DNA from: an uncultured Bacteroidota bacterium
GTDB taxonomy: Bacteria; Bacteroidota; Bacteroidia; Bacteroidales; P3
Direction of reading: 5' to 3'
Length of the DNA stretch: 64,000 nt
Assembly: GCA_902775135.1 (NCBI GenBank)
Contig: CACYKY010000010.1
Location: 1-64,000, forward strand
Shown here: piece after piece, positions 1 to 64,000 of the stretch
How positions within the stretch are numbered: position 1 is the first letter of the stretch
How the letters are laid out: every line of letters begins with the position of its first letter
Notes under the pieces: model-generated
Told to the model about the DNA's origin: nothing
The model's database searches: none
What the model saw: the letters and a program-made list of their open reading frames with translations, nothing else
Translations under genes and position numbers: made by a program

Positions 1-47
1 AGATGAAGACACGTCAGCGAAGCTAAGTTCACTTGAACTATGTCGAG

Positions 48-182
48 ATGAAGGAGTGTAGACGTAGTCAAGATTTAATCGAACCCGCACCCGGACAAAT
101 CCCCGAAGGGGAAAAGGATGCCCAGAAGCATCAGTTGGAGATGATGGAGGGACTATTAAAACGTCTGAGGGGTGATAGCTAG
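48..182 (+). pseudogene. possible C-terminal gene remnant
   Basis: The frame is open from about position 27 to a TAG at 180-182. It gives a polar, helical-looking tail rich in Glu, Lys and Met with no domain I recognise. It lies just upstream of an IS3-like terminus, so it may be the end of a gene disrupted by that element. An internal ATG at 48 could start a 44-residue peptide, but there is no clear ribosome binding site. It could also be chance coding. Confidence 0.2.
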
Positions 183-204
183 GGGAAGGGACGGAGGGAT
201 GAAG

Positions 205-348
205 TGAACCCCAAAAGTTGGACGCAACTAAAAGGTTCACATGGAACACAGTTTAGAAGAGAAATTAGCAGCGATTAAGATGGTGGGGGAGGGGTGTGTG
301 GCGAATATCTGTAATCAGTTAATGAGAGCTTGGTTTCAGGAAAAATAA
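205..348 (+). mobile_element. IS3-family insertion sequence remnant (left end plus start of orfA)
   Basis: TGAACCCCAAAAGTTGGAC at 205-223 matches the usual left terminal repeat of IS3-family (IS150-like) elements. Eighteen bases later, an ATG at 241 opens a 35-residue frame ending at TAA 346-348. Its start (MEHSLEEKLAAIKMV) looks like the N-terminal helix of an OrfA helix-turn-helix protein. The rest of orfA, all of orfB and a right end are missing, so this is a dead fragment. It marks past transposition at the edge of the accessory region. Confidence 0.5.
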
Positions 349-388
349 AAAAAGGTTGTAGTGTTACAACCATTTCGATAAAATTTTG

Positions 389-396
389 TATCTTTG
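389..396 (+). promoter_or_regulatory. Bacteroidales-type -7 promoter box for the Fic gene
   Basis: TATCTTTG matches the TAnnTTTG -7 consensus of the Bacteroidota primary sigma factor and lies 28 bp before the start codon at 424. The -33 box is not well conserved at the expected spacing. Confidence 0.6.
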
Positions 397-423
397 CAGC
401 GTCGTAATAAAACGTAAAATAGT

Positions 424-1491
424 ATGAAGTATCTGAATATCAGGAAGGCACTGGAGGCCTGGCAGGCGCTGCAACCGCTGAAGGAGAAGGACAGGGTCAG
501 GCTGAGCCGCAGGTTTACCGTCGATTTCAACTATAACAGCAACCATATAGAGGGCAACACGCTGACCTACGGGCAGACCGAGATTCTGCTGCTGTTTGGC
601 AAGGTGATTGGCGAGGCCAACGTGAAGGATGTGCAGGAGATGACGGCCAGCAACGTGGGCCTTCGCATGATGACGGAGGAGGCTGCCGTGAAGGAGATGC
701 CGCTGACGCAGAATTTCATCCGCACGCTGCACAGGACGTTGCTGAGGGAGGACTACACGGTGTATAGAGACCTGCCGGGTGGCGTGCAAACAAGCTACAC
801 GGTGCATGCGGGAACATACAAGACGCGCCCCAACAGCGTGATAACCCGCTATGGCGACCGCTTCGAATACGCCTCGCCCGAGGAGACTCCCGGACTGATG
901 ACCGACTTGGTGGACTGGTACAACGCTGCCGAACGCGAGGGACGGCTGTCGCCCGTGGAGCTGGCTGCGCTGTTCCACTACCGCTACATCCGCATCCACC
1001 CCTTCGAGGACGGCAACGGACGTATCGCAAGGCTGATGGTGAACTTCATATTGAGTCGCCACGACTACCCGATGATTGTGGTGCGTAGCCGCAAGAAGAG
1101 CGAGTATCTGGAGGCATTGCATCAGGCGGATCTGTCTGTTGGACCTGTGCCCAGCGACGGTGCCCATGCGGAATTGAAGGACATCAAGCCTTTCATGAAA
1201 TATTTCAACGAGTTGGTGGCCACGGAGGTTTACAACGACGTGCTTTTTGTGAGCGAGAGGGACGAGAATGTGTGGTGGTACGACGGCGAGCGGATACAGT
1301 TCCGCACCCCCAATTACACGAAGATACTCAACGCCATGCTCACCCAGCCCACGCTGACCCTGGCCGACATGCGCGAGGTGACGGGCATCAGCATAGCCGC
1401 CATCCAGAAACTGCTCGACCAACTGACGGCAAAGAAATACGTGGAGCGTGCCGACAAAGACGGCGGCTGGCGGGTGTTTGTGACGCAATAA
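424..1491 (+). CDS. Fic family protein (protein adenylyltransferase) with N-terminal inhibitory motif
   Basis: Fic enzymes transfer AMP from ATP to a hydroxyl side chain of target proteins. The 355-residue product carries the complete catalytic motif HPFEDGNGRIAR at about 192-203, with His192 as catalytic base, Asp196 for the metal and Arg200/Arg203 for phosphate. An N-terminal helix has the inhibitory [S/T]xxxE[G/N] motif (Ser39, Glu43, Gly44), placing it with class II Fic proteins that are autoinhibited in cis. Residues from about 285 to the end look like a winged helix, with a helix-turn-helix near 310-335, as in many Fic-wHTH proteins. It has its own promoter and no adjacent antitoxin gene, consistent with internal inhibition. 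The target is unknown; a role in stress or phage response is inference. Confidence 0.93.
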   Translation: MKYLNIRKALEAWQALQPLKEKDRVRLSRRFTVDFNYNSNHIEGNTLTYGQTEILLLFGKVIGEANVKDVQEMTASNVGLRMMTEEAAVKEMPLTQNFIRTLHRTLLREDYTVYRDLPGGVQTSYTVHAGTYKTRPNSVITRYGDRFEYASPEETPGLMTDLVDWYNAAEREGRLSPVELAALFHYRYIRIHPFEDGNGRIARLMVNFILSRHDYPMIVVRSRKKSEYLEALHQADLSVGPVPSDGAHAELKDIKPFMKYFNELVATEVYNDVLFVSERDENVWWYDGERIQFRTPNYTKILNAMLTQPTLTLADMREVTGISIAAIQKLLDQLTAKKYVERADKDGGWRVFVTQ

Positions 1492-1693
1492 AATCAAGAA
1501 ATGACCAGCGAGAAAAATCAGAAGAATCAGGGGGACAGGAACTTTCATACATCCATTTATGCGCCTGAAATGTGCATGAATGAGGGAACAGTGCTATGCA
1601 GGTTAATAGTTAAAAGTGGGCGGGCTAATAGTTGCGAAAGAGGCAATAAATTCGGATGGAATTCGTTATTCAGACATAAGGTTATTTACTGAT

Positions 1694-2563
1694 ATGACGC
1701 AGAAACATAAAATACAGCTGTTTGAAGAAAAGAAAGTCCGCACCGCATGGGATGATGAGCAGGAGAAGTGGTACTTCTCCATCGTGGACGTGTGCGGTGT
1801 GCTCACTGATAGCGATTACCAAGCCGCCCGCAAGTACTGGAAAGTGCTGAAAGGCAGGTTGAAGAAAGAGGGGAATGAAACGGTAACAAATTGTTACCAG
1901 TTGAAAATGCTTGCGCCCGATAACAAAATGCGCTCAACGGATGTGGCTGATAATGAACAGCTTTTTCGTTTAGTGCAGAGCATCCCCTCGAAAAAGGCAG
2001 AGCCATTCAAGCAATGGATGGCTCAGGTTGCGGCCCAGCGTATCGACCAGATGCAAGACCCTGAGTTGAACTTCGAGCAGGCGTATGCAGACTATCGTCG
2101 TTTGGGTTATTCAGATAAATGGATTAACCAGCGGTTGCGCTCGATTGAGGTTCGTAAGGAGCTGACCGACGAGTGGGATAGGGCTGGCGTGACCGAAGGT
2201 CAACAATATGCTTCGTTGACGGACATCATCACCCGTGGCTGGAGCGGAAAGACCACCAGGCAGTACAAACACTACAAGGGCCTGAAGAAGGAGAATTTAC
2301 GCGACAATATGACAAACATTGAGTTGGCCTTGAATACATTGGCTGAAGCCTCGGTGACAGAAATCAGTAAATCCAAGAGTCCGAAGGGCTTCCGACAGAG
2401 TGCTGCTGTGGCTCGTGAAGGCAGTAAGATTGCGGGTGATGCACGTAAGCAGCTGGAGCAACGAGTTGGCCATACTGTCATTTCTCCCACGAAAGCGGCT
2501 GATTATCTGCCACCCGTGGATGATGTGCAAGCACTGCCGGAAGGCAAGGATAACGAGAAATGA
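1694..2563 (+). CDS. Bro-N domain protein (phage antirepressor / DinD-like)
   Basis: From the ATG at 1694 the product is 289 residues. The N-terminal third (KIQLFEEKKVRTAWDDEQ, then WYFSIVDVCGVLT) resembles the BRO-N DNA-binding domain of phage antirepressors. The middle and C-terminal parts resemble the DinD-like extension common in Bacteroidales copies. A frame continues upstream to 1616, but the 1694 start fits the family better. Such proteins occur in prophages and integrative elements and regulate transcription. It is followed after 10 bp by the FRG-domain gene, suggesting one transcript. The 1492-1693 stretch before it holds nothing I can support. Exact function is unknown. Confidence 0.75.
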   Translation: MTQKHKIQLFEEKKVRTAWDDEQEKWYFSIVDVCGVLTDSDYQAARKYWKVLKGRLKKEGNETVTNCYQLKMLAPDNKMRSTDVADNEQLFRLVQSIPSKKAEPFKQWMAQVAAQRIDQMQDPELNFEQAYADYRRLGYSDKWINQRLRSIEVRKELTDEWDRAGVTEGQQYASLTDIITRGWSGKTTRQYKHYKGLKKENLRDNMTNIELALNTLAEASVTEISKSKSPKGFRQSAAVAREGSKIAGDARKQLEQRVGHTVISPTKAADYLPPVDDVQALPEGKDNEK

Positions 2564-2573
2564 TAACAAAACA

Positions 2574-3206
2574 ATGACACTGGAGGAGGTAAGGCAAGCA
2601 ATCGAAGAAGCAAGGCTAAAGCGAGACTTCACACAGGAGTTGACTCCGGCCAACAAAGATTTTTTGTCAAGGAGGAACGGCACATACGAGGCCGTGCTGA
2701 CTGGGAAAGGTAATGAGAAATGTATGATTCCTGAAGTCAGTGTTTTACATTTCCTATATCGAGGACAGAACGAAGAGGTGAAGCCTTGTATTCCTACGCT
2801 ATACAGGGGAGAGCCAAACGATGCCCAGGTGTTCCTGCAACGGATGAGGCTGGTGGCGTTTGAGCGCTTGCTGAAGAGCCACCCGGTGGTGACTCGGTTC
2901 TTCAACAAGCATCATTTCCTTGTTGATGTGGAGGGATTGGCACAACACTATGGTCTGAAGACAGAGGTGCTTGACCTGACAAGCAGTCTGGACGTAGCGC
3001 TGTTTTTCGCCACCTGTAAATATGATAAGACCACCGACAAATATGACTATTACCACGAAGCAGGGGAACATAGTGGAGTGTTGTATGTGTTTGACCCGGT
3101 GTGTGATAATGAACCTACGCCTCCGCAGCATATCGATAAATATATGCAGGGGAACATCACTCCCATCGGGCTCCAGGAGGGACTTCAGTTTTTGGTCTTC
3201 CTTTAG
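2574..3206 (+). pseudogene. FRG-domain protein, C-terminally truncated
   Basis: The FRG domain is named for its Phe-Arg-Gly motif and often sits in accessory or defence loci; its activity is not settled. Here YRGQ appears near residue 63, followed by EGLAQHYGLKTEVLDLTSSLDVALFFA, all typical of the family. After the family-like GNITPIGLQ the frame runs into about ten unrelated residues and stops. Full-length relatives continue there with a Pro/Arg-rich segment. The break lies at about 3176-3195, where the sequence becomes the antisense of the next gene, so a deletion has removed the end of both. The gene starts 10 bp after the Bro-N gene and is probably co-transcribed. Whether the truncated protein is active is doubtful. 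Confidence 0.72.
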
Positions 3207-3350
3207 TTTTGATGTCTCAAAATCCCGTCTGAGATTCTCCAGACAGTCCAAGGCTTTGTGACAAGCTTCGATATCTATCAGGGAATCGGCACTTATGAGG
3301 GAACCAAGTACGAAGTAGAGCATGTCGGCTTCGTGGAGTTTGTTGATCAT
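2799..3350 (-). pseudogene. hypothetical protein truncated at a deletion junction (hybrid frame)
   Basis: This leftward frame starts with ATG overlapping the stop of the 95-residue gene (ATGA), a layout typical of translational coupling. Its first 55 or so residues (MINKLHEADMLYFVLGSL onwards) look like a real helical protein. From about residue 55 the frame is only the antisense of the FRG gene and has no protein-like character. I read it as the 5' part of a third gene of the small leftward operon, cut off by the deletion that also truncated the FRG gene. No family recognised. Confidence 0.45.
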
Positions 3351-3634
3351 ATTTTCATTCCTTTCTCGTCAATCCAGTATTTGGCCTCGCCTTTGGGGGC
3401 TTCATCCAGCCACCAAGAGAGTTCGTTTCCAACTCCTTCGATGTCTTCAACGCCAAACATCATGTTGAATGCCGCGTAGACGGCATCCCAGAGAGGTGAG
3501 ATGTAGAAGGGCGGGTACTGACCTTGGTCATCATCCCAAATGAACGTGAAGGCTTTGTTGACGTTCTTTTCTTTTTCCTGCGCCTTCTCGATGGCAGCAA
3601 TGAATTCTTTGAATTGTTCGCGGGTAGGTGTCAT
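3347..3634 (-). CDS. hypothetical small acidic protein, phage or island type
   Basis: The product is 95 residues, acidic, with a charged helical start (about 1-27) and an aromatic-rich second half (IWDDDQGQYPPFYISPLW, then ELSWWLDEAP). No signal peptide or membrane segment is visible. It is the middle gene of a three-gene leftward set: 29 bp separate it from the upstream gene and it overlaps the next by ATGA. I do not recognise the family. Size, composition and context fit a phage or mobile-element accessory gene, possibly an immunity or inhibitor protein, but that is a guess. Confidence 0.6.
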   Translation of the reverse strand: MTPTREQFKEFIAAIEKAQEKEKNVNKAFTFIWDDDQGQYPPFYISPLWDAVYAAFNMMFGVEDIEGVGNELSWWLDEAPKGEAKYWIDEKGMKI

Positions 3635-3663
3635 AAGTTGTGTGTAAATCTGTTGTTAATTAT

Positions 3664-4359
3664 TTAGCTGGCATAAAAGACGAGGCGGATTGATGAGTCG
3701 TAGCACCAGTCGTTGGTCAGGAATTCGTGGATGAGGGCGATGCCGGAGACGAACTGCTTTAGACAGATAATGGAATCCAATTCTTCGTTCATGTAGTAGT
3801 CCAACATTTCTTCTATTTCGTTGTAATCATCTGCATCGTCCTTTTTCGTCGGTATCTTCATGTTTCCTGAAACAGCAGCGAGAATTGCATCCAGTTTGTC
3901 GGAGATGTCACGGGAAAACTGCTTGGAGTGCTCTTTCAGTATATCAGACTTGCATTTCTCCAAGCTTTTGTCCAGAAAGGATTCCAGTTCGGAGAGATAG
4001 CACCAGGATTTCCCCCAGCGCCAGTCTCGCCCAAAGAGAAAGTCATTGTCTTTTGAATCAATTTTTTGCTGGACCTTGTCGAACATCTCCTTCAGCTCGG
4101 GACTGAGGTCGTCGGGAAAGCCTCTGTCGTTGAAAGGAGCATCATGACTGGCCAATAAATCCCGCACGTCGCCCTGGCGCGCGAGGGTGAACATCCGGTT
4201 CATCGTCACTCCACCAATCCCAATGGTGTGGTTGTCGTCTGCTGATTCTCCGCTGTAGGTGTGGCCCACAAATGAAAGTGGAACGGCGGCTTCGAGCAGA
4301 TGCCACTGTGAATCGCTCTTTTTCTTGAATTCGATAAAGATGCTACTGTAGGTTCCCAT
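3664..4359 (-). CDS. hypothetical protein, phage or island type
   Basis: I chose the ATG at 4359 over the further one at 4404 because the product then starts MGTYSSIFIEFKKK, which looks like a folded beta-strand start. That gives 231 residues. It is soluble, acidic, with a central charged helical region (about 85-190) and a Trp-rich stretch GRDWRWGKSWCYL. It ends in strand-like RLVFYAS. It is the first gene of the small leftward operon. I do not recognise the family; phage or integrative-element origin is inferred from the neighbours. Confidence 0.6.
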   Translation of the reverse strand: MGTYSSIFIEFKKKSDSQWHLLEAAVPLSFVGHTYSGESADDNHTIGIGGVTMNRMFTLARQGDVRDLLASHDAPFNDRGFPDDLSPELKEMFDKVQQKIDSKDNDFLFGRDWRWGKSWCYLSELESFLDKSLEKCKSDILKEHSKQFSRDISDKLDAILAAVSGNMKIPTKKDDADDYNEIEEMLDYYMNEELDSIICLKQFVSGIALIHEFLTNDWCYDSSIRLVFYAS

Positions 4360-4459
4360 AACTATAGTTGTTTTGTTTTTTAATGGCACTCTTATAGTAT
4401 GCAATAAAGGGAAATGTTACATACGGAAGGCTTTTTAATTTGGCTATGTCGATAAAAGT

Positions 4460-4877
4460 ACGTGGAAATCAGGTTGGCCGACGAATGTGCGAAAACGCAC
4501 AACCGAAAGGGGTGCGGGGCGGCATCGTCGGCATTGGGCTGGGGGGGGCGATATCAAGCGCTTAAAGAATGGATACAATATGATGGGTTTGTGATGGACG
4601 AAACAGGCGTATACACAGTGGCGGAGATGCTGCGGTGCGAGGTGTCGCTGTTCCCCGGATGCGTGTGGCGTATGCTATCGCCGCCACATTTACCGCCAAG
4701 ACAGGCCTCTCGCTGTTCCTGCAGCTCAGCCAGCAGGATGCCGACAAATACGACGAGGAGGCTTGCCGTAGGATGCTCGACTACTGCTATGCACATACCA
4801 ATGGGCAGGTGTCGCTCGGCACCATAGTCTATCTGGCAAGACGGGTTGGGTGGCAGAGGGGCGGATTTGATTTCTGA
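4460..4877 (+). pseudogene. degraded ORF with a likely frameshift
   Basis: Two overlapping frames each look protein-like over part of their length. The first gives ALKEWIQYDGFVMDETGVY to about 4660. The second, from about 4660 to TGA 4875-4877, gives AYAIAATFTAKTGLSLFL followed by a charged helical tail. Joined by one frameshift near 4655-4665 they would make a single polypeptide. No family recognised. A G-tract at 4541-4548 nearby is a plausible indel site. Confidence 0.3.
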
Positions 4878-4917
4878 ATTCTAAATTCTAATTTCTAAGT
4901 GGGCTGGCGCGGGATTT

Positions 4918-4954
4918 GGGGGTTTGACCACGAATCACACTAATCTAACGAATT
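4918..4954. repeat. dispersed repeat A, copy 1
   Basis: GGGGGTTTGACCACGAATCA and the following bases to 4954 recur almost unchanged at 13182-13217. It lies in the gene-free stretch 4878-5202. Confidence 0.7.
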
Positions 4955-4971
4955 GAGGACATCTGTTATGT

Positions 4972-5031
4972 GCCCCTTACAGGGGCGGGGGTATGAGACG
5001 GGGACCTAGTTTACACAGGGCCGAGGCCCTG
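4972..5031. repeat. REP-like palindromes, solo copy
   Basis: GCCCCTTACAGGGGC at 4972-4986 is a variant of the GCCCC-N3-GGGGC palindrome that flanks the transposase at 23.1 kb. A second perfect palindrome, CAGGGCCGAGGCCCTG, lies at 5016-5031. Together they form a twin-hairpin unit without a neighbouring transposase. Confidence 0.55.
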
Positions 5032-5072
5032 TGCTGGGTTATGTTGCCATTTCAGGGCATTATTTTTAGTTT

Positions 5073-5110
5073 GCTCCATTAAGTCGCAGGCTGTGACCGG
5101 AGGTCAAGCA
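5073..5110. repeat. dispersed repeat B, copy 1
   Basis: A 38-bp stretch starting GCTCCATTAAGTCGCAGG recurs with few changes at 13016-13053. Confidence 0.7.
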
Positions 5111-5164
5111 GAATAGATAATAGTTGGTTTGTCATCAGTGAGAAGCGGGGGCAGCGAGGGGGGT

Positions 5165-5198
5165 GAAAAAAAGGAAGCACCCTTTGTGGGGGGTGCTT
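5165..5198 (-). terminator. intrinsic terminator of tRNA-Gln
   Basis: Read leftward, AAGCACCC (from 5198) pairs with GGGTGCTT (5182-5175), followed by a run of T. It lies 5 bp beyond the tRNA. Confidence 0.85.
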
Positions 5199-5202
5199 CT
5201 TG

Positions 5203-5273
5203 TTGTCCTACCTGGATTCGAACCAAGACAAGCTGATCCAGAGTCAGATGTGCTACCGTTACACCATAGGACA
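5203..5273 (-). tRNA. tRNA-Gln (anticodon CUG)
   Basis: Read leftward, the sequence folds as a cloverleaf: acceptor TGTCCTA/TAGGACA, D-stem GTG/CAC, anticodon loop CTCTGGA (anticodon CTG) and T-arm CTTGG-TTCGAAT-CCAGG, with discriminator A. CCA is not encoded. The top pair of the anticodon stem is a T-C mismatch. It decodes CAG. It sits at the boundary between the accessory region (1-5 kb) and conserved genes, as expected if tRNA-associated integration formed that region. Confidence 0.9.
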
Positions 5274-5275
5274 AT

Positions 5276-5309
5276 TTTAATTGAAAATTGAGAATTGAAA
5301 ATTGAAATT
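5276..5309. repeat. short AT-rich heptad repeat
   Basis: About four 7-bp units of the AATTGAA/AAATTGA type lie immediately upstream of the tRNA gene. They are of the same kind as the longer array at 7648-7728. Confidence 0.55.
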
Positions 5310-5484
5310 CCTATCTCAAAATCCAGCTTCCTTAACTCTGAAAGCGGGTGCAAAAGTACAACCTTTTTTGGAATTGACAAAATTTTTTTTCAATCGGGCG
5401 CCTGTTTCTGCGCTTAAAGTGCAAAATTACAAATATTTGCCGTTGCTAAATTTTTCATTGCCGGATGGGGCTGCGGCTGCTTTT

Positions 5485-6636
5485 TTACTCGTCGGAGAGG
5501 GTGAATTTCACCGGAAGATTGAATTGTACGCGCACCGTTTCGCCGCGGAGTTTGCCGGGAATCCAGCGGGGCATCATCCTCACCACGCGGATGGCCTCGG
5601 CGCCGCATCCGCCACCGATGTCGCGCAGGAGGCGTGGGTTGGAGATGCTGCCGTCCTTCTCCACGACGAAGGTGACATATACCTTGCCGGTGATGCCGTT
5701 GTCCCTGGCCTGCTGGGGATAGCGGATGTTCTCTTTCAGGAAAGCATACAGGGCGTCCATCCCGCCGGGGTACTGCGGCTCTTCGTCCACAACCACAAAC
5801 GCCGCGGACTCCTCGCCCTCGTCGACATACACCTCGTCGATTACTTGGAGATCGCCTCCGGCGACGGCCAGCGCCATGAAGGGTATGGAGACCGTGACGA
5901 TCGACGCCACGGGTCCTTTGCCGGGGATGCCGGCGGGCTTCCACTGGGGCATGGTGTTGATGAGGCGACGGGCCTCGTTGTTGCAGCCCTCGAGGCCTTT
6001 GAGGATGCGGTAGCCCGACACGTGGCCGTCGCTTTCGATGCGCAGCGCCGCCACCACCTCGCCCACCACGCCGCTCTCCTGGAGCTGCGACGGGATCCGG
6101 GTGTGGCGGTCGATCCAGCGGGAGAGCTCTCGCTGTCCGCCGGGGAACTCCGCTTTGACGGGCGTGTCGGAATAGTAGCCGTCGTAGAAGGGGTCGGCGG
6201 AGGCGTCCTTGGGTGCGGGGAACTCCTCGGGGTAGTTGGGGTCGCCGAACTCCACGATGCCTTCGAGTTCGGGAAGGAGTGAGTCGGGGTAGGGTGGCGG
6301 CGGCGGGATGAGGGTGTCGTCCGGCCCCATTTCCTCGAAGACTTCGTCGGGCGGCAGGCTGTCGGCGTTCACCAGGGGGCCGTTCTGATTGGTGTTGCAG
6401 GCCGCCAGCGAGAGGCTGAGGCCGGCTACGGTGGCGGCCTTGCCGAGTCTGAGGCGGCTGGCCAGCGACTGCTCGAGGTAGCGCACCTCGGCCTCGCAGC
6501 GCGGACAGGTCCCGCGGCAGGGGCCCTCGTAGGTGCATTCCCGCTGGGGCAGCGGGATGCCATTCTCCTCGGCGATGTGCTGTCGCACGGCCTTGAGCTG
6601 CTTGCAGATGTTCTTTCCTCGGTATGACGATTTCAT
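5485..6636 (-). CDS. TonB-like energy transducer with two TonB C-terminal domains
   Basis: TonB proteins pass energy from the inner-membrane ExbB-ExbD motor to outer-membrane receptors. This 383-residue protein has two TonB C-terminal domains in tandem, at about 160-255 (from AEFPGGQRELSRWI) and 290-378 (from PQYPGGMDALYAFL), each with the PGG start and the conserved GxVxxxFxVxxDG strand. The N-terminal 65 residues are basic and Cys-rich (Cys11, Cys34, Cys40, Cys44, Cys47), a pattern that could bind zinc. A hydrophobic segment follows at about 65-80, ending in a lipobox-like LAAC, then a Pro/Glu-rich linker suited to spanning the periplasm. No exbB or exbD is adjacent. It may be a dedicated or regulatory TonB. 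Confidence 0.85.
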   Translation of the reverse strand: MKSSYRGKNICKQLKAVRQHIAEENGIPLPQRECTYEGPCRGTCPRCEAEVRYLEQSLASRLRLGKAATVAGLSLSLAACNTNQNGPLVNADSLPPDEVFEEMGPDDTLIPPPPPYPDSLLPELEGIVEFGDPNYPEEFPAPKDASADPFYDGYYSDTPVKAEFPGGQRELSRWIDRHTRIPSQLQESGVVGEVVAALRIESDGHVSGYRILKGLEGCNNEARRLINTMPQWKPAGIPGKGPVASIVTVSIPFMALAVAGGDLQVIDEVYVDEGEESAAFVVVDEEPQYPGGMDALYAFLKENIRYPQQARDNGITGKVYVTFVVEKDGSISNPRLLRDIGGGCGAEAIRVVRMMPRWIPGKLRGETVRVQFNLPVKFTLSDE

Positions 6637-6732
6637 AGAGCAAGAAATTGTGGTGGTTTCTATATACTATTATAACAAGGAAAAGGACAAAATACTACCG
6701 GAGGGGCGGGGATATTAGGATTTTTTAACTTT

Positions 6733-7641
6733 TTAGAACTTGACGATGTCGATGAGGCGTACGCCGTCGAGCCAGACGGCGATGCAACCCACGGCGCCGA
6801 GGTCGCCGGCGGCCTCCCAGTTGTCGATGGGCTGGAGGGTGCGGGCGTCGACGATCTCGAAGTATTCGGGCTCGAACTTCAGTCCGTCGGGGCAGAGGGA
6901 GGGGTTCACCTCGTGGAACGAGGCCAGGGTGTCGAGGACCCACTCCTTCACGTCGTCGACATCCTCGAACTCGGCCATCTCGGCGGCCTGCTCGAGGGTG
7001 GCGTTGATAGTGGGGGCGATGGCGCGGGCGGCGGGGGAGAGGCGCATATTGCGGCTGGAGAGCGCGAGGCCGTCGTCGGCACGCACGATGGGGCAGGGGA
7101 CGAGCTCGATGGGGTATTTGATCTGCTCGAGGAGGGCGCGGATGACGGCGATCTGCTGGTAGTCCTTCTCGCCGAAGTAGGCGCGGCGGGGCTGGGCGAG
7201 GTCGAAGAGGCGGCGCACCACGACGGCGACGCCGGAGAAGTGGCCGGGACGGCGTGGGCCTTCCATCACCTCCTCGACGGGACCGAAGTGGTAGACCTCC
7301 TTGGGCTCGCCCTGGGGGTACATCTCCTCGACGGAGGGGGTGAAAGCCAGCAGCTCCTGGGCCTTGCGGCCTTCCATGCGGCTGATGAGTCCGGCGATGA
7401 GGTCCAGGTCGGCCTCGATGGTGCGGGGGTATTTTTCCAAGTCCTCCTTGTTGTTGAACTGGATGGGGTTGACGAAGAGGGAGACGACGACGAAGTCGTT
7501 CTCCTTGAGGGCGCGCTCGATGAGCGAGAGGTGGCCCTCGTGGAGGGCGCCCATGGTGGGCACAAGGCCTATCTCGAGATTCTGTTTTTTTGCTGCGTTC
7601 ACGGCCTGCTGGAGGTCGGCGGCTTTGGTGATCTGTTTCAT
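6733..7641 (-). CDS. panC: pantothenate synthetase
   Basis: PanC joins D-pantoate and beta-alanine with ATP to make pantothenate (vitamin B5), in the cytoplasm, on the route to coenzyme A. The 302-residue product has the nucleotidyl-transferase motif PTMGALHEGH near residue 28, the VNPIQF pantoate-binding segment, GEKDYQQ and LSSRN, all in order. It is slightly longer than the typical 280 residues because of inserts near 100-115. It is last in a leftward set tsaC, YvlD-like, panC. panB and panD are not in the window. An array of AT-rich 7-bp repeats fills the gap upstream. Confidence 0.96.
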   Translation of the reverse strand: MKQITKAADLQQAVNAAKKQNLEIGLVPTMGALHEGHLSLIERALKENDFVVVSLFVNPIQFNNKEDLEKYPRTIEADLDLIAGLISRMEGRKAQELLAFTPSVEEMYPQGEPKEVYHFGPVEEVMEGPRRPGHFSGVAVVVRRLFDLAQPRRAYFGEKDYQQIAVIRALLEQIKYPIELVPCPIVRADDGLALSSRNMRLSPAARAIAPTINATLEQAAEMAEFEDVDDVKEWVLDTLASFHEVNPSLCPDGLKFEPEYFEIVDARTLQPIDNWEAAGDLGAVGCIAVWLDGVRLIDIVKF

Positions 7642-7647
7642 ATCTTA

Positions 7648-7728
7648 ATTTTCAATTTTCAACTTTCAATTTTCAATTTTCAATTTTCTATTTTCAATTT
7701 TCAACTTTCAATTTTCAATTTTCAATTT
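7648..7728. repeat. heptameric tandem array (ATTTTCA)n
   Basis: About eleven 7-bp units, mostly ATTTTCA with ACTTTCA and ATTTTCT variants, fill the space between panC and the YvlD-like gene. The array touches the stop region of the upstream gene. Confidence 0.85.
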
Positions 7729-8260
7729 CCTCGTAGGGGGTGAAACCGTCGTCGTCGGTGTCGTCCGATTGCTTGAATGTTTGATTGCTTGATTGATTGA
7801 GTGTTTGGCGGTTGAGGTATTCGTCCGATTGCTTGAATGTTTGATTGCTTGATTGATTGAGTGTCTGGCGGTTGAGGTATTTGTTGGGCAGCTCGAGGAG
7901 GTAGTTGACGGCCATGAGGACGAGGCTGAAGAGTAGGGCGGAGCCGAAGGAGTCGACATGGAAGCCGCTCACCATAGCCGAAGCCATGAGGATGATGATG
8001 GCGTTGATGACGAAGAGGAAGAGGCCGAGGGTCAACGCCGTTGCGGGCAGGGTGATGACGATGAGTACGGGGCGGATGATGTTGTTGAGCAGCGAGATGA
8101 CGATGGCTGTCCAGAAGACGGCCCAGAACGACGTCACCTCGACGCCGGGCAGCAGCCAGGCGCCCACCATCACGGCGATGGAGAGCAGGAGGAGGCGTGT
8201 GAGGCATCCGCTGCGGGAGGTGTAGAAGCCGCCGTTGTTGGAGTTGATGGTTATTTTCAT
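7715..8260 (-). CDS. YvlD/phage-holin-IV-like small membrane protein
   Basis: The 181-residue protein has four predicted membrane segments (about 20-40, 45-65, 70-92 and 105-125) and conserved small-residue patterns (VSLLNNIIRPVLIVITLPAT) of the family often named phage holin family 4 or YvlD. These are inner-membrane proteins of unknown function, and most chromosomal copies are not phage holins. The C-terminal tail contains a perfect 20-residue tandem duplication rich in Asn, Gln and Ser, encoded by a 60-bp DNA repeat at 7761-7880. The tail looks like captured intergenic repeat sequence. It lies between tsaC and panC, all leftward. Confidence 0.8.
   Translation of the reverse strand: MKITINSNNGGFYTSRSGCLTRLLLLSIAVMVGAWLLPGVEVTSFWAVFWTAIVISLLNNIIRPVLIVITLPATALTLGLFLFVINAIIILMASAMVSGFHVDSFGSALLFSLVLMAVNYLLELPNKYLNRQTLNQSSNQTFKQSDEYLNRQTLNQSSNQTFKQSDDTDDDGFTPYEEIEN
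7761..7880. repeat. 60-bp tandem duplication inside a coding region
   Basis: Two copies, 7761-7820 and 7821-7880, differ at a single base. Each contains internal TTGATTGC/TTGATTGA-type short repeats. Being a multiple of three, the unit keeps the YvlD-like reading frame. Confidence 0.95.
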
Positions 8261-8293
8261 TCGGGGGTGCGTAGGGTTTGGTTGGTGGATTGC

Positions 8294-8914
8294 TTATTCG
8301 AAGTTGAAGGCGCCCTTACCCTGTCGTACGAGCTCGATGCCGTCGCTGCAGTCGACGACGGTAGAGGGGTCGGTGTCGGCGATGCCGCCGTCCACCACCA
8401 CGTCGACGCGTGACTCGAAACGGTCGTGGATGAGTTCGGGGTCGCAGTAGTTCTCCGGTTCGTCCTCTTCACCGAGGGGGCGCACGGAGGTGGCTATGAG
8501 GGGGCTGCCGAGTTCCTGGATGACGGCGCGGGTGATGTCGTTCTCTGGGACGCGGATGCCGATGGTCTTGTTGGCATTCTGGTAGTTGCGTGGCACGCTG
8601 CCGCTGGCCTCCATGATGAAGGTGTAGGGGCCGGGGAGGCAGGCCTTGAGGAGGGCGAAGGTGTCCTTGTCCATAGCGCGGACATACTCGGAGGCCTGGC
8701 TGAGGCTTTCGCAGAGCATCGAGTATTTGGCCTGCTTCAGTTTGTATCCTTTGAGCTGGGCGATGGTTTCGGCAGCCTTCTTGTGCTCCATGCTGCAGGC
8801 GAAACAATAGAGGGTGTCGGTGGGCAGAATGGCGATGCCGCCGGCACGCAGGATGTCGGCTATGTGCCTGACTTCGCGCACGTTGGGGTTGCCGTTGTAG
8901 AGTTTGACGATCAT
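8294..8914 (-). CDS. tsaC: L-threonylcarbamoyladenylate synthase (Sua5/YciO/YrdC family)
   Basis: This enzyme makes threonylcarbamoyl-AMP from threonine, bicarbonate and ATP, the first step of the t6A37 modification of ANN-decoding tRNAs. The product from the ATG at 8914 is 206 residues. I chose that start because an AAGGAGA-like ribosome binding site lies about 7 bp before it and the promoter box is close upstream. The family pattern is clear: GGIAILPTDTLYCFAC near the start, then KGY/KQAK, LPGPYTFIMEASG and the SPLIATS loop. It resembles the YciO-like branch as well, so YciO with unknown role is possible. It heads the leftward set with the YvlD-like gene and panC. Confidence 0.88.
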   Translation of the reverse strand: MIVKLYNGNPNVREVRHIADILRAGGIAILPTDTLYCFACSMEHKKAAETIAQLKGYKLKQAKYSMLCESLSQASEYVRAMDKDTFALLKACLPGPYTFIMEASGSVPRNYQNANKTIGIRVPENDITRAVIQELGSPLIATSVRPLGEEDEPENYCDPELIHDRFESRVDVVVDGGIADTDPSTVVDCSDGIELVRQGKGAFNFE

Positions 8915-8938
8915 AGGTTTCTTCTCCTTTTGAAGGTG

Positions 8939-8946
8939 CAAAAATA
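8939..8946 (-). promoter_or_regulatory. -7 promoter box for tsaC
   Basis: Read leftward TATTTTTG matches TAnnTTTG. It lies about 25 bp before the chosen start codon of tsaC and supports that start. Confidence 0.6.
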
Positions 8947-9076
8947 CAACAAAATATCGAAATGGGGAAAAAAAGTTTACGGGTTGGTATGCGGGTTGGA
9001 ATTTTTATGGGGGCGGGTGTACAATATTTTATATGATGTTGCGTTATTGTAAATCCAAATGAATAAAAGATAAAGA

Positions 9077-10366
9077 ATGCAGAATAGAATGAAATATAGC
9101 ATCGGGATGCTGGTGCTTGTGGTGGCGATGGTGATGGTGCAGGGTGAGGTGACGGCACAGCATGTGAAGTTCAAGAAGTATTTCACCGGCGGTACGTTGC
9201 GTCTGGATTGCTCGCGCGAGGGCAATGCCGAGGGCGACACCGTGTGGGTGAGCCGCTGGCTCGACCGCTCGGCGGAGTGGCATGGGAGCCGCACGCAGCT
9301 CATCGACCCCATAGAGGGTGGCGACTACCGTGTGGCGATGTACGACGCCAAGAGTGGCAAGATGATCTATTCGCGCTGCTACAGTAACCTCTTCCGCGAA
9401 TACAAGGGGACCGCCAAGGGCAAGACCGTGAAGGCCCGTTTCGAGGAGACGCTGCTGCTGCCCATGCCCAAGCGGAAGGTGAAGATAGCGCTGCAGCATC
9501 GCAAAACGGAAAAGGTTGTCCGCCCCCATGGTGCGACGGAATGGAAGTCGATGTTTGAGAACCAGACGGTGGTGGAATTCGACCCCGACGAGCGGGAGCT
9601 GGAGTTCAACTACCATATTGGCGTGCGCACCGACCTGGAGCTGCATGGCGAACCCGAGAACAAGGTGGACGTGGTCATCGTGGCCCAGGGCTACGAGTCG
9701 GCCACCGACCCGCAGCTGCGGGTGGACTATTACCGCATGAAGGAGATCCTCTTCGGGCAGAAGCCCTTCAAGAACCACCGTAGGGATTTCAACATCTACG
9801 GAGTGAAGGCCGACGTGGATGCCGAGTTCGGCACCTTCGGTATCGACCGGTACCTGATGACCTTCAGCCTGTGGAAGTTGCACGACGCCTTGGGAACCAC
9901 GCCCTGCGACTACATCATCATCATGGTGAACAGCGACACCTATGGCGGCGGCGCCATCTACAACTTCTATGCCGTCACCAGCATGCACCGGCTGGCGGAG
10001 TATGTGCTGCCGCACGAGTTCGGCCACTCCTTTGGCGGGCTGGCGGACGAGTATATCGACGAGGACCTGGCCTACGGCGACCTCCATATCAACGACTACG
10101 AGCCCATAGAGCCCAACATCACGAACCTCAAGGACTTCGACCACAAGTGGAAGTCGATGCTGCCCAAGGACACCCCCATTCCCACGCCGGAGAACAACGA
10201 CGTGCCCAAGGCGGAGTGCGGACCCCTGGGAGTATACGAGGGTGCGGGCTATGCCTACAAGGGGGTCTACCGTCCCACGATGCATTGCATGATGCGCGAC
10301 TATGCGCCCTTCTGTCCGGTGTGCTCGAAGCGGCTGGAGGAGGTGTTTGGGTTGTATACGAGGTAG
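9077..10366 (+). CDS. M64 family (IgA peptidase type) metallopeptidase, secreted
   Basis: The 429-residue product has an N-terminal signal peptide (hydrophobic about 8-24, cleavage near TAQ) and a predicted beta-rich N-terminal domain to about 190. A zinc peptidase domain follows. The motif HEFGHSFGGLADEY at 313-326 gives the HExxHxxGxxD zinc site (His313, Glu314, His317, Asp324) of family M64. Two paired Cys motifs near the end (MHCMM, CPVC) may form disulfides. It is probably exported to the periplasm or surface; the natural substrate is unknown, and the IgA label is historical. The gene is divergent from tsaC. It is followed by 340 bp of repeat arrays. Confidence 0.9.
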   Translation: MQNRMKYSIGMLVLVVAMVMVQGEVTAQHVKFKKYFTGGTLRLDCSREGNAEGDTVWVSRWLDRSAEWHGSRTQLIDPIEGGDYRVAMYDAKSGKMIYSRCYSNLFREYKGTAKGKTVKARFEETLLLPMPKRKVKIALQHRKTEKVVRPHGATEWKSMFENQTVVEFDPDERELEFNYHIGVRTDLELHGEPENKVDVVIVAQGYESATDPQLRVDYYRMKEILFGQKPFKNHRRDFNIYGVKADVDAEFGTFGIDRYLMTFSLWKLHDALGTTPCDYIIIMVNSDTYGGGAIYNFYAVTSMHRLAEYVLPHEFGHSFGGLADEYIDEDLAYGDLHINDYEPIEPNITNLKDFDHKWKSMLPKDTPIPTPENNDVPKAECGPLGVYEGAGYAYKGVYRPTMHCMMRDYAPFCPVCSKRLEEVFGLYTR

Positions 10367-10368
10367 GG

Positions 10369-10535
10369 AATGGGGAATAGTGAATTGTGAATAGTGAGTG
10401 GTGAATTGTGAATGGTGAATGGTGAATCTTTGGTGGGAGTGAAGGGGAGTGAGAGGGAGTGAAAGGGAGTGAAAGGGAGTGAGAGGACAAATGCTTTAGT
10501 GAATAGTTAATAGATAATAGATAATAGTTATTTGC
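10369..10535. repeat. composite repeat array, copy 1
   Basis: About nine 7-bp GTGAATN units are followed by 10-bp GGAGTGARRG units and a tail GACAAATGCTTTAGTGAAT. The same order recurs at 10553-10706, 12012-12160 and 13390-13556. No gene lies in the 10367-10707 gap. Confidence 0.9.
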
Positions 10536-10552
10536 TGGCGCAGGGTGGTTGG

Positions 10553-10706
10553 GGAATGGTGAATTGTGAATTGTGAATGGTGAATGGTGAATGGTGAATT
10601 GTGAATTTTGGGTGGGAGTGAAGGGGAGTGAGAGGGAGTGAAGGGGAGTGAGAGGACGAATGCTTTAGTGAATAGTGAATGGTGAATTGTGATTAGTGAA
10701 TGGTTT
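10553..10706. repeat. composite repeat array, copy 2
   Basis: Same architecture as copy 1: GTGAATN heptads, GGAGTGARRG decamers, then GACGAATGCTTTAGTGAAT and more heptads. It runs up to the start codon of the next gene. Confidence 0.9.
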
Positions 10707-10707
10707 A

Positions 10708-12012
10708 ATGGAAAATATTAATAGGGTTTTGAGAAGATTATTGTATATAGTTATGGTGGCTTTGGTGCCTTGGATGTCGGTGGGGTGTGAAGGCGAGGGC
10801 TTTGTGACGGACGACGGGAGTGTGCGGCTGGAGTTCTCGGCGGACACGCTGGCTTTCGACACGGTGTTCACCACCGTGGGCACGCCGACACGTATGCTGA
10901 CGGTGTACAACCGCACGGGCGACAACCTGCGGCTGAGCAGTGTGACGCTGGCTGGCGGACGCGCCAGTAGGTTCCGCTTGAATGTGGACGGCGACACCGC
11001 CCTTGTGGCGCGGGAGGTGGAGATAGCGGCAGGCGACAGCATCTTCATCTTCGTGCAGGCCAACATAGACCCCAACGACGCCACGCAGCCTTTCCTGGTG
11101 GAGGACGCCATCCTCTTCGGCAACGGGCAGCGGCTGCCGCTGACGGCATGGGGACGCAACGCCGTATACCACCGTCGCGGCTCAGGCGACTCGACCTGGT
11201 TCGCGGTGATCGACTGCGAGGGATGGGACCACACGCGGCCTCATGTCTTCGTTGAGACCGCTGCGGTGCTCGACGGGCACACGCTGGCCTTGGGGCCCGG
11301 CGAAGAGCTCTACTTCTGTCCCGGGGCCATGCTGATAGTGGACTCCAACGCCCACCTGCGTGCGTTGGGTACGGCGGAGGCGCCTGTGGTGTTCTCGTCG
11401 GTGAGGCACGACGGGTGGTATGAATTCCTCCCCGGACAATGGCAGACGGTGTGGTTCTACAACTACAGCACGGGCAATGTGATAGACCATGCTGTGGTGG
11501 AGAATGCCGTCGGCGGCCTGCGGTGCTACCCGGGAGCGCAGCTCACGGTGACCAACACCGTGATACGCAACATGAGCGACTGTGCCATCATCGGGCAGGG
11601 GGCCTCCATCACGGGGCGCAACCTGCTGGTGTACGACTGTCTGGCGGGAGTGACGGTGCTCAAGGGTGGCAGCTACGACTTCCGACAGAGCACCTTTGCC
11701 AACTACTGGAGCTATAGCGCCCGCAAGATAGAGACCATCGTGCTGGCCAACAACGCCATAGAAGGTGGGGAGGTTGTGGGAGGCAACCTGGTGAAGGCCG
11801 ACTTCAGGGACTGCATCGTCTGGGGGACCTACCAGAAGGAGGTGCTGCTGAGTGAGCTGGAGGGCTATGAGATGAACTACAACTTGGGCCTCCACAGTAT
11901 CGTGAAGGGAGGCGAATGGAGTGAGGACCCCCTCTTCACCGCCCCCTATGACGACGACTACACACTGCAGGAGGGCAGTCCTGCGGAGGGAATCGGGTAC
12001 TTGTTTTTTTAG
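10708..12012 (+). CDS. hypothetical lipoprotein with beta-helix-like repeats
   Basis: I chose the ATG at 10708 because the alternative GTG at 10696 lies inside the repeat array. The 434-residue product has a signal peptide ending in a lipobox (WMSVGC) at about residue 27, so it is probably a lipoprotein. An immunoglobulin-like N-terminal part (DTVFTTVGTPTRMLTVYN) resembles the choice-of-anchor or ASPM-type beta domains. The middle (about 200-370) has short repeating strands (LTVTNTVIRNMSDCAII) like a right-handed beta-helix. Function unknown; it may bind polysaccharide at the cell surface. It stands alone, flanked by repeat arrays. Confidence 0.78.
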   Translation: MENINRVLRRLLYIVMVALVPWMSVGCEGEGFVTDDGSVRLEFSADTLAFDTVFTTVGTPTRMLTVYNRTGDNLRLSSVTLAGGRASRFRLNVDGDTALVAREVEIAAGDSIFIFVQANIDPNDATQPFLVEDAILFGNGQRLPLTAWGRNAVYHRRGSGDSTWFAVIDCEGWDHTRPHVFVETAAVLDGHTLALGPGEELYFCPGAMLIVDSNAHLRALGTAEAPVVFSSVRHDGWYEFLPGQWQTVWFYNYSTGNVIDHAVVENAVGGLRCYPGAQLTVTNTVIRNMSDCAIIGQGASITGRNLLVYDCLAGVTVLKGGSYDFRQSTFANYWSYSARKIETIVLANNAIEGGEVVGGNLVKADFRDCIVWGTYQKEVLLSELEGYEMNYNLGLHSIVKGGEWSEDPLFTAPYDDDYTLQEGSPAEGIGYLFF

Positions 12013-12160
12013 TGGAAAGTGGAAAGTGGAAAGTGGAAAGTGGGGAGGGGAGTGAAAGGGAGTGAAAGGGAGTGAGAGGACAAATGCTTTAGTGAATTGT
12101 GAATAGTGAATAGTGAATGGTGAATAGTGATTGGTGAATTGTGAATAGTGATGGGTTAAT
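12012..12160. repeat. composite repeat array, copy 3
   Basis: Starts with GTGGAAA heptads, then GGAGTGAAAG decamers, the tail GACAAATGCTTTAGTGAAT and GTGAATN heptads. The gap continues to 12306 with a hairpin-prone stretch (GAGCAAGCGAGCTTGCTTTG near 12195) and no gene. Confidence 0.85.
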
Positions 12161-12306
12161 TCACTCCGTTCATTCGCATTGCTGCATCTCGGCAGAGCAA
12201 GCGAGCTTGCTTTGCTCTCGACTTCCGCAATGGTTTAAGTTTTGGGTGAATGATTAATAGTTAGTAATTTGTTGCATTTTAAGAAAATAAAAAAACGGAA
12301 TAGCAT

Positions 12307-12903
12307 ATGTACGAATACTTTCAGGGGCGGTTGGCCTCGTTGGAGCCCACGCAGGCGGTGGTGGATTGTGGAGGAGTGGGTTACTTGTTTGAGATAACAT
12401 TGAACACCTATGAGGCGCTGCGGCGTGTGGAGGGTGAGCAGGTGAAGCTCTATGCGCACCATGTGGTGCGCGAGGATGCGCAGCAGCTGTTTGGCTTCTA
12501 CGAGATGGCGGAACGCGAGATGTTCCGCATCCTGGTGGGAGTGAACGGCGTGGGCAACCAGACGGCGCGCGTGATGCTGTCGTCGCTGACGGTGGACGAG
12601 TTGCGCGAAGCCATCCAGACGCAGGATGTGAAGAAGGTGCAGCGGGTGAAAGGCATAGGCGCCAAGACGGCCCAGCGTATCGTGCTGGAGCTTGCCGACA
12701 AGGTGGTCGGTGTGGCCGGAGGCTTGCGGCCGGGGACGGGCGTAAGGAATATGGCCATAGAAGAGGCGCAGACGGCATTGACCATGCTGGGCTTCGCGAA
12801 GCCTGCTGTGGAGAAGCTGCTCGCCTCGGGCGACTGGAAGAATGCCGACGGCAGTCCGATGACTGTGGAAGAGATCATCAAAGAGGGCTTGAGGAGGCTC
12901 TGA
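12307..12903 (+). CDS. ruvA: Holliday junction branch migration protein RuvA
   Basis: RuvA binds four-way DNA junctions as a tetramer and loads the RuvB helicase for branch migration in recombination repair. The 198-residue product has the OB-fold domain (MYEYFQGRLASLEPTQAVVD, about 1-62), two helix-hairpin-helix motifs (GVNGVGNQTARVML and VKGIGAKTAQRIVLEL, about 75-135) and a C-terminal helical domain III (about 150-198) that contacts RuvB. Length and order match the family. ruvA next to sprA is an arrangement seen in other Bacteroidota. Here a 694-bp repeat-rich gap separates them. Confidence 0.97.
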   Translation: MYEYFQGRLASLEPTQAVVDCGGVGYLFEITLNTYEALRRVEGEQVKLYAHHVVREDAQQLFGFYEMAEREMFRILVGVNGVGNQTARVMLSSLTVDELREAIQTQDVKKVQRVKGIGAKTAQRIVLELADKVVGVAGGLRPGTGVRNMAIEEAQTALTMLGFAKPAVEKLLASGDWKNADGSPMTVEEIIKEGLRRL

Positions 12904-13015
12904 GGTGCGAAGGTGGGCCCTGTCTCCGATGGAGCCAGGCAAAATAGTTTGCTCCAGCCCTCTGCGCAGCGCCTTGCTAACGTCGCAGGCCGTGTCTCCG
13001 ATGGAGCCAGGCAGT

Positions 13016-13053
13016 GCTCCATTAAGTCGCAGGCCGTGACCGGAGGTCAGGCA
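13016..13053. repeat. dispersed repeat B, copy 2
   Basis: Near-identical to 5073-5110. A partial related phrase (GTCTCCGATGGAGCCAGGCA) occurs twice just upstream, at about 12920 and 12993. Confidence 0.7.
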
Positions 13054-13087
13054 GGGTTTTGTTTACTGTTTACGGTTGGATTTGTGA

Positions 13088-13140
13088 ATAGAGGGGATAG
13101 ATGTGATAGAGGGGATAGATGCGATAGAGGGGATAGATGA
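13088..13140. repeat. 18-bp tandem repeat, three copies
   Basis: ATAGAGGGGATAGATGTG is repeated three times with a one-base change. It lies in the gene-free ruvA-sprA gap (12904-13597). Confidence 0.9.
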
Positions 13141-13181
13141 TTTTATTTAATAGATAATAGTTTTTGTTCTGCATGGGTCTT

Positions 13182-13217
13182 GGGGGTTGACCACGAATTA
13201 CACTAATCTAACGAATT
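13182..13217. repeat. dispersed repeat A, copy 2
   Basis: Near-identical to 4918-4954, differing by about two bases. Confidence 0.7.
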
Positions 13218-13389
13218 CTTCTTTTAACTTCAATGGCCGTTAATTATCCTACGGAGCAGGCAGATGGAGTTATTGGAATGGGGTAGGGGATGAAGGTGGT
13301 TGGAGTGGGGGTGGGGAATTAATAATTTTTATATTTTTATTATTTCGATAATACAATATTTATCGTGGATTTGCGTTACGTTCTGAGAT

Positions 13390-13556
13390 GAGTGAATTGT
13401 GAATTGTGAATAGTGAATCTTTGGAGGGAGTGAAAGGGAGTGAGAGGGAGTGAGAGGACAAATGCTTTAGTGAATTGTGAATAGTGAATGGTGAATGGTG
13501 AATGGTGAATTGTGAATAGTGAATGGTGAATAGTGAATGGTGAATAGTGAATGGGG
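13390..13556. repeat. composite repeat array, copy 4
   Basis: GTGAATN heptads, GGAGTGARRG decamers, tail GACAAATGCTTTAGTGAAT, then about a dozen more GTGAATN heptads. It ends about 40 bp before sprA, so it probably lies in the sprA leader or overlaps its promoter region. Confidence 0.9.
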
Positions 13557-13597
13557 ATTTTGGTAAGGGAAAAAGAGAATAAAGAGAAAAAGGACTT

Positions 13598-16500
13598 TTG
13601 AAAGCGCTAACTCGATATATACTACTATTGGCTGTGGCTTTGTGTGTGCACGCGGGTGCATGGGCGCAGAGTGACTCGCTGAACTACACCCCGATGGGGA
13701 GTGGCTATACGCCCAAGGGGGTGAGGGACACCGTGATTTACGATGCCGAGCATGGTGACTACGTGAAGGTGAGGATGGCGGGCGGCATGGAGATAGGTCG
13801 CGAGTATATGTCCTTCGAGGACTATGAGGACTGGAAGATGGAGCAGCTTATGCGCCAGTACTGGAACGAGAAGCGCGGCGGTACGGTGCTGGACAACAGC
13901 GAGGGAGGTCTGCTGAGTAAGATCCCCGGATTCAACCAGATCAGTCAGAAGCTGGAAGCCCTCATGGGGCGACCGGAAATCAAGATCACCCCGAGTGGAA
14001 GTGCCGAGCTGACATTCCAGATAGTGAACAACTATCGCGACGACCCGCAGCGCGACGCCAGCGAGCGCAGCGTGACGACCTTCGACTTCGACGAGAACCT
14101 GCAGATCAACCTCAATGCCAAGATCGGCGACCTCATCAGTTTCGACATCAACCACAACACCAACGCCACCTTCGACTTCGAGAACCAGCTGAAGCTGAAG
14201 TATGAAGGCAAGGAGGACGACATCCTGCAGCTCTTCGAGGCGGCGGATGTGTCGTTCCCGCTGACGACGACGCTCATCAAAGGCAGCCAGCAGCTGTTCG
14301 GATTCCATACGAAGTTGAAATTCGGCAAGCTGACGGTGGACGCTGTGGTGAGTGAGAAGGAGACCAGCACGGAGAACATGCAGGTGCAGGGCGGTGCCAG
14401 CAGTCACGAGTTTGAGATCAGGGCCGACGAATACGAGGACAACCGTCACTACTTCATAGCGCAATATTTCTACGACAACTACAACCGTGCGATGAGCACG
14501 CTGCCGGTGGCCAACACCAACGTGCGCATCCTGCGGATAGAGGTGTGGCGCACCAATGTCGGTGCCGCCGTTACGCAGAACCGTAACATCCTGGCACTTA
14601 CCGACCTCGGTGAGGGGGAACCCTGGAGCCAGCGTGTTCACGGCAACGGCAAGGTGAAGCCCGACAACCGGGCCAACGACCTCCTGGCCTTGGTGAACCC
14701 CGCGAGTGTGCGCAGCGTCAACTCGGTGACCAGCTTCATGCAAGGCATCGGCTTCACGGCCGGCAGCGACTACGAAAAGGTGGAGTCGGCGCGATTGCTG
14801 AACCAGAACGAGTACACCTTCAACCGCGAGTTGGGATTCATCACCCTCAACCAGCCCCTCAGCAACGACCAGGTGCTGGCCGTTGCGTACCAATACCAGG
14901 TGGTGGGCGACACCACCGTATACCAGGTCGGCGAGCTGACCACCGACGGAGTGAACGACCCGAACACCCTCATAGTGAAACTGCTGAAGAGTACCTCGGT
15001 GGACACCCACAACCCCTTGTGGAAACTCATGATGAAGAACGTATACTTTCTGAAGAGCAGTCAGCTCAGTCGCGAGGGCTTCCGTCTCAATGTGCTCTAC
15101 GAGAGTGAAGAGGGCGGCGTGGGCGTGGGCTTCTTCACCGAAGGTCCCAAGGAGGGCATCCCCCTGATAGAGCTCTTCGGGCTGGACCGTATGGACGCCA
15201 GTCAGAGCTACTACTATGCCGACGGAGTCTTCGACTGGATGGACTCCGCCGCCTTCAAGGGCGGCCTCATCCAGGCCTCGACGGGACGTGTGTTCTTCCC
15301 CTATGTGGAGCCCTTCGGCAAGGACCTGAGAGAGTTGCTGGGCGACGACGAGATGGCGCGGCGCTACTGCTTCGACTCGCTCTACACCATGACGAAAGCC
15401 CTCGCGCAGCAGTATGCCGAGCGCAACCGCTTCTACCTGGAGGGCTACTACACCTCCAGTGTCTCGGGCGAGATATCGCTTGGCTACAGTGTGACCCCCG
15501 GCAGCGTCACGGTGACGGCCGGCGGTATGCCGCTGATAGAGAATGTGGACTACACGGTGGACTACACCATGGGCACCGTGCGCATCATCAACGAGAGCAT
15601 CCTCTCGTCGGGTACCCCCATCAGCGTCAGCTCGGAGAACAACTCCTTCAGTATGACCACCAAGCGCATGCTGGGACTGCACCTGAACTATGAGGTGCAG
15701 AAAGACTTCAATATCGGAGCGACGGTGATGAACCTCCACGAGAAGCCCTTGACGCAGAAGAACAACTTCGGCGACGAGCCCACCAGCAACAGCATCTGGG
15801 GACTGGATGTGAACTGGCGTGGGGAGGTGCCGTTGGTGACCAAGCTGGTGGACCTTCTTCCGGGCATTGACACCAAGGCCCCGTCGAACCTCAGCCTGAC
15901 GGCCGAATTCGCCCATTTCATCCCGGGGATGAGCAGTACGGGCAGCGACGAAGGCAGCGTGAGCTATGTGGACGACTTTGAGGGTGCCGAGAGCAGCATC
16001 AACCTCACCACCGTCACCTCGTGGTTCCTGGCGAGCACCCCGCAGGACTGGCGACTGGGGACGGCCATGTTCCCCGAGACGGCGCCGGGCAGCGGGCTCG
16101 ACTACGGCAAGAACCGCGCCAAGCTGGCGTGGTACCGTATCAGCAACGACTTCTACCAGACGGCCACCCGGCCGAGCAATATCACGCGCGACGACCTCTC
16201 GCGCCCCTATGCCCGCCGCATCTACGAGCAGGAGGTCTTCCCCAACAAAGACCGTGTGGCCGGTCAGCCCACCTATGTCTACGAACTCAACCTGGCCTTC
16301 TACCCCGAGGAAAAGGGCCCCTACAACTTCGATGTGTCGCCCACGCCCTACAGCGCCGGTATCACCGACAGCGGCACCCTCGTCAATCCCGCCAGCCGTT
16401 GGGGCGGTATCATGCGCAAGCTCGACTACACCGACTTCGAGACGCAGAACATCGAAACCATCGAGTTCTGGCTCATGGACCCCTTCATAGAGAATCCCAA

Positions 16501-19500
16501 CCACAAGGGCGGCAAGCTCTACATCAACCTTGGCGACATCAGCGAGGACATCCTGCGTGACGGTAGGAAGAGTTTCGAGAACGGATTGCCCACGAGTGCA
16601 ACGGTGATCAACGTCGACACCACCATCTGGGGTCGTGTGCCCACCACGCAGCCCATCGTGAATGCCTTCGACAACGATGCGGAGAGCCGCATGTATCAGG
16701 ATGTCGGATACGACGGATTGGGCTCCACCCATGAGCTGGACGACGAGCAGACCTTCTTCCGCTGGTATCTGGACGAGGTGGCCGCACGTTTCGGTACCGC
16801 CTCTGCGGCCTATCAGAAAGCCGCCGAGGACCCGTCGGGCGACGACTTCATGTATTTCCGCAGCTCGTACTATGACAACAACAATGTGAAGGTCAACGAC
16901 CGCTACAAGCGCTACAACAACCCCGAGGGCAACTCGCCCGTGGACGAGGACAGCGACGAGGACTACATGACCAGTGCCAGCGCCTACCCCAATGTGGAGG
17001 ACATCAACAAAGACAACACCCTCAGCGAGGCGGAGAACTACTACCAGTACGAGATAGACCTCCGGCCCGAGAGTATGGTGATAGGGCAGAACCACATCGT
17101 GGACATCCAGGAGGCGCGCAATGTGCAGCTGGAGAACGGCGAGAGCACCACCTGCCGCTGGTACCAGTTCCGCATCCCCATCCGCGAGCCCGACGCCAAG
17201 GTGGGCAACATCAACGGCTACCAGTCGATCCGCTTCATGCGAATGTTCCTCAACCAGTTTGAGGAGCCTGTCATCCTGCGTTTCGCCACCCTGGACCTCG
17301 TCTACTCCACCTGGCGCAAATACACCGAGGACCTCCTGCAGCCGGGCGACTACACCACCGGAACCTCGGAGAACACCAGCTTCAACATAGCCACCGTCAA
17401 CATCGAGGAGAACGGCTCGCGCGACCCCGTGCCCTATGTGCTGCCTCCGGGAATCGAGCGTGAGGAATGGTACTCGAGTGGCAACAGCTACACCCAGCTC
17501 AACGAGCAGAGTATCGCCCTCGACGTGGACCAACTCGCCAGTGGCGACGCCAGGGCCATCTACCGCTCCACCAGCTATGATTTGCGCCATTACGGCCATG
17601 TGAAGATGTTTGTCCACGCCGAGAAGAAATATGCCGCCGACCAGATGGAGGACGACGACCTGATGGTCTTTGTGCGACTGGGTACGGACTACACCAGCAA
17701 CTACTACGAGTATGAGCTGCCGCTGAAGCTCACCCCTTGGTATACCCCCAGCGACGACCCCTACGCCATCTGGCCGAGAGAAAACAATGTGGACATCGAC
17801 CTGCAGAAACTCACCGAGATCAAGATCAACCGTAACCGGCGTATCCGCAACGGCGAGAGCGGCTACTCGCCCACGCTGCTCTACAGCGAAATGGTCGACG
17901 GGAAGAAATACACCGTCCTGGGAACCCCCAACCTGGGCAAGGTGAAGGTCATCATGGTGGGTATCCGCAACCCCAAGAAAGAGACCCTTTTTGACGGCAA
18001 CAACATGCAGCCCAAGTCGGCCACCGTGTGGATCAACGAGTTGCGGTTGACCGACTACCTCAACAAGGGCGGATGGGCGGCGATGGCGCTGGCCCGCACC
18101 AACCTGGCCGACGTGGGTAACCTCTCGGTCTACGGCTCGTATACCACCGCCAATTTCGGCAACCTGGAAGACCCGCTCATCAAGGAGGAGCTGATGAACA
18201 CCTTCACCTTCCAGACCACATTCGATATGGAGTTGGGCAAATTCCTACCCGAGGAGTGGGGCATGCACATCCCGCTCTACCTCGACTACAGTCGCGAGAT
18301 AGCGAGTCCGGAATACAACCCCTACAACCCCGACGTGCTGCTCTATGACGACCTGGACACCTACAGCTCGGAAGCCGAACGCGACAGTGTGAGGCAGATG
18401 ACCCAGCGGCGCAAGTCGACCACCAACCTCACGCTCACCAACGTCAGAAAAGACCGGGTGAGCAAGGAGAACCTGAAGCAGCACATCTACGACATAGAGA
18501 ACTTCTCCTTCTCGTATGCCTACAGTCGCGAGCGGACAAGCGACGAGGACATTGAGAGCTACAGCAAGGACCAGCATCGGGGCGGATTCACCTACAGCTA
18601 CAGCCTCCAGCCCGAACCCGTGAAACCCTTCGACAAGGTGAAACTCTTCAAGGGGAAAGCCTGGAAGATATTGAAGGATTTCAACTTCTACTATCTGCCG
18701 AAGAGCCTCAGCTTCTCCACCGAGGTGTATCGCGACTACGAGGAGACCTTGCTGAGGAACAAGAGTGCGGCCCTCGTCATCATCAAGCCCACCTACTTCA
18801 AGCAGTTCACGTGGCAACGAACCTATGGGTTGCAGTACGACCTGATGCGCTCCTTCCACATCCAGTACTCCGCCAATGCCAATGCGAGGATTGAAGAACC
18901 CGTGGGTAGGATTGACGGCACGGCGACGGATTCCATCTGGCGGTCGATAGCGCGAGGAGGCACCATGCAGAACTTCCAGCAGACGATCTCGGCCACCTAT
19001 GAGCTCCCCCTGAACAAGCTGCCCTATCTGGACTTCCTCCGTGCCCCTTTGAGCTACCGCACCAACTATGTGTACCAGGGAACCACGCAGGCGCTGCAGA
19101 GTATGGGAGGCACCTTGCAGGGGTCGACATCGATGCAGGCCTCGGTCAATGCCAACATGAACACGTTGTACTCCAAGATCAAGCTGCTCAAGGATGCCAA
19201 TGCCCCGAAGAGCAACAAGCGGCAGCCCGCGAAAACCAACAGTCGCGGGAAGAACAAGATGAGTGTGCAGGACTCGGTGGCGATGGCCGACAGTTTGCGG
19301 AGTGTGCGGATGAAAGAGACACTGAAGGAGGTGGCCTACTTCGGATTGCGACTGGTGACCTGTGTGAAGGATGCCAGCATCCAGTACAATGTCACGAACG
19401 GCTCGCGCCTGCCGGGCTACATGGGCGAACCGCGTTTTGTGGGACTCGACCCGCAGACCTATTGGAGTCCCGGAGGAGGATATGTGCTGGGATATGACTA

Positions 19501-20713
19501 TGATGTGGCAGAGGACCTGTTGCGCAACGACCTCCTCTCGCGCGACACCCTCTTCAACTCGCCGCATGAGATGACAACCGACAGGAAGCTGTCGCTGCAA
19601 GCCAACGTGGAACCCATACGTGATTTCAAGATAGCCATCACGGCGTCGCAGAACTATAACAGCCGGGAGGAGTACTACTACAAGTACCTGACCGACCTCG
19701 ACTATGTCGACGGTCCGCTGTCGTACCGCATGACCGGAAGCTACAACACCACCACCTGGAGCTTTTTGACCGCCTTTACCGATGCCGATGCCCTCTTTGC
19801 GGAGTTCTTGGACAACCGCTCCATTGTGGCCGAACGGCTGGCGGCCGCCAATGCCGACCCCTACAGCGACCAGATGGTGCTGGACACCATGAACGGACAA
19901 TACTATCCTGCCGGCTACAGCGCCAATTCGCAGACGGTGCTGCTCACCTCGTTCCTGGCCACCTACTTGGGCAAGGACGTGAAAAAATACGGCTTCTCGC
20001 CCTTCCAGTCGTTCCCGTTGCCCAACTGGAATATCAACTACAACGGCTTGAACAAGATACAGTTCCTCAAGAAATGGTTCACCAACATCACCATTTCGCA
20101 CCGTTACAGCTCCACCTATAGTGTGGGCAACTTCTATACCGACGCCACCCTCTCGGGCGTGGAGGACTACGACTATGGCACGGAGAGTATCCTCAACAGC
20201 ACCGGCGACTATGTGCCGCCCGTGAGCATGGAGGGCGTGCAGATTACGGAGCAGTTCAACCCCCTGATCCGCATCTCGGTGAACATGGTCAACAGTCTCC
20301 AGTTCAACTTCTCGTTGCAGAAGAACCGCACCCTCATGCTCTCCTTCTCCAACAACCAGCTCACGGAGACCATGCGCAGCGGCTTCACCCTCGGCGCGGG
20401 TTACACCTTCAAGGACATTGCCTTCGATGTGAAATTTGCCGACAAGACCCATAAGCTGAAGAGCGACCTCATAGTGCGACTCAACCTCACCTATAACTCC
20501 AACTCCACCACCATCCGCAAGATCAACCAGAACCTCTCGCAGATATCCTCGGGAAGTTCTGTTTGGATGGCCGAGCTCAGCGCCGAGTATGCCCTCACTA
20601 CCACCCTCACCCTCAAGGCCTTCTTCCAGACCAATATCAATACACCCTACATTTCCAACTCCTATCCCAATTCAACAACCAAAGGCGGTTTGACAGTCAG
20701 ATTCTCGTTTTAA
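13598..20713 (+). CDS. sprA: SprA, outer-membrane translocon of the type IX secretion system
   Basis: SprA (Sov in Porphyromonas) is the very large beta-barrel pore through which T9SS cargo crosses the outer membrane. The product is 2371 residues, close to the family's 2300-2500. I accept the TTG start at 13598 because it gives an ideal signal peptide (MKALTRYILLL, cleaved after GAWA) and no in-frame ATG lies before it; a purine-rich AAAAAGGA precedes it closely. Typical features include repeated N-terminal SprA segments (IKGSQQLFGFHTKLKFG), Asp/Asn-rich extracellular loops and a C-terminal aromatic strand. The stop codon abuts the ATG of the TPR gene. The two giant proteins at 30.8-47.6 kb carry T9SS sorting domains and are likely clients. 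Leu codons TTA/CTA and Ser TCA are almost absent. Confidence 0.96.
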   Translation: MKALTRYILLLAVALCVHAGAWAQSDSLNYTPMGSGYTPKGVRDTVIYDAEHGDYVKVRMAGGMEIGREYMSFEDYEDWKMEQLMRQYWNEKRGGTVLDNSEGGLLSKIPGFNQISQKLEALMGRPEIKITPSGSAELTFQIVNNYRDDPQRDASERSVTTFDFDENLQINLNAKIGDLISFDINHNTNATFDFENQLKLKYEGKEDDILQLFEAADVSFPLTTTLIKGSQQLFGFHTKLKFGKLTVDAVVSEKETSTENMQVQGGASSHEFEIRADEYEDNRHYFIAQYFYDNYNRAMSTLPVANTNVRILRIEVWRTNVGAAVTQNRNILALTDLGEGEPWSQRVHGNGKVKPDNRANDLLALVNPASVRSVNSVTSFMQGIGFTAGSDYEKVESARLLNQNEYTFNRELGFITLNQPLSNDQVLAVAYQYQVVGDTTVYQVGELTTDGVNDPNTLIVKLLKSTSVDTHNPLWKLMMKNVYFLKSSQLSREGFRLNVLYESEEGGVGVGFFTEGPKEGIPLIELFGLDRMDASQSYYYADGVFDWMDSAAFKGGLIQASTGRVFFPYVEPFGKDLRELLGDDEMARRYCFDSLYTMTKALAQQYAERNRFYLEGYYTSSVSGEISLGYSVTPGSVTVTAGGMPLIENVDYTVDYTMGTVRIINESILSSGTPISVSSENNSFSMTTKRMLGLHLNYEVQKDFNIGATVMNLHEKPLTQKNNFGDEPTSNSIWGLDVNWRGEVPLVTKLVDLLPGIDTKAPSNLSLTAEFAHFIPGMSSTGSDEGSVSYVDDFEGAESSINLTTVTSWFLASTPQDWRLGTAMFPETAPGSGLDYGKNRAKLAWYRISNDFYQTATRPSNITRDDLSRPYARRIYEQEVFPNKDRVAGQPTYVYELNLAFYPEEKGPYNFDVSPTPYSAGITDSGTLVNPASRWGGIMRKLDYTDFETQNIETIEFWLMDPFIENPNHKGGKLYINLGDISEDILRDGRKSFENGLPTSATVINVDTTIWGRVPTTQPIVNAFDNDAESRMYQDVGYDGLGSTHELDDEQTFFRWYLDEVAARFGTASAAYQKAAEDPSGDDFMYFRSSYYDNNNVKVNDRYKRYNNPEGNSPVDEDSDEDYMTSASAYPNVEDINKDNTLSEAENYYQYEIDLRPESMVIGQNHIVDIQEARNVQLENGESTTCRWYQFRIPIREPDAKVGNINGYQSIRFMRMFLNQFEEPVILRFATLDLVYSTWRKYTEDLLQPGDYTTGTSENTSFNIATVNIEENGSRDPVPYVLPPGIEREEWYSSGNSYTQLNEQSIALDVDQLASGDARAIYRSTSYDLRHYGHVKMFVHAEKKYAADQMEDDDLMVFVRLGTDYTSNYYEYELPLKLTPWYTPSDDPYAIWPRENNVDIDLQKLTEIKINRNRRIRNGESGYSPTLLYSEMVDGKKYTVLGTPNLGKVKVIMVGIRNPKKETLFDGNNMQPKSATVWINELRLTDYLNKGGWAAMALARTNLADVGNLSVYGSYTTANFGNLEDPLIKEELMNTFTFQTTFDMELGKFLPEEWGMHIPLYLDYSREIASPEYNPYNPDVLLYDDLDTYSSEAERDSVRQMTQRRKSTTNLTLTNVRKDRVSKENLKQHIYDIENFSFSYAYSRERTSDEDIESYSKDQHRGGFTYSYSLQPEPVKPFDKVKLFKGKAWKILKDFNFYYLPKSLSFSTEVYRDYEETLLRNKSAALVIIKPTYFKQFTWQRTYGLQYDLMRSFHIQYSANANARIEEPVGRIDGTATDSIWRSIARGGTMQNFQQTISATYELPLNKLPYLDFLRAPLSYRTNYVYQGTTQALQSMGGTLQGSTSMQASVNANMNTLYSKIKLLKDANAPKSNKRQPAKTNSRGKNKMSVQDSVAMADSLRSVRMKETLKEVAYFGLRLVTCVKDASIQYNVTNGSRLPGYMGEPRFVGLDPQTYWSPGGGYVLGYDYDVAEDLLRNDLLSRDTLFNSPHEMTTDRKLSLQANVEPIRDFKIAITASQNYNSREEYYYKYLTDLDYVDGPLSYRMTGSYNTTTWSFLTAFTDADALFAEFLDNRSIVAERLAAANADPYSDQMVLDTMNGQYYPAGYSANSQTVLLTSFLATYLGKDVKKYGFSPFQSFPLPNWNINYNGLNKIQFLKKWFTNITISHRYSSTYSVGNFYTDATLSGVEDYDYGTESILNSTGDYVPPVSMEGVQITEQFNPLIRISVNMVNSLQFNFSLQKNRTLMLSFSNNQLTETMRSGFTLGAGYTFKDIAFDVKFADKTHKLKSDLIVRLNLTYNSNSTTIRKINQNLSQISSGSSVWMAELSAEYALTTTLTLKAFFQTNINTPYISNSYPNSTTKGGLTVRFSF

Positions 20714-22159
20714 ATGAAAAAGGACAGATTCCATAATTTCGACAATGAAGTGCGCGACCTGGTGCTCGACTTTGAGAATACGGTTCTCAAAGGGAAGACC
20801 CAGTTTTTTGATGTCGACGAGATGGAGATCATCATCGACTATTACTTCGAAGTCAACGACCAGAAGCCCCTCGAGCGTGCCGTTGAGTACGCCGAGGAGC
20901 TCTACCCCGACAGCACCTCCATCCGTCTACGCCGGGCTCACCTGATGATTTCCCACGAACAGTACTCCAAAGCCCTCAAGGTGCTCAACCAAATGCGTCA
21001 GGCGGAGCCCGACAATACCGATGTGGCCTACTCGCTGGGTGTGGCCAACGGCGCCGTCGGCCAGTCGGAGAAAGCCATTGCCTATTTCAAAGAAGCCGCA
21101 CGCGATGGGTGGATGCTCGGTCGCGTCTATTCCAACATGGCCGAGGAATACTACAAGCTGAAGGACTATGACTCGGCCCTCAACTTCTATCGCAAGGCTA
21201 TGGAGAGTGACTCGTGTGACGATGTGACGGTATACAACTATTACGATGTCTCCTATGTCTCCGGACGTATTGAGCAGGCGGTGGACTATCTGGGCAACTA
21301 TGTGAAGAAGAACCCCTACAGCAAAGAGGGGTGGTACTGTCTGGGATGCGCCTACCGCGACCTGACGCTCTATGAGAAAGCCGTTGATGCTTTCGAATTC
21401 GCCATTGCCATCGACAAAACGTATGTCGATGCCTATGTGGCCCTCTCGCAAACGCAGGACTTCATGGGACGCACCAGCGAGGCGGTGACCACCATGTTGA
21501 GGGTGCTCGACTATAGCGACGACCCCGCCAAAGTCTACCGCACCATAGGCAACCTCTATGCCCGCGAGGCCAACTACAACACCGCTATGGCCTATTTCAA
21601 GAAGGCTGTCGACGAGAATCCGCGTGATGCCGAAGCCCATGCCTCCTCGGCCCTTTGCCTCATGGAGATGGGCGACATCCCCTCGGCCCTCTCCACCGTC
21701 AAGCGGGCCCTCCTGCTCGACGAGTCCAACCCCATGCCCGACAGTCCCGAGGGCAACCCCGAGGTGCTCTGCGCCGCCGCTATGGTCTACGATGCTAAGG
21801 GCGATTTCGAGAAAGCTTCCGAATTCTTCGAACGCCTCATCGTCTCCAACCTCTACACCGAGCCGCAATGTCAGATCTACACCCAGTTCCTTTTCAAGCA
21901 CAGGGTCTTCGACACGTTGACCTTCTTCGCCGAAGAGTCGCTGGAGGCCTATCCTCACGACGCCTTCTACAGCACCTATCTCGCTGCCGCCTATTTCTAT
22001 ACCAACCGCTATAACCGCGCCCGCAAGATGCTTCCCGACGTCTCGCCCTCCTTGCTTGCCGACATCTGTCCCGAGATCATGGTGCATCCCTTGCTCGGCC
22101 CCCTGATTCCGGCCGACCCCTTTGCCAATTCACCCGAAAACAACAATCATCATGAATAG
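20714..22159 (+). CDS. tetratricopeptide-repeat protein
   Basis: The 481-residue cytoplasmic-looking protein has no signal peptide. It is built of TPR helical hairpins, visible as repeated patterns such as AYSLGVANGAVGQSEKAIAY, AYVALSQTQDFMGRTSEAV and YNTAMAYFKKAVDENPRDAE, spanning roughly residues 55-440. TPR folds are protein-protein scaffolds. Its ATG follows the sprA stop with no gap, and its end overlaps the DedA-like start by 8 bp, so the three genes are probably one operon. A link to T9SS is suggested only by this position. Confidence 0.85.
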   Translation: MKKDRFHNFDNEVRDLVLDFENTVLKGKTQFFDVDEMEIIIDYYFEVNDQKPLERAVEYAEELYPDSTSIRLRRAHLMISHEQYSKALKVLNQMRQAEPDNTDVAYSLGVANGAVGQSEKAIAYFKEAARDGWMLGRVYSNMAEEYYKLKDYDSALNFYRKAMESDSCDDVTVYNYYDVSYVSGRIEQAVDYLGNYVKKNPYSKEGWYCLGCAYRDLTLYEKAVDAFEFAIAIDKTYVDAYVALSQTQDFMGRTSEAVTTMLRVLDYSDDPAKVYRTIGNLYAREANYNTAMAYFKKAVDENPRDAEAHASSALCLMEMGDIPSALSTVKRALLLDESNPMPDSPEGNPEVLCAAAMVYDAKGDFEKASEFFERLIVSNLYTEPQCQIYTQFLFKHRVFDTLTFFAEESLEAYPHDAFYSTYLAAAYFYTNRYNRARKMLPDVSPSLLADICPEIMVHPLLGPLIPADPFANSPENNNHHE

Positions 22160-22964
22160 AAAACGATTCTTTTTGATAGTGGCCTTGCTGTCACTTTTTT
22201 CCAGTCAGCCTCTTTGGGCACAGCCTACGGATGTCGATGCCTCCGAGACGGTAGGTGTGGCAGAAGCCGTACGTGGCGATACTGCATCGTCGGGTTTTGT
22301 GGCCTCTGCCTTGCGGTGGTATGATGCCCACATGAATTATTGGGCTGTCGGCGGATTGATGGCCGTAGAGAGTTCCTTTGTGCCTTTCCCGTCGGAGGTG
22401 GTGATCCCCCCTGCGGTCTATGTGGCCGCCAACCCCGAAGGCAAGAGTGGGATGAAGATATGGCTGGTGGTGCTGTTTGGCACCTTGGGAGCCCTCGTCG
22501 GCGCCCTGATCAACTATTTCCTTTCGCGGTGGCTGGGGCGTCCCATCATTTATGCCTTTGTTGATAGCAAGTGGGGTCACATGCTCAGCCTTTCGGGCGA
22601 AAAGATGGAACGTGCCGAGAAGTATTTCAACGACCATGGGGTTGTCTCCACACTCGTTGGCCGTCTCATTCCCGTCATCCGGCAGCTTATCTCCATCCCT
22701 GCCGGACTGAGCAAGATGAACATCATCCCGTTTGTTGTCTACACCACCCTTGGCGCTTTGGTGTGGAACTGTGTGCTGGCGCTTCTGGGATGGCTGGCCT
22801 ACCAGGCTGCCGACCCCAGCGTCATCGAGCGCTACAGCAGTCTCCTCAGCTACGCCATCATCGTTATCTTTGTACTTGTCGTTGTCTTCTTTGTTGTTCG
22901 CTATTTTCTTAAACACCGCGAAAGTAGAGCTGTAGGAGAGCCCCGTAGGGGCAATGGAAAATAG
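22152..22964 (+). CDS. DedA family membrane protein (VTT domain)
   Basis: DedA proteins are polytopic inner-membrane proteins; several act as undecaprenyl-phosphate or phospholipid flippases. From the ATG at 22152 the product is 270 residues. An N-terminal signal or anchor segment is followed by the DedA core with ESSFVPFPSEVVIPPA at about 76-91, then GTLGALVGALINYFLSRWLG and GRLIPVIRQLISIPAG, the last holding the conserved Gly-Arg-Pro region. The last about nine residues (GEPRRGNGK) and the stop are encoded by a REP-like repeat, so the native C-terminus has been changed. It overlaps the TPR gene by 8 bp. Confidence 0.9.
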   Translation: MNRKRFFLIVALLSLFSSQPLWAQPTDVDASETVGVAEAVRGDTASSGFVASALRWYDAHMNYWAVGGLMAVESSFVPFPSEVVIPPAVYVAANPEGKSGMKIWLVVLFGTLGALVGALINYFLSRWLGRPIIYAFVDSKWGHMLSLSGEKMERAEKYFNDHGVVSTLVGRLIPVIRQLISIPAGLSKMNIIPFVVYTTLGALVWNCVLALLGWLAYQAADPSVIERYSSLLSYAIIVIFVLVVVFFVVRYFLKHRESRAVGEPRRGNGK

Positions 22965-22982
22965 CCGAGGGTGCAAACCCAC
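22938..22982 (+). repeat. REP-like twin-hairpin unit, left copy 1
   Basis: GCCCCGTAGGGGC (perfect palindrome), a linker AATGGAAAATAGCC, then an imperfect second hairpin GAGGGTGCAAACCCAC. It contains the stop codon of the DedA gene. Confidence 0.9.
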
Positions 22983-23014
22983 TAATTAATATATGAAACT
23001 TTAAACCAAGAATA

Positions 23015-23060
23015 AGCCCCGTAGGGGCAATGGAAAATAGCCGTGGGTGCAAGCCCACGG
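23015..23060 (+). repeat. REP-like twin-hairpin unit, left copy 2
   Basis: GCCCCGTAGGGGC, linker AATGGAAAATAG, then the perfect hairpin CCGTGGGTGCAAGCCCACGG at 23041-23060. Same orientation as copy 1. Confidence 0.92.
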
Positions 23061-23084
23061 AGAAAGAAGATTAAGATTGTTATA

Positions 23085-23108
23085 GAGCCCCGTAGGGGCG
23101 ATGGAAAC
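23085..23108 (+). repeat. REP-like unit, left copy 3 (first hairpin only)
   Basis: GAGCCCCGTAGGGGCGATGG and following bases match the first half of the unit, then the transposase coding sequence takes over. Confidence 0.85.
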
Positions 23109-23112
23109 AGCA

Positions 23113-23559
23113 ATGGCAAATAGTTACATACAGTTGAATGTCCATATAACCTTCCACGTAAAAACCGGTGTCGACCCAGTCAAAATGGACGACCTTCCCC
23201 GGCTCTTTGCATATCTGGGAGGTTGTGTCAGGGAGCAAGGGGCAAAAGCCATCGCCGTCGGCGGTATGCCAGACCATATGCACATGTTGGTTTCTATCCC
23301 TGCCACTATAACCGTTTCGGAGTTTGTGAAGAATCTCAAGGTGTGGAGCAGCAAATGGCTCAAGATGTTGGGGGATGCTTACTGTGGGTTTGCCTGGCAG
23401 GATGGCTATGGGGCATTCTCGGTGAGCCATTCGGTGATTTCCAAAACAATCAGTTATATCGCAAACCAGGCAGAGCATCATAAAGAGATGACGTTCAGAC
23501 AGGAATATTTACGAATGTTAAAGGCTAATGAAATAGAATATGATGAGAAGTACGTGTGA
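23113..23559 (+). CDS. IS200-like / REP-associated tyrosine transposase (HUH Y1)
   Basis: Y1 HUH enzymes nick single-stranded DNA at hairpins through a catalytic tyrosine. The 148-residue product has the His-x-His motif (GMPDHMHMLVSI, His55 and His57) and the downstream YIANQAEHH motif with Tyr115 as likely nucleophile. It also has the WQDGYGAFSVS segment common to this subgroup. I prefer the ATG at 23113; an in-frame ATG at 23101 lies inside the repeat. No tnpB is present. Twin-hairpin repeats flank it, in one orientation on the left and inverted on the right, which suggests it mobilises or maintains these units. It may be intact and domesticated. Confidence 0.9.
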   Translation: MANSYIQLNVHITFHVKTGVDPVKMDDLPRLFAYLGGCVREQGAKAIAVGGMPDHMHMLVSIPATITVSEFVKNLKVWSSKWLKMLGDAYCGFAWQDGYGAFSVSHSVISKTISYIANQAEHHKEMTFRQEYLRMLKANEIEYDEKYV

Positions 23560-23567
23560 TATCCGTC

Positions 23568-23580
23568 GCCCCTACGGGGC
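23568..23580 (-). repeat. REP-like palindrome, right copy 1
   Basis: GCCCCTACGGGGC, the inverted form of the left palindrome, lies 8 bp after the transposase stop codon. Confidence 0.88.
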
Positions 23581-23601
23581 TCGGGATGAGGTTGGCTCCT
23601 T

Positions 23602-23648
23602 GACCGTGGGTAATACCCACGGCTACTTTCCGTTGCCCCTAATGGGGC
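23602..23648 (-). repeat. REP-like twin-hairpin unit, right copy 2 (inverted)
   Basis: CCGTGGGTAATACCCACGG (23604-23622), linker, then GCCCCTAATGGGGC (23635-23648). It is the reverse complement of the left unit with compensated changes in both hairpins. Confidence 0.9.
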
Positions 23649-23705
23649 ATGTCTCCGCTGTCTCGAAAAGGCGGAAGTCGTACATGGCCCAAATAGAATT
23701 ATACA

Positions 23706-24914
23706 ATGATAATGAATATTGACAACATACGGGGACAGTTCCCCATCCTCGACACCCAGGTGCATGGTCGCCAGCTGGTGTACCTCGACAATGCCGCCAC
23801 CACGCAGAAACCTCTGCGTGTCATCGAGGCTCTCGACGGCTATTACCGCCATCTCAACAGCAATATCCATCGCGGTGCCCACCATCTGGCCACCCTTGCT
23901 ACCGAGCAGTACGAACAGGTGCGCCGTCAGGTGCAGCAGCTCATCCATGCCCGTCATAGTCATGAGATTGTCTTCACCCGTGGAACCACCGAAGGCATCA
24001 ATCTGGTGGCCTCCTCTTTCGCCAGACGCTATTTCTGTGGCGACGACGAGGTGATCGTCTCCGGTATGGAGCACCACTCCGACATCGTCCCTTGGCAATT
24101 GGCCGGCGCCCGCTTGCGGCCTATCCCTTTCAGCGACGAGGGTGTGCTCGACCTCGACGCGTTGGCGTCTCTCTTCAATAGCCATACGCGCATCGTTGCC
24201 GTCAACCAAGTCTCCAATACCCTGGGCACCATCAACCCCATAAGCGACATCATCCGTGTTGCTCATTCCCACGGCGTCCCCGTCCTCATCGACGGCGCAC
24301 AAGCCATCTCGCATCTGGCTGTCGATGTGCAGGCGCTGGGGTGCGACTTCTATTGTTTCTCGGGCCACAAGATGTATGGTCCCATGGGTGTCGGCGTCGT
24401 CTATGGCCGCGAGGAGATCCTCAACGAGTTGCCGCCCTATCAGGGTGGGGGAGAGATGATAGAAAACGTCACCTTTGAACAAACCACCTACAACCAGCTC
24501 CCCTTCAAGTTCGAGGCGGGCACCCCTTCGGTGGGCGACGTCATCGCTCTTGGCGAAGCCATCTCGTTTATGAACGAGGTGGGCATCGAGAACATCGCCG
24601 CCCAGGAGGATCGCCTCTTGCGCTATGCCACCGAGCGTATCCTTCAGATTCCCGGTGTCCGCATCTTCGGCACCGCACCCCGCAAGACCTCCGTCCTCTC
24701 CTTCCTTGTCGGCGACGCGCATCCCTATGATGTCGGCACGCTCCTCGACCAGCTCGGCATCGCCGTCCGCACCGGCCACCATTGCACTCAGCCCATCATG
24801 GACCGCTATGGTATTCCCGGCACCGTCCGCGCCTCTTTCGCCGTATACAACACCCCCGAGGAGGTCGATGCCCTGATGAATGCACTTGAACGTATTTTAC
24901 CCATGCTGCAATAG
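23706..24914 (+). CDS. sufS: cysteine desulfurase SufS
   Basis: SufS takes sulfur from cysteine via a persulfide and feeds it to SufU or SufE for iron-sulfur cluster assembly. The 402-residue PLP enzyme has YLDNAATTQKP near the start, HRGAHHLA, the PLP lysine Lys222 in CFSGHKMYG, and the active cysteine Cys360 in RTGHHCTQP, all typical of group II desulfurases. A second ATG two codons in (23712) could also be the start. Other suf genes are not in the window. It is followed by recN two bases after its stop codon. Confidence 0.96.
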   Translation: MIMNIDNIRGQFPILDTQVHGRQLVYLDNAATTQKPLRVIEALDGYYRHLNSNIHRGAHHLATLATEQYEQVRRQVQQLIHARHSHEIVFTRGTTEGINLVASSFARRYFCGDDEVIVSGMEHHSDIVPWQLAGARLRPIPFSDEGVLDLDALASLFNSHTRIVAVNQVSNTLGTINPISDIIRVAHSHGVPVLIDGAQAISHLAVDVQALGCDFYCFSGHKMYGPMGVGVVYGREEILNELPPYQGGGEMIENVTFEQTTYNQLPFKFEAGTPSVGDVIALGEAISFMNEVGIENIAAQEDRLLRYATERILQIPGVRIFGTAPRKTSVLSFLVGDAHPYDVGTLLDQLGIAVRTGHHCTQPIMDRYGIPGTVRASFAVYNTPEEVDALMNALERILPMLQ

Positions 24915-24916
24915 TT

Positions 24917-26605
24917 ATGCTCGTTAGCCTACATATAGAAAACTATGCCCTCATCCGCGAGTCCGACATCTCTTTCGGAAGTGGGTTTGTGGCCATCACC
25001 GGTGAGACAGGTGCCGGAAAATCCATCCTCTTGGGTGCTTTGGGACTCCTCCTCGGCCAGCGTGCCGACCTCGCCGTCCTGGCCGACAAGGAGCGCAAGT
25101 GCATCGTCGAGGCTCATTTCGACATTGCCGGCTTGGGTCTCGAGCCGCTTTTCACTGAGGCCGATGTCGACTATGACGACCACCTCCTCCTCCGTCGCGA
25201 GATAGCCCCTTCGGGCAAGAGTCGCGCTTTTGCCAACGACACCCCTGTCCAACTCCCCTTCCTCCGTGCCCTGGGGGCCAGCCTGGTGGACATCCATTCA
25301 CAGCACCAGACCCTCACCCTTGCCGACAGCGCATTCCGATTCACGCTGCTCGACAGCCTGATTCCGAAAACAAAGGAAAACGATATAACCCAATCCTACT
25401 CCGATGCCTATTCGGCCTACACATCGCTCAAGCGCGACCTGGAAGCCCTTACCTCCACCGAGGCCCAAAACCGGAAAGAGCAGGATTTTCTCCAATTCCA
25501 GTTCAACGAGCTCTCCGAGGCCCGTCTTCAGCCCGACGAGCAGCAGGCCCTCGAACAGGAGTCGACGTTGTTGGCCCATGCCGAAGCCATCCGTGAGGGG
25601 CTGGGGGAGGCTTCTGCCCTTATGGACAACGACACCGAGCAGGCCATCCTCCCTTGTCTCCGTCAGGCCAAGAATGCCCTTGCCCATATCGCACCGTTCC
25701 ATCCCGATGCCGATGCCCTCCTTTCCCGACTCGACTCTTCACTCATCGAACTCGACGATATCAACTCCTCTCTTGCCTCTCTTGCCGACAGCGTTTCCTA
25801 CAATTCCGACCGTCAGCAGCAGGTCGACGATCGCCTGGCGCTCCTCTATCGTCTGCAGAAAAAGCATGGTGTAGACAGTGTTGAAGCGCTCATCGCCATC
25901 CGCGACGAATTGGATGCCCGCCTGCAGTCCATCTCCTCTCTCGATTCCCGCATCCAGGCGCTCATGGAACAGGTCGACAAAGCCTTCTCGCAGTTGCAGT
26001 CGGCTGCCGAGGGCCTCACAGCAGCACGCTGTGATGCCGGTGCCCGTTTGTCTGAGGCTATCCTGCCCATCCTGCACGACCTGGGTATGCCCGAAGCGCG
26101 TTTTTCCGTACGGCTCGACCCTCTGCCGACCTATGGCCCCATGGGACACGATGCCGTTGCTTTCCTTTTCAATGCCAACCGAGGTGGCGAACTGCGCGAT
26201 TTGGCGAAAGTGGCCTCGGGAGGTGAGCTCTCCCGACTCATGCTGGCCATTAAGGCTGCCGGCCAGTCGCCCACGCTCTCAGTCGCCCGCGCTCTTGTCC
26301 CCACACTCATTTTCGATGAGATCGACTCGGGCGTCTCCGGCGACATCTCCGTTGCTGTGGGAACCATCATGTGCCGTATGGCCCAGCACATGCAGGTGAT
26401 TGCTATCACCCACCTGCCTCAGATTGCTGCGCGTGCTTCGCAGCATCTCAAGGTTTACAAGCGCGTAGAGGACAGCGCCGACCGTACGGTCTCCCATATC
26501 CGTCAGCTCTCTTCCGACGAGCGTGTCACCGAAGTGGCCGTCATGCTCAGCTCCGACCCGCCAACCCCCGCTGCGCTCCAAACCGCCAAAGAGTTGATGT
26601 CATGA
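24917..26605 (+). CDS. recN: DNA repair protein RecN
   Basis: RecN is an SMC-like ATPase that binds DNA ends and helps double-strand break repair by RecA. The 562-residue product has Walker A GETGAGKS at 29-36, a central coiled coil (about 145-375), then the ABC signature region (KVASGGELSRLMLAIK) and Walker B LIFDEIDSGVSG, and the HxxxP switch THLPQIAARA. Length matches the family. It starts two bases after sufS stops and its stop overlaps the aroK start (ATGA), so the three genes form an operon. Confidence 0.97.
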   Translation: MLVSLHIENYALIRESDISFGSGFVAITGETGAGKSILLGALGLLLGQRADLAVLADKERKCIVEAHFDIAGLGLEPLFTEADVDYDDHLLLRREIAPSGKSRAFANDTPVQLPFLRALGASLVDIHSQHQTLTLADSAFRFTLLDSLIPKTKENDITQSYSDAYSAYTSLKRDLEALTSTEAQNRKEQDFLQFQFNELSEARLQPDEQQALEQESTLLAHAEAIREGLGEASALMDNDTEQAILPCLRQAKNALAHIAPFHPDADALLSRLDSSLIELDDINSSLASLADSVSYNSDRQQQVDDRLALLYRLQKKHGVDSVEALIAIRDELDARLQSISSLDSRIQALMEQVDKAFSQLQSAAEGLTAARCDAGARLSEAILPILHDLGMPEARFSVRLDPLPTYGPMGHDAVAFLFNANRGGELRDLAKVASGGELSRLMLAIKAAGQSPTLSVARALVPTLIFDEIDSGVSGDISVAVGTIMCRMAQHMQVIAITHLPQIAARASQHLKVYKRVEDSADRTVSHIRQLSSDERVTEVAVMLSSDPPTPAALQTAKELMS

Positions 26606-27075
26606 AATACTATCTTGTTGGCTACATGTATTCCGGCAAGTCCACTTTTGGCCGTCAGCTTGCTGCGTCGAAGGGGATGGACTTCCTCGACCTTGACCGA
26701 GCCTTCGAGCAACGCTATCATTACACCGTCCCCCGTTTTTTCGCCGCCTTCGGCGAAGCTCCCTTCCGTCAGCTCGAGAGTCAGCTCCTCCGCTCCACCG
26801 CCGAACTCGACAATGTGGTCATCGCCACCGGTGGCGGCACCCCTTGCCATTCGTCCAACATGGATTTCATTCTCGCACACGGCACAGCCATCTATCTTCG
26901 CATGTCTGTGGACGACCTTGTCTCCCGTGCGCTCCGTTCGCGCAATCCCCGTCCCCTTGTCAAAGGACTATCCGAATCGGACCTCCGCGCGCGTATCGAT
27001 TCGCAACTGAAAGAAAGGGAGCCCTCTTATCTGAGAGCTCCCATCATCCTTGACGGATTGAATCCAATCCTGTAG
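26602..27075 (+). CDS. aroK: shikimate kinase
   Basis: AroK phosphorylates shikimate with ATP, the fifth step of chorismate synthesis. The 157-residue product has Walker A GYMYSGKS at 7-14, the substrate-binding DLDRAFEQ segment, the GGGTP loop (ATGGGTPC) and the lid RNPRPLV. It is slightly shorter than the usual 170 residues. The ATG overlaps the recN stop (ATGA). It is convergent with the uridine kinase gene, separated by only six bases. Confidence 0.93.
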   Translation: MKYYLVGYMYSGKSTFGRQLAASKGMDFLDLDRAFEQRYHYTVPRFFAAFGEAPFRQLESQLLRSTAELDNVVIATGGGTPCHSSNMDFILAHGTAIYLRMSVDDLVSRALRSRNPRPLVKGLSESDLRARIDSQLKEREPSYLRAPIILDGLNPIL

Positions 27076-27081
27076 TATCAA

Positions 27082-28773
27082 TCAGTATTCAAAGGCGCTG
27101 CCTCCGAGGAATTCCCTCATGATGCTGTTGTGCGGGATAAAGGTGTCGTCTATGGGCAGCACCAGCTCCGAGAAGTCGAGCAGCTGTTTGGCCACCGAAA
27201 ACTCTTCGCAGTTCTCCGGCACCTGTTTCAGCAGGGGCTCGGCATAGCGTTTCAATACGCCCAACTCGTACAACAGCGCCGAATTGAACATCACGTTGGC
27301 ATTCTCCTGGTAGGGGAAGATGTGTCGTCTCTCTCCGCGTACCACTTCCGGCCAGCGGTGGAGGGTCTCTTTGGCTTTCCATCCGCGGAAGTTGTTGTCT
27401 CTCACTATGCGTCGCACCAGACGGTTGTCGGTACCATGTATGATGTTCTGTCCGTCGATGGCCAGCTGTGTGAGGGCGCTGACGTACACCTTGAACTTCA
27501 GCCCTTCGTCGATTTCGGACGTCAGCTTGGGGTTCAGCGCATGGATGCCCTCCACCACCAGCAGGCTCCGGGGACCCAGTTTGAGGGTCTTGCCGCTGTA
27601 GAACGGTTCGCCTTTGATGAAATCGTAGGTGGGTATCTTCACCTCTTCGCCCCTGAACAAAGCGTTCAGATGCTCGTTGAGCAGCGGTATGTCGAGGGCG
27701 TCGATACTCTCGAAGTCGTATTCCCCGTTGGGCAGTTTGGGTGTGCGTTCCCGTCCGAGGAAGTAGTCGTCCAGCGACAGCTGGTTCACGTCGTATCCCA
27801 GCACACTCAGCTGCACGCTGAGTCTCCGGCACGAGGTCGTCTTGCCGCTGCTGCTGGGGCCTGCCAGCAGCACCATCTTGGCGCCGCTTTTGCTCACTTG
27901 CTCGGCGATCTCGGCATATTTCTTCTCATGAAGCGCTTCGGCCAGCAGTATGAGGTGCTGACCGCCCTTGTCGTGTACGATGCGGTTGTAGTCGCTCACC
28001 GTCGGCGTGTGCAGCAGGTCCACCCATTTGTGGTGCTCGCGGAAGATGGCGAAGAGCTTCGGGGTCTCCTGGAAGAGCGACAGCTTGTCGGGATGCTCGG
28101 GGTCGGCGCATTGGAGCATGTAGCCGTCCTCATACTGGCGGAAGTCCCAGGTCGTCAGGCACCCTGTGCTCGGGGCCAGCTTGCCGTTGATCTTGTGCAC
28201 CGTATCGCCCAGGAAGTTCATCTCGATGTACAGCTGGTTCAGGTGCTCCAGCAAGTCTGTCGTTTTGGGCATGTGGCGCGGGCGTACCAACTCCAGTGCA
28301 TCGCTCAGCAGCATGGTCTTGGCTGTGAAGGGGATATCCTGTTCCTGCATCTCTATCATGTGGTCGCGCACCGTGCGGCACACCTCCATCGGGTCGGGCA
28401 GCACGTATCCGTCCACAGCGCTGACGATGCGGCAGTAGAAGCCGTTCTGGAGCGAGTGGTCGATGCTCAGCACCGCCTTGGGGTAGCAGTCGTGCACCGC
28501 TGTGTAGAGCATCATGCACAACGCGTTGCGGTACATGCGGAATCCCTGACGGTCGGTGATGTCCAGCAGACGTATCACCTTGGGGTTGTATATGCGGTAT
28601 TGCAAGGGTTCCACCTTGTTGTTCACCAAAGCCCCCAGCACCGGCCAAGGGGCTTTGCCGTCCTTGGCGGTCTTCATCTGCATGTATTCGGCGGCCAGCT
28701 GCGCAACCTGCGTACCCTGTTCCACCATTTTCCGCTCGCCCGTATTGGCAAGCACTATTTCTACTTGGGTCAT
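27082..28773 (-). CDS. uridine kinase-like nucleoside kinase with TGS domain
   Basis: The 563-residue protein combines an N-terminal TGS domain (about 1-65), a region like the second N-terminal domain of threonyl-tRNA synthetase (about 66-200) and a phosphoribulokinase/uridine kinase domain with Walker A GPSSSGKT at 305-312 and the conserved SLDDYF and EGIHALNP motifs. This fused form is widespread in Bacteroidota. The kinase half probably phosphorylates uridine or cytidine for pyrimidine salvage; the TGS part may sense nucleotides or RNA. It is downstream of the aminopeptidase P gene by 19 bp on the same strand. Confidence 0.92.
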   Translation of the reverse strand: MTQVEIVLANTGERKMVEQGTQVAQLAAEYMQMKTAKDGKAPWPVLGALVNNKVEPLQYRIYNPKVIRLLDITDRQGFRMYRNALCMMLYTAVHDCYPKAVLSIDHSLQNGFYCRIVSAVDGYVLPDPMEVCRTVRDHMIEMQEQDIPFTAKTMLLSDALELVRPRHMPKTTDLLEHLNQLYIEMNFLGDTVHKINGKLAPSTGCLTTWDFRQYEDGYMLQCADPEHPDKLSLFQETPKLFAIFREHHKWVDLLHTPTVSDYNRIVHDKGGQHLILLAEALHEKKYAEIAEQVSKSGAKMVLLAGPSSSGKTTSCRRLSVQLSVLGYDVNQLSLDDYFLGRERTPKLPNGEYDFESIDALDIPLLNEHLNALFRGEEVKIPTYDFIKGEPFYSGKTLKLGPRSLLVVEGIHALNPKLTSEIDEGLKFKVYVSALTQLAIDGQNIIHGTDNRLVRRIVRDNNFRGWKAKETLHRWPEVVRGERRHIFPYQENANVMFNSALLYELGVLKRYAEPLLKQVPENCEEFSVAKQLLDFSELVLPIDDTFIPHNSIMREFLGGSAFEY

Positions 28774-28792
28774 GATTATTCTTTTTTTCTTT

Positions 28793-30217
28793 CTACTTGT
28801 CTCCTCCCATCACCTCCTCGATTTCCTTGACGGTCTTGGGGATGGGCTTGCCCAGCACGCGGACGCCGGTCTCGGTGACGAGGATGTCGTCCTCGATGCG
28901 GATGCCGCCGAAGTCCTTCCATTTCTCCAGCTCGTCGAAGTTCACGAAGTCCTTGTTCGTACCCTCGGCATTCCATTTGTCGATGAGGGCGGGGATGAAA
29001 TAGCATCCGGGCTCGTCGGTGATGACGAATCCGGGTTGCAGTTTCCGGCCGCAGCGCAGGCTGCCCAAGCCGAACTGCTCGCTGGGACGCGTCTCCTCGT
29101 CGTAGCCCACGTTGATCTGGCCGTAGTTCTCCATGTCGTGCACGTCGAGGCCCATCATGTGGCCCAACCCGTGGGGCATCAGCAGGCTGTGGGCGCCGTT
29201 GGCCACGATGTCGTCCACGCTGCCCTTCAGGATTCCCAAGCCTTTGTAGCCTTCGGCCAGCACGCGGCTGGCGGCGGTGTGCACCTCCTTGTAGGTGATG
29301 CCCGGACGGGTGACGCGGGCGGCCTCGAGGTTGGCGGCCAGCACGATCTCGTAGATGGCCTTCTGGCGCTCGTTGAACTTGCCTCCCACGGGCACCGTGC
29401 GGGTGATGTCGCTGCAGTAGTTCATCGGGGTCTCGCAACCGGCGTCCATCACCAGCATGCGTCCCACCTCCAGGCGGTTGTTGTGCCCGTGGTTGTGGAG
29501 CGTCTCGCCGTGCACCGTCATGATGACGGGGAAGCTCACAGGGCCGTTGCCCTTCCAGGCTTCGCCCTCCATGAATCCTGCCAGCTCGTACTCGTAGCGG
29601 CCGGGCATAGCCAGTTTCATGGCTCCCACATGCATGTTGTAGGCGGTGGCGATGGCTTTCTCTATCTCCTCGATCTCCTCGGCGCTCTTGATCATGCGCT
29701 GCTTCACGCATGCCAGGATGAGGTCCATCGATGCGTGGCGGTTTACCGAGCTGTAGGTGACACCCAGCCACTCGCTGATGTCGGCGCGGATGTCGGCGCG
29801 GTAGGGCGGCAGGTAGTGGGGCAGGGCCGACGTGGGGCGCTTGCCCTCGAGGTATTTCTTCAGGTCGGCCATCGAGCCGCTGTTCTCCACTCCCACGCTG
29901 GCGGCCAGCTCCTTCACGCTCGGCAGCGGACCCGTCCAGATGATGTCGTCGATGTCGTAGTCGTTGGCGAAGAGGTAGTCCTTGCCCGTCTCGCAATCCA
30001 GCACACCCACCAGGTCCTCGCGCTGAAGGCCGAAGAAATAGAGGAAGGTGCTGTCCTGACGGAACCAGTAGGTGTTGTCCTTGTAGTTGCATGGGGCTTC
30101 GTGGTTGCCCGGAAGGATGATGATGCCGCGACCCACGTCCTTGCGCAGCTGCTCGCGGCGAGCAATATAAGTCTCTTTTTTGAACATATGGCTGTTTTTT
30201 ATATTTTCTGTTCCCAT
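28793..30217 (-). CDS. pepP: Xaa-Pro aminopeptidase (aminopeptidase P, M24B)
   Basis: PepP removes an N-terminal residue that precedes proline. The 474-residue product has the N-terminal creatinase-like domain (about 1-170) and the pita-bread catalytic domain with the five metal ligands in the expected places: two Asp in VMDAGCETPMNYCSDITRT, His in LGHMMGLDVHD, and Glu in DEPGCYF and IRIEDDILVTE. Two manganese ions are expected. It is first of a leftward pair with the uridine kinase. The 30218-30552 gap upstream holds only an AT-rich stretch and a degenerate repeat, not a gene. Confidence 0.95.
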   Translation of the reverse strand: MGTENIKNSHMFKKETYIARREQLRKDVGRGIIILPGNHEAPCNYKDNTYWFRQDSTFLYFFGLQREDLVGVLDCETGKDYLFANDYDIDDIIWTGPLPSVKELAASVGVENSGSMADLKKYLEGKRPTSALPHYLPPYRADIRADISEWLGVTYSSVNRHASMDLILACVKQRMIKSAEEIEEIEKAIATAYNMHVGAMKLAMPGRYEYELAGFMEGEAWKGNGPVSFPVIMTVHGETLHNHGHNNRLEVGRMLVMDAGCETPMNYCSDITRTVPVGGKFNERQKAIYEIVLAANLEAARVTRPGITYKEVHTAASRVLAEGYKGLGILKGSVDDIVANGAHSLLMPHGLGHMMGLDVHDMENYGQINVGYDEETRPSEQFGLGSLRCGRKLQPGFVITDEPGCYFIPALIDKWNAEGTNKDFVNFDELEKWKDFGGIRIEDDILVTETGVRVLGKPIPKTVKEIEEVMGGDK

Positions 30218-30314
30218 AACGCAAAAAAGACATAATTATTGTTTTTGTCCAACAACAAAAAAACACCCCCAAAAGGCCTATTTGCAACCCGCTGTAAAAC
30301 AGTATCATGACTGG

Positions 30315-30378
30315 ACCCCCTCTTACTCCCCTCTTACTCTTCCCTTACCCCTCTCTTTACCCTCCTTTTCTTCACTAA
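30315..30378. repeat. degenerate composite repeat, inverted
   Basis: CTTACTCCCCTCTTACTC and following CCTT/TTAC-type units look like a decayed reverse-complement of the GGAGTGARRG arrays at 10-13.5 kb, including TTCACTAA at the end that resembles the TTAGTGAA tail. Confidence 0.4.
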
Positions 30379-30552
30379 GAGATGATAAGGGGATGATTGA
30401 AACAGCAATAGGGGAATGGCAGGGGATTGGGGGTTGTGGTTGCTATTATATTAATGTATTCATTTTAATAAAAAGTGATGCCGCCCAGAAGTGGTGAAAC
30501 ATTAAAACTACGGCAGGATGAAAAAAAAATCCTGTGTTTTCAAAAATATTTG

Positions 30553-30560
30553 TATCTTTG
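30553..30560 (+). promoter_or_regulatory. -7 promoter box for the 3751-aa surface protein
   Basis: TATCTTTG followed by GCAG, as at the other promoters in this window. It implies a 5' leader of about 250 nt (30567-30818) before the ATG. I see no riboswitch or ORF in the leader. Confidence 0.65.
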
Positions 30561-30818
30561 CAGAACATTATACTATGCACAAGACTGCCCATTAGAACTA
30601 TAAATAACTAGAAACAAATTATTTATTGGAGGATGGATAGATGTGATTCTGTGAAAGGATTGCATCCGTTTGTGGCATAGGATAATGTGGATGGATGAAA
30701 AAAGACAGGAAAAACGACGAGAGTTTGTCGGGGAAAATAAAGGAAACCAAAGAGAACACAAGGAAAAGAATAAAAAAAACGTATAATTAACTTATTATTA
30801 ACCCAAAAACAAAACATC

Positions 30819-33800
30819 ATGCAAAAGTTTCTACGAACTTTGACCCTGTTGGCATTCTTAGCAGTGCCCTGGGTCGCGCAAGCGCAGAACACGCTGACAG
30901 TTGCCGATGGTACGACTACGAACAGTAACGTACCTATCTACGGCCTTTGGTCAGATGCCTATCTGCGTTGTCAGACCATCTATCCGGCTGCGATGTTGGA
31001 AGAATCTGCAGATGCTTTCGGTATGACGGGAGGCACGATTACGAGCCTTACCTACTACCAGTCAAGTGCTGCTGCAGAGGCCTACACCGGAACCTGGGAG
31101 GTCAAACTGACCGAGGTTTCTGCCGTCTCCCTTTCGGGTTGGCAGGACGTCTCCAGCGCCACGACCGTTTATACCGGTACGTTGGATGCAAGTGTCACTC
31201 CCTTGGTCATCAACTTCACCACGCCCTACACTTACAATGGTGGTAACCTCCTCATCGAGGTGAGCCAGATTCAGTCGGGCAATTACAAAAGCGCTAGCTA
31301 CTATGGCGTCAGCGCCACTGGTGCCAGTTGGCAGGGCTACAATAGCTCCGCGTGGGCATCCATCACTGGCAGCGCCCAGAACTTCATTCCCAAGACCACC
31401 TTCACCTTCTCCGGTGGTACCCCCATCACCTGCCGTGTGGTGTCCAGTGTGGAATGCACTGATCTTACCGCAACCACCGCCACCCTTACCTGGACGGATG
31501 CTAATAACAGCTCCGCTGCTTCCTACAGCGTCTACAACGGCGACCAATTAGTTGCCTCCGTAGCTGCCGGCACCTATACCTACACCTTCACGGGTCTCGA
31601 TCCCAACACTGATTATACTCTCGCTGTGGCTGTCAACTGCTCCGCTACGGATGCTTCGGCTGCCAAGGGTGTTTCTGTTCGCACGCTCTGCGCCTCCGAG
31701 CAGATGCCTTTCGTTGAGGCCTTCGACGCCGATCTCTCCGGCGAACCCTGCTGGGCTCATGCTTCCGGCGTTACTGCCGCTGAGGTCTTCAATGGCGCCT
31801 CCCTCACGCTTGCTGCCGGTGGTGGTGCTTGGTCCTATCAGACTGCCGTCAGCAATGGACTGCCCGCTGGTCACTATCGTGTTAATATCTATAGTACCAG
31901 CTGCAAAAATTGGCTGATTACTCCCAACATCGACCTGACCTCTGCTGCTTCGGCCCAGTTGACGTTTGATGCCGCTTTCACCGCTTATAGCGGTACTGCC
32001 GCCGCCGCTGGCTATGAGAACAACAGCTCCCAGGCTTTCATGGTCCTCGTCTCCACCGATAACGGTCAGACTTGGCTTGAGTCCAATGCTACCAAGTGGC
32101 AGAACGAAGGTGGCAACTATACCCTCGCTTCTTTGTCCGGCACTGAGTATGTGGAACAGACCGTCAATCTCAATGCCTACATTGGCCAGACCATCCGCAT
32201 CGCTTTCTACGCTCAGTCCACCGCCTCCGGCGGCGACAACAACATCCATATCGACAACATCAATATCGATGTGATGCCTACCTGCTTCAAGGTTACCGAC
32301 CTGACAGTTAGCGCTGCTACCAACAATAGTATCACCCTCACTTGGAACGACGCCATCAACACCGGCGCCACCTATTCCGTCTATAACGGCGATGCGTTGG
32401 TTGAAAGCGGAATCTCCGCTACCACCTACACCGTCACCGGCCTCACCTCCAACGCCCCCTACACCTTCACTGTGGTTGCCAACTGCGCTGCCGACGACGC
32501 TTCGCGTCCCGTCTCCATCAGCACCCGCACCGAGTGTGATCCCTTCATCACCCTGCCTTACTCCAACGACCTGGAAGGCGAGCCTTACTACAATGTAGTG
32601 TCCTATGCCGAAGCATTCCCCTTCTGCTGGACTCGTTTCAACGATGCCACCAATGCTACGTACACTACCTACCCCCGCCTGCTCTCCGGCTCCTCTATGT
32701 CTCATAGTGGATCTGTCTACATGCAGTTCAATTCCTCCACAGGTGCCGCCTATGCCAACACGCAGATGGCTGTGCTGCCTGCCGTTGACGTCACCGTCAA
32801 CCCCATGAACAGCAACATGGTCAGCTTCTGGGCTCGCAGCAGCAACTCTACTGCCCGCACCCTCATCGTGGGTACCATGAGCGACCCCACCGACCTCTCC
32901 ACCTTCACGGCTGTAGAGACCGTCACGGTTCCTGGTAGCACCTATGAATTCTTCCGTGTGAAGCTCACCAGCAGCCCTGCCAACAACGCCTATGTGGCCA
33001 TCCGTATGGACAAGGGTACGGCTTCTTCTACCGCCTACGTTGACGACATCACCCTCGAGGAGATTCCCTCTTGCTGGGTTGTCGAGAACCTCGAGGTTAC
33101 CAATGTTACCAACAACAGCGTCTCCCTCAGCTGGGATGCCAACGTGGAAAACACCGGCGATGTGACCTACATCGTTATGAATGGTAGTGAAGAGGTTGCC
33201 ACCGGCATCACCGCCACCGAGTACACCGTTACCGGTCTCACCGGCAACAGCCCCTACACCTTCTCTGTGCTCACCAGCTGTGGCGCCAACGACAATGCCG
33301 AGCCTGTGAGCGTCAGCGCCCGCACCCTGTGCGATCCCCAGACGCTGCCCATCCTCACCACCTTCGAGGAGGACGACGAGACGATGTTCTGCTACATCCC
33401 CGTCAACAGCAACAGCGCCAACCCCATTGAGGTTGTCAACGCTCCGAGGCATGGTTCGGTTGGAGTTACTTCCAACATGCTGAGCTTCTCCTCCTACAGC
33501 AACGCCAGCGACTACAACCAGTATCTCATCTCGCCCGAGTTCAGCAGCACCGAGCCTATCAAGGTGCGCTACAACTATGTGGCCTATGGTACGGACGACC
33601 AGGTCGAGGTGCTCTATTCCACCACCGACAGCGAGCTCGAGTCGTTCCAGGCCACCACTGGCATGAAGACCGCCACCGAGATGGCTACCGATTCCGTCTA
33701 CCTGCCCGCCAACACCAAGTTTATTGCCTTCCACTATTACGGCAACTATCAGTATGACCTCTACATTGACAATATCAGCATCGAGGTTGCTCCCCAGCAC

Positions 33801-36800
33801 ACTGTGAACTTCGCCTACCTCACCACCGAGGCCGGCGTCACCGTGGGTAGCGCTGCCGTCGACGGCACTGTCTACGAGGGCAACATCGCCCACCTGGTCT
33901 CCACTCCTGCCACCAACATGCGCACCGCTGCCTGGTATGCCGGCAACCTGACCAGCGTCGAGGGCGAAACTCCTCTGGCTGTTGATGAGGATGAACTCGA
34001 TGTCACCGTTCTTACCGACACCAACTTCACCGTTGTCTATGGCTATGGCCAGTTCGAGATCAAGGGTATCACCGCCAACGAAAACCAGGCCCGCATGGGT
34101 TCTGTGGCCGGCGACAGCCCCTATGGCAACGACATGTACGACTACGCTACCACCGCTACCCTCACCGCCACCGCCAACACCGGATTTGAGTTCACCGAGT
34201 GGCGCAACGAGGACGGCAGCGTATACAGCACCGAGAACCCCCTCGCTATCGAGGCCTACCAGCCCCTGACCCTCATTGCTCACTTCGGCATTGCCTCCTA
34301 CGAGATCACCGCCGAGACCGAGCATGGTACGGTTGATGGCTTGGGTACCTACACCTTCGGTACTTCCGTTACCCTCACCGCTGTGCCCGATGAGCACTAC
34401 CACTTCGTGAAATGGGCCGACGATGACATGACCAATGCCACCCGTGCCTATCGCGTCATTGAGCCCATGACCTTCCACCCGGTCTTCGAGCCCGATGTGT
34501 ACACTGTGAGTGTCAACGGCCCCGCCATTGCCACCTACACCGTTAAGGACGCCGATGAAAACGTGACCGACCAGTTCGCCTACAACACCGAGGCCACTGT
34601 GACCGTCAGCAACATCGACGAACATTACACCTTCGCCAACTGGGCCGATGCCGATGGCAACAACCTCAGCACCGACCTTTCTTATACCTTCGCCGTTGAG
34701 GGCAACACCGTTCTCACCCCGGTCTTCACCGCCGATGAGATGACCCTCACCATCGCCTCCAACGATATCGACATGGGTACCGTCAGCTTCGTCAGCGACG
34801 AATACACCGGCACCACCGCTACCGTTGACTACATGACCCAGGTTGAAATTGTTGCTACCGCCATTGGCGAGTACAGCCACTTCGACGGTTGGTACAATGG
34901 CGACAACCTCGTCAGCTCCACCGCCAACTACCTGGTTACTGTCAGCGAGTCGATGACCCTCACCGCCCGCTTCTCCTTCACCGAATATCCTGTGACTGTG
35001 GCTGCCGATCCCGTTGAGGCCGGTATTGTCAACGCCAGCAACCTGAGCCCTGCGTTCAGCGAGATGCTGACTGTCAACGCCGTTGCTAACCCCCACTGGG
35101 TGTTTGACCACTGGACCTATGCCGGTCAGGATGCTTGGCTGAGCCAGAACACCGAGTATTCCGAGATGGTCTTCGAGGCCCTGAGCCTCGTGGCCCACTT
35201 CGTGCGCGACAACCACACCATCGTTGCCAATGTGGCCGATGAGAGCTACGGCACCACCGCCGTCACCGACGAGAACGATGTCGTCGCCACCGAGCCCTTC
35301 ACTCACGGCGCTATGGCCACCGTCAGCTTCACCGCTGGCTACGGCTATGAATTCGCCGGCTGGAGCAATGGCACCTCCATCATCTCCACCGAGAACCCCT
35401 TCACCTTCGAAGTGACCGAGGACACCGTCCTCACCGCTACCGTCAACCCGCTGCCCTTCACCGTCTATGTTGATGTCAACCCCGACGAGCAGAGCATCAT
35501 TCGCGGTAACGCTTACATCTCCAACGATGACGCCAGCTTCGAATTCCCCTACCTGACCGAGATCAACACCGAGCTCACCACCGACCACGTCTACGGCTAC
35601 CTGTTCGACAACTGGACCAACGCCAATGGCGATGAGATTGAGCTCCCGATGGTTCTCACTCAGGACACCAACGTCTATGCCAACTTCAAGAAAGATCAGT
35701 TCGAGGTTAAGGGTTCCGTCGCCGCCGACTATCGCATGATGGGTCGCGTCTCCGGCACCGAGACTGTCGACTACCTTGAGTATGTCACCCTCACTGCCGC
35801 CGAGAACAACGGCTACAACTTCGTGAAGTGGGTCGACGCCAACGGTAACGATATCGACCTCACTGCTGTCTATGAAGAGCCCACCACCCTCGATGTCTAT
35901 GATGTCTACACCAACGTCAACGGCGCCAGCATCGATGTCCTCGCCAGCGAGGCCCGCGAGATCTTTGCCGTCTACGACTACGAGTACTACACCGTTTCTG
36001 TTGCCAACAACAACGACCTCTGGGGCGATGTGACCATCAACGGCGAGAACGTCGACAGCAAGGAACTGGCCTACAGCCAGACCGTGACTCTCGAAGCCAC
36101 TCCCGTTAAGCACTACCACTTCGTCAACTGGTCTGACGGCAACGAGGAGAACCCACGCACCTTCATCCTCAACGATGAGAATGCCGTTCTCTACACCGCC
36201 AACTTCGCCATCGACACTCACACGGTGACCCTCACCTACAATGAGTCCGAGGTTGAGACCATCAGCCTTGTCCCCGTCGACAACACCATCGAGACTTCCG
36301 CCACCAACACCTACGACTACAACACCGAGCTCGTCGCCACCATCACCTCCAAGCATGGTTACGACTTCTTGGGTTGGAGCCACGACGGTGTGACTGTTGC
36401 TGAAGCTGCTGATAGCTACACCTTCACCCTGACCGGTGACACCCTCCTCATGCCGCTCTATGAGCGTCATCCCTTCACTGTCACCGTTGCCAGCGAAGAT
36501 GTTGTCATGGGTAGCGCTTCCGTTGTTGGAGATGCCACCGTTGACTACGAAGGCACCGTCACCATCAAGGCCGAGGCCGAGTATGGCTACGACTTCGTCA
36601 ACTGGACCAACAACCTGAACAGCGAGGTGCTGACCAACGCTACCGAGACCGTCCAGGTCCTCGACGACATCACCTACACCGCTCACTTCACCGAGCACGT
36701 CTATGTGATCTCCGCCGAAGCAAACACTGAGGAAATGGGTGTTGTTGAGTTCAACGCACCGATGCCTGCCGCACAGGAATTGACCATCGCCGATGGTACC

Positions 36801-39800
36801 GACAATAATGGCTATGTGCCTGTCTATGGCTTCTATGCCGATGCCTATCTGCGCAGCCAGGTGGTTTATCCTGCTGCCGACCTTGCCAATATGGTCGGCG
36901 CTACCATCAACAGCCTTACCTACTATCTGTCCTCTCCCGCTCCTGCTGCTTGGACCGGCAACTTCAAGGTCCGCTTGACCGAGGTTGCCGATGCTACCAT
37001 CAGCGCCTTCGAGGATATGAGCACCGCCGCTGTTGCTTACGATGGCACCCTCGATGCTACCGGTAGCACCATGACCATCAACCTCGATGCTCCTTACACC
37101 TACAATGGAGGAAACCTTCTGATTGAGGTTGTTCTTGATCAGACCGGCAACTACAAGAGTGCTTCCTTCTATGGTACCAGCGTTTCGGGCGCTAGTGTGC
37201 AGGGTTACAGCTACAGTAGTTTGAGTGGTATCTCTGCCTCCCAGCGCAACTTCATGCCGAAGACCTCCTTCAGCTACATTCCCGCTCCTTCTGGAGATGC
37301 CGATGTGGCTATCGACCTTGCCACAGGCAATGCCCTTGTGAAGTACAACAAGCAGGTTGAGATTGAGGCTACCGCCAACTACGGTTATCATTTCGAAAAT
37401 TGGACGAACAATGATGACGCCACCGCGTCGACCGACAATCCTATCCTGGTGACCGCCACCAAGGATATCACCTACACTGCCAACTTCGCCAAGGACCAGT
37501 TCACCGTCACCGCTGTCAGCGCTGATCTGACTCAGGGTACTGTTGCCAACAGTGCCAACGACGCTGCTGTCGACTACCTGACCGATATCACCCTCACTGC
37601 CACTCCCGTTGATGAGAACCACCGTCTGCTCTACTGGAGCAACAACGCTGGCGACCACTTCACCGACAATCCTCTTACCGTGACCGTCGAGCAGAACGAC
37701 ACCTACACCGCCGTCTTCGGCTTCCAGGTGTTCACCCTCACTGTCAACACCGAGGATATCAACAAGGGAGGTGTCTATGTGGACGACCCGAACGCTGTTC
37801 CTGCTCCTATCACCGTTGCCGACGGCACCAACACGAATAATTATATCCCCGTCTATGGCAGCTGGGCAGATGCTTATCAGCGTAGCCAGGTTGTATATCC
37901 TGCCAGCGACCTTGCCAATATGGCCGGTGCTACCATCAACAGCCTGACCTACTATCTGTCCTCTCCCGCTTCTGCTGCTTGGACGGGTAACTTCAAGGTC
38001 CGCCTGACCGAGGTTGATGGCACCACCATCAGCAGCTTCCAGGATATGAGCGCCGCCGCCGTTGCTTATGACGGTACTCTCGATGCCACCGGTAGCACCA
38101 TGACCATCACCCTCGATGCTCCTTATGCCTATCAGGGTGGAAATCTCCTGATTGAGGTTGTTGAAGATGTCAAGGATAACTATTCGGGTGCATATTTCTA
38201 TGGTGTGACCACCACAGGTGCCAGCGTGGGAGGCTACAACAGCAGCAGCGTTGACAATATCAACGCTTCCCAGCGCAACTTCATCCCGAAGACCACCTTC
38301 ACCTATGCCTTCACTGGCGTTGTTCCGTCTCTCACCAACAGCGACGCCGCTGTTGACTACGGCACCGATGTCGACATCATTGCCACTCCCGCCGAGCACT
38401 ACCACTTCGTGGCTTGGATGAATGGCGACGCTGTTGAGAGCACCAATGCCGCTGAGACCATCACCGTCGACGGCGACATCAATCTCACTGCTACTTTCCA
38501 GGGCGATGACATGCCCATGACCTACCAGGTGAACAGCGCTGTCCGCGGTTCCGTTGAAGGTCCCGCCACCGCCGAGTACAACACCGAGGTTGAGATCAGC
38601 GCCATCGCTGCTCACGGCTATGAGTTCACCGGTTGGGACGACGACGCCACCGCCGCCGCTACCCGTACCGTGACCGTCGCCGGTACCGATGCCGAGAACA
38701 CCTACAAGGCCAACTTCGGCTATGCTACCTATCCCCTCGATGTCACTGTTGAGAACGGTACTGTCAGCGTCACCAACGACATGGCTGACATCAACGATGT
38801 GATCTTCACCGACGTGGAGAGCATTGCTTCCCGTTACTACTATGGCTCTGAGGTTGAACTGACCTTCACCGCCAACGAGCACTACCACTTCGTTGTCAAC
38901 AATGCCAACGTGACCTCCTACACGCAGACCGTCTCCTTCCTGGAGGCTCCCGCTGCCATCGAGGCTATCGCTGTCATTGACCAGCACAACGTGACCCTCG
39001 TCGCCAACGATCCTGCTCTCGGTACCATTGAAGGTGCCACCAGCGGTGTCTACGACTATGGCACTGAGCTCACTTTCACCGCCACTCCCGCCGAGCACCA
39101 GCACTTCGTGAACTGGAGCGACGATGTTGAGGATGCCGAGCGCACCATCACCGTTGAGGCCGACATCACCCTCACCGCCAACTTCGCCACCAACGAGTAC
39201 GAGGTTGTTGCCGAGGCCGATGCCGAGCAGGGTATCGCTGAGCACAACGCTCCTGCCGCTACCGTCCTGCCCAACACCGCTGTGACCTTCACCGCCACCG
39301 CCAATCCCGGTTATGTGTTTGCCAACTGGAGCAACGCCGGCGTGGAAGTCTCCACCGAGAACCCCTACACCATGAACATCACCGAGAACACCACTCTCAC
39401 CGCCAACTTCACCTTCGTTGGCTACGCCGTCAGCGTGGCTAGCAACAACGACGTTATGGGTGCTGCCTACATCAACGACGATGCCGAGCAGACCACCTAC
39501 GTCGCCGCCTACAACGAGGAGGTTGTCCTGAATGCTGTTCCCGAGTACGGTTACGACTTTGTCAACTGGACCCTCGCTGGCACCGAAGTCTCCACCGAGA
39601 ATCCCGCCACCGTCCAGATCACCGACGCCGTCAACTATGTCGCCAACTTCAACTTCCATAACTACACCCTCACCGTCGTCAGCGACAACGAGGAGCGTGG
39701 TACCGCCACCGGTAGCAATGTCTACCCCTATGGCACCCAGGTTGAGATCAGCGCCATTGCCAACGAAGGCTACACCTTCCTGCAGTGGAACGACGGTGTG

Positions 39801-42074
39801 ACCGATGCTACCCGCACCATCACTGTGGACGGCGATGTTACCTACACCGCCAGCTTCCGCACCGATGCTGAGTACACCGTCACCGTCATCGCCGAGCACG
39901 GCGCTGTCACTGGCAACGCCGGCACCTTCATCGAGAATCAGGTTGCTACCCTCTACGCCACCGCCGCCACGGGCTACGGCTTCGCCGGCTGGTACGATGA
40001 GACCAACACCAACCTCATCTCCGAGGCTAACCCCTTCGAGTACACTGTGACCGACAATGTCACCCTCACCGCTCGCTTCACCGCCGAGAACTTCACCCTC
40101 ACCCTCCTGGCCGATGCCACCATGGGTACTGTGACCGGCGCCGGCGAGTATGCCTACGGCACCGAGGTTGAGATCAGCGCCACCGCCAACGAAGGCTACT
40201 ACTTCACTCAGTGGAGCGACGACGTGACCACCAACCCCCGTACCATCGTCATCACTGGCAACATGACCTTCACCGCCCAGTTCGAGGCCGTGCCTCCCAC
40301 CGAGTACTACATTGGTGCCACCGCTATCAACGGCACTGTTGAAGGTACCGGTACCTATGTGGAAGGTGCTCAGGTCACCCTGACCGCCACCGCCAACAAC
40401 TGCTACCAGTTCGCTGGCTGGATGAACGGCTCCACCGTTGTCAGCACCGAGAACCCCTATGTCTTCACTGCCACCGAGAACGTGACCCTCATGGCCACCT
40501 TCGAGGCTCTGACCCTCAGCGGCGAGGAGACTCAGGTTGCTTGCGAGAGCTACACTTGGAACAACAACACCTATACTGTCAGCGGTGACTACACTGCCAC
40601 CCTGCCCAGCATCGCCGGTTGCGACAGTGTTGCTACCCTCCACCTCACCATCAATACTCCTGCTCCCGTCGAGGCTACCGCCCAGGCTTGCACCGAGTAC
40701 ACTTGGAACTATGACGGCCGCACCTACACCACCTCTGGTGTCTACAACATCGACACGCTCGATGCCAACGGCTGCGCCATCACTGCCACTCTCAACCTGA
40801 CCATCAACGATGTCCTGACCGAGACCGTCGAGGCTTCCTCTTGCGGTAGCTACGAATGGAACGGCACCACCTATGATGTCAGCGGCACCTACACCTACAC
40901 CACCTCCGCCATCACCGGTTGCGACAGCATCGTTACCCTCATCCTCACCGTCAACGAGGGTGTCACCGGTATCGATACCACCGCTGTGGCTTGCGGCAGC
41001 TTCGTGTGGAACAATGAGGCCTACACTCAGAGTGGCGACTACACCGTCAACCTCATGGCCGCCAACGGTTGCGACAGCACCGTGACACTGCACCTGACCA
41101 TCAACCAGGCTGTCGACGTCACCGTCTACGACACCGCTTGCGACACCTACACTTGGGATGCCAACAATGTTGAATACACCTCCACCGGCACCTACCTCCA
41201 CACCTTCGAGCAGGGTACCGTTACTGGCTGCGACAGCACTGTTACTCTCTACCTCACCATCAACAGCAGCGTCAACACCACCATCGAGGCTACCGCCACC
41301 GGCAGCTATGAGTGGAACGACACTGTCTACACCGAGAGTGGCGAGTACACCTTCAACGGCCAGACCGTGAATGGTTGCGACAGCATTGTGACCCTCATCC
41401 TCACCATCGAGACTCAGAACTACACTGTGACCGTGGGCGTGAGCAACGCCGCCATGGGTACCGTCAACCCCGCCGGTGAAATCACCGTCGCCGCTGGCGA
41501 GACCTTCAGTGCCACCGCCACCGCCAACGAGGGCTTCCGCTTCGTCGGCTGGAGCAACGGTGCCACCACTGAGACCATCACCATCGTTGTTGAGTCCGAT
41601 ACCACCCTCACCGCCAACTTCGAGGCCATCACCTACACTATCAACGCCACCGCCAACGACGAGACCATGGGTTACGTCACCGGTTCCGGCCAGTATAGCT
41701 ACGGTGCTGTTGTCACCCTCGAGGCTGTTGCCAACACTGGTTATCACTTCGTGCGCTGGAGCGATGGTACCACCAACGCCCACTACGAGTTCAACGCTGT
41801 TGCCGATGTCACCATCACCGCTTACTTCGAGGCCGACGAGGTCGAGGGTATCGAGGATGTCGACGGTGCCGACGTGAACATCTACAGCGCCGACAGCAAG
41901 ATCATTGTCAAGGGTGCTGAGAACCTCGATATCTATGTCTACGATGTCAACGGCCGTGTCGTCCGCACGCAGGCTGCCGCCGCCGAGACTGTGGAGTTCA
42001 CCATGAATACCACTGGTGTCTACCTGGTCAAGGTTGGCAATGCTCCTGCCAAGCGCGTCGTCGTGGTTCGCTAA
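30819..42074 (+). CDS. giant T9SS-secreted surface protein (FN3, MAM-like, InlB-type repeats, sorting domain)
   Basis: The 3751-residue product has a signal peptide (cleaved near VAQAQ). Order: beta-sandwich module (about 26-198); three rounds of fibronectin III plus MAM/jelly-roll domain to about 1050 (for example ITLTWNDAINTGATYSVYNG); then more than 25 InlB/Flg_new-type repeats (HFVNWSDG and GYDFVNWTNN patterns). Two more copies of the first module are nested in these (1987-2155 and 2331-2498). Six Cys repeats (SYTWNNNTYTVSG ... GCDS) lie at about 3230-3530, two more InlB repeats, then a type A sorting domain (NLDIYVYDVNGRVVRTQ, ending VRVVVVR-like). It is probably surface-anchored through T9SS, with an adhesive role. 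Strong codon bias leaves a 3411-codon open frame on the other strand, which I do not accept as a gene. Confidence 0.9.
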   Translation: MQKFLRTLTLLAFLAVPWVAQAQNTLTVADGTTTNSNVPIYGLWSDAYLRCQTIYPAAMLEESADAFGMTGGTITSLTYYQSSAAAEAYTGTWEVKLTEVSAVSLSGWQDVSSATTVYTGTLDASVTPLVINFTTPYTYNGGNLLIEVSQIQSGNYKSASYYGVSATGASWQGYNSSAWASITGSAQNFIPKTTFTFSGGTPITCRVVSSVECTDLTATTATLTWTDANNSSAASYSVYNGDQLVASVAAGTYTYTFTGLDPNTDYTLAVAVNCSATDASAAKGVSVRTLCASEQMPFVEAFDADLSGEPCWAHASGVTAAEVFNGASLTLAAGGGAWSYQTAVSNGLPAGHYRVNIYSTSCKNWLITPNIDLTSAASAQLTFDAAFTAYSGTAAAAGYENNSSQAFMVLVSTDNGQTWLESNATKWQNEGGNYTLASLSGTEYVEQTVNLNAYIGQTIRIAFYAQSTASGGDNNIHIDNINIDVMPTCFKVTDLTVSAATNNSITLTWNDAINTGATYSVYNGDALVESGISATTYTVTGLTSNAPYTFTVVANCAADDASRPVSISTRTECDPFITLPYSNDLEGEPYYNVVSYAEAFPFCWTRFNDATNATYTTYPRLLSGSSMSHSGSVYMQFNSSTGAAYANTQMAVLPAVDVTVNPMNSNMVSFWARSSNSTARTLIVGTMSDPTDLSTFTAVETVTVPGSTYEFFRVKLTSSPANNAYVAIRMDKGTASSTAYVDDITLEEIPSCWVVENLEVTNVTNNSVSLSWDANVENTGDVTYIVMNGSEEVATGITATEYTVTGLTGNSPYTFSVLTSCGANDNAEPVSVSARTLCDPQTLPILTTFEEDDETMFCYIPVNSNSANPIEVVNAPRHGSVGVTSNMLSFSSYSNASDYNQYLISPEFSSTEPIKVRYNYVAYGTDDQVEVLYSTTDSELESFQATTGMKTATEMATDSVYLPANTKFIAFHYYGNYQYDLYIDNISIEVAPQHTVNFAYLTTEAGVTVGSAAVDGTVYEGNIAHLVSTPATNMRTAAWYAGNLTSVEGETPLAVDEDELDVTVLTDTNFTVVYGYGQFEIKGITANENQARMGSVAGDSPYGNDMYDYATTATLTATANTGFEFTEWRNEDGSVYSTENPLAIEAYQPLTLIAHFGIASYEITAETEHGTVDGLGTYTFGTSVTLTAVPDEHYHFVKWADDDMTNATRAYRVIEPMTFHPVFEPDVYTVSVNGPAIATYTVKDADENVTDQFAYNTEATVTVSNIDEHYTFANWADADGNNLSTDLSYTFAVEGNTVLTPVFTADEMTLTIASNDIDMGTVSFVSDEYTGTTATVDYMTQVEIVATAIGEYSHFDGWYNGDNLVSSTANYLVTVSESMTLTARFSFTEYPVTVAADPVEAGIVNASNLSPAFSEMLTVNAVANPHWVFDHWTYAGQDAWLSQNTEYSEMVFEALSLVAHFVRDNHTIVANVADESYGTTAVTDENDVVATEPFTHGAMATVSFTAGYGYEFAGWSNGTSIISTENPFTFEVTEDTVLTATVNPLPFTVYVDVNPDEQSIIRGNAYISNDDASFEFPYLTEINTELTTDHVYGYLFDNWTNANGDEIELPMVLTQDTNVYANFKKDQFEVKGSVAADYRMMGRVSGTETVDYLEYVTLTAAENNGYNFVKWVDANGNDIDLTAVYEEPTTLDVYDVYTNVNGASIDVLASEAREIFAVYDYEYYTVSVANNNDLWGDVTINGENVDSKELAYSQTVTLEATPVKHYHFVNWSDGNEENPRTFILNDENAVLYTANFAIDTHTVTLTYNESEVETISLVPVDNTIETSATNTYDYNTELVATITSKHGYDFLGWSHDGVTVAEAADSYTFTLTGDTLLMPLYERHPFTVTVASEDVVMGSASVVGDATVDYEGTVTIKAEAEYGYDFVNWTNNLNSEVLTNATETVQVLDDITYTAHFTEHVYVISAEANTEEMGVVEFNAPMPAAQELTIADGTDNNGYVPVYGFYADAYLRSQVVYPAADLANMVGATINSLTYYLSSPAPAAWTGNFKVRLTEVADATISAFEDMSTAAVAYDGTLDATGSTMTINLDAPYTYNGGNLLIEVVLDQTGNYKSASFYGTSVSGASVQGYSYSSLSGISASQRNFMPKTSFSYIPAPSGDADVAIDLATGNALVKYNKQVEIEATANYGYHFENWTNNDDATASTDNPILVTATKDITYTANFAKDQFTVTAVSADLTQGTVANSANDAAVDYLTDITLTATPVDENHRLLYWSNNAGDHFTDNPLTVTVEQNDTYTAVFGFQVFTLTVNTEDINKGGVYVDDPNAVPAPITVADGTNTNNYIPVYGSWADAYQRSQVVYPASDLANMAGATINSLTYYLSSPASAAWTGNFKVRLTEVDGTTISSFQDMSAAAVAYDGTLDATGSTMTITLDAPYAYQGGNLLIEVVEDVKDNYSGAYFYGVTTTGASVGGYNSSSVDNINASQRNFIPKTTFTYAFTGVVPSLTNSDAAVDYGTDVDIIATPAEHYHFVAWMNGDAVESTNAAETITVDGDINLTATFQGDDMPMTYQVNSAVRGSVEGPATAEYNTEVEISAIAAHGYEFTGWDDDATAAATRTVTVAGTDAENTYKANFGYATYPLDVTVENGTVSVTNDMADINDVIFTDVESIASRYYYGSEVELTFTANEHYHFVVNNANVTSYTQTVSFLEAPAAIEAIAVIDQHNVTLVANDPALGTIEGATSGVYDYGTELTFTATPAEHQHFVNWSDDVEDAERTITVEADITLTANFATNEYEVVAEADAEQGIAEHNAPAATVLPNTAVTFTATANPGYVFANWSNAGVEVSTENPYTMNITENTTLTANFTFVGYAVSVASNNDVMGAAYINDDAEQTTYVAAYNEEVVLNAVPEYGYDFVNWTLAGTEVSTENPATVQITDAVNYVANFNFHNYTLTVVSDNEERGTATGSNVYPYGTQVEISAIANEGYTFLQWNDGVTDATRTITVDGDVTYTASFRTDAEYTVTVIAEHGAVTGNAGTFIENQVATLYATAATGYGFAGWYDETNTNLISEANPFEYTVTDNVTLTARFTAENFTLTLLADATMGTVTGAGEYAYGTEVEISATANEGYYFTQWSDDVTTNPRTIVITGNMTFTAQFEAVPPTEYYIGATAINGTVEGTGTYVEGAQVTLTATANNCYQFAGWMNGSTVVSTENPYVFTATENVTLMATFEALTLSGEETQVACESYTWNNNTYTVSGDYTATLPSIAGCDSVATLHLTINTPAPVEATAQACTEYTWNYDGRTYTTSGVYNIDTLDANGCAITATLNLTINDVLTETVEASSCGSYEWNGTTYDVSGTYTYTTSAITGCDSIVTLILTVNEGVTGIDTTAVACGSFVWNNEAYTQSGDYTVNLMAANGCDSTVTLHLTINQAVDVTVYDTACDTYTWDANNVEYTSTGTYLHTFEQGTVTGCDSTVTLYLTINSSVNTTIEATATGSYEWNDTVYTESGEYTFNGQTVNGCDSIVTLILTIETQNYTVTVGVSNAAMGTVNPAGEITVAAGETFSATATANEGFRFVGWSNGATTETITIVVESDTTLTANFEAITYTINATANDETMGYVTGSGQYSYGAVVTLEAVANTGYHFVRWSDGTTNAHYEFNAVADVTITAYFEADEVEGIEDVDGADVNIYSADSKIIVKGAENLDIYVYDVNGRVVRTQAAAAETVEFTMNTTGVYLVKVGNAPAKRVVVVR
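30894..31412 (+). repeat. adhesin beta-sandwich module, copy 1
   Basis: Encodes residues 26-223 region start: LTVADGTTTNSNVPIYG ... NFIPKTTFTFSG. It is related to copies at 36777-37283 and 37809-38312 but more diverged. Confidence 0.85.
36777..37283 (+). repeat. adhesin module, copy 2, nested in an InlB-type repeat
   Basis: ELTIADGTDNNGYVPVYG to NFMPKTSFSYIP. The flanking residues belong to one InlB-type repeat split by the insertion. DNA is very similar to copy 3, including synonymous sites. Confidence 0.9.
37809..38312 (+). repeat. adhesin module, copy 3, nested in an InlB-type repeat
   Basis: ITVADGTNTNNYIPVYG to NFIPKTTFTYAF. It splits the following InlB-type repeat in the same way as copy 2. 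Confidence 0.9.
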
Positions 42075-42094
42075 CCTCGCATAACGCTACACTT
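41849..42094 (+). repeat. shared 3' end (sorting domain plus leader of terminator), copy 1
   Basis: Almost identical DNA to 47391-47629, from ATCGAGGATGTC to past the stop codon (TAACCTCGCATAACGCTA). Confidence 0.85.
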
Positions 42095-42097
42095 CCC

Positions 42098-42138
42098 GGG
42101 AGGGGCTGCGGTTTTCGCCGCAGCCCCTCCCTTTTTTT
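42098..42138 (+). terminator. strong intrinsic terminator
   Basis: GGGAGGGGCTGCGG (42098-42111) pairs perfectly with CCGCAGCCCCTCCC (42118-42131), loop TTTTCG, followed by seven T. It ends the 3751-aa gene's transcript 24 bp after its stop. Confidence 0.95.
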
Positions 42139-42206
42139 CCCCGACCTCTCAACCCCATCCCCCACCTATCCATTTGGCGGATGAACCGAAAAAAAAGCAT
42201 TACGGT

Positions 42207-42237
42207 TTTGTGGATTCAGAAAATGTTTGTACATTTG
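42207..42237 (+). promoter_or_regulatory. full Bacteroidales promoter for the 1776-aa surface protein
   Basis: TTTG at 42207-42210, a 19-bp spacer, then TACATTTG at 42230-42237. Both boxes match the TTTG-N19-TAnnTTTG consensus. The start codon is 46 bp downstream. Confidence 0.85.
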
Positions 42238-42283
42238 CATTTGAAAAATAAGTTTAAGTCTAATAATTAAATGGTTATCTGTT

Positions 42284-45200
42284 ATGAAAAGGATGTTTTG
42301 GATGATGGTGCTAGGAGCGCTGATGTGCGTGCCGACGTCGATGTGGGGACAGTGTGTGCCGGCCTCGGTGTCGAGTGGCGACAGTACGGGCTCGTCCTAC
42401 TATGTGCCGGTGAACAATTATTACAATTATTCGCTGAGCGAGATGATTTTCGATGCCGACGAGCTTGGCGGGCCGATGGTGATAGACACGATAGGGTTCT
42501 ATCTGGGTTCGATGAATCCCATGACGCGTGCAACAGACGTGCGGATATACATGAAGTATACTCAGAGAGACGGTTTCGCGTCGACTACGGACTACGAGGT
42601 GGTGGACGAAACGGCGGTGCTGGTTTACAGCGGCGCGTTGAACTGTGCGCATGGTTGGAATGATTTTGCTTTGACGACACCGTTCCATTATGACGGCGAC
42701 GGCAATGTGATGGTCATAGTGCACGATGCCGCTACGGGCTACGACGGGTCGTCCTACAAGTTCGCCACCAGCAGCACCGGCTCGGAGTATAAGATGCTCG
42801 TGCGCTACAGCGACAGCAGCAATCCTCTCCCGGGCTCGTCGGTGTTCGGAGGCAGCAGTGGACGCTACCAGTACCGCCCTGTGATGCGGATGAAAGGCTG
42901 TGAGGCTTCGGCTCCCGCTTGCCGCAGGGTGAGCGGATTGACGGTGGACACGGTGACGGAGAGCAGTGTGGCGCTTAGTTGGAACGATAGCCTGAACACT
43001 GGTGCTGCATATAGTGTATACATGGTGAGAGGAGGGGAGGACAGCCTGCTGGCGAGCGGTTTCACCCAGACGGTCTATACGGTGACCGGTTTGGAGGCCA
43101 ACAGCGAGTACCATTTCGGCGTGAAGGCAGTGTGCGGAGTGGATGAAGAGACGGTGGCCTCGATGGTCGTTGTGCGCACATTGTGCGGCGTGCTGAGCGT
43201 GCTGCCGATGGAGTGGGGGTTCGAGGAGGAGGAGTTGCAGGGAAGTTCGAATGCACTGCGTCTGCCTTGGTGTATGGAACGCTATGCGTCGGGGATGGGT
43301 AGCTACACTTACTATCCCTACAGCTCGAGCAGCAGCTCTTACGCACACAGTGGTTCGCGCTATCTCTATTTCTATCCCGGAGGGGGTGCCAGCTATCCTG
43401 ACACACAGGCCGTAGTGCTGCCGCAGGTGGATGTGACGGCCTATCCGATGGATGGCAACCGGCTGACGTTCTGGGCCCGCATGAACGGGGCCTCGTCGAG
43501 TACGGTGGTGTATGTGGGCACACTGGCCAACCCAGCTGACCTGAGCACCTTCACACTTGTGGACACGGTGCAGGTGGCGGGAAATGTCCACCGTCGCTGT
43601 GTCGTTCCCCTCACCACTTCTCCGGCCACCAATGCCTATGTGGCTGTGGTGGTGTTGCGGACGGGCAACAGTGGCTATCTGGCTATCGACGATCTGAGAC
43701 TCGAGCAGCTGCCGTCGTGTGGCGACATTGAGCATCTGGCGGTGGACAGCGTGAGTTCGGTGAGTGTTTCGCTGAGCTGGGACTCTGTCCCCGGGGCGAC
43801 ATATACGCTGTACGATATGTCCGATGGGTCGGTGGTTGCCACAGGACTCACGGAAAGCCACTACACAGTGTCGGGTCTTCAGCCGCTGACGGAATACACG
43901 TTTGGTGTGCGAAGCGTGTGTGTTGGGGGAGAAGGTGTGATGGCCACGCTGGCTGTTACAACGGCCTGCGGGGCTTCGGGTCTGCCGTTTACGGAGGACT
44001 TCGAGGCTGGTGGCACTTTTAGCTGCTGGACGCTGGCACAGGCGGCCGCAAGCACGGGCGTGAGCACAAGTCATCCCTACAGCGGGAGCCGTAGTTTCCG
44101 CTTCAGCTACAATAGCAATCCGCCGCAGTACCTGATTTCGCCCGAGTTGGAAGGCACGGGCGACGGGGTGGTGGTGGAGTTTAGCTATGCCAACTATAAC
44201 GACAACTATTCGGAGAGTTTCGCCGTGGGCTATTCCACTACGGGCAAATCGACGGAGGCCTTCACATGGCTGCCGGAGTTGACCAATGTGAGGACCGGAG
44301 GCGAGTTCCTGCGGTACAGCGAGGTGCTGCCGGTGGCGGGAATCAAATATCTGGCCATCAAGTATACGGCCAACGACCAGTACTACCTCTACGTGGACAG
44401 CGTGGTGGTGAAGGAGTTGCCGAGCTGCCTGCCGGTGGCGGAGCTGAGTGTGGACAGCGTGACGGCGACGAGTGTGCTGCTGAGTTGGAACAACGGCGGC
44501 AACAGCGGCGCTACCTACACCGTCTATATGGATACGGTGGCGGTGGCCACAGGGCTGAGCGATACGGTGTACGAGGTGACCGACCTGGAACCTGCAACAC
44601 CCTATACTTTCAGTGTGGTGGCCGAGTGCGGTGCTGGTGAAGAGTCGGCTCCAGCAACAGTGAGCGCTATGACGGACTGCGGCACAGGTACCTGCCAGCT
44701 GACGTTCCAGTGTAGCGACTACTATGCCGACGGATGGAACGGCGCCTACATCAGCGTGATGCAGTCGGGAGTGGAGCGCGGAACAGTGGCTTGCCAACTG
44801 AGCAACGAGACCTATGGTGTGGTGGTGTGCAGTGGTGTGCCTGTAGATCTGATGTGGCACAGGGGCGAGTATGACGACGAAGCAACCTTCACAATGACTG
44901 ATGGTGGTGGCGCCACAGTGTTTTCGTGCACTACCGAACAAGCGAACCTCTTCCCGACGGTGAGCCCCTTCTTCACTCTGGCTACCCCGTGCCCCGAATG
45001 CCTGGTGCCGATAGTGACTGTGGACAGTGTGGGTGCCGACGAAGTCAGCGTCAGCTGGACTGTGGGCAATGCCTTGGGGTACAACATCTATATCAACGAT
45101 ACGATTGTGGAAGCGCTGAATGTGACGGACAACCACTACACCATTACCGGGCTCGCCCCCGCCACAGGCTATGTCATAGGGGTGGAGGCCATCTGCTCGG

Positions 45201-47614
45201 CAACGGACACCTCGATGAAGGGCACCGTACTTGCCGTCACCGAATGTGGCGGCGGCACGTGCGAGATAGTCATCTCAACGGGAAGCTACGGCTTGCTGGC
45301 AGCAAGCATCGATGTGATGCAGAACGGTGCCTTGGTGGAGAACTTCTACGGGGCTGAATTCGGCGCGGCGGTGTATACGGCCAGCGTGTGTGGCGGTACG
45401 CCGATAAGTTTTGTCTATCATCAGACACCCTATGCCGAGATGGGATATGCGGGAATGATAAGCTTCACCATCTCCAACGGCGGCGGCGCGCAAATCTACG
45501 AGTGTGCGACAGCTACAAACCTGATGGACGGCGAGACCTTCCTGACAGTGGACGAAGCTTGCCCCCAGTGCGGGACGCCCCAGGCGGAACTTGTGGAAGT
45601 GACGCAGAGTGCGGCAACCATAAGGTGGAACTCCTTGGGTGGTACCTACGACCTCTATCTCGACTCGGTGTTGGTGCAGGCCGGTGTTGCTGACACGTTC
45701 TACACCTTTACCGGTCTTGCGGCAGCCACCGACTATCTCTTCGGGGTGATGGCTGTGTGTTCTGCCTCCGACTCGTCGACGCTGTCCACCTTGGCCTTCC
45801 GGACACCCTGCGCGGCCATCAGCACGCTGCCCTATGCCGAAAGTTTCGATGTCGACCTGGGATGCTGGACAACGGTGAACAACAGCAACGACGGTTACCC
45901 CTGGATGTGGGAACCCTCGGAGAGCGGAATGGCGTCGCACAGCGGCGAGGGAATGGCCATCTCGGTATCGTATTACTATCCCGACGCGGTACATGCCGAC
46001 GCTTGGCTGATTTCTCCGCAGATCTCCTTGCCCTCCACTACCAACGACTCGCTCATCATGAGCTGGTGGTACAGGGTGGACAGCGAATACCCCGACGACC
46101 GATACGAGGTGCGCATCTCCACAACATCCAACAGCGTGGATAGCTTCACAACGCAGCTGGCCGACGTGACCCCCAACCTCCTCAATGGCGATTGGTCGCA
46201 AATGGCCATCAATCTTACCCCATACGCGGGACAGTCGGTCTATGTGGCCTTCCACCACTACAACAGCTATGACGCCGACTTCCTGGCTATTGACGATGTG
46301 GAAATCTACGAAGGCATCTATCAGGAGCCGCAGCCGGATTCCCTGCTGGTGGTCTTTGAGGTGAACGACTCGACGATGGGCACCACGGTGCCTGCTCCCG
46401 GCACCTATCGCTACGGGGCCGCCGACACCATCTTCTTCGGCTCCTATGCTATTGCCGGAAACCGTTTCAACCATTGGGAGATTACCTACATTGATAACGA
46501 TACAAGCGAGAGTGAAACCCTTGACGCGAGCTACGCCAACGGCTACTACATGCCAGCCATGTATCTGATGACCCTCGACACGGTGATCTTCAAGGCTTAT
46601 TTCGAGGTAGGCCGGCCGGACAGCACCACCATCACCTATGCTGTGAACAACCCCTCCATGGGCACCACAGTGCCAGCCCCCGGAACCTACACCATCTATG
46701 TGGGCGACTCGGTGACAGCTGTCGCCAGCGCCCATGCAGGCTACGAACTGGCCTTCTGGACCTTGGCCACCTACCGTTCCGGTTCATTGGTGGTGCGCGA
46801 CACTATGGCGGCCGACAACCCCGCTTTCTTCGGCATAGTGCCCCAGGCCTTTGCCGACTATGGTGCCACAATTACCGTGACGGCTTATTTCCAGGTTTCT
46901 ACCGTCCAGCAGCACACAGTAACATTGCAGACGGCCGACGGGACGATGGGCAGTGTGGTACCGGTAGGCAACAGCGCTGTCAATGAGGGCGCGAGTTTCA
47001 CCGCAACGGCCTACCCATCAACGGGCTTCCACTTTGTCGCCTGGATGTGTGGCAATGAGGTCGCCTCCGAGGCCAACCCCTACACCTTCACCGTTACCGA
47101 GGATGTGGTCCTCACCGCAACCTTCGCCTCGAACGATCCCGGGGTGACCTATTACGATGTGATGGTAAGCAGCGCCGACGAGCACATGGGTACCGTCAGC
47201 AGCAGTGTGCCCACAGGCCAGGTGGCCGAAGGTTCTGAGATGACCGTCTCCGCCATTCCTGCCGAGGGCTACCGCTTCCGCCACTGGAGCACTGACGGTG
47301 GTGCCGTTGTCAGTACCGACAACCCATACACTTTCACTGTCGATGCCAACATCCACCTCTTCGCCATCTTCGAGGCCATCGAGCCTCAGGCTATCGAGGA
47401 TGTCTCCGGTGCCGACGTCATCGTCTACAGCACCGACAGCAAGATCATTGTTAAGGGCGCCGAGAACCTCGATGTCTATGTCTACGATGTCAACGGCCGT
47501 GTTGTCCGCACGCAGGCTGCCGCCGCCTCTGTGGAGTTCACCATGAATACCACTGGCCTCTACCTGGTCAAGGTCGGCAATGCACCTCCCGTCCGAGTGG
47601 TGGTGGTTCGCTAA
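42284..47614 (+). CDS. large T9SS-secreted surface protein, paralogue of the upstream gene
   Basis: The 1776-residue product has a signal peptide (cleaved near SMWGQ). Its N-terminal 190 residues (SSYYVPVNNYYNYSLSEMI) are a diverged copy of the module found in the upstream protein. Then come five to six fibronectin III domains (SVALSWNDSLNTGAAYSVY, SVSLSWDSVPGATYTLYD and others) alternating with MAM/jelly-roll domains, several InlB-like repeats from about 1355, and a sorting domain nearly identical to the upstream one. Most of the gene uses G-ending codons, but the last about 700 bp switch to C-ending codons like the upstream gene, which points to recombination. Own promoter and terminator. 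Probably an adhesin or polymer-binding protein. Confidence 0.9.
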   Translation: MKRMFWMMVLGALMCVPTSMWGQCVPASVSSGDSTGSSYYVPVNNYYNYSLSEMIFDADELGGPMVIDTIGFYLGSMNPMTRATDVRIYMKYTQRDGFASTTDYEVVDETAVLVYSGALNCAHGWNDFALTTPFHYDGDGNVMVIVHDAATGYDGSSYKFATSSTGSEYKMLVRYSDSSNPLPGSSVFGGSSGRYQYRPVMRMKGCEASAPACRRVSGLTVDTVTESSVALSWNDSLNTGAAYSVYMVRGGEDSLLASGFTQTVYTVTGLEANSEYHFGVKAVCGVDEETVASMVVVRTLCGVLSVLPMEWGFEEEELQGSSNALRLPWCMERYASGMGSYTYYPYSSSSSSYAHSGSRYLYFYPGGGASYPDTQAVVLPQVDVTAYPMDGNRLTFWARMNGASSSTVVYVGTLANPADLSTFTLVDTVQVAGNVHRRCVVPLTTSPATNAYVAVVVLRTGNSGYLAIDDLRLEQLPSCGDIEHLAVDSVSSVSVSLSWDSVPGATYTLYDMSDGSVVATGLTESHYTVSGLQPLTEYTFGVRSVCVGGEGVMATLAVTTACGASGLPFTEDFEAGGTFSCWTLAQAAASTGVSTSHPYSGSRSFRFSYNSNPPQYLISPELEGTGDGVVVEFSYANYNDNYSESFAVGYSTTGKSTEAFTWLPELTNVRTGGEFLRYSEVLPVAGIKYLAIKYTANDQYYLYVDSVVVKELPSCLPVAELSVDSVTATSVLLSWNNGGNSGATYTVYMDTVAVATGLSDTVYEVTDLEPATPYTFSVVAECGAGEESAPATVSAMTDCGTGTCQLTFQCSDYYADGWNGAYISVMQSGVERGTVACQLSNETYGVVVCSGVPVDLMWHRGEYDDEATFTMTDGGGATVFSCTTEQANLFPTVSPFFTLATPCPECLVPIVTVDSVGADEVSVSWTVGNALGYNIYINDTIVEALNVTDNHYTITGLAPATGYVIGVEAICSATDTSMKGTVLAVTECGGGTCEIVISTGSYGLLAASIDVMQNGALVENFYGAEFGAAVYTASVCGGTPISFVYHQTPYAEMGYAGMISFTISNGGGAQIYECATATNLMDGETFLTVDEACPQCGTPQAELVEVTQSAATIRWNSLGGTYDLYLDSVLVQAGVADTFYTFTGLAAATDYLFGVMAVCSASDSSTLSTLAFRTPCAAISTLPYAESFDVDLGCWTTVNNSNDGYPWMWEPSESGMASHSGEGMAISVSYYYPDAVHADAWLISPQISLPSTTNDSLIMSWWYRVDSEYPDDRYEVRISTTSNSVDSFTTQLADVTPNLLNGDWSQMAINLTPYAGQSVYVAFHHYNSYDADFLAIDDVEIYEGIYQEPQPDSLLVVFEVNDSTMGTTVPAPGTYRYGAADTIFFGSYAIAGNRFNHWEITYIDNDTSESETLDASYANGYYMPAMYLMTLDTVIFKAYFEVGRPDSTTITYAVNNPSMGTTVPAPGTYTIYVGDSVTAVASAHAGYELAFWTLATYRSGSLVVRDTMAADNPAFFGIVPQAFADYGATITVTAYFQVSTVQQHTVTLQTADGTMGSVVPVGNSAVNEGASFTATAYPSTGFHFVAWMCGNEVASEANPYTFTVTEDVVLTATFASNDPGVTYYDVMVSSADEHMGTVSSSVPTGQVAEGSEMTVSAIPAEGYRFRHWSTDGGAVVSTDNPYTFTVDANIHLFAIFEAIEPQAIEDVSGADVIVYSTDSKIIVKGAENLDVYVYDVNGRVVRTQAAAASVEFTMNTTGLYLVKVGNAPPVRVVVVR

Positions 47615-47629
47615 CCTAGTATAACGCTA
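47391..47629 (+). repeat. shared 3' end, copy 2
   Basis: Matches 41849-42094, including bases beyond the stop codon (TAACCTAGTATAACGCTA). Confidence 0.85.
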
Positions 47630-47631
47630 AA

Positions 47632-47668
47632 AGAGAGAGGAACACCCACTGGTGTTCCTCTCTCTCTC
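47632..47668 (+). terminator. intrinsic terminator
   Basis: AGAGAGAGGAACACC (47632-47646) pairs with GGTGTTCCTCTCTCT (47651-47665), loop CACT. The T-run is weak (CTTCAGTATCTTTT). It follows the 1776-aa gene by 17 bp. Confidence 0.85.
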
Positions 47669-47770
47669 TTCAGTATCTTTTGTCCAAAATATTTATTTTC
47701 CATCCTGTATACTAATTTTTTTTTCTGTGCGTTATATTTAAACCACTTTATATATAAAACCACAAATATC

Positions 47771-49276
47771 ATGACGCAAGACAAGATAAAATTCAATCCC
47801 AACCCTCTGGTTACCTTCCTCCAGAAGCCCCAGAAGGAATTCACCAAAGCCGACATCCTCAAAGTGATTGAGGAGTTCCAGGTGGAAATGATCAATTTCC
47901 GCTACATGGCCGACGATGGCAAACTCCACACCCTCAATTTCGTCATCCAGAGCTTGGCCCATGTCGACGAGGTGCTCACCAGCGGTGAGCGCGTGGACGG
48001 TTCCAGCCTCTTCCCCTACATCGAAGCCGGCAACTCTGACCTCTATGTTATCCCCCGGTTCCGCACCGCCTTCCTCGATCCCTTCGCCGAGGTGCCGACC
48101 CTCAACCTTCTCTGCTCCTTCTTCAACAAGGACGGCGAGCCCTTCGCTATGGCTCCCGAGTATACGCTTCAGAAGGCCGCCCGTGCTTTCCGCGAGGCCA
48201 CAGGTGGTATGGAATTCGAGGTGATGGGCGAGTTGGAATACTACGCCATTGCTCCCCGACAGGACGAGTACATGCCTGAGGACCAGCATGGCTACCACGT
48301 GAGTATGCCCTACTGCAAGTTCGAGGAGTTCCGCACCGAAGCTATGCGCATGATCGCCTCTGCCGGTGGCGAAATCAAGTATGGCCACAGCGAGGTGGGC
48401 AACTTCACCAACGGCGATCTGATGTATGAGCAGAACGAGATAGAGTTCCTGCCTACCAACCTCGAGGCGGCTGCCGACCAGCTGGTCATTGCCAAATGGA
48501 TGATGCGCGAGTTGGGCTACAAATACGGCATCACCATCACCTTCGCTCCGAAGATCACCGTCGGCAAGGCCGGCAGTGGTATGCACATCCACACCCGCGT
48601 GAGTCTCGACGGCAAGAATATGTATGTGGGAGAGGAGGGCCTCTCCGAGGTGGCCATGAAGACTATGGCCGGTATCCTCTCCCTGGCCGGTTCCCTCACC
48701 GCCTTCGGCAATACCAACCCCACCTCATACTTCCGTCTGGTGCCTCATCAGGAGGCTCCCACCAACATCTGCTGGGGCGACCGCAACCGCTCCGCTATGG
48801 TGCGCGTGCCCCTGGGTTGGAGCAAAGGCAGCGGCAACATGATGGCCTCCGCCAATCCGTTGGAGAAGGACGACCCGGTCGATTTCTCCTACAAGCAGAC
48901 CATCGAGCTCCGCACTCCTGACGGCTCCGCCAACGTCTACCTCCTCCTCGCCGGTATGACTGTTGCCGCACGACACGGTTTCGAGATGCACGACGCCGTT
49001 CAGTATGCCAAGGACCGCTATGTCAGCGTGAACATCTTCGAGCATGAGGAGGTCCTCAGCCGTCTCGATGTGCTGCCCGACAGCTGCGCTGCCAGCGCTG
49101 ATATCCTCGAGCGCGACCGCGCCGTCTACGAACAGGATGGCATCTTTGCCCCTGCCCTCATCGACGGCATCCTCCGCCAACTCCGTGCTTTTAACGACCG
49201 CACCCTCCGTGCCGACATTGGCAAGGATCCCCAGAAGACCCTCGAACTCGTTGAGAGCTTCATCCATTGCGGATAA
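47771..49276 (+). CDS. glnA: glutamine synthetase
   Basis: The enzyme makes glutamine from glutamate, ammonia and ATP. The 501-residue product has the beta-grasp N-terminal domain (about 20-125) and the catalytic domain with the metal-binding GELEYYAI, the ATP loop KITVGKAGSGMHIHTRV, and the substrate-binding NRSAMVRVP. The adenylylation NLYDLPP motif of type I-beta enzymes is not seen, so covalent control is unlikely. It is a roughly 500-residue type common in Bacteroidales alongside the larger GlnN. It starts about 100 bp after the terminator and is followed closely by folK. Confidence 0.93.
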   Translation: MTQDKIKFNPNPLVTFLQKPQKEFTKADILKVIEEFQVEMINFRYMADDGKLHTLNFVIQSLAHVDEVLTSGERVDGSSLFPYIEAGNSDLYVIPRFRTAFLDPFAEVPTLNLLCSFFNKDGEPFAMAPEYTLQKAARAFREATGGMEFEVMGELEYYAIAPRQDEYMPEDQHGYHVSMPYCKFEEFRTEAMRMIASAGGEIKYGHSEVGNFTNGDLMYEQNEIEFLPTNLEAAADQLVIAKWMMRELGYKYGITITFAPKITVGKAGSGMHIHTRVSLDGKNMYVGEEGLSEVAMKTMAGILSLAGSLTAFGNTNPTSYFRLVPHQEAPTNICWGDRNRSAMVRVPLGWSKGSGNMMASANPLEKDDPVDFSYKQTIELRTPDGSANVYLLLAGMTVAARHGFEMHDAVQYAKDRYVSVNIFEHEEVLSRLDVLPDSCAASADILERDRAVYEQDGIFAPALIDGILRQLRAFNDRTLRADIGKDPQKTLELVESFIHCG

Positions 49277-49285
49277 GTGTTGACA

Positions 49286-49828
49286 ATGGGAAGAGTAGCT
49301 CTTCTGATAGGCGGCAACCAGGGCGACCGCCAGTCACTGATAGCCCAAGCGACAGAGCAGATACGCCAGCGTATCGGCTCTGTCGTTGCTTTGTCGCGCA
49401 TCTACGAGACCGAGCCATGGGGTTTTTTTGACCAGCCTACCCCCAACTTCATGAACCAAGCCCTCCTTGTCCTCACCTCCCTCTCGCCTCACGATGTGCT
49501 CCGCGAAGCCCTCGCCATCGAAGCCCTCCTCGGCCGCGTCCGCCCATCCTCCCCTTCCCTGCGGGGAACTCCCCCTGTCCCAGGGGAGCAGACAGAACGT
49601 CTGGGGGGTGGATTAAAAGAACCATCCCGGCGGACTTACCACTCTCGTCCCATGGACATCGATATCATCTTCTATGATGACCTTGTTATCGATACCCCTG
49701 ACCTCACCATTCCTCATCCCCGCATGCACCTGCGGCGTTTCGTACTCGAACCCTTGGCCGAAATTATGCCCCTCTTCGAGCACCCACTCCTCCACAAAAC
49801 CATGAAACAATTGCTAAATGAAATATAG
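49286..49828 (+). CDS. folK: 2-amino-4-hydroxy-6-hydroxymethyldihydropteridine pyrophosphokinase (HPPK) with captured repeat
   Basis: FolK transfers pyrophosphate from ATP to the pterin in folate synthesis. From the ATG at 49286 the product is 180 residues. The start ALLIGGNQGDRQ, the ETEPWGFFDQPTPNFMNQ segment and the end PMDIDIIFYDDLVIDTP and IPHPRMHLRRFVLEP are textbook HPPK. Between LLGRVR and YHSRPMDID lies a foreign 31-codon Pro/Gly-rich insert (49544-49636) where relatives have a short loop. The insert DNA holds two hairpins, so it looks like a repeat element absorbed in frame. Whether the enzyme is still active is open, though the insert replaces a flexible loop. It overlaps the next gene by 11 bp. 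Confidence 0.92.
   Translation: MGRVALLIGGNQGDRQSLIAQATEQIRQRIGSVVALSRIYETEPWGFFDQPTPNFMNQALLVLTSLSPHDVLREALAIEALLGRVRPSSPSLRGTPPVPGEQTERLGGGLKEPSRRTYHSRPMDIDIIFYDDLVIDTPDLTIPHPRMHLRRFVLEPLAEIMPLFEHPLLHKTMKQLLNEI
49544..49636 (+). repeat. twin-hairpin element captured inside folK
   Basis: CTCCCC (49569-49574) pairs with GGGGAG (49583-49588) and CAGAC (49589-49593) pairs with GTCTG (49599-49603). The 93-bp length is divisible by three, keeping the folK frame open. Confidence 0.7.
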
Positions 49829-52259
49829 AATCCTTTTCTTGTTCTTCTTGTTGTTCCCTGTGATGGTGTTAGCCCAAACGGCCACTATCAGCGGAACCAT
49901 CACCGACGCACGTACCGGCGAGACCCTTATCGGAGCGACGGTGCTCGATATCCGTAGCGGAAAGGGTGTCGTTACCAATGCCTATGGGCACTACTCCCTC
50001 ACACTCAAACGAGACAGCGTCAACCTACGTATCACCTATGTGGGCTATGAGCCCCAGTTTTTCAACTTCAAACTCGATTGCAACCAAGAGTTGAACGTCA
50101 AACTTTCCTCTAGCGTCACCCTCAGCGAGGTGGAGATTACAGCCGAGCGTCCGGGCGACGTACGTTCCGCGCAGATGAGTGCGAATGTGATGACGGTGGA
50201 GAAAATCAAGTCCGTGCCCGTGATGTTTGGGGAGGCGGACCTGGTCAAGGCGCTGCAGCTGATGCCTGGGGTGCAGAGTGGCAGCGAGGGCAACAGCGGC
50301 ATGTATGTGCGCGGCGGAGGAACCGACGAGAATCTCTTCTTGCTCGACGGAGTGCCCTTGTACAACGTTTCCCACATGGGCGGCTTCTTCTCCGCCTTCA
50401 ATACGGATGCGGTGAAGAACGTCACCCTCTATAAGGGATCCTTCCCGGCACGCTTCGGGGGACGTCTGAGTGCGGTGCTCGATGTGACGCAGAACAATGG
50501 AAACGATCAAGAAATACACGGGAACTTCACCGTGGGCCTCATCTCCGCTAAATTCAATCTGGAAGGGCCGCTGGTGAAGGAGAAGACAACATTCTCCCTC
50601 TCGCTGCGCAGAACCTATGCCGAGCTGTTCATCATCCCGATGTATATGTGGCTCGACGAGGCGACTTCGGAAAACGAGGAGCCGACGCCCACGCTGGCGC
50701 AGAATGCGAAGTTTGATGCCGGATACTATTTCTACGACATCAATGCCAAGCTCACGCACAAGTTTAGCGACAAGAGCCGCCTCTACGCCTCGTTCTTTAT
50801 GGGCGATGACAAGATACATGGCAAAGTGCACACCGTCACAGCCCTGAACGAAGATATCTACCTGGGCTTCGAGAACCTATGGGGCAACCTGGTGGGAGCC
50901 CTTCGATGGAACTACGAGCTGAGTCCCAAACTCTTTATGAACCTCTCGGCCAACTACACGCAATATAAGAACAATATCATCGGGTCGGTGGAGAAGCTGG
51001 CTACCCCAAACGACCCGAATGCCTCAACGGTCACCGGCGACTATAAGTCGGGTATCCGTGAGATGACGCTGCGAAGTGACTTTGACCTCACTCCCAATCC
51101 TGACCATTTGATGAAATTCGGCGTCACCGCCACACGCCATTGGTTCACTCCCGAGGTGGCCAGTGCCAGCATCGACTATTTCGACTCTGTACAGATGAAC
51201 CAGGCTTTGCAGATAGACTCCAGCATCATGTCGGGCATTGTTCCCGCCAATGAGTTTGTGGCCTACTTCGAGGACGACTGGTCCATCACCGAGAGTATCA
51301 AACTGAACTACGGCCTGCACCTCAGCGGGTTCAAGGTGGAAGACGAATTCTACCATTCCATTCAGCCGCGCTTGTCGGGTCGCGTCATGCTTACCGACGA
51401 CCTCTCGGCCAAGATCGGCTACGCGCGTATGACACAGTATGTGCACCTTCTCTCCACCACGTCGGTCACACTTCCCACAGACCTTTGGGTTCCCGTCACC
51501 GAGAGAGTCAAACCCATGACTTCTGACCAGATTGCTGCCGGAGTGAGCTACAGCCTCAGCGGCATTGCCGACTTCAGTATCGAAGGCTATTACAAACAGA
51601 TGAACAACCTCATAGAGTATAAGGACGGCGCTACCTTCTTCGGTAGCAGTGAGAACTGGGAAGACTTGGTGTACAGCGGTCGCGGTTGGAGCTACGGTGT
51701 CGAGTTCCTCATCCAGCGCGAATACGGCGACCTCACCGGGTGGATAGGCTACACATGGAGTCGCTCGATGCGCCAGTTCGACCGCGAGGGACAGGTTATC
51801 AACGGTGGAAACCCCTTCCCGGCCAAGTACGATCGCCGACACGACCTCTCCATCGTCCTTTCCTACAAGGTGAGCCCCACCATCGATGTCAGCGCCACAT
51901 GGGTCTTTTCCACGGGCAATGCCGCCTCGCTGGCTACCCAGACCTACCCAACGGCCTTCGAGGACCCCGACGACTACGACGATGACAATAGTAGACGCAA
52001 CACCGTCAGTGTTGTCGAGGGGCGCAACAACTACCGCATGCCCAACTACCACCGCCTCGACCTCGGTGCCAACTTCCACCGTAAATTCAAGCGTGCTCGG
52101 CGCACCATCAGCCTCAGCATCTACAACGTATACAATCGTCAGAATCCCTATATGCTCTATCAGTCGCGCACCGAGACCTACAACGGATACCCATCGGCCC
52201 TCATGCAGCTTAGCATTTTCCCCATACTGCCCAGTTTCGGGTACACAATTTATTGGTAG
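49818..52259 (+). CDS. TonB-dependent outer-membrane receptor
   Basis: The 813-residue protein has a signal peptide (cleaved near VLAQ), a carboxypeptidase-regulatory-like domain (ISGTITDARTGETLIGATV, about 20-105), a TonB plug domain (VPVMFGEADLVKALQLMPG, MYVRGGGTDENLFLLDG, about 115-235) and a 22-strand type barrel ending in an aromatic residue (YTIYW). Such receptors import large or scarce nutrients with TonB energy. The next gene encodes a DUF4249 lipoprotein, a pairing seen repeatedly in Bacteroidota and thought to act like a SusC/SusD-type pair. The substrate is unknown. Confidence 0.94.
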   Translation: MKYRILFLFFLLFPVMVLAQTATISGTITDARTGETLIGATVLDIRSGKGVVTNAYGHYSLTLKRDSVNLRITYVGYEPQFFNFKLDCNQELNVKLSSSVTLSEVEITAERPGDVRSAQMSANVMTVEKIKSVPVMFGEADLVKALQLMPGVQSGSEGNSGMYVRGGGTDENLFLLDGVPLYNVSHMGGFFSAFNTDAVKNVTLYKGSFPARFGGRLSAVLDVTQNNGNDQEIHGNFTVGLISAKFNLEGPLVKEKTTFSLSLRRTYAELFIIPMYMWLDEATSENEEPTPTLAQNAKFDAGYYFYDINAKLTHKFSDKSRLYASFFMGDDKIHGKVHTVTALNEDIYLGFENLWGNLVGALRWNYELSPKLFMNLSANYTQYKNNIIGSVEKLATPNDPNASTVTGDYKSGIREMTLRSDFDLTPNPDHLMKFGVTATRHWFTPEVASASIDYFDSVQMNQALQIDSSIMSGIVPANEFVAYFEDDWSITESIKLNYGLHLSGFKVEDEFYHSIQPRLSGRVMLTDDLSAKIGYARMTQYVHLLSTTSVTLPTDLWVPVTERVKPMTSDQIAAGVSYSLSGIADFSIEGYYKQMNNLIEYKDGATFFGSSENWEDLVYSGRGWSYGVEFLIQREYGDLTGWIGYTWSRSMRQFDREGQVINGGNPFPAKYDRRHDLSIVLSYKVSPTIDVSATWVFSTGNAASLATQTYPTAFEDPDDYDDDNSRRNTVSVVEGRNNYRMPNYHRLDLGANFHRKFKRARRTISLSIYNVYNRQNPYMLYQSRTETYNGYPSALMQLSIFPILPSFGYTIYW

Positions 52260-52282
52260 TCAGTAAAAGTCTATAATACATT

Positions 52283-53296
52283 ATGAAAAATAGAATTTCC
52301 ACTTTTGGTTATCGCCTTTCGGTTTCGCTGATGGCTCTCCTGCTCCTCGCCGGATGCGAGAAGGTGCTAGAAATCGAGAATGACCCCTCGGCGGCCCAGC
52401 TGGTGGTCAACAGTGTTCCTCAGGCCGGCAAACGCGCCTTCGTCTACTTTGCCCATACTCGCTTCTTTCTCGACCCCAGCAATAACCAGCCCCTCGATTC
52501 CGCCTCTGTCACCCTTTTCGTCAACGGCAATCCCATGGCCCCCGATTCCATCGTTAACTGTAAATATTTCTTCCCCTATACCTGCCTCGAAGGCGACACC
52601 CTCGCCGTCGAAGCCCGTGCCGGCAGTCGCTTGGCCACCGCGCGCACCTATGTCCCCTATATTCCCACCTTCTCCAACGTCCAGCTCTATAACCAGGAAC
52701 TCGGTCATACCTTCCGCTACTATCAAGCCGAATTCGACTTCCAGGACCATCCGGGCATAGACGAATATTACAACCTCCGTGTCATGGTGCACGACAGCGG
52801 CATCCGTTTCAATGAGTGGTTGCAGCAATATGACACCGTTGACACGGTTCGCGCTACCTACTTCATGCTCCGCTCCAATCCCGAAATCACAGGCGACGCC
52901 TCCTACAGCCGTCCCATGTTGGGCTATATTTACACGCGAAACTTCTTTAACGACAGCCAGATTGACGGTCGCAACTACCACACCTCCGTCAGTATCCTCC
53001 ACCTTATCGACACCAATGAGGTTCAACCCTTCAAACACGAATACACCGTCACCCTCGAGAGCATCACTTTCGCGCGTCTGCGATACCTTATTGATGTGTC
53101 GAGGCAAGGCTCTTCCAACAGCTTCTTCACCGAGCAAGGCCAGGTTCGCGGCAATGTTGACGGAGCCCTCGGCATCTTTGCCGGTTCCGCCAAGAGCGAG
53201 GTTACTTTCTGGCCAGACACATTGCCCATAGTGACAGCTGTTCCCTCCGTCACCCTTCCGCCTCCTTCCAAAGCCCTGCTGCAACTGTTGCAATAA
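52283..53296 (+). CDS. DUF4249 family lipoprotein
   Basis: The 337-residue product has a signal peptide with a lipobox LLAGC (Cys near residue 21). It then shows the beta-rich pattern of DUF4249, starting VLEIENDPSAAQLVVNSVPQ and AFVYFAHTRFF, and a long C-terminal part with EVQPFKHEYTVTLESITFA. It lies 23 bp after the TonB receptor on the same strand, and the pair likely forms one outer-membrane uptake complex. Function of the family is not known experimentally as far as I am aware. Confidence 0.88.
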   Translation: MKNRISTFGYRLSVSLMALLLLAGCEKVLEIENDPSAAQLVVNSVPQAGKRAFVYFAHTRFFLDPSNNQPLDSASVTLFVNGNPMAPDSIVNCKYFFPYTCLEGDTLAVEARAGSRLATARTYVPYIPTFSNVQLYNQELGHTFRYYQAEFDFQDHPGIDEYYNLRVMVHDSGIRFNEWLQQYDTVDTVRATYFMLRSNPEITGDASYSRPMLGYIYTRNFFNDSQIDGRNYHTSVSILHLIDTNEVQPFKHEYTVTLESITFARLRYLIDVSRQGSSNSFFTEQGQVRGNVDGALGIFAGSAKSEVTFWPDTLPIVTAVPSVTLPPPSKALLQLLQ

Positions 53297-53437
53297 CCCC
53301 TCCCTTGCCCCAGCATTTTCAATATGGCAGTCGCCAACTTTACGAAATGACGATAATACAAGAGGGTCTGAAGGGTGGGAGGGGCAAAACAATGATAGCT
53401 GTTTGGATTGTTAAAAAAACGAAAAACGAAAAAATAT

Positions 53438-53468
53438 TTTGCCAGTTCGGAAAATAGTCGTATCTTTG
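53438..53468 (+). promoter_or_regulatory. full Bacteroidales promoter for rplU-rpmA
   Basis: TTTG at 53438-53441, a 19-bp spacer, then TATCTTTG at 53461-53468. The transcript start is expected near 53475, giving a leader of about 60 nt before rplU. The rest of the 53297-53535 gap has nothing else I recognise. Confidence 0.9.
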
Positions 53469-53535
53469 CAGTCCGAAATAAGGGTGGAAAATGCCCTGAA
53501 AATTAGTGAAAGTAATTAAATAACAAACAGTTAAA

Positions 53536-53844
53536 ATGTACGCAATCGTAGAAATCGCAGGCAAGCAATTCAAGGTCGCCCAAGATCAGAAGATTTTCGT
53601 CAACCGTCTGAAGAACGACGAGGGTAGCGAAGTTTCTTTTGACACCGTGATGCTTAAAGACAATGATGGCAACGTCGAGGTTGGCAAACCTTACATTGCT
53701 GGTGCTAATGTAAAGGCCACCGTCCTCCGCCACCTTAAGGGCGATAAGGTTTTGGTGTTTAAGAAGATCCGTCGCAAAGGCTTCCAGAAAATGAACGGCC
53801 ATCGTGACTATCTGACCCAGATCAAAATCGATAGCATCAACTAA
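53536..53844 (+). CDS. rplU: 50S ribosomal protein L21
   Basis: The 102-residue protein starts MYAIVEIAGKQFKVAQDQ and has the conserved GxxVxFDxVxL and KxxVFKKxRRKGFQKxxGHR patterns of L21, which binds 23S rRNA. It is the first gene of a two-gene operon with rpmA, 37 bp apart. Confidence 0.98.
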   Translation: MYAIVEIAGKQFKVAQDQKIFVNRLKNDEGSEVSFDTVMLKDNDGNVEVGKPYIAGANVKATVLRHLKGDKVLVFKKIRRKGFQKMNGHRDYLTQIKIDSIN

Positions 53845-53881
53845 TTAACCGTAGTGTCTAACCTTTTAAAAACAGTATATT

Positions 53882-54139
53882 ATGGCTCATAAAAAAGGTG
53901 TTGGTAGTTCCAGTAACGGTCGTGAATCCGAAAGCAAACGCTTAGGCGTTAAGATTTTTGGTGGTCAGAAATGCGTCGCCGGCAACATTATCGTTCGTCA
54001 GCGTGGCACCGCCCACAACCCCGGCCAGAATGTTGGCATCGGTCGTGACCACACGCTTTATGCCCTCGTTGACGGTGTTGTGAAGTTCCACAAAGGTCGC
54101 GAGGACCGCAGCTACGTCTCCGTGGTTCCTGCCGAATAA
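53882..54139 (+). CDS. rpmA: 50S ribosomal protein L27
   Basis: The 85-residue protein has the L27 start [19 protein letters not shown], then LGVKIFGGQ and [22 protein letters not shown]27 reaches the peptidyl-transferase centre. The start has no cleavable extension of the Firmicutes type. It is followed by a terminator 31 bp on. Confidence 0.98.
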
Positions 54140-54170
54140 GAAAGAAAAAGCAAGATTTGCTTCAGAAAAA

Positions 54171-54200
54171 AACTGCCTGTCCAACCAGGCGGTTTTTTTT
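54171..54200. terminator. bidirectional intrinsic terminator
   Basis: AACTGCCTG (54171-54179) pairs with CAGGCGGTT (54186-54194), with A-run before and T-run after. It ends rpmA rightward and reaches the end of the DAHP synthase gene leftward. Confidence 0.88.
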
Positions 54201-55233
54201 ATTTCTCATTTTCCATCTGCACCCGTACACTTTCGGCGTGGATTTTCTCCAGCAGTTCCTTGGTGAAGTCGGGGTCGAGGCCGAGGGAGGAGGCCTGGTG
54301 TAGGCGGTCGCTCACCACATCGGCCCAACGGGCCTGCTGGTAGACGGGTAGGTGGGCGTCGCGTTTGACGGAGGCTATGCGTTTCGATATTGCCATACGT
54401 TGAGAGAGCAGCGAGATGAGATCGTGGTCGATGTCGTCGATTTTCCGGCGCAGAGGATCCAGCGCTCGGTCGGCGGCGGCTGCAGAAGTGGGGTAGGGGG
54501 CTGACGTCCAGTCGGCTATCACGCCGGCCAGCGTCTTAGGGGTGATTTGCTGCACTGCGTCGGTGAGGGCGTCGGAGGGATGAGGGTGTACCTCGACCAT
54601 AAGACCGTCATAGTCAAGTTGGCGCGCGGCGCGAGCCAACGGCGCTACAAGGTCGGCGCGGCCACCCATATGGCTAGGGTCGCAAAGGATGGGCAGTTCG
54701 GGGTGCTCCCGACGCAGCTCCATGGCAACCTCCCATAGCGGTGCGTTGCGGTATCCGTGATTGTTGTACATGCTGAAGCCCCGGTGTATGGCGGTAAGCT
54801 GTTCGATTCCGGCCTTGTGCAATCGCTCCAATGCACCGATCCATAGTCGTACATCGGGGCATACAGGGTTCTTTACCAGTAGGTGAGCGCCTGTGCCATG
54901 CAAGGATTGGCAGAGCTCGTCGACCATGAAGGGATTGGTGGTGGTTCGGGCACCTAGCCAAAGTGTGTCGATGCCGTATTGCAGACAGAGTTCCACATGC
55001 TCCGGACGCGCCACTTCGCAGCAAAAGCGCACGCCCAGCTCGGCGGTCAGGTCGCGCATCCATCCTAAGGCAGGCTCTCCAAGTCCTTCGAAGGCTCCTG
55101 GTCTTGTGCGTGGTTTCCACACACCGGCGCGAATCATGGTCACCTCGGGTATGGATTTCAGCGCAAGCGTCACTTCTCGCAACTGGGCTTGGCTTTCCAC
55201 GCTGCATGGTCCTGCTATAATGGTCTTGCTCAT
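54199..55233 (-). CDS. bifunctional DAHP synthase / chorismate mutase
   Basis: The N-terminal 250 residues are a DAHP synthase of the KDPG-aldolase-like type, with IIAGPCSVES at the start and DPSHMGGR, which makes the first intermediate of the shikimate pathway. The C-terminal about 85 residues (DPLRRKIDDIDHDLISLLSQR) are a type II (AroQ) chorismate mutase, so the protein feeds phenylalanine/tyrosine synthesis from both ends. From the ATG at 55233 it has 344 residues, as in other Bacteroidales copies. A frame extends upstream to 55386 but lacks the family start. It is divergent from the lipoprotein gene. Confidence 0.95.
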   Translation of the reverse strand: MSKTIIAGPCSVESQAQLREVTLALKSIPEVTMIRAGVWKPRTRPGAFEGLGEPALGWMRDLTAELGVRFCCEVARPEHVELCLQYGIDTLWLGARTTTNPFMVDELCQSLHGTGAHLLVKNPVCPDVRLWIGALERLHKAGIEQLTAIHRGFSMYNNHGYRNAPLWEVAMELRREHPELPILCDPSHMGGRADLVAPLARAARQLDYDGLMVEVHPHPSDALTDAVQQITPKTLAGVIADWTSAPYPTSAAAADRALDPLRRKIDDIDHDLISLLSQRMAISKRIASVKRDAHLPVYQQARWADVVSDRLHQASSLGLDPDFTKELLEKIHAESVRVQMENEK

Positions 55234-55260
55234 GGTCTTTTTCCGATAAAAAATGTTTTG

Positions 55261-55268
55261 CAAAAATA
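55261..55268 (-). promoter_or_regulatory. -7 promoter box for the DAHP synthase gene
   Basis: Read leftward TATTTTTG, followed by CAAAA, 27 bp before the ATG at 55233. Confidence 0.6.
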
Positions 55269-55302
55269 CACAATATTTCTGAATTGTCAGCGTTAAACAT
55301 AT

Positions 55303-55845
55303 ATGAAAATAAAATATCTCAAAATAAAGAACTGGTTTTTGGTTACCCTGATGGGGGCTATGGGTCTTTCTTCGTGCCACTGTCACAAAGAGTTGGCAGA
55401 ACCGCAGCCCGAAAATCCTCCCGTGCAGGATCAGGAACGGATACGTCTGATGTACGGTGTGCCGACGATGAATTTCATGATTCGTGGGCAGGTGAAAGAT
55501 GCCAATGGCATACCGGTGCGCGACATACGGGTCAATATGCTTGAACGTGGCATGGATGTGGAGAACGGTGAGCTGCAGGGCGACCCCGAAAATGTGCAGC
55601 GCTTCCTGGACAACACCTCCGTGCGTACTGACGACGAGGGGCGTTTCACCATCCAGAACAGCGGCTTACCTCAGCAGCAGGTGCGTCTGTTGGTGCGCGA
55701 TGTGGATGGTAGGGAGAACGGTGAATTCCGCAGCCAGGTGGTCGACATGAAAGTAGAAGACAAGGATGTGGATCGCACCAATGCCGGTGGCTGGAATCAG
55801 GGAACCTTCAACAAGGAGGTGAAAATCAGGCTGGAAAACAGATAG
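55303..55845 (+). CDS. radical SAM-associated putative lipoprotein
   Basis: The 180-residue product has a signal peptide with lipobox LSSC (Cys25), then Pro/Glu-rich linker and the motif RLMYGVPTMNFMIRG (Tyr51-Gly52-Val53-Pro54). The rest looks like a carboxypeptidase-regulatory/CnaB-like beta-sandwich (GQVKDANGIPVRDIRVNML and RLLVRDVDGRENGEF), ending WNQGTFNKEVKIRL. This matches the lipoprotein half of the rSAM/lipoprotein system known in Bacteroidota, and the radical SAM gene follows. The lipoprotein is presumed to be its substrate, but modification has not, to my knowledge, been shown. After the TAG at 55843 the same frame stays open for 29 codons with a second copy-like motif. Confidence 0.85.
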   Translation: MKIKYLKIKNWFLVTLMGAMGLSSCHCHKELAEPQPENPPVQDQERIRLMYGVPTMNFMIRGQVKDANGIPVRDIRVNMLERGMDVENGELQGDPENVQRFLDNTSVRTDDEGRFTIQNSGLPQQQVRLLVRDVDGRENGEFRSQVVDMKVEDKDVDRTNAGGWNQGTFNKEVKIRLENR

Positions 55846-55935
55846 GATTCCGGCTGCCCTGAGTCGGAATATGACGATTCTACTAGGGTGGAGCTGATGT
55901 TTGGTATGCAGGAAACGGACTATCAGGTAAAGTAA
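55846..55935 (+). other. in-frame tail after TAG with echo of the lipoprotein motif
   Basis: Codons 55846-55935 in the lipoprotein frame encode a 29-residue peptide starting DSGCPESEYDD and ending LMFGMQETDYQVK before TAA. The last part aligns residue by residue with RLMYGVPTMNFMIR of the lipoprotein (L-M, Y/F-G, F/Y and I/V-R/K conserved). An ATG at 55897 could start a 12-residue peptide that ends 8 bp before the radical SAM start codon. It may be a relic of a second lipoprotein, a readthrough extension or a small peptide gene. Confidence 0.4.
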
Positions 55936-55943
55936 TAATAACT

Positions 55944-57017
55944 ATGGGTTTGTCGCTCGGGCAGAGGGTAGGGTTGGAGCTGCAGCGGTCGTTGCGCCAC
56001 AACGAGGCGCAATTGCATCCATTGCGGACTTTGTTTTGGGAGTGTACGTTGCGCTGTAACATGAGTTGCCGTCACTGCGGTAGCGACTGTAAGGTGCAGC
56101 CGGAGGTGAAGGATATGCCTGCCGAGGACTTCCTTCGTGTCATCGATTTGATTACTCCTCATGTGGACACCCATAAGGTTTTCATTATCTTCACTGGTGG
56201 CGAGGCGCTGCTGCGTCCTGACTTGGAGGAGGTGGGCCTCGAACTCTACCGTCGAGAGTATCCCTGGGGCGTGGTGACCAATGGATTCCTGCTGGACGAG
56301 AAACGATTGGAGAGTCTGTTGGCCAGCGGCATGCACTCTATCACCGTCAGCCTTGACGGCTTCGAACAGCAGCACAACTGGATACGATGCCACCCGCAGT
56401 CGTTCGAGAAGGCCACCCATGCCATCCGTCTGTTGGCGCAGACGAAGGACATCCTGTGGGATGTGGTCACCTGCGTCAATCCGCGAAACTATCCCCACCT
56501 GCGGGAATTCAAGGATTTCTTGGTTGCGATCGGCGTTCCCTCCTGGCGCCTTTTCAGCATTTTCCCTATGGGGCGTGCCGCTGGAAATGCTGAGCTTCAG
56601 TTCAGCGACGATCAGTTCCGTGGCCTGTTGGATTTTATCAAAGAGAGTCGGGAGCAGGATGCCAGAATCGCCGTCAGCTATGCTTGCGAGGGCTTCCTTG
56701 GGGAGTATGAACAGAAGGTCCGCAGCCAGTTCTTCCACTGCCGCAGCGGTGTCGATGTGGCCAGCATTCGTTGTGACGGCGCTATCAGCGGCTGCACATC
56801 CGTGCGTAGCCAGATGGATCAGGGCAACATCTACAAGGATGACTTCTGGGATGTGTGGCAGAACCGCTTCCAGGTGATGCGAGACCGCTCGTGGGCCAAG
56901 AAAGGCCAATGTGCCACGTGTAAAGTCTGGCGCTACTGCGAAGGCTCGGGCCTCCACCTCTACGACGACAACGGCGACCTGCTCTGTTGTCATTACCAGA
57001 GGACTTTACGGTTATAG
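55944..57017 (+). CDS. radical SAM enzyme of the rSAM/lipoprotein system (SPASM-like)
   Basis: Radical SAM enzymes use a [4Fe-4S] cluster and SAM to make a 5'-deoxyadenosyl radical. The 357-residue product has the cluster motif CNMSCRHC (Cys38, Cys42, Cys45), the GGE motif in FIIFTGGEALLRPDL, and a C-terminal SPASM-like set of cysteines (FFHCRSGVD, SIRCDGAISGC, GQCATCKVWRYCEGS, LLCCHYQ) that would hold further clusters. Such enzymes modify peptides or proteins. It follows the lipoprotein gene by about 100 bp and is likely co-transcribed. Modification of a protein that is later exported implies action in the cytoplasm before secretion. The reaction is unknown. Confidence 0.9.
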   Translation: MGLSLGQRVGLELQRSLRHNEAQLHPLRTLFWECTLRCNMSCRHCGSDCKVQPEVKDMPAEDFLRVIDLITPHVDTHKVFIIFTGGEALLRPDLEEVGLELYRREYPWGVVTNGFLLDEKRLESLLASGMHSITVSLDGFEQQHNWIRCHPQSFEKATHAIRLLAQTKDILWDVVTCVNPRNYPHLREFKDFLVAIGVPSWRLFSIFPMGRAAGNAELQFSDDQFRGLLDFIKESREQDARIAVSYACEGFLGEYEQKVRSQFFHCRSGVDVASIRCDGAISGCTSVRSQMDQGNIYKDDFWDVWQNRFQVMRDRSWAKKGQCATCKVWRYCEGSGLHLYDDNGDLLCCHYQRTLRL

Positions 57018-57088
57018 ATACCCCCATCGTTATAATTTTTTTTGCTCTAATGTAAGATTTGCATCTTTTTTTGCGTATATAATTATAT

Positions 57089-57592
57089 ATGGCAGACGAA
57101 AACAGACAGCAATACGACACCTATTGTGCGTTCATGGAACGGCACCGTGAAATGGTGTGGCATATCTGTTGGCGTTTTGCCAAAGGCAACCGAATGGCAT
57201 GCGAAGATATGGTGCAGGAGGTCTGGATAGCATTGTGGATGAAGTTCGACCAACTGAAGACCGAGGTCTCCGAAAGGGAGCAGCGGGCTTGGCTGAAGCG
57301 CATCACCCGGTCGGTGCTGGTTGACCTCTATCGACGCGCTGAACCTGAATCCGAGCAACTCACCCCGGCACTTGTCAACATGTTGCCTGATACCCCTATC
57401 AACTATGCCGAGAGCATAGACGACCTGATGGCCGCACTCACAGACGACGAGGAACGGATGATGAGGATGCGCCTTGAAGGCTACGACGCGCAGGAGATTG
57501 CCGACGAGTTCAAGATGGAGCGCAACGCCGTCTACGTGCGTATCAATAGAATAATAGCTAAACTTCGGAAGCGTTATGGAACAGGACTATAA
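57089..57592 (+). CDS. ECF-type sigma factor
   Basis: The 167-residue product has region 2 (about 15-80, HREMVWHICWRFAKG, EDMVQEVWIALW) that binds the -10 element and core, and region 4 (about 110-165, DDEERMMRMRLEGYDAQEIADEF and the helix-turn-helix around RNAVYVRINR) that reads the -35 element. Group IV sigma factors of this kind drive stress or transport genes. The next gene overlaps its end by 17 bp and encodes a single-pass membrane protein that could hold it. A receptor gene follows. What it senses is unknown. Confidence 0.92.
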   Translation: MADENRQQYDTYCAFMERHREMVWHICWRFAKGNRMACEDMVQEVWIALWMKFDQLKTEVSEREQRAWLKRITRSVLVDLYRRAEPESEQLTPALVNMLPDTPINYAESIDDLMAALTDDEERMMRMRLEGYDAQEIADEFKMERNAVYVRINRIIAKLRKRYGTGL

Positions 57593-58019
57593 AGAACAGT
57601 TGCGGATGATGACCGAGGGGCTGGGTGAGTGGATGGACCGCCGCGAACGCGAGCAACGCCGTCGCCGCCGTTGGCTGCGCGTGGCGCTGGGCGTGGTGGT
57701 CGTCGCCGCTGCCGTGCTGCTGCAGGTATTCTTCCCTTGGCGCCGCGAGACAGTAAAGTATATCTACGTCAAAGACTCTCTCCAGATTCACGACACAATA
57801 ACAACTCAACCCTCCAAGCAAACATTCACAAAGAAACCCACAGGCATCGCCATTGGCGAGAAAGGTGTCCGCATCAGCGGAAGTGAGAATGGCGAGTGGG
57901 GTAGCATAGACATCGACGAAAATGGAGTCCGTATCATCGGAGGCGGCAACGAGGAGGTAGGCAGCATTGTGATTGATGCCAACGGCGTCCGCATCAATGG
58001 TAAGGAGATTAATCATTGA
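57576..58019 (+). CDS. putative anti-sigma-like single-pass membrane protein with repeats
   Basis: The 147-residue product has a cytoplasmic N-terminus (about 1-33) rich in Arg and Glu, a membrane helix at about 34-53 (VALGVVVVAAAVLLQVFF) and a periplasmic part. The latter ends in three short repeats of the pattern I-x-I-x-x-x-GVRI-x-G (at about 90, 110 and 131), a beta-like structure. It lacks the FecR or zinc anti-sigma domains usual in this position. The 17-bp overlap with the sigma gene suggests translational coupling and partnership. Not a family I recognise. Confidence 0.75.
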   Translation: MEQDYKEQLRMMTEGLGEWMDRREREQRRRRRWLRVALGVVVVAAAVLLQVFFPWRRETVKYIYVKDSLQIHDTITTQPSKQTFTKKPTGIAIGEKGVRISGSENGEWGSIDIDENGVRIIGGGNEEVGSIVIDANGVRINGKEINH

Positions 58020-58039
58020 TACGTATAGCATCAAAAAAG

Positions 58040-58072
58040 AACGCCTCCGTTGTAAGATTCGGAGGCGTTTTT
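58040..58072 (+). terminator. intrinsic terminator
   Basis: AACGCCTCCG (58040-58049) pairs with CGGAGGCGTT (58060-58069), followed by T. It lies between the sigma/anti-sigma pair and the receptor gene. Confidence 0.88.
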
Positions 58073-58102
58073 GCGTATTATATTGGTAAACGGACAACCA
58101 TT

Positions 58103-60388
58103 ATGAGAAGAATTCTGTTTACCCTTGCGCTCGCCTTGATGGGAGTGAATGCATTCGCCCAAACCATCAGCGGCCGCCTAGCAGATGACGGCGGGCGACC
58201 CATCGCCTTCGCCAACGTGGCTCTTTATGCAGATACGGTGCTTCAGACAGGTACCACTACCGGCGAAGACGGCACTTTCTCTATCGAGTGTGGCAATGGA
58301 ACGTACAACCTTGAGGCATCGTATGTGGGTTATGAAAGGCTTAGTGTCCGGTGTCAGGCGGGCGACCTTGGCACATTGACGATGAGCGCCTTGCAGCTCC
58401 ACGAGGTGGAGATAACCGCTAGCCGCGTAGCCGAGGAGGTGAACCGCTACGTCGTCCTGCCCAAGCCCGAAGAGGTGGAGGCCGCTGGACGGACGCTGGT
58501 GCTGCTCGACATGCTGGGCCTGCCGGGACTGAAGGTTGATGTGGCGCTGCAGAGCATCACTGTCGATGGCGGCCTAGCCATTCTGCAAATCAACGGTAAG
58601 GAGGTGCCCATGGCACGATTGGCCAACCTGAGAGCCGAACAGATCAAGCGCGTGGAATACAGCAATAACCCCGGTATACGATATATGGACCGTGGCGCTT
58701 CGGGTATCATTAATATAATACTAAAAGAACGCGAGGACGGCGGCAGCATCGTGGCCAATGGAAATACGGCGTTTACTACGGGATTCACCAACGGTTACTT
58801 GCACGGTTCCTATCACAGAGGCAAGAGCGAGTTCGCTTTGGAGTACACTCTCGGCTATCGCAACTATCACAATGTGCCATACGAGATGGAGGACTGTTAC
58901 CTCGCCCCCACGCGCAACGTCGTCCGCAGCCAGCGCACCAATATGCCGTTCTGGTACATCACTCACGAGTTGACCGCCGAATATACCTACCAGCATGATG
59001 ATAGCACCATGTTCGTGGCCGCCCTCAGAGACAACCTCTTTGCCAAGACCCTTAGTGCCAACGGCACGATGACCGAGACCGACCGCGGTGTCACCTCCGA
59101 GCAGTCTCTTGAGGAATTGCAGCATCAACGCGACAACCTCCCCAGCCTTGACCTCTTCTTTACCTATCGAATGCCCTACGGACAGAAGGTGGAGCTGAAC
59201 GTGGTGGGCGAATATTCCACCAACCGCTATGACAACACGCTCACCTACAGCGCCGGGGGGCTCGCACCTGCAACCTATGCCACCGACGTCGACGGTCACG
59301 GATACGCCCTCAGCGCCGAAGGTGTCTACAGCAAGCGCCTGAGCAAGGCCGAATTGCGGACAGGCCTCCAATATCAGCACAACTTCGCCGAGAACGACTA
59401 TACACTTTACGGCACCACCACCTCTATGACTAAGGACAACGCCTACCTTTACGCCGAGTTGACGGGCTCATTAGGTCCAAATGTAGGCTATTCTATCGGC
59501 ACCGGCGCCAAGCTTTTCAACGTAAGTGACAGCGAGCAGAGCAAACGCTACCTGCGCAACCTCAGCACCGCCCGCCTGCAATGGCGCATCATCCAGCAGC
59601 TTTCGCTCACCGCCACAGCGCAATATACACCAATCCTGCCCACACTGGCTTCACTCTCACCCGTCTTCCAGCAGACCGACGACGTTGAGGGCCAGCAGGG
59701 AAACCCCGACCTCCAGCCCAGCGAACAGCTGCAAGTTGGTCTACTGCTACGCTACACTCATCCTAAGGGCTATTACGCTATCGCTAATACCGGATTGATG
59801 CACATCTTCCATCCCCACTTTGACGGCTACCGATATGATGCCGGGCGTGACCTCTTCGTCCTCAGTTATTATGAAGCTGATCGATGGCATGTGCCCTATG
59901 GTTATTTGGAAACAGGTGTCAAAGGCCTTTGGAACCACTTGAATCTCTCGTTTGCAGGCGTGTACTTCCACTATGTCTCAGAAGGTCCGGAGTTCTCCCA
60001 CACGCGTGACAACATTGCTGCCGAGATCAATGTCCAATTCTTTTGGAAAGGCGTTGTGGCCGGCGCCAATTTCACACTGCTGCCACGAGTGAAACTGCTC
60101 GCCGAAGACTATACGAAAGACGAGATGACCCAAGAAGTCTATTTGCAGTACAGATGGAAAAGCCTCACGGCCTCCGCCATGTGGCTCTGTCCGCTTAACC
60201 CCGACGGCTACAGTTATGAGGTGCAGGGGCTCAGCACCGTACATCCCTTCCGCCACATCCACTGGACCGCTGACAACGGGAACATGTTCGTCCTCGGCCT
60301 CACTTGGCAGATGGACTTCGGCCGCCAGTATCGCAAGAGTGAGAAGACCCTTCAGAACGGCGGCTACGACAACGGCATGGTGCGATAG
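58103..60388 (+). CDS. outer-membrane beta-barrel receptor (OMP_b-brl_3 type, CarboxypepD-reg-like)
   Basis: From the ATG at 58103 the product has 761 residues; a frame extends upstream but the signal peptide (MRRILFTLALALMGVNAFA) marks this start. A carboxypeptidase-regulatory-like domain (ISGRLADDGGRPIAFANVAL, about 20-95) is followed by a plug-like region (LDMLGLPGLKVDVALQSIT, GIRYMDRGASGIINIILK) and a long barrel with aromatic-ended strands. It is a TonB-type receptor without an adjacent lipoprotein partner. The upstream sigma factor might regulate it, but a terminator lies between them. The ligand is unknown. Confidence 0.88.
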   Translation: MRRILFTLALALMGVNAFAQTISGRLADDGGRPIAFANVALYADTVLQTGTTTGEDGTFSIECGNGTYNLEASYVGYERLSVRCQAGDLGTLTMSALQLHEVEITASRVAEEVNRYVVLPKPEEVEAAGRTLVLLDMLGLPGLKVDVALQSITVDGGLAILQINGKEVPMARLANLRAEQIKRVEYSNNPGIRYMDRGASGIINIILKEREDGGSIVANGNTAFTTGFTNGYLHGSYHRGKSEFALEYTLGYRNYHNVPYEMEDCYLAPTRNVVRSQRTNMPFWYITHELTAEYTYQHDDSTMFVAALRDNLFAKTLSANGTMTETDRGVTSEQSLEELQHQRDNLPSLDLFFTYRMPYGQKVELNVVGEYSTNRYDNTLTYSAGGLAPATYATDVDGHGYALSAEGVYSKRLSKAELRTGLQYQHNFAENDYTLYGTTTSMTKDNAYLYAELTGSLGPNVGYSIGTGAKLFNVSDSEQSKRYLRNLSTARLQWRIIQQLSLTATAQYTPILPTLASLSPVFQQTDDVEGQQGNPDLQPSEQLQVGLLLRYTHPKGYYAIANTGLMHIFHPHFDGYRYDAGRDLFVLSYYEADRWHVPYGYLETGVKGLWNHLNLSFAGVYFHYVSEGPEFSHTRDNIAAEINVQFFWKGVVAGANFTLLPRVKLLAEDYTKDEMTQEVYLQYRWKSLTASAMWLCPLNPDGYSYEVQGLSTVHPFRHIHWTADNGNMFVLGLTWQMDFGRQYRKSEKTLQNGGYDNGMVR

Positions 60389-60403
60389 TCATGGAAATTG
60401 TTT

Positions 60404-60433
60404 TTTGCATTTCAGGAAAAAATCGTATCTTTG
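60404..60433 (+). promoter_or_regulatory. promoter of metK
   Basis: TTTG at 60404-60407, an 18-bp spacer, then TATCTTTG at 60426-60433. The predicted transcript start is near 60440, at the first base of the riboswitch-like element. Confidence 0.85.
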
Positions 60434-60440
60434 CATCCGC

Positions 60441-60492
60441 AAATGTGGATAGATTTGTAATGATTGCAACCACTTGAAAAAATGCTAAAGCG
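60441..60492 (+). promoter_or_regulatory. SAM-II (SAM-alpha) riboswitch-like leader of metK
   Basis: SAM-II riboswitches fold a pseudoknot around S-adenosylmethionine and repress their genes. The stem GTGG (60445-60448)/CCAC (60470-60473) encloses a loop with GATTTG and ATTGCAA, and is followed by TTGAAAAAATGCTAAAGC. The ATTGCAA and GCTAAA blocks and their spacing match the known SAM-II core, and GCA (60466-60468) can pair with TGC (60483-60485). Downstream, ACTGTTAA (60525-60532) pairs with TTAACAGT (60543-60550), a possible expression platform 15 bp before the ATG. Known SAM-II switches precede methionine/SAM genes, which fits metK. Confidence 0.7.
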
Positions 60493-60565
60493 TTAATTCA
60501 TGGCGACTTCAGTACAATCTTTTCACTGTTAAAATAAAAGTATTAACAGTTAAAAGTAATGTAAA

Positions 60566-61822
60566 ATGAGTTATTTTTTCACTTCAGAAAGTGTTTCCGA
60601 GGGCCATCCCGACAAGGTGGCCGACCAGATTAGCGATGCTTTATTGGATGAATTCCTGCGTCGTGACCCCGAGAGCCATGTGGCCTGCGAGACGCTGGTG
60701 ACAACCGGCTTGGCCGTGGTGAGCGGTGAGGTGACCTGCAACGGATGGGTCGACATACAAGAGACCGTCCGTGATGTTATCAAAGAGATTGGCTATACCA
60801 AGGGCGAATACAAGTTCGAGGCCGAGTCGTGCGCCGTGCTCTCCACCATCCATGGGCAGAGCGGCGACATCAACCAGGGTGTCAGCCGCAAGAAAGAGGA
60901 GGAGCAGGGAGCAGGCGACCAGGGTATGATGTTCGGCTATGCCTGCAACGAGACGCGCGAGTATATGCCGTTGCCCATCACGTTGGCTCACATCTTCCTC
61001 CAGGAACTCACCAAGATACGCAAGGAGGGCAAGCAGATGACCTACCTGCGCCCCGATGCCAAGAGCCAGATTACCATCGAATACAGCGACGAGGGCAAGC
61101 CGTTGCGTGTCGACACTATCGTGCTCTCCACCCAGCACGATGAGTTCGACACCGAGCGCCGCATGCTCAAACAGATAGAGGAGGATGTGCGCGAAATACT
61201 GATACCCCGAGTGATGAAACGCATCAACGCCAAGAACCGCGCCCTCTTCGCCAAGAAAGACTACAAACTGTATGTCAACCCCACCGGCAAGTTCGTCATC
61301 GGTGGCCCCCACGGCGACACCGGTCTTACGGGGCGCAAGATTATCGTCGACACCTACGGCGGTCGTGGTGCCCATGGCGGTGGCGCCTTCAGCGGCAAGG
61401 ACCCCTCGAAGGTGGACCGCTCGGCGGCCTACGCTACCCGTCACATTGCCAAGAATATGGTGGCCGCAGGGTTGTGCGACGAGGTGCTTGTGCAGGTGGC
61501 CTATGCCATCGGCGTGGCCGAACCTGTGGGCTTCTATGTCAACACCTATGGTACCGCCAAAGTGAAGATGACTGACGGTGAGATTGCCAAGCGGGTGGAA
61601 AAACTCTTCGACATGCGTCCTTATGCTATCACCCAACGCTTCGGTCTGAAGAACCCCATCTACCGCCAGACGGCAGCCTATGGCCACATGGGTCGTGATC
61701 CCAAGGAGGAGGCGGTGGTCCTGTTTGATGCCGAGGGGCGTAAGCACACCAAGAAGGTTCAGTTCTTCGGTTGGGAAAAACTTGATATGGTTGACCAGAT
61801 AAAGAAAGAGTTCAAACTATGA
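60566..61822 (+). CDS. metK: S-adenosylmethionine synthetase
   Basis: MetK makes SAM from methionine and ATP, releasing phosphate and pyrophosphate. The 418-residue product starts [22 protein letters not shown], with [12 protein letters not shown] for ATP, the P-loop-like [20 protein letters not shown] and the end region. It is slightly longer than the usual 385-400. It has its own promoter and a SAM-II-like leader, so feedback by its own product is likely. The next gene overlaps its stop (ATGA). It is the first of a run metK, DUF4491, pdxJ and CDF. Confidence 0.98.
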
Positions 61823-62106
61823 ACTTCACGGGCTTGATTATTGGCGTTGCCACTTTCTTGTGTATCGGCCTCTTTCATCCGCTGGTGATAAAGGCCGAAT
61901 ACCACTTAGGGGTGGGATGCTGGTGGGTGTTCCTTGTGCTGGGCTTGGTGTGTATTGCAGGGTCGCTGCTGGTGGCAAGCACTATACTGTCCACCATATT
62001 GGGCGTCACTGCCTTTTCGAGCCTGTGGTCGATTCTGGAACTTTTCAAGCAAAAGAAACGAGTTGAGAAAGGATGGTTCCCCGCCAATCCCAAACGAAAA
62101 CACTGA
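61819..62106 (+). CDS. DUF4491 family membrane protein
   Basis: The 95-residue product has three predicted membrane segments (about 3-20, 35-55, 57-75) and a basic C-terminus. Sequence ([30 protein letters not shown]) matches the DUF4491 family of Bacteroidota; function unknown. Its ATG overlaps the metK stop (ATGA), so it is translationally coupled to metK. Confidence 0.85.
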
Positions 62107-62138
62107 TAATGAAACAAACACGAAAAAGATAAACATTT

Positions 62139-62876
62139 ATGACAAAACTGAGTGTCAATATCAACAAGGTGGCTACCATCCGCAATGCACGTGGTGGTAA
62201 CACTCCTGATGTACTGAAGTTTGCGCAAGATTGTGAGCGTTTCGGCGCCCAAGGCATCACAGTGCATCCACGTCCAGATGAGCGCCATATCCGCTATGCC
62301 GATGCCCTTGCTATCAAGTCGCTGATTGGTGTTGAATACAATATAGAGGGCAATCCGAAGGGTGTCTCCAAGAGCCGTCCCTATGGATTTATCGACCTGG
62401 TAAAGGAGATAGTGCCTGCACAGGTAACGTTGGTGCCCGATGCAGAAGGGGTGTTGACGAGTAACGCAGGATGGGATACCGTCAAGAATCAAGGCTATCT
62501 TTGCGATGTGGTCAAAGAGTTCAAAGCCTGTGGTATAAGAGTCAGCATCTTTATTGATGCCAATCCCAAGATGATAGAGATGGCGGCGAAGACGGGTACC
62601 GACCGAGTAGAGCTTTATACCGAGAGTTACGCCAGCCAATATGCCGCGGGGCGAGAGAACGCCATAATGCCCTTTGTGGAAGCTGCCCAAGTGGCCCGCA
62701 ATTGTGGACTAGGACTGAATGCCGGCCATGATCTCTCGTTGGAGAACCTGGCGTGGTTCCACCAGCAGATTCCTTGGTGCGACGAAGTCTCTATAGGCCA
62801 CGCCCTTATCAGCGATGCCCTCTACCTCGGCATCGAGGAAACAATACACCGCTACCTGGGGTGTCTGAAGGATTGA
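62139..62876 (+). CDS. pdxJ: pyridoxine 5'-phosphate synthase
   Basis: PdxJ condenses 3-amino-2-oxopropyl phosphate and 1-deoxyxylulose 5-phosphate to make pyridoxine 5'-phosphate in the DXP-dependent B6 pathway. The 245-residue product has [17 protein letters not shown] at the start, [29 protein letters not shown] and [12 protein letters not shown], all typical. It follows DUF4491 by 32 bp on the same strand and probably belongs to the metK transcript. Confidence 0.97.
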
Positions 62877-62897
62877 TGTTTTTTTTTGAAAAGAATA

Positions 62898-64000
62898 ATG
62901 GAAATGGATCGGAGTTCGCAAATCATCAGAACGAGTTGGGTTGGGATTGTGACCAATGTGCTGTTGGCCGCATTCAAGGCAGTTGTAGGCGTGCTGGCCA
63001 GCAGTGTGGCCATAGTGATGGATGCGGTGAACAACCTGAGTGACGCCTTGTCGAGCATCATCACTATCGTAGGCACGAAGCTCTCGCAGCGGCCTGCCGA
63101 CCGCAAGCATCCCTTTGGACATGGGCGCCTGGAATATTTCAGCGCCATCATCATCGCCGTCATTGTACTTTCTGCGGGAATCACCTCGCTCATTGAGTCG
63201 GTGAAGAAACTGATTGAACCCACGGAGCCCTCGTACACAACGGCGACGTTGGTGGTCATTGTTGTGGCCATCGTGGTGAAACTGCTGTTGGGTCGCTATG
63301 TGAAGCACAAGGGCGAACAGTTGAAGAGCGACGCGCTGATAGCTTCCGGTTCCGATGCGCTGTTCGATGCCATCATCACGTTGTCGACGCTGGTGTCGGC
63401 GGGAGTCATGCTTCTGTGGAATGTGTTGCTCGACGGCATCCTGGGAGCTCTCATCTCAGTGGTCATCATCAAGGCGGGCATAGAGATGCTGGCATCGCCC
63501 ATCAACCAGCTGCTGGGCACCGGCATCTCCAAGGAACTCACCTCCCAGATCAAGAAGGAGGTGATGGCCTTCGACGAGGTTCAAGGGGTCTACGACCTGA
63601 TACTGCACAACTACGGCCCCGACGTTATCATCGGCTCGTTGCACGTCAGCGTGCCCGACACAACGACGGCCTATGAAATCCATGGCCTGGGCCGCAAGAT
63701 CGCCGCCGCGATGTTCGATAAGCACGGCATCATCATGACCGTCGGCTTCTACAGCGTGGCCACTGGCGAGAACCGCAAGGCAGAGCTGCAGAACGCTGTG
63801 ATGCAGATGGCTACGGCCCACAAGGAGGTGTTGCAGGCCCATGCTTTCTACTATTCGGAGAAGGACCGCATGATCTCCGTCGACATCGTCCCGGACGACC
63901 ACGTGGACGAGAACGCCCTGGTCTGCCAGCTGGCCAACGAAATCCAGCCTCTGGTGCCCGACCTGCAGGTGGTCATCGTGGTGGACCATAACTATACAGA
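62898..64000 (+). CDS. cation diffusion facilitator transporter (3' end outside the window)
   Basis: The frame from ATG 62898 stays open to the window edge, giving at least 367 residues. Six membrane helices are expected in the first 210 residues. The metal-site Asp pair is visible in IVMDAVNNLSDALSSIITI, then HPFGHGRLEYF, the second site region SGSDALFDAIITL, and a cytoplasmic C-terminal domain with GPDVIIGSLHVSVPD. CDF proteins export Zn, Fe or Mn using the proton gradient; the metal here is not clear. It is 21 bp after pdxJ. The usual first-site His is replaced by Asn (NNLSD), as in some Fe/Mn-type members. Confidence 0.9.
   Translation, partial: MEMDRSSQIIRTSWVGIVTNVLLAAFKAVVGVLASSVAIVMDAVNNLSDALSSIITIVGTKLSQRPADRKHPFGHGRLEYFSAIIIAVIVLSAGITSLIESVKKLIEPTEPSYTTATLVVIVVAIVVKLLLGRYVKHKGEQLKSDALIASGSDALFDAIITLSTLVSAGVMLLWNVLLDGILGALISVVIIKAGIEMLASPINQLLGTGISKELTSQIKKEVMAFDEVQGVYDLILHNYGPDVIIGSLHVSVPDTTTAYEIHGLGRKIAAAMFDKHGIIMTVGFYSVATGENRKAELQNAVMQMATAHKEVLQAHAFYYSEKDRMISVDIVPDDHVDENALVCQLANEIQPLVPDLQVVIVVDHNYT

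What the first reader, a model, noticed from the sequence alone, without database searches (positions are those of the whole stretch)
55303..57017. rSAM/lipoprotein pair: an uncharacterised modification system
A predicted lipoprotein with a conserved Tyr-Gly-x-Pro motif next to a radical SAM enzyme with SPASM-like cysteines. The family pairing is known from sequence, but the chemistry and purpose are, to my knowledge, undescribed. The strongly conserved motif near the lipid anchor is the natural candidate for the modified site. Modification would happen in the cytoplasm before export, then be displayed on the membrane.
Basis: partly seen in the sequence, partly recalled or inferred. Interest (0 to 1): 0.75.

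Follow-up and report, generated by a model that had tools for sequence, protein, structure and literature searches.

The report
Probable backbone-splicing enzyme for lipoproteins
A gut-type Bacteroidales genome pairs a membrane-anchored protein with a radical enzyme that probably cuts a piece out of the protein's backbone at a Tyr-Gly site, as cyanobacterial 'spliceases' do, which would give a chemically unexplained enzyme/lipoprotein pair a concrete, testable chemistry.

Summary
Window 55303-55845 is a TIGR04134 lipoprotein and 55944-57017 a TIGR04133 radical SAM/SPASM enzyme. The pair is a known but chemically unexplained family.

The new point is the likely chemistry. The shared element of the partners is not the lipoprotein fold but X-Tyr-Gly, usually X-Y-G-x-P-x-x-x-[F/Y]. 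It recurs in unrelated partners: TTR-like lipoproteins, 50-80-residue mini-lipoproteins, Ser-rich Fibrobacter repeat proteins, and T9SS proteins with no lipid anchor. All 22 enzyme clusters that belong to the family have such a partner; the one cluster below the family cut-off has none.

[quoted passage not shown] A Nostoc PlpX-family enzyme sits beside a precursor ending ALYGLPPELF, with the spacing of window LMYGVPTMNF. In trees TIGR04133 joins the splicease group, not the heme, mycofactocin or TIGR04053 enzymes.

It is not a TIGR04103 member: score far below cut-off, no PlpY-like gene found, no Nif11 leader, one SPASM cysteine replaced by Gly. No reaction was tested. The key splicease survey (Chem 2022) was not readable here and may already include this family.

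The parts
55303..55845 (+). TIGR04134 lipoprotein gene (180 aa), the predicted substrate
   Evidence: NCBIfam TIGR04134 90.1 bits, cut-off 39.8; weak Pfam CarboxypepD_reg, below cut-off; AF2 beta-sandwich, mean pLDDT 81.6
55303..55377 (+). Signal peptide and lipobox, MKIKYLKIKNWFLVTLMGAMGLSSC; C25 is the predicted lipid anchor
   Evidence: sequence; G21 and C25 are invariant in 34 aligned relatives
55450..55458 (+). X-Tyr-Gly site M50-Y51-G52, the predicted splice site
   Evidence: same motif in unrelated partners and in a Nostoc PlpX-type precursor
55453..55476 (+). Extended motif Y-G-V-P-T-M-N-F (YGxPxxxF, Y51-F58)
   Evidence: identical spacing in Nostoc YGLPPELF
55846..55935 (+). Relic of a second mini-lipoprotein gene (DSGCPESEYDDSTRVELMFGMQETDYQVK*); a 99-bp deletion removed start codon, signal peptide and first YG
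   Evidence: DNA alignment with L010 and L034; protein match 1.1e-5
55944..57017 (+). TIGR04133 radical SAM/SPASM enzyme (357 aa), predicted splicease
   Evidence: 579.7 bits, cut-off 425; tree with PlpX-type enzymes; AF2 pLDDT 92.3
56055..56078 (+). CxxxCxxC cluster motif, C38-C42-C45, followed by G46-S47 shared with splicease relatives
   Evidence: invariant in 45 relatives; group comparison
56739..56990 (+). SPASM cysteines C266, C284, C323, C326, C332, C349; canonical CX3C position is Gly336 (56949-56951)

Best explanation
A stand-alone two-gene protein-modification system. [quoted passage not shown] The conserved signal peptide may take the place of a RiPP leader. The protein is then exported by the ordinary lipoprotein route, so a reactive ketoamide is displayed close to the membrane anchor, possibly as a covalent trap for proteases or amines. 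Shown: gene pair, motif recurrence across unrelated partners, relatedness to splicease-family enzymes. Inferred: that the enzyme acts on this motif (about 0.85), tyramine excision (about 0.6), recognition through the signal peptide (about 0.4), ketoamide function (about 0.25).
For: (1) All 22 clusters (75% identity) of TIGR04133 enzymes have an adjacent exported XYG protein; the only one without (L068) is below the family cut-off at 254 of 425 bits. (2) The motif recurs in unrelated proteins: mini-lipoproteins with two MYG sites and little else (L032, L033, L036, L038), Ser-rich Fibrobacter proteins with three ALYGPP sites (L066) or several KYG/LYG sites (L055), and T9SS proteins (L061, L062). 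(3) Only Y and G are constant; X is M, L, E, A, K, C or T. (4) PlpXY acts on MYG and LYG sites; published tags include PIRPLYGLPI (PMC10533398). (5) A Nostoc TIGR04103 enzyme (853 bits) lies beside a Nif11 precursor ending RGSIALYGLPPELF; related enzymes lie beside six KYGYP-type repeats (L120), LLYGTPP (L118), MYGTG (L110) and LYG/PYG DUF1843 peptides. (6) TIGR04133 joins these enzymes against MftC, TIGR04053, NirJ and AhbD-like (UFBoot/SH-aLRT 99/98 and 100/98); two alternative placements are rejected, AU p 0.0001 and 0.001.
Against: No PlpY-like gene in the loci by phmmer, although PlpX is reported to work as PlpXY. No Nif11 or NHLP leader. TIGR04133 lacks the CX3C SPASM cysteine present in all 14 splicease-group enzymes and has its own invariant cysteines C49 and C248, plus C177 in 98%, so active-site details differ. 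Its TIGR04103 score (104 bits) is far below the cut-off of 725 and slightly below its NirJ2 (118), TIGR04053 (117) and AhbD (112) scores. Only one reference enzyme is a TIGR04103 member above cut-off, and activity was measured (by others) for PlpXY, not for any enzyme in these trees. The conserved aromatic at +7 is not explained by the XYG rule alone.
Confidence: 0.6

Rival explanations
1. The enzyme modifies the XYG motif by another radical reaction: a Tyr cyclophane or ether crosslink, a thioether, or epimerisation.
For: Many radical SAM/SPASM enzymes do these reactions (established knowledge). The aromatic at +7 and Pro at +3 are widely conserved. The SPASM cysteine set differs from the splicease group.
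Against: No single partner for a crosslink from Tyr is conserved: +2 can be Gly (L036), +3 can be V, L, G, M, Q or R, +7 is non-aromatic in several partners, and Cys is not conserved. The enzymes group with the X-Tyr-Gly splicease clade.
Confidence: 0.25
2. The YG motif is a structural feature of the lipoprotein fold, and the enzyme does not modify this protein.
For: In the TTR-like lipoproteins the motif sits at the start of the first strand, where structural conservation is plausible.
Against: The motif is present in partners with no such domain, including 50-80-residue mini-lipoproteins and low-complexity repeat proteins, and adjacency to the enzyme strongly predicts it.
Confidence: 0.1
3. 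The enzyme acts on an unlinked substrate and the lipoproteins are accessory binding or sensing proteins.
For: The genome encodes a second TIGR04133 enzyme and further lipoproteins away from this locus.
Against: The second enzyme also has its own adjacent YG lipoprotein (L009), and other conserved neighbours were not seen across families.
Confidence: 0.05

Closest known systems
NCBIfam TIGR04133/TIGR04134 rSAM/lipoprotein pair
   Same: Both genes score above the curated cut-offs and are adjacent. This is the same family.
   Different: The family models give no chemistry; TIGR04134 also misses several partners found here, such as the lipoprotein beside the genome's second enzyme (L009).
PlpX-type spliceases (TIGR04103; IPR026482 in PMC11002830) and spliceotides
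   Same: X-Tyr-Gly site, frequent Pro at +3, identical YGxPxxxF spacing in one Nostoc precursor, several sites per protein in some partners, shared enzyme clade, and shared residues such as G46-S47, T176, W201, G250, S286.
   Different: Exported protein substrates instead of Nif11 or NHLP precursors, no PlpY-like gene found, one SPASM Cys missing, extra invariant cysteines, score far below the TIGR04103 cut-off.
TIGR03913 GDL-motif/DUF1843 peptide maturases
   Same: Same enzyme clade; partner peptides often start with LYG or PYG.
   Different: Short DUF1843 peptides without signal peptide, some with YA instead of YG.
Mycofactocin MftC
   Same: Radical SAM/SPASM enzyme that acts on a Tyr (established knowledge).
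   Different: Acts on a C-terminal Val-Tyr with MftB; falls outside the clade.

Membership tests
TIGR04133/TIGR04134 rSAM/lipoprotein system | Both proteins above curated cut-offs | tested here: met
   579.7 of 425 and 90.1 of 39.8 bits
TIGR04133/TIGR04134 rSAM/lipoprotein system | Adjacent genes, lipoprotein with signal peptide and lipobox | tested here: met
   55303-55845 and 55944-57017, same strand, lipobox LSSC
Radical SAM/SPASM | CxxxCxxC and SPASM domain | tested here: met
   Pfam Radical_SAM and SPASM above cut-off; C38, C42, C45 invariant
Radical SAM/SPASM | Full seven-cysteine SPASM pattern | tested here: not met
   CX3C position is Gly336; Gly or Ser in all TIGR04133 rows. Invariant C248 might substitute, untested
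PlpX-type splicease | Score above TIGR04103 cut-off | tested here: not met
   104 bits against 725
PlpX-type splicease | Same enzyme clade as TIGR04103 | tested here: met
   99/98 and 100/98 support; two alternative placements rejected. Limited outgroup sampling
PlpX-type splicease | X-Tyr-Gly site in the partner | tested here: met
   M50-Y51-G52; adjacent XYG partner in 22 of 22 family clusters
PlpX-type splicease | PlpY (RRE) partner | tested here: not met
   No phmmer hit of one Nostoc PlpY-like candidate in the TIGR04133 loci; a diverged partner is not excluded
PlpX-type splicease | Nif11 or NHLP leader on the precursor | tested here: not met
   Partner has a signal peptide; no such Pfam or NCBIfam match
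PlpX-type splicease | Loss of C8H9NO and ketoamide formation | not testable with these tools
   needs expression and mass spectrometry

The most novel reading that the evidence does not exclude
A widespread family of gut and rumen bacteria backbone-splices its own lipoproteins and other exported proteins, using the signal peptide as leader, so that reactive ketoamides are displayed on the cell envelope. In some members (C-Y-G directly at the lipobox: L009, L107, L057, L064) the spliced residue would be the lipidated cysteine itself.
Probability: 0.3. Interest if true: 0.85.

Novelty: new variant of a known kind. Interest (0 to 1): 0.62.

Why it matters
It turns an orphan enzyme/lipoprotein pair, found here in Bacteroidales, Fibrobacter and Treponema, into a specific testable prediction: a -135.068 Da backbone edit at a named Tyr-Gly. 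If true, post-translational protein splicing reaches the envelope of common gut bacteria and places an electrophile, of a kind reported to inhibit proteases in spliceotides (PMC11117315, PMC10373908), at the membrane surface. It would also supply spliceases without a separate leader-binding partner.

Tried and rejected
Literature: no held paper mentions TIGR04133, TIGR04134 or the phrase 'rSAM lipoprotein'. Scott et al. [quoted passage not shown] Novelty against these is unresolved.

Pattern search for the motif in the own genome gave no more than the reversed-pattern control. PlpY homologue search: nothing. No solved structure of a TIGR04133 or PlpX-type enzyme turned up by sequence; best matches are other radical SAM enzymes such as BlsE, SkfB and anSME.

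The ECF sigma/membrane protein/OMP genes downstream (57089-60388) were rejected as part of the system: in several close relatives metK follows the enzyme within about 200 bp. L063, L058 and L064 were checked for a lipoprotein-enzyme fusion: none.

Bias to note: alignment A2 was built from partners already found by a [YFW]G.[PQ] filter, so its invariant Y, G and P overstate conservation; one search used no such filter.

Full report
WHAT IS THERE. The two genes are at the stated coordinates. The lipoprotein (55303-55845) scores 90.1 bits against TIGR04134 (cut-off 39.8) and the enzyme (55944-57017) 579.7 bits against TIGR04133 (cut-off 425); Pfam finds Radical_SAM and SPASM in the enzyme and only a weak CarboxypepD_reg hit in the lipoprotein. 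The lipoprotein model (mean pLDDT 81.6) is a beta-sandwich with a signal helix and a low-confidence linker at 26-50; Y51-P54 lies just before the first strand at 55. Foldseek matches are other beta-sandwich and carboxypeptidase-D-type domains. The enzyme model is confident (pLDDT 92.3) and resembles SkfB, BlsE and anSME.

A MISSED PIECE. In close relatives a second, mini-lipoprotein gene lies between the two (L010...SSCEKQEDMYGCPEPDYNDSTGMEPMYGVRETDFRAIN). In the window a 99-bp deletion removed its start, signal peptide and first YG, leaving 29 codons after the lipoprotein stop. The genome also has two more TIGR04134-type lipoproteins on another contig, one with EYGCPEADY and one without the motif, and a second TIGR04133 enzyme whose upstream neighbour, missed by the HMM, is a lipoprotein with C-Y-G at the lipobox.

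THE COMMON FACTOR IS X-TYR-GLY. I gathered 60 related loci, the genome's second enzyme and three plasmid-borne relatives. The enzymes form 23 clusters at 75% identity. Twenty-two have an adjacent exported protein with X-Tyr-Gly. The exception, L068, scores 253.6 bits, below the family cut-off. Partners fall into unrelated types: TTR-like lipoproteins; mini-lipoproteins with two sites and almost nothing else; Ser-rich Fibrobacter proteins with repeated sites; Fibrobacter T9SS proteins without lipobox, one with a Por_Secre_tail match; and one exported protein without lipobox Cys in G160 (L143). Without filtering on the motif, 56 of 83 adjacent lipoprotein-like ORFs carry YGxP against 8 of 207 others; these are related sequences, so the p-value is not literal.

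WHY SPLICING. PlpXY excises tyramine at X-Tyr-Gly and naturally uses MYG and LYG (PMC10533398; PMC11002830). A Nostoc plasmid carries a TIGR04103 enzyme (853 bits) with a Nif11 precursor ending RGSIALYGLPPELF and a 71-aa gene in the PlpY position. Its YGLPPELF has the same Y, G, P and F spacing as the window's YGVPTMNF. Other enzymes related to TIGR04103 lie beside KYGYP-type repeats, LLYGTPP, MYGTG and LYG/PYG peptides. Trees with IQ-TREE place TIGR04133 with these enzymes, separate from MftC, TIGR04053, NirJ and AhbD-like (99/98; 100/98 after removing long branches). Forcing TIGR04133 with AhbD/NirJ-type or with TIGR04053 enzymes is rejected (AU p 0.000135 and 0.00102). Shared residues include G46-S47, T176, W201, G250 and S286. 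Not every SPASM family was sampled.

ALTERNATIVES. Crosslinks from Tyr to +2, +3 or +7, and thioethers, lack a constant partner residue across sites. Epimerisation is not excluded by sequence. A purely structural role of YG does not explain its presence in low-complexity and mini-proteins.

MEMBERSHIP. It is a member of TIGR04133/TIGR04134. It is not a member of TIGR04103: score, PlpY and leader criteria are not met, and the CX3C cysteine is Gly336 while C49 and C248 are invariant and C177 nearly so. It is proposed to work like a splicease, which is a separate claim.

WHAT REMAINS UNKNOWN. No reaction was observed. The signal peptide as leader is an inference from its unusual conservation (G21 and C25 invariant). 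The role of a displayed ketoamide is a guess based on reported protease inhibition by spliceotides (PMC11117315; PMC10373908). Whether the 2022 survey already covers this family could not be checked.

Noticed in passing
window 57089-60388: ECF sigma factor, a small membrane protein with tandem 'GVRI-G' beta-like repeats, and a CarboxypepD_reg/outer-membrane beta-barrel protein lie between the enzyme and metK (60566); in several relatives metK follows the enzyme directly, so the cassette looks inserted.
   Followed up: partly
L009 (G000 contig C22), upstream of the second TIGR04133 enzyme: 125-aa lipoprotein with Tyr-Gly directly after the predicted lipid cysteine (FQACYGPMEDYYDTK); same C-Y-G layout in Treponema L107 and Paludibacteraceae-type L057/L064.
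   Followed up: partly
L120, 2949-3596: Protein beside a TIGR04103-like enzyme with six C-terminal KYGYP-type repeats, a probable multi-site splicease substrate in Bacteroidales.
   Followed up: no
L018, second lipoprotein; L035, upstream paralogue: Partner copies with MYD or CYAP in place of the YG site, possibly decayed or non-substrate paralogues.
   Followed up: no
L008, 7019-7869 (minus): Tandem TIGR04134-type lipoproteins without an adjacent enzyme, downstream of a small SMR-like membrane transporter; the second has lost the motif.
   Followed up: partly
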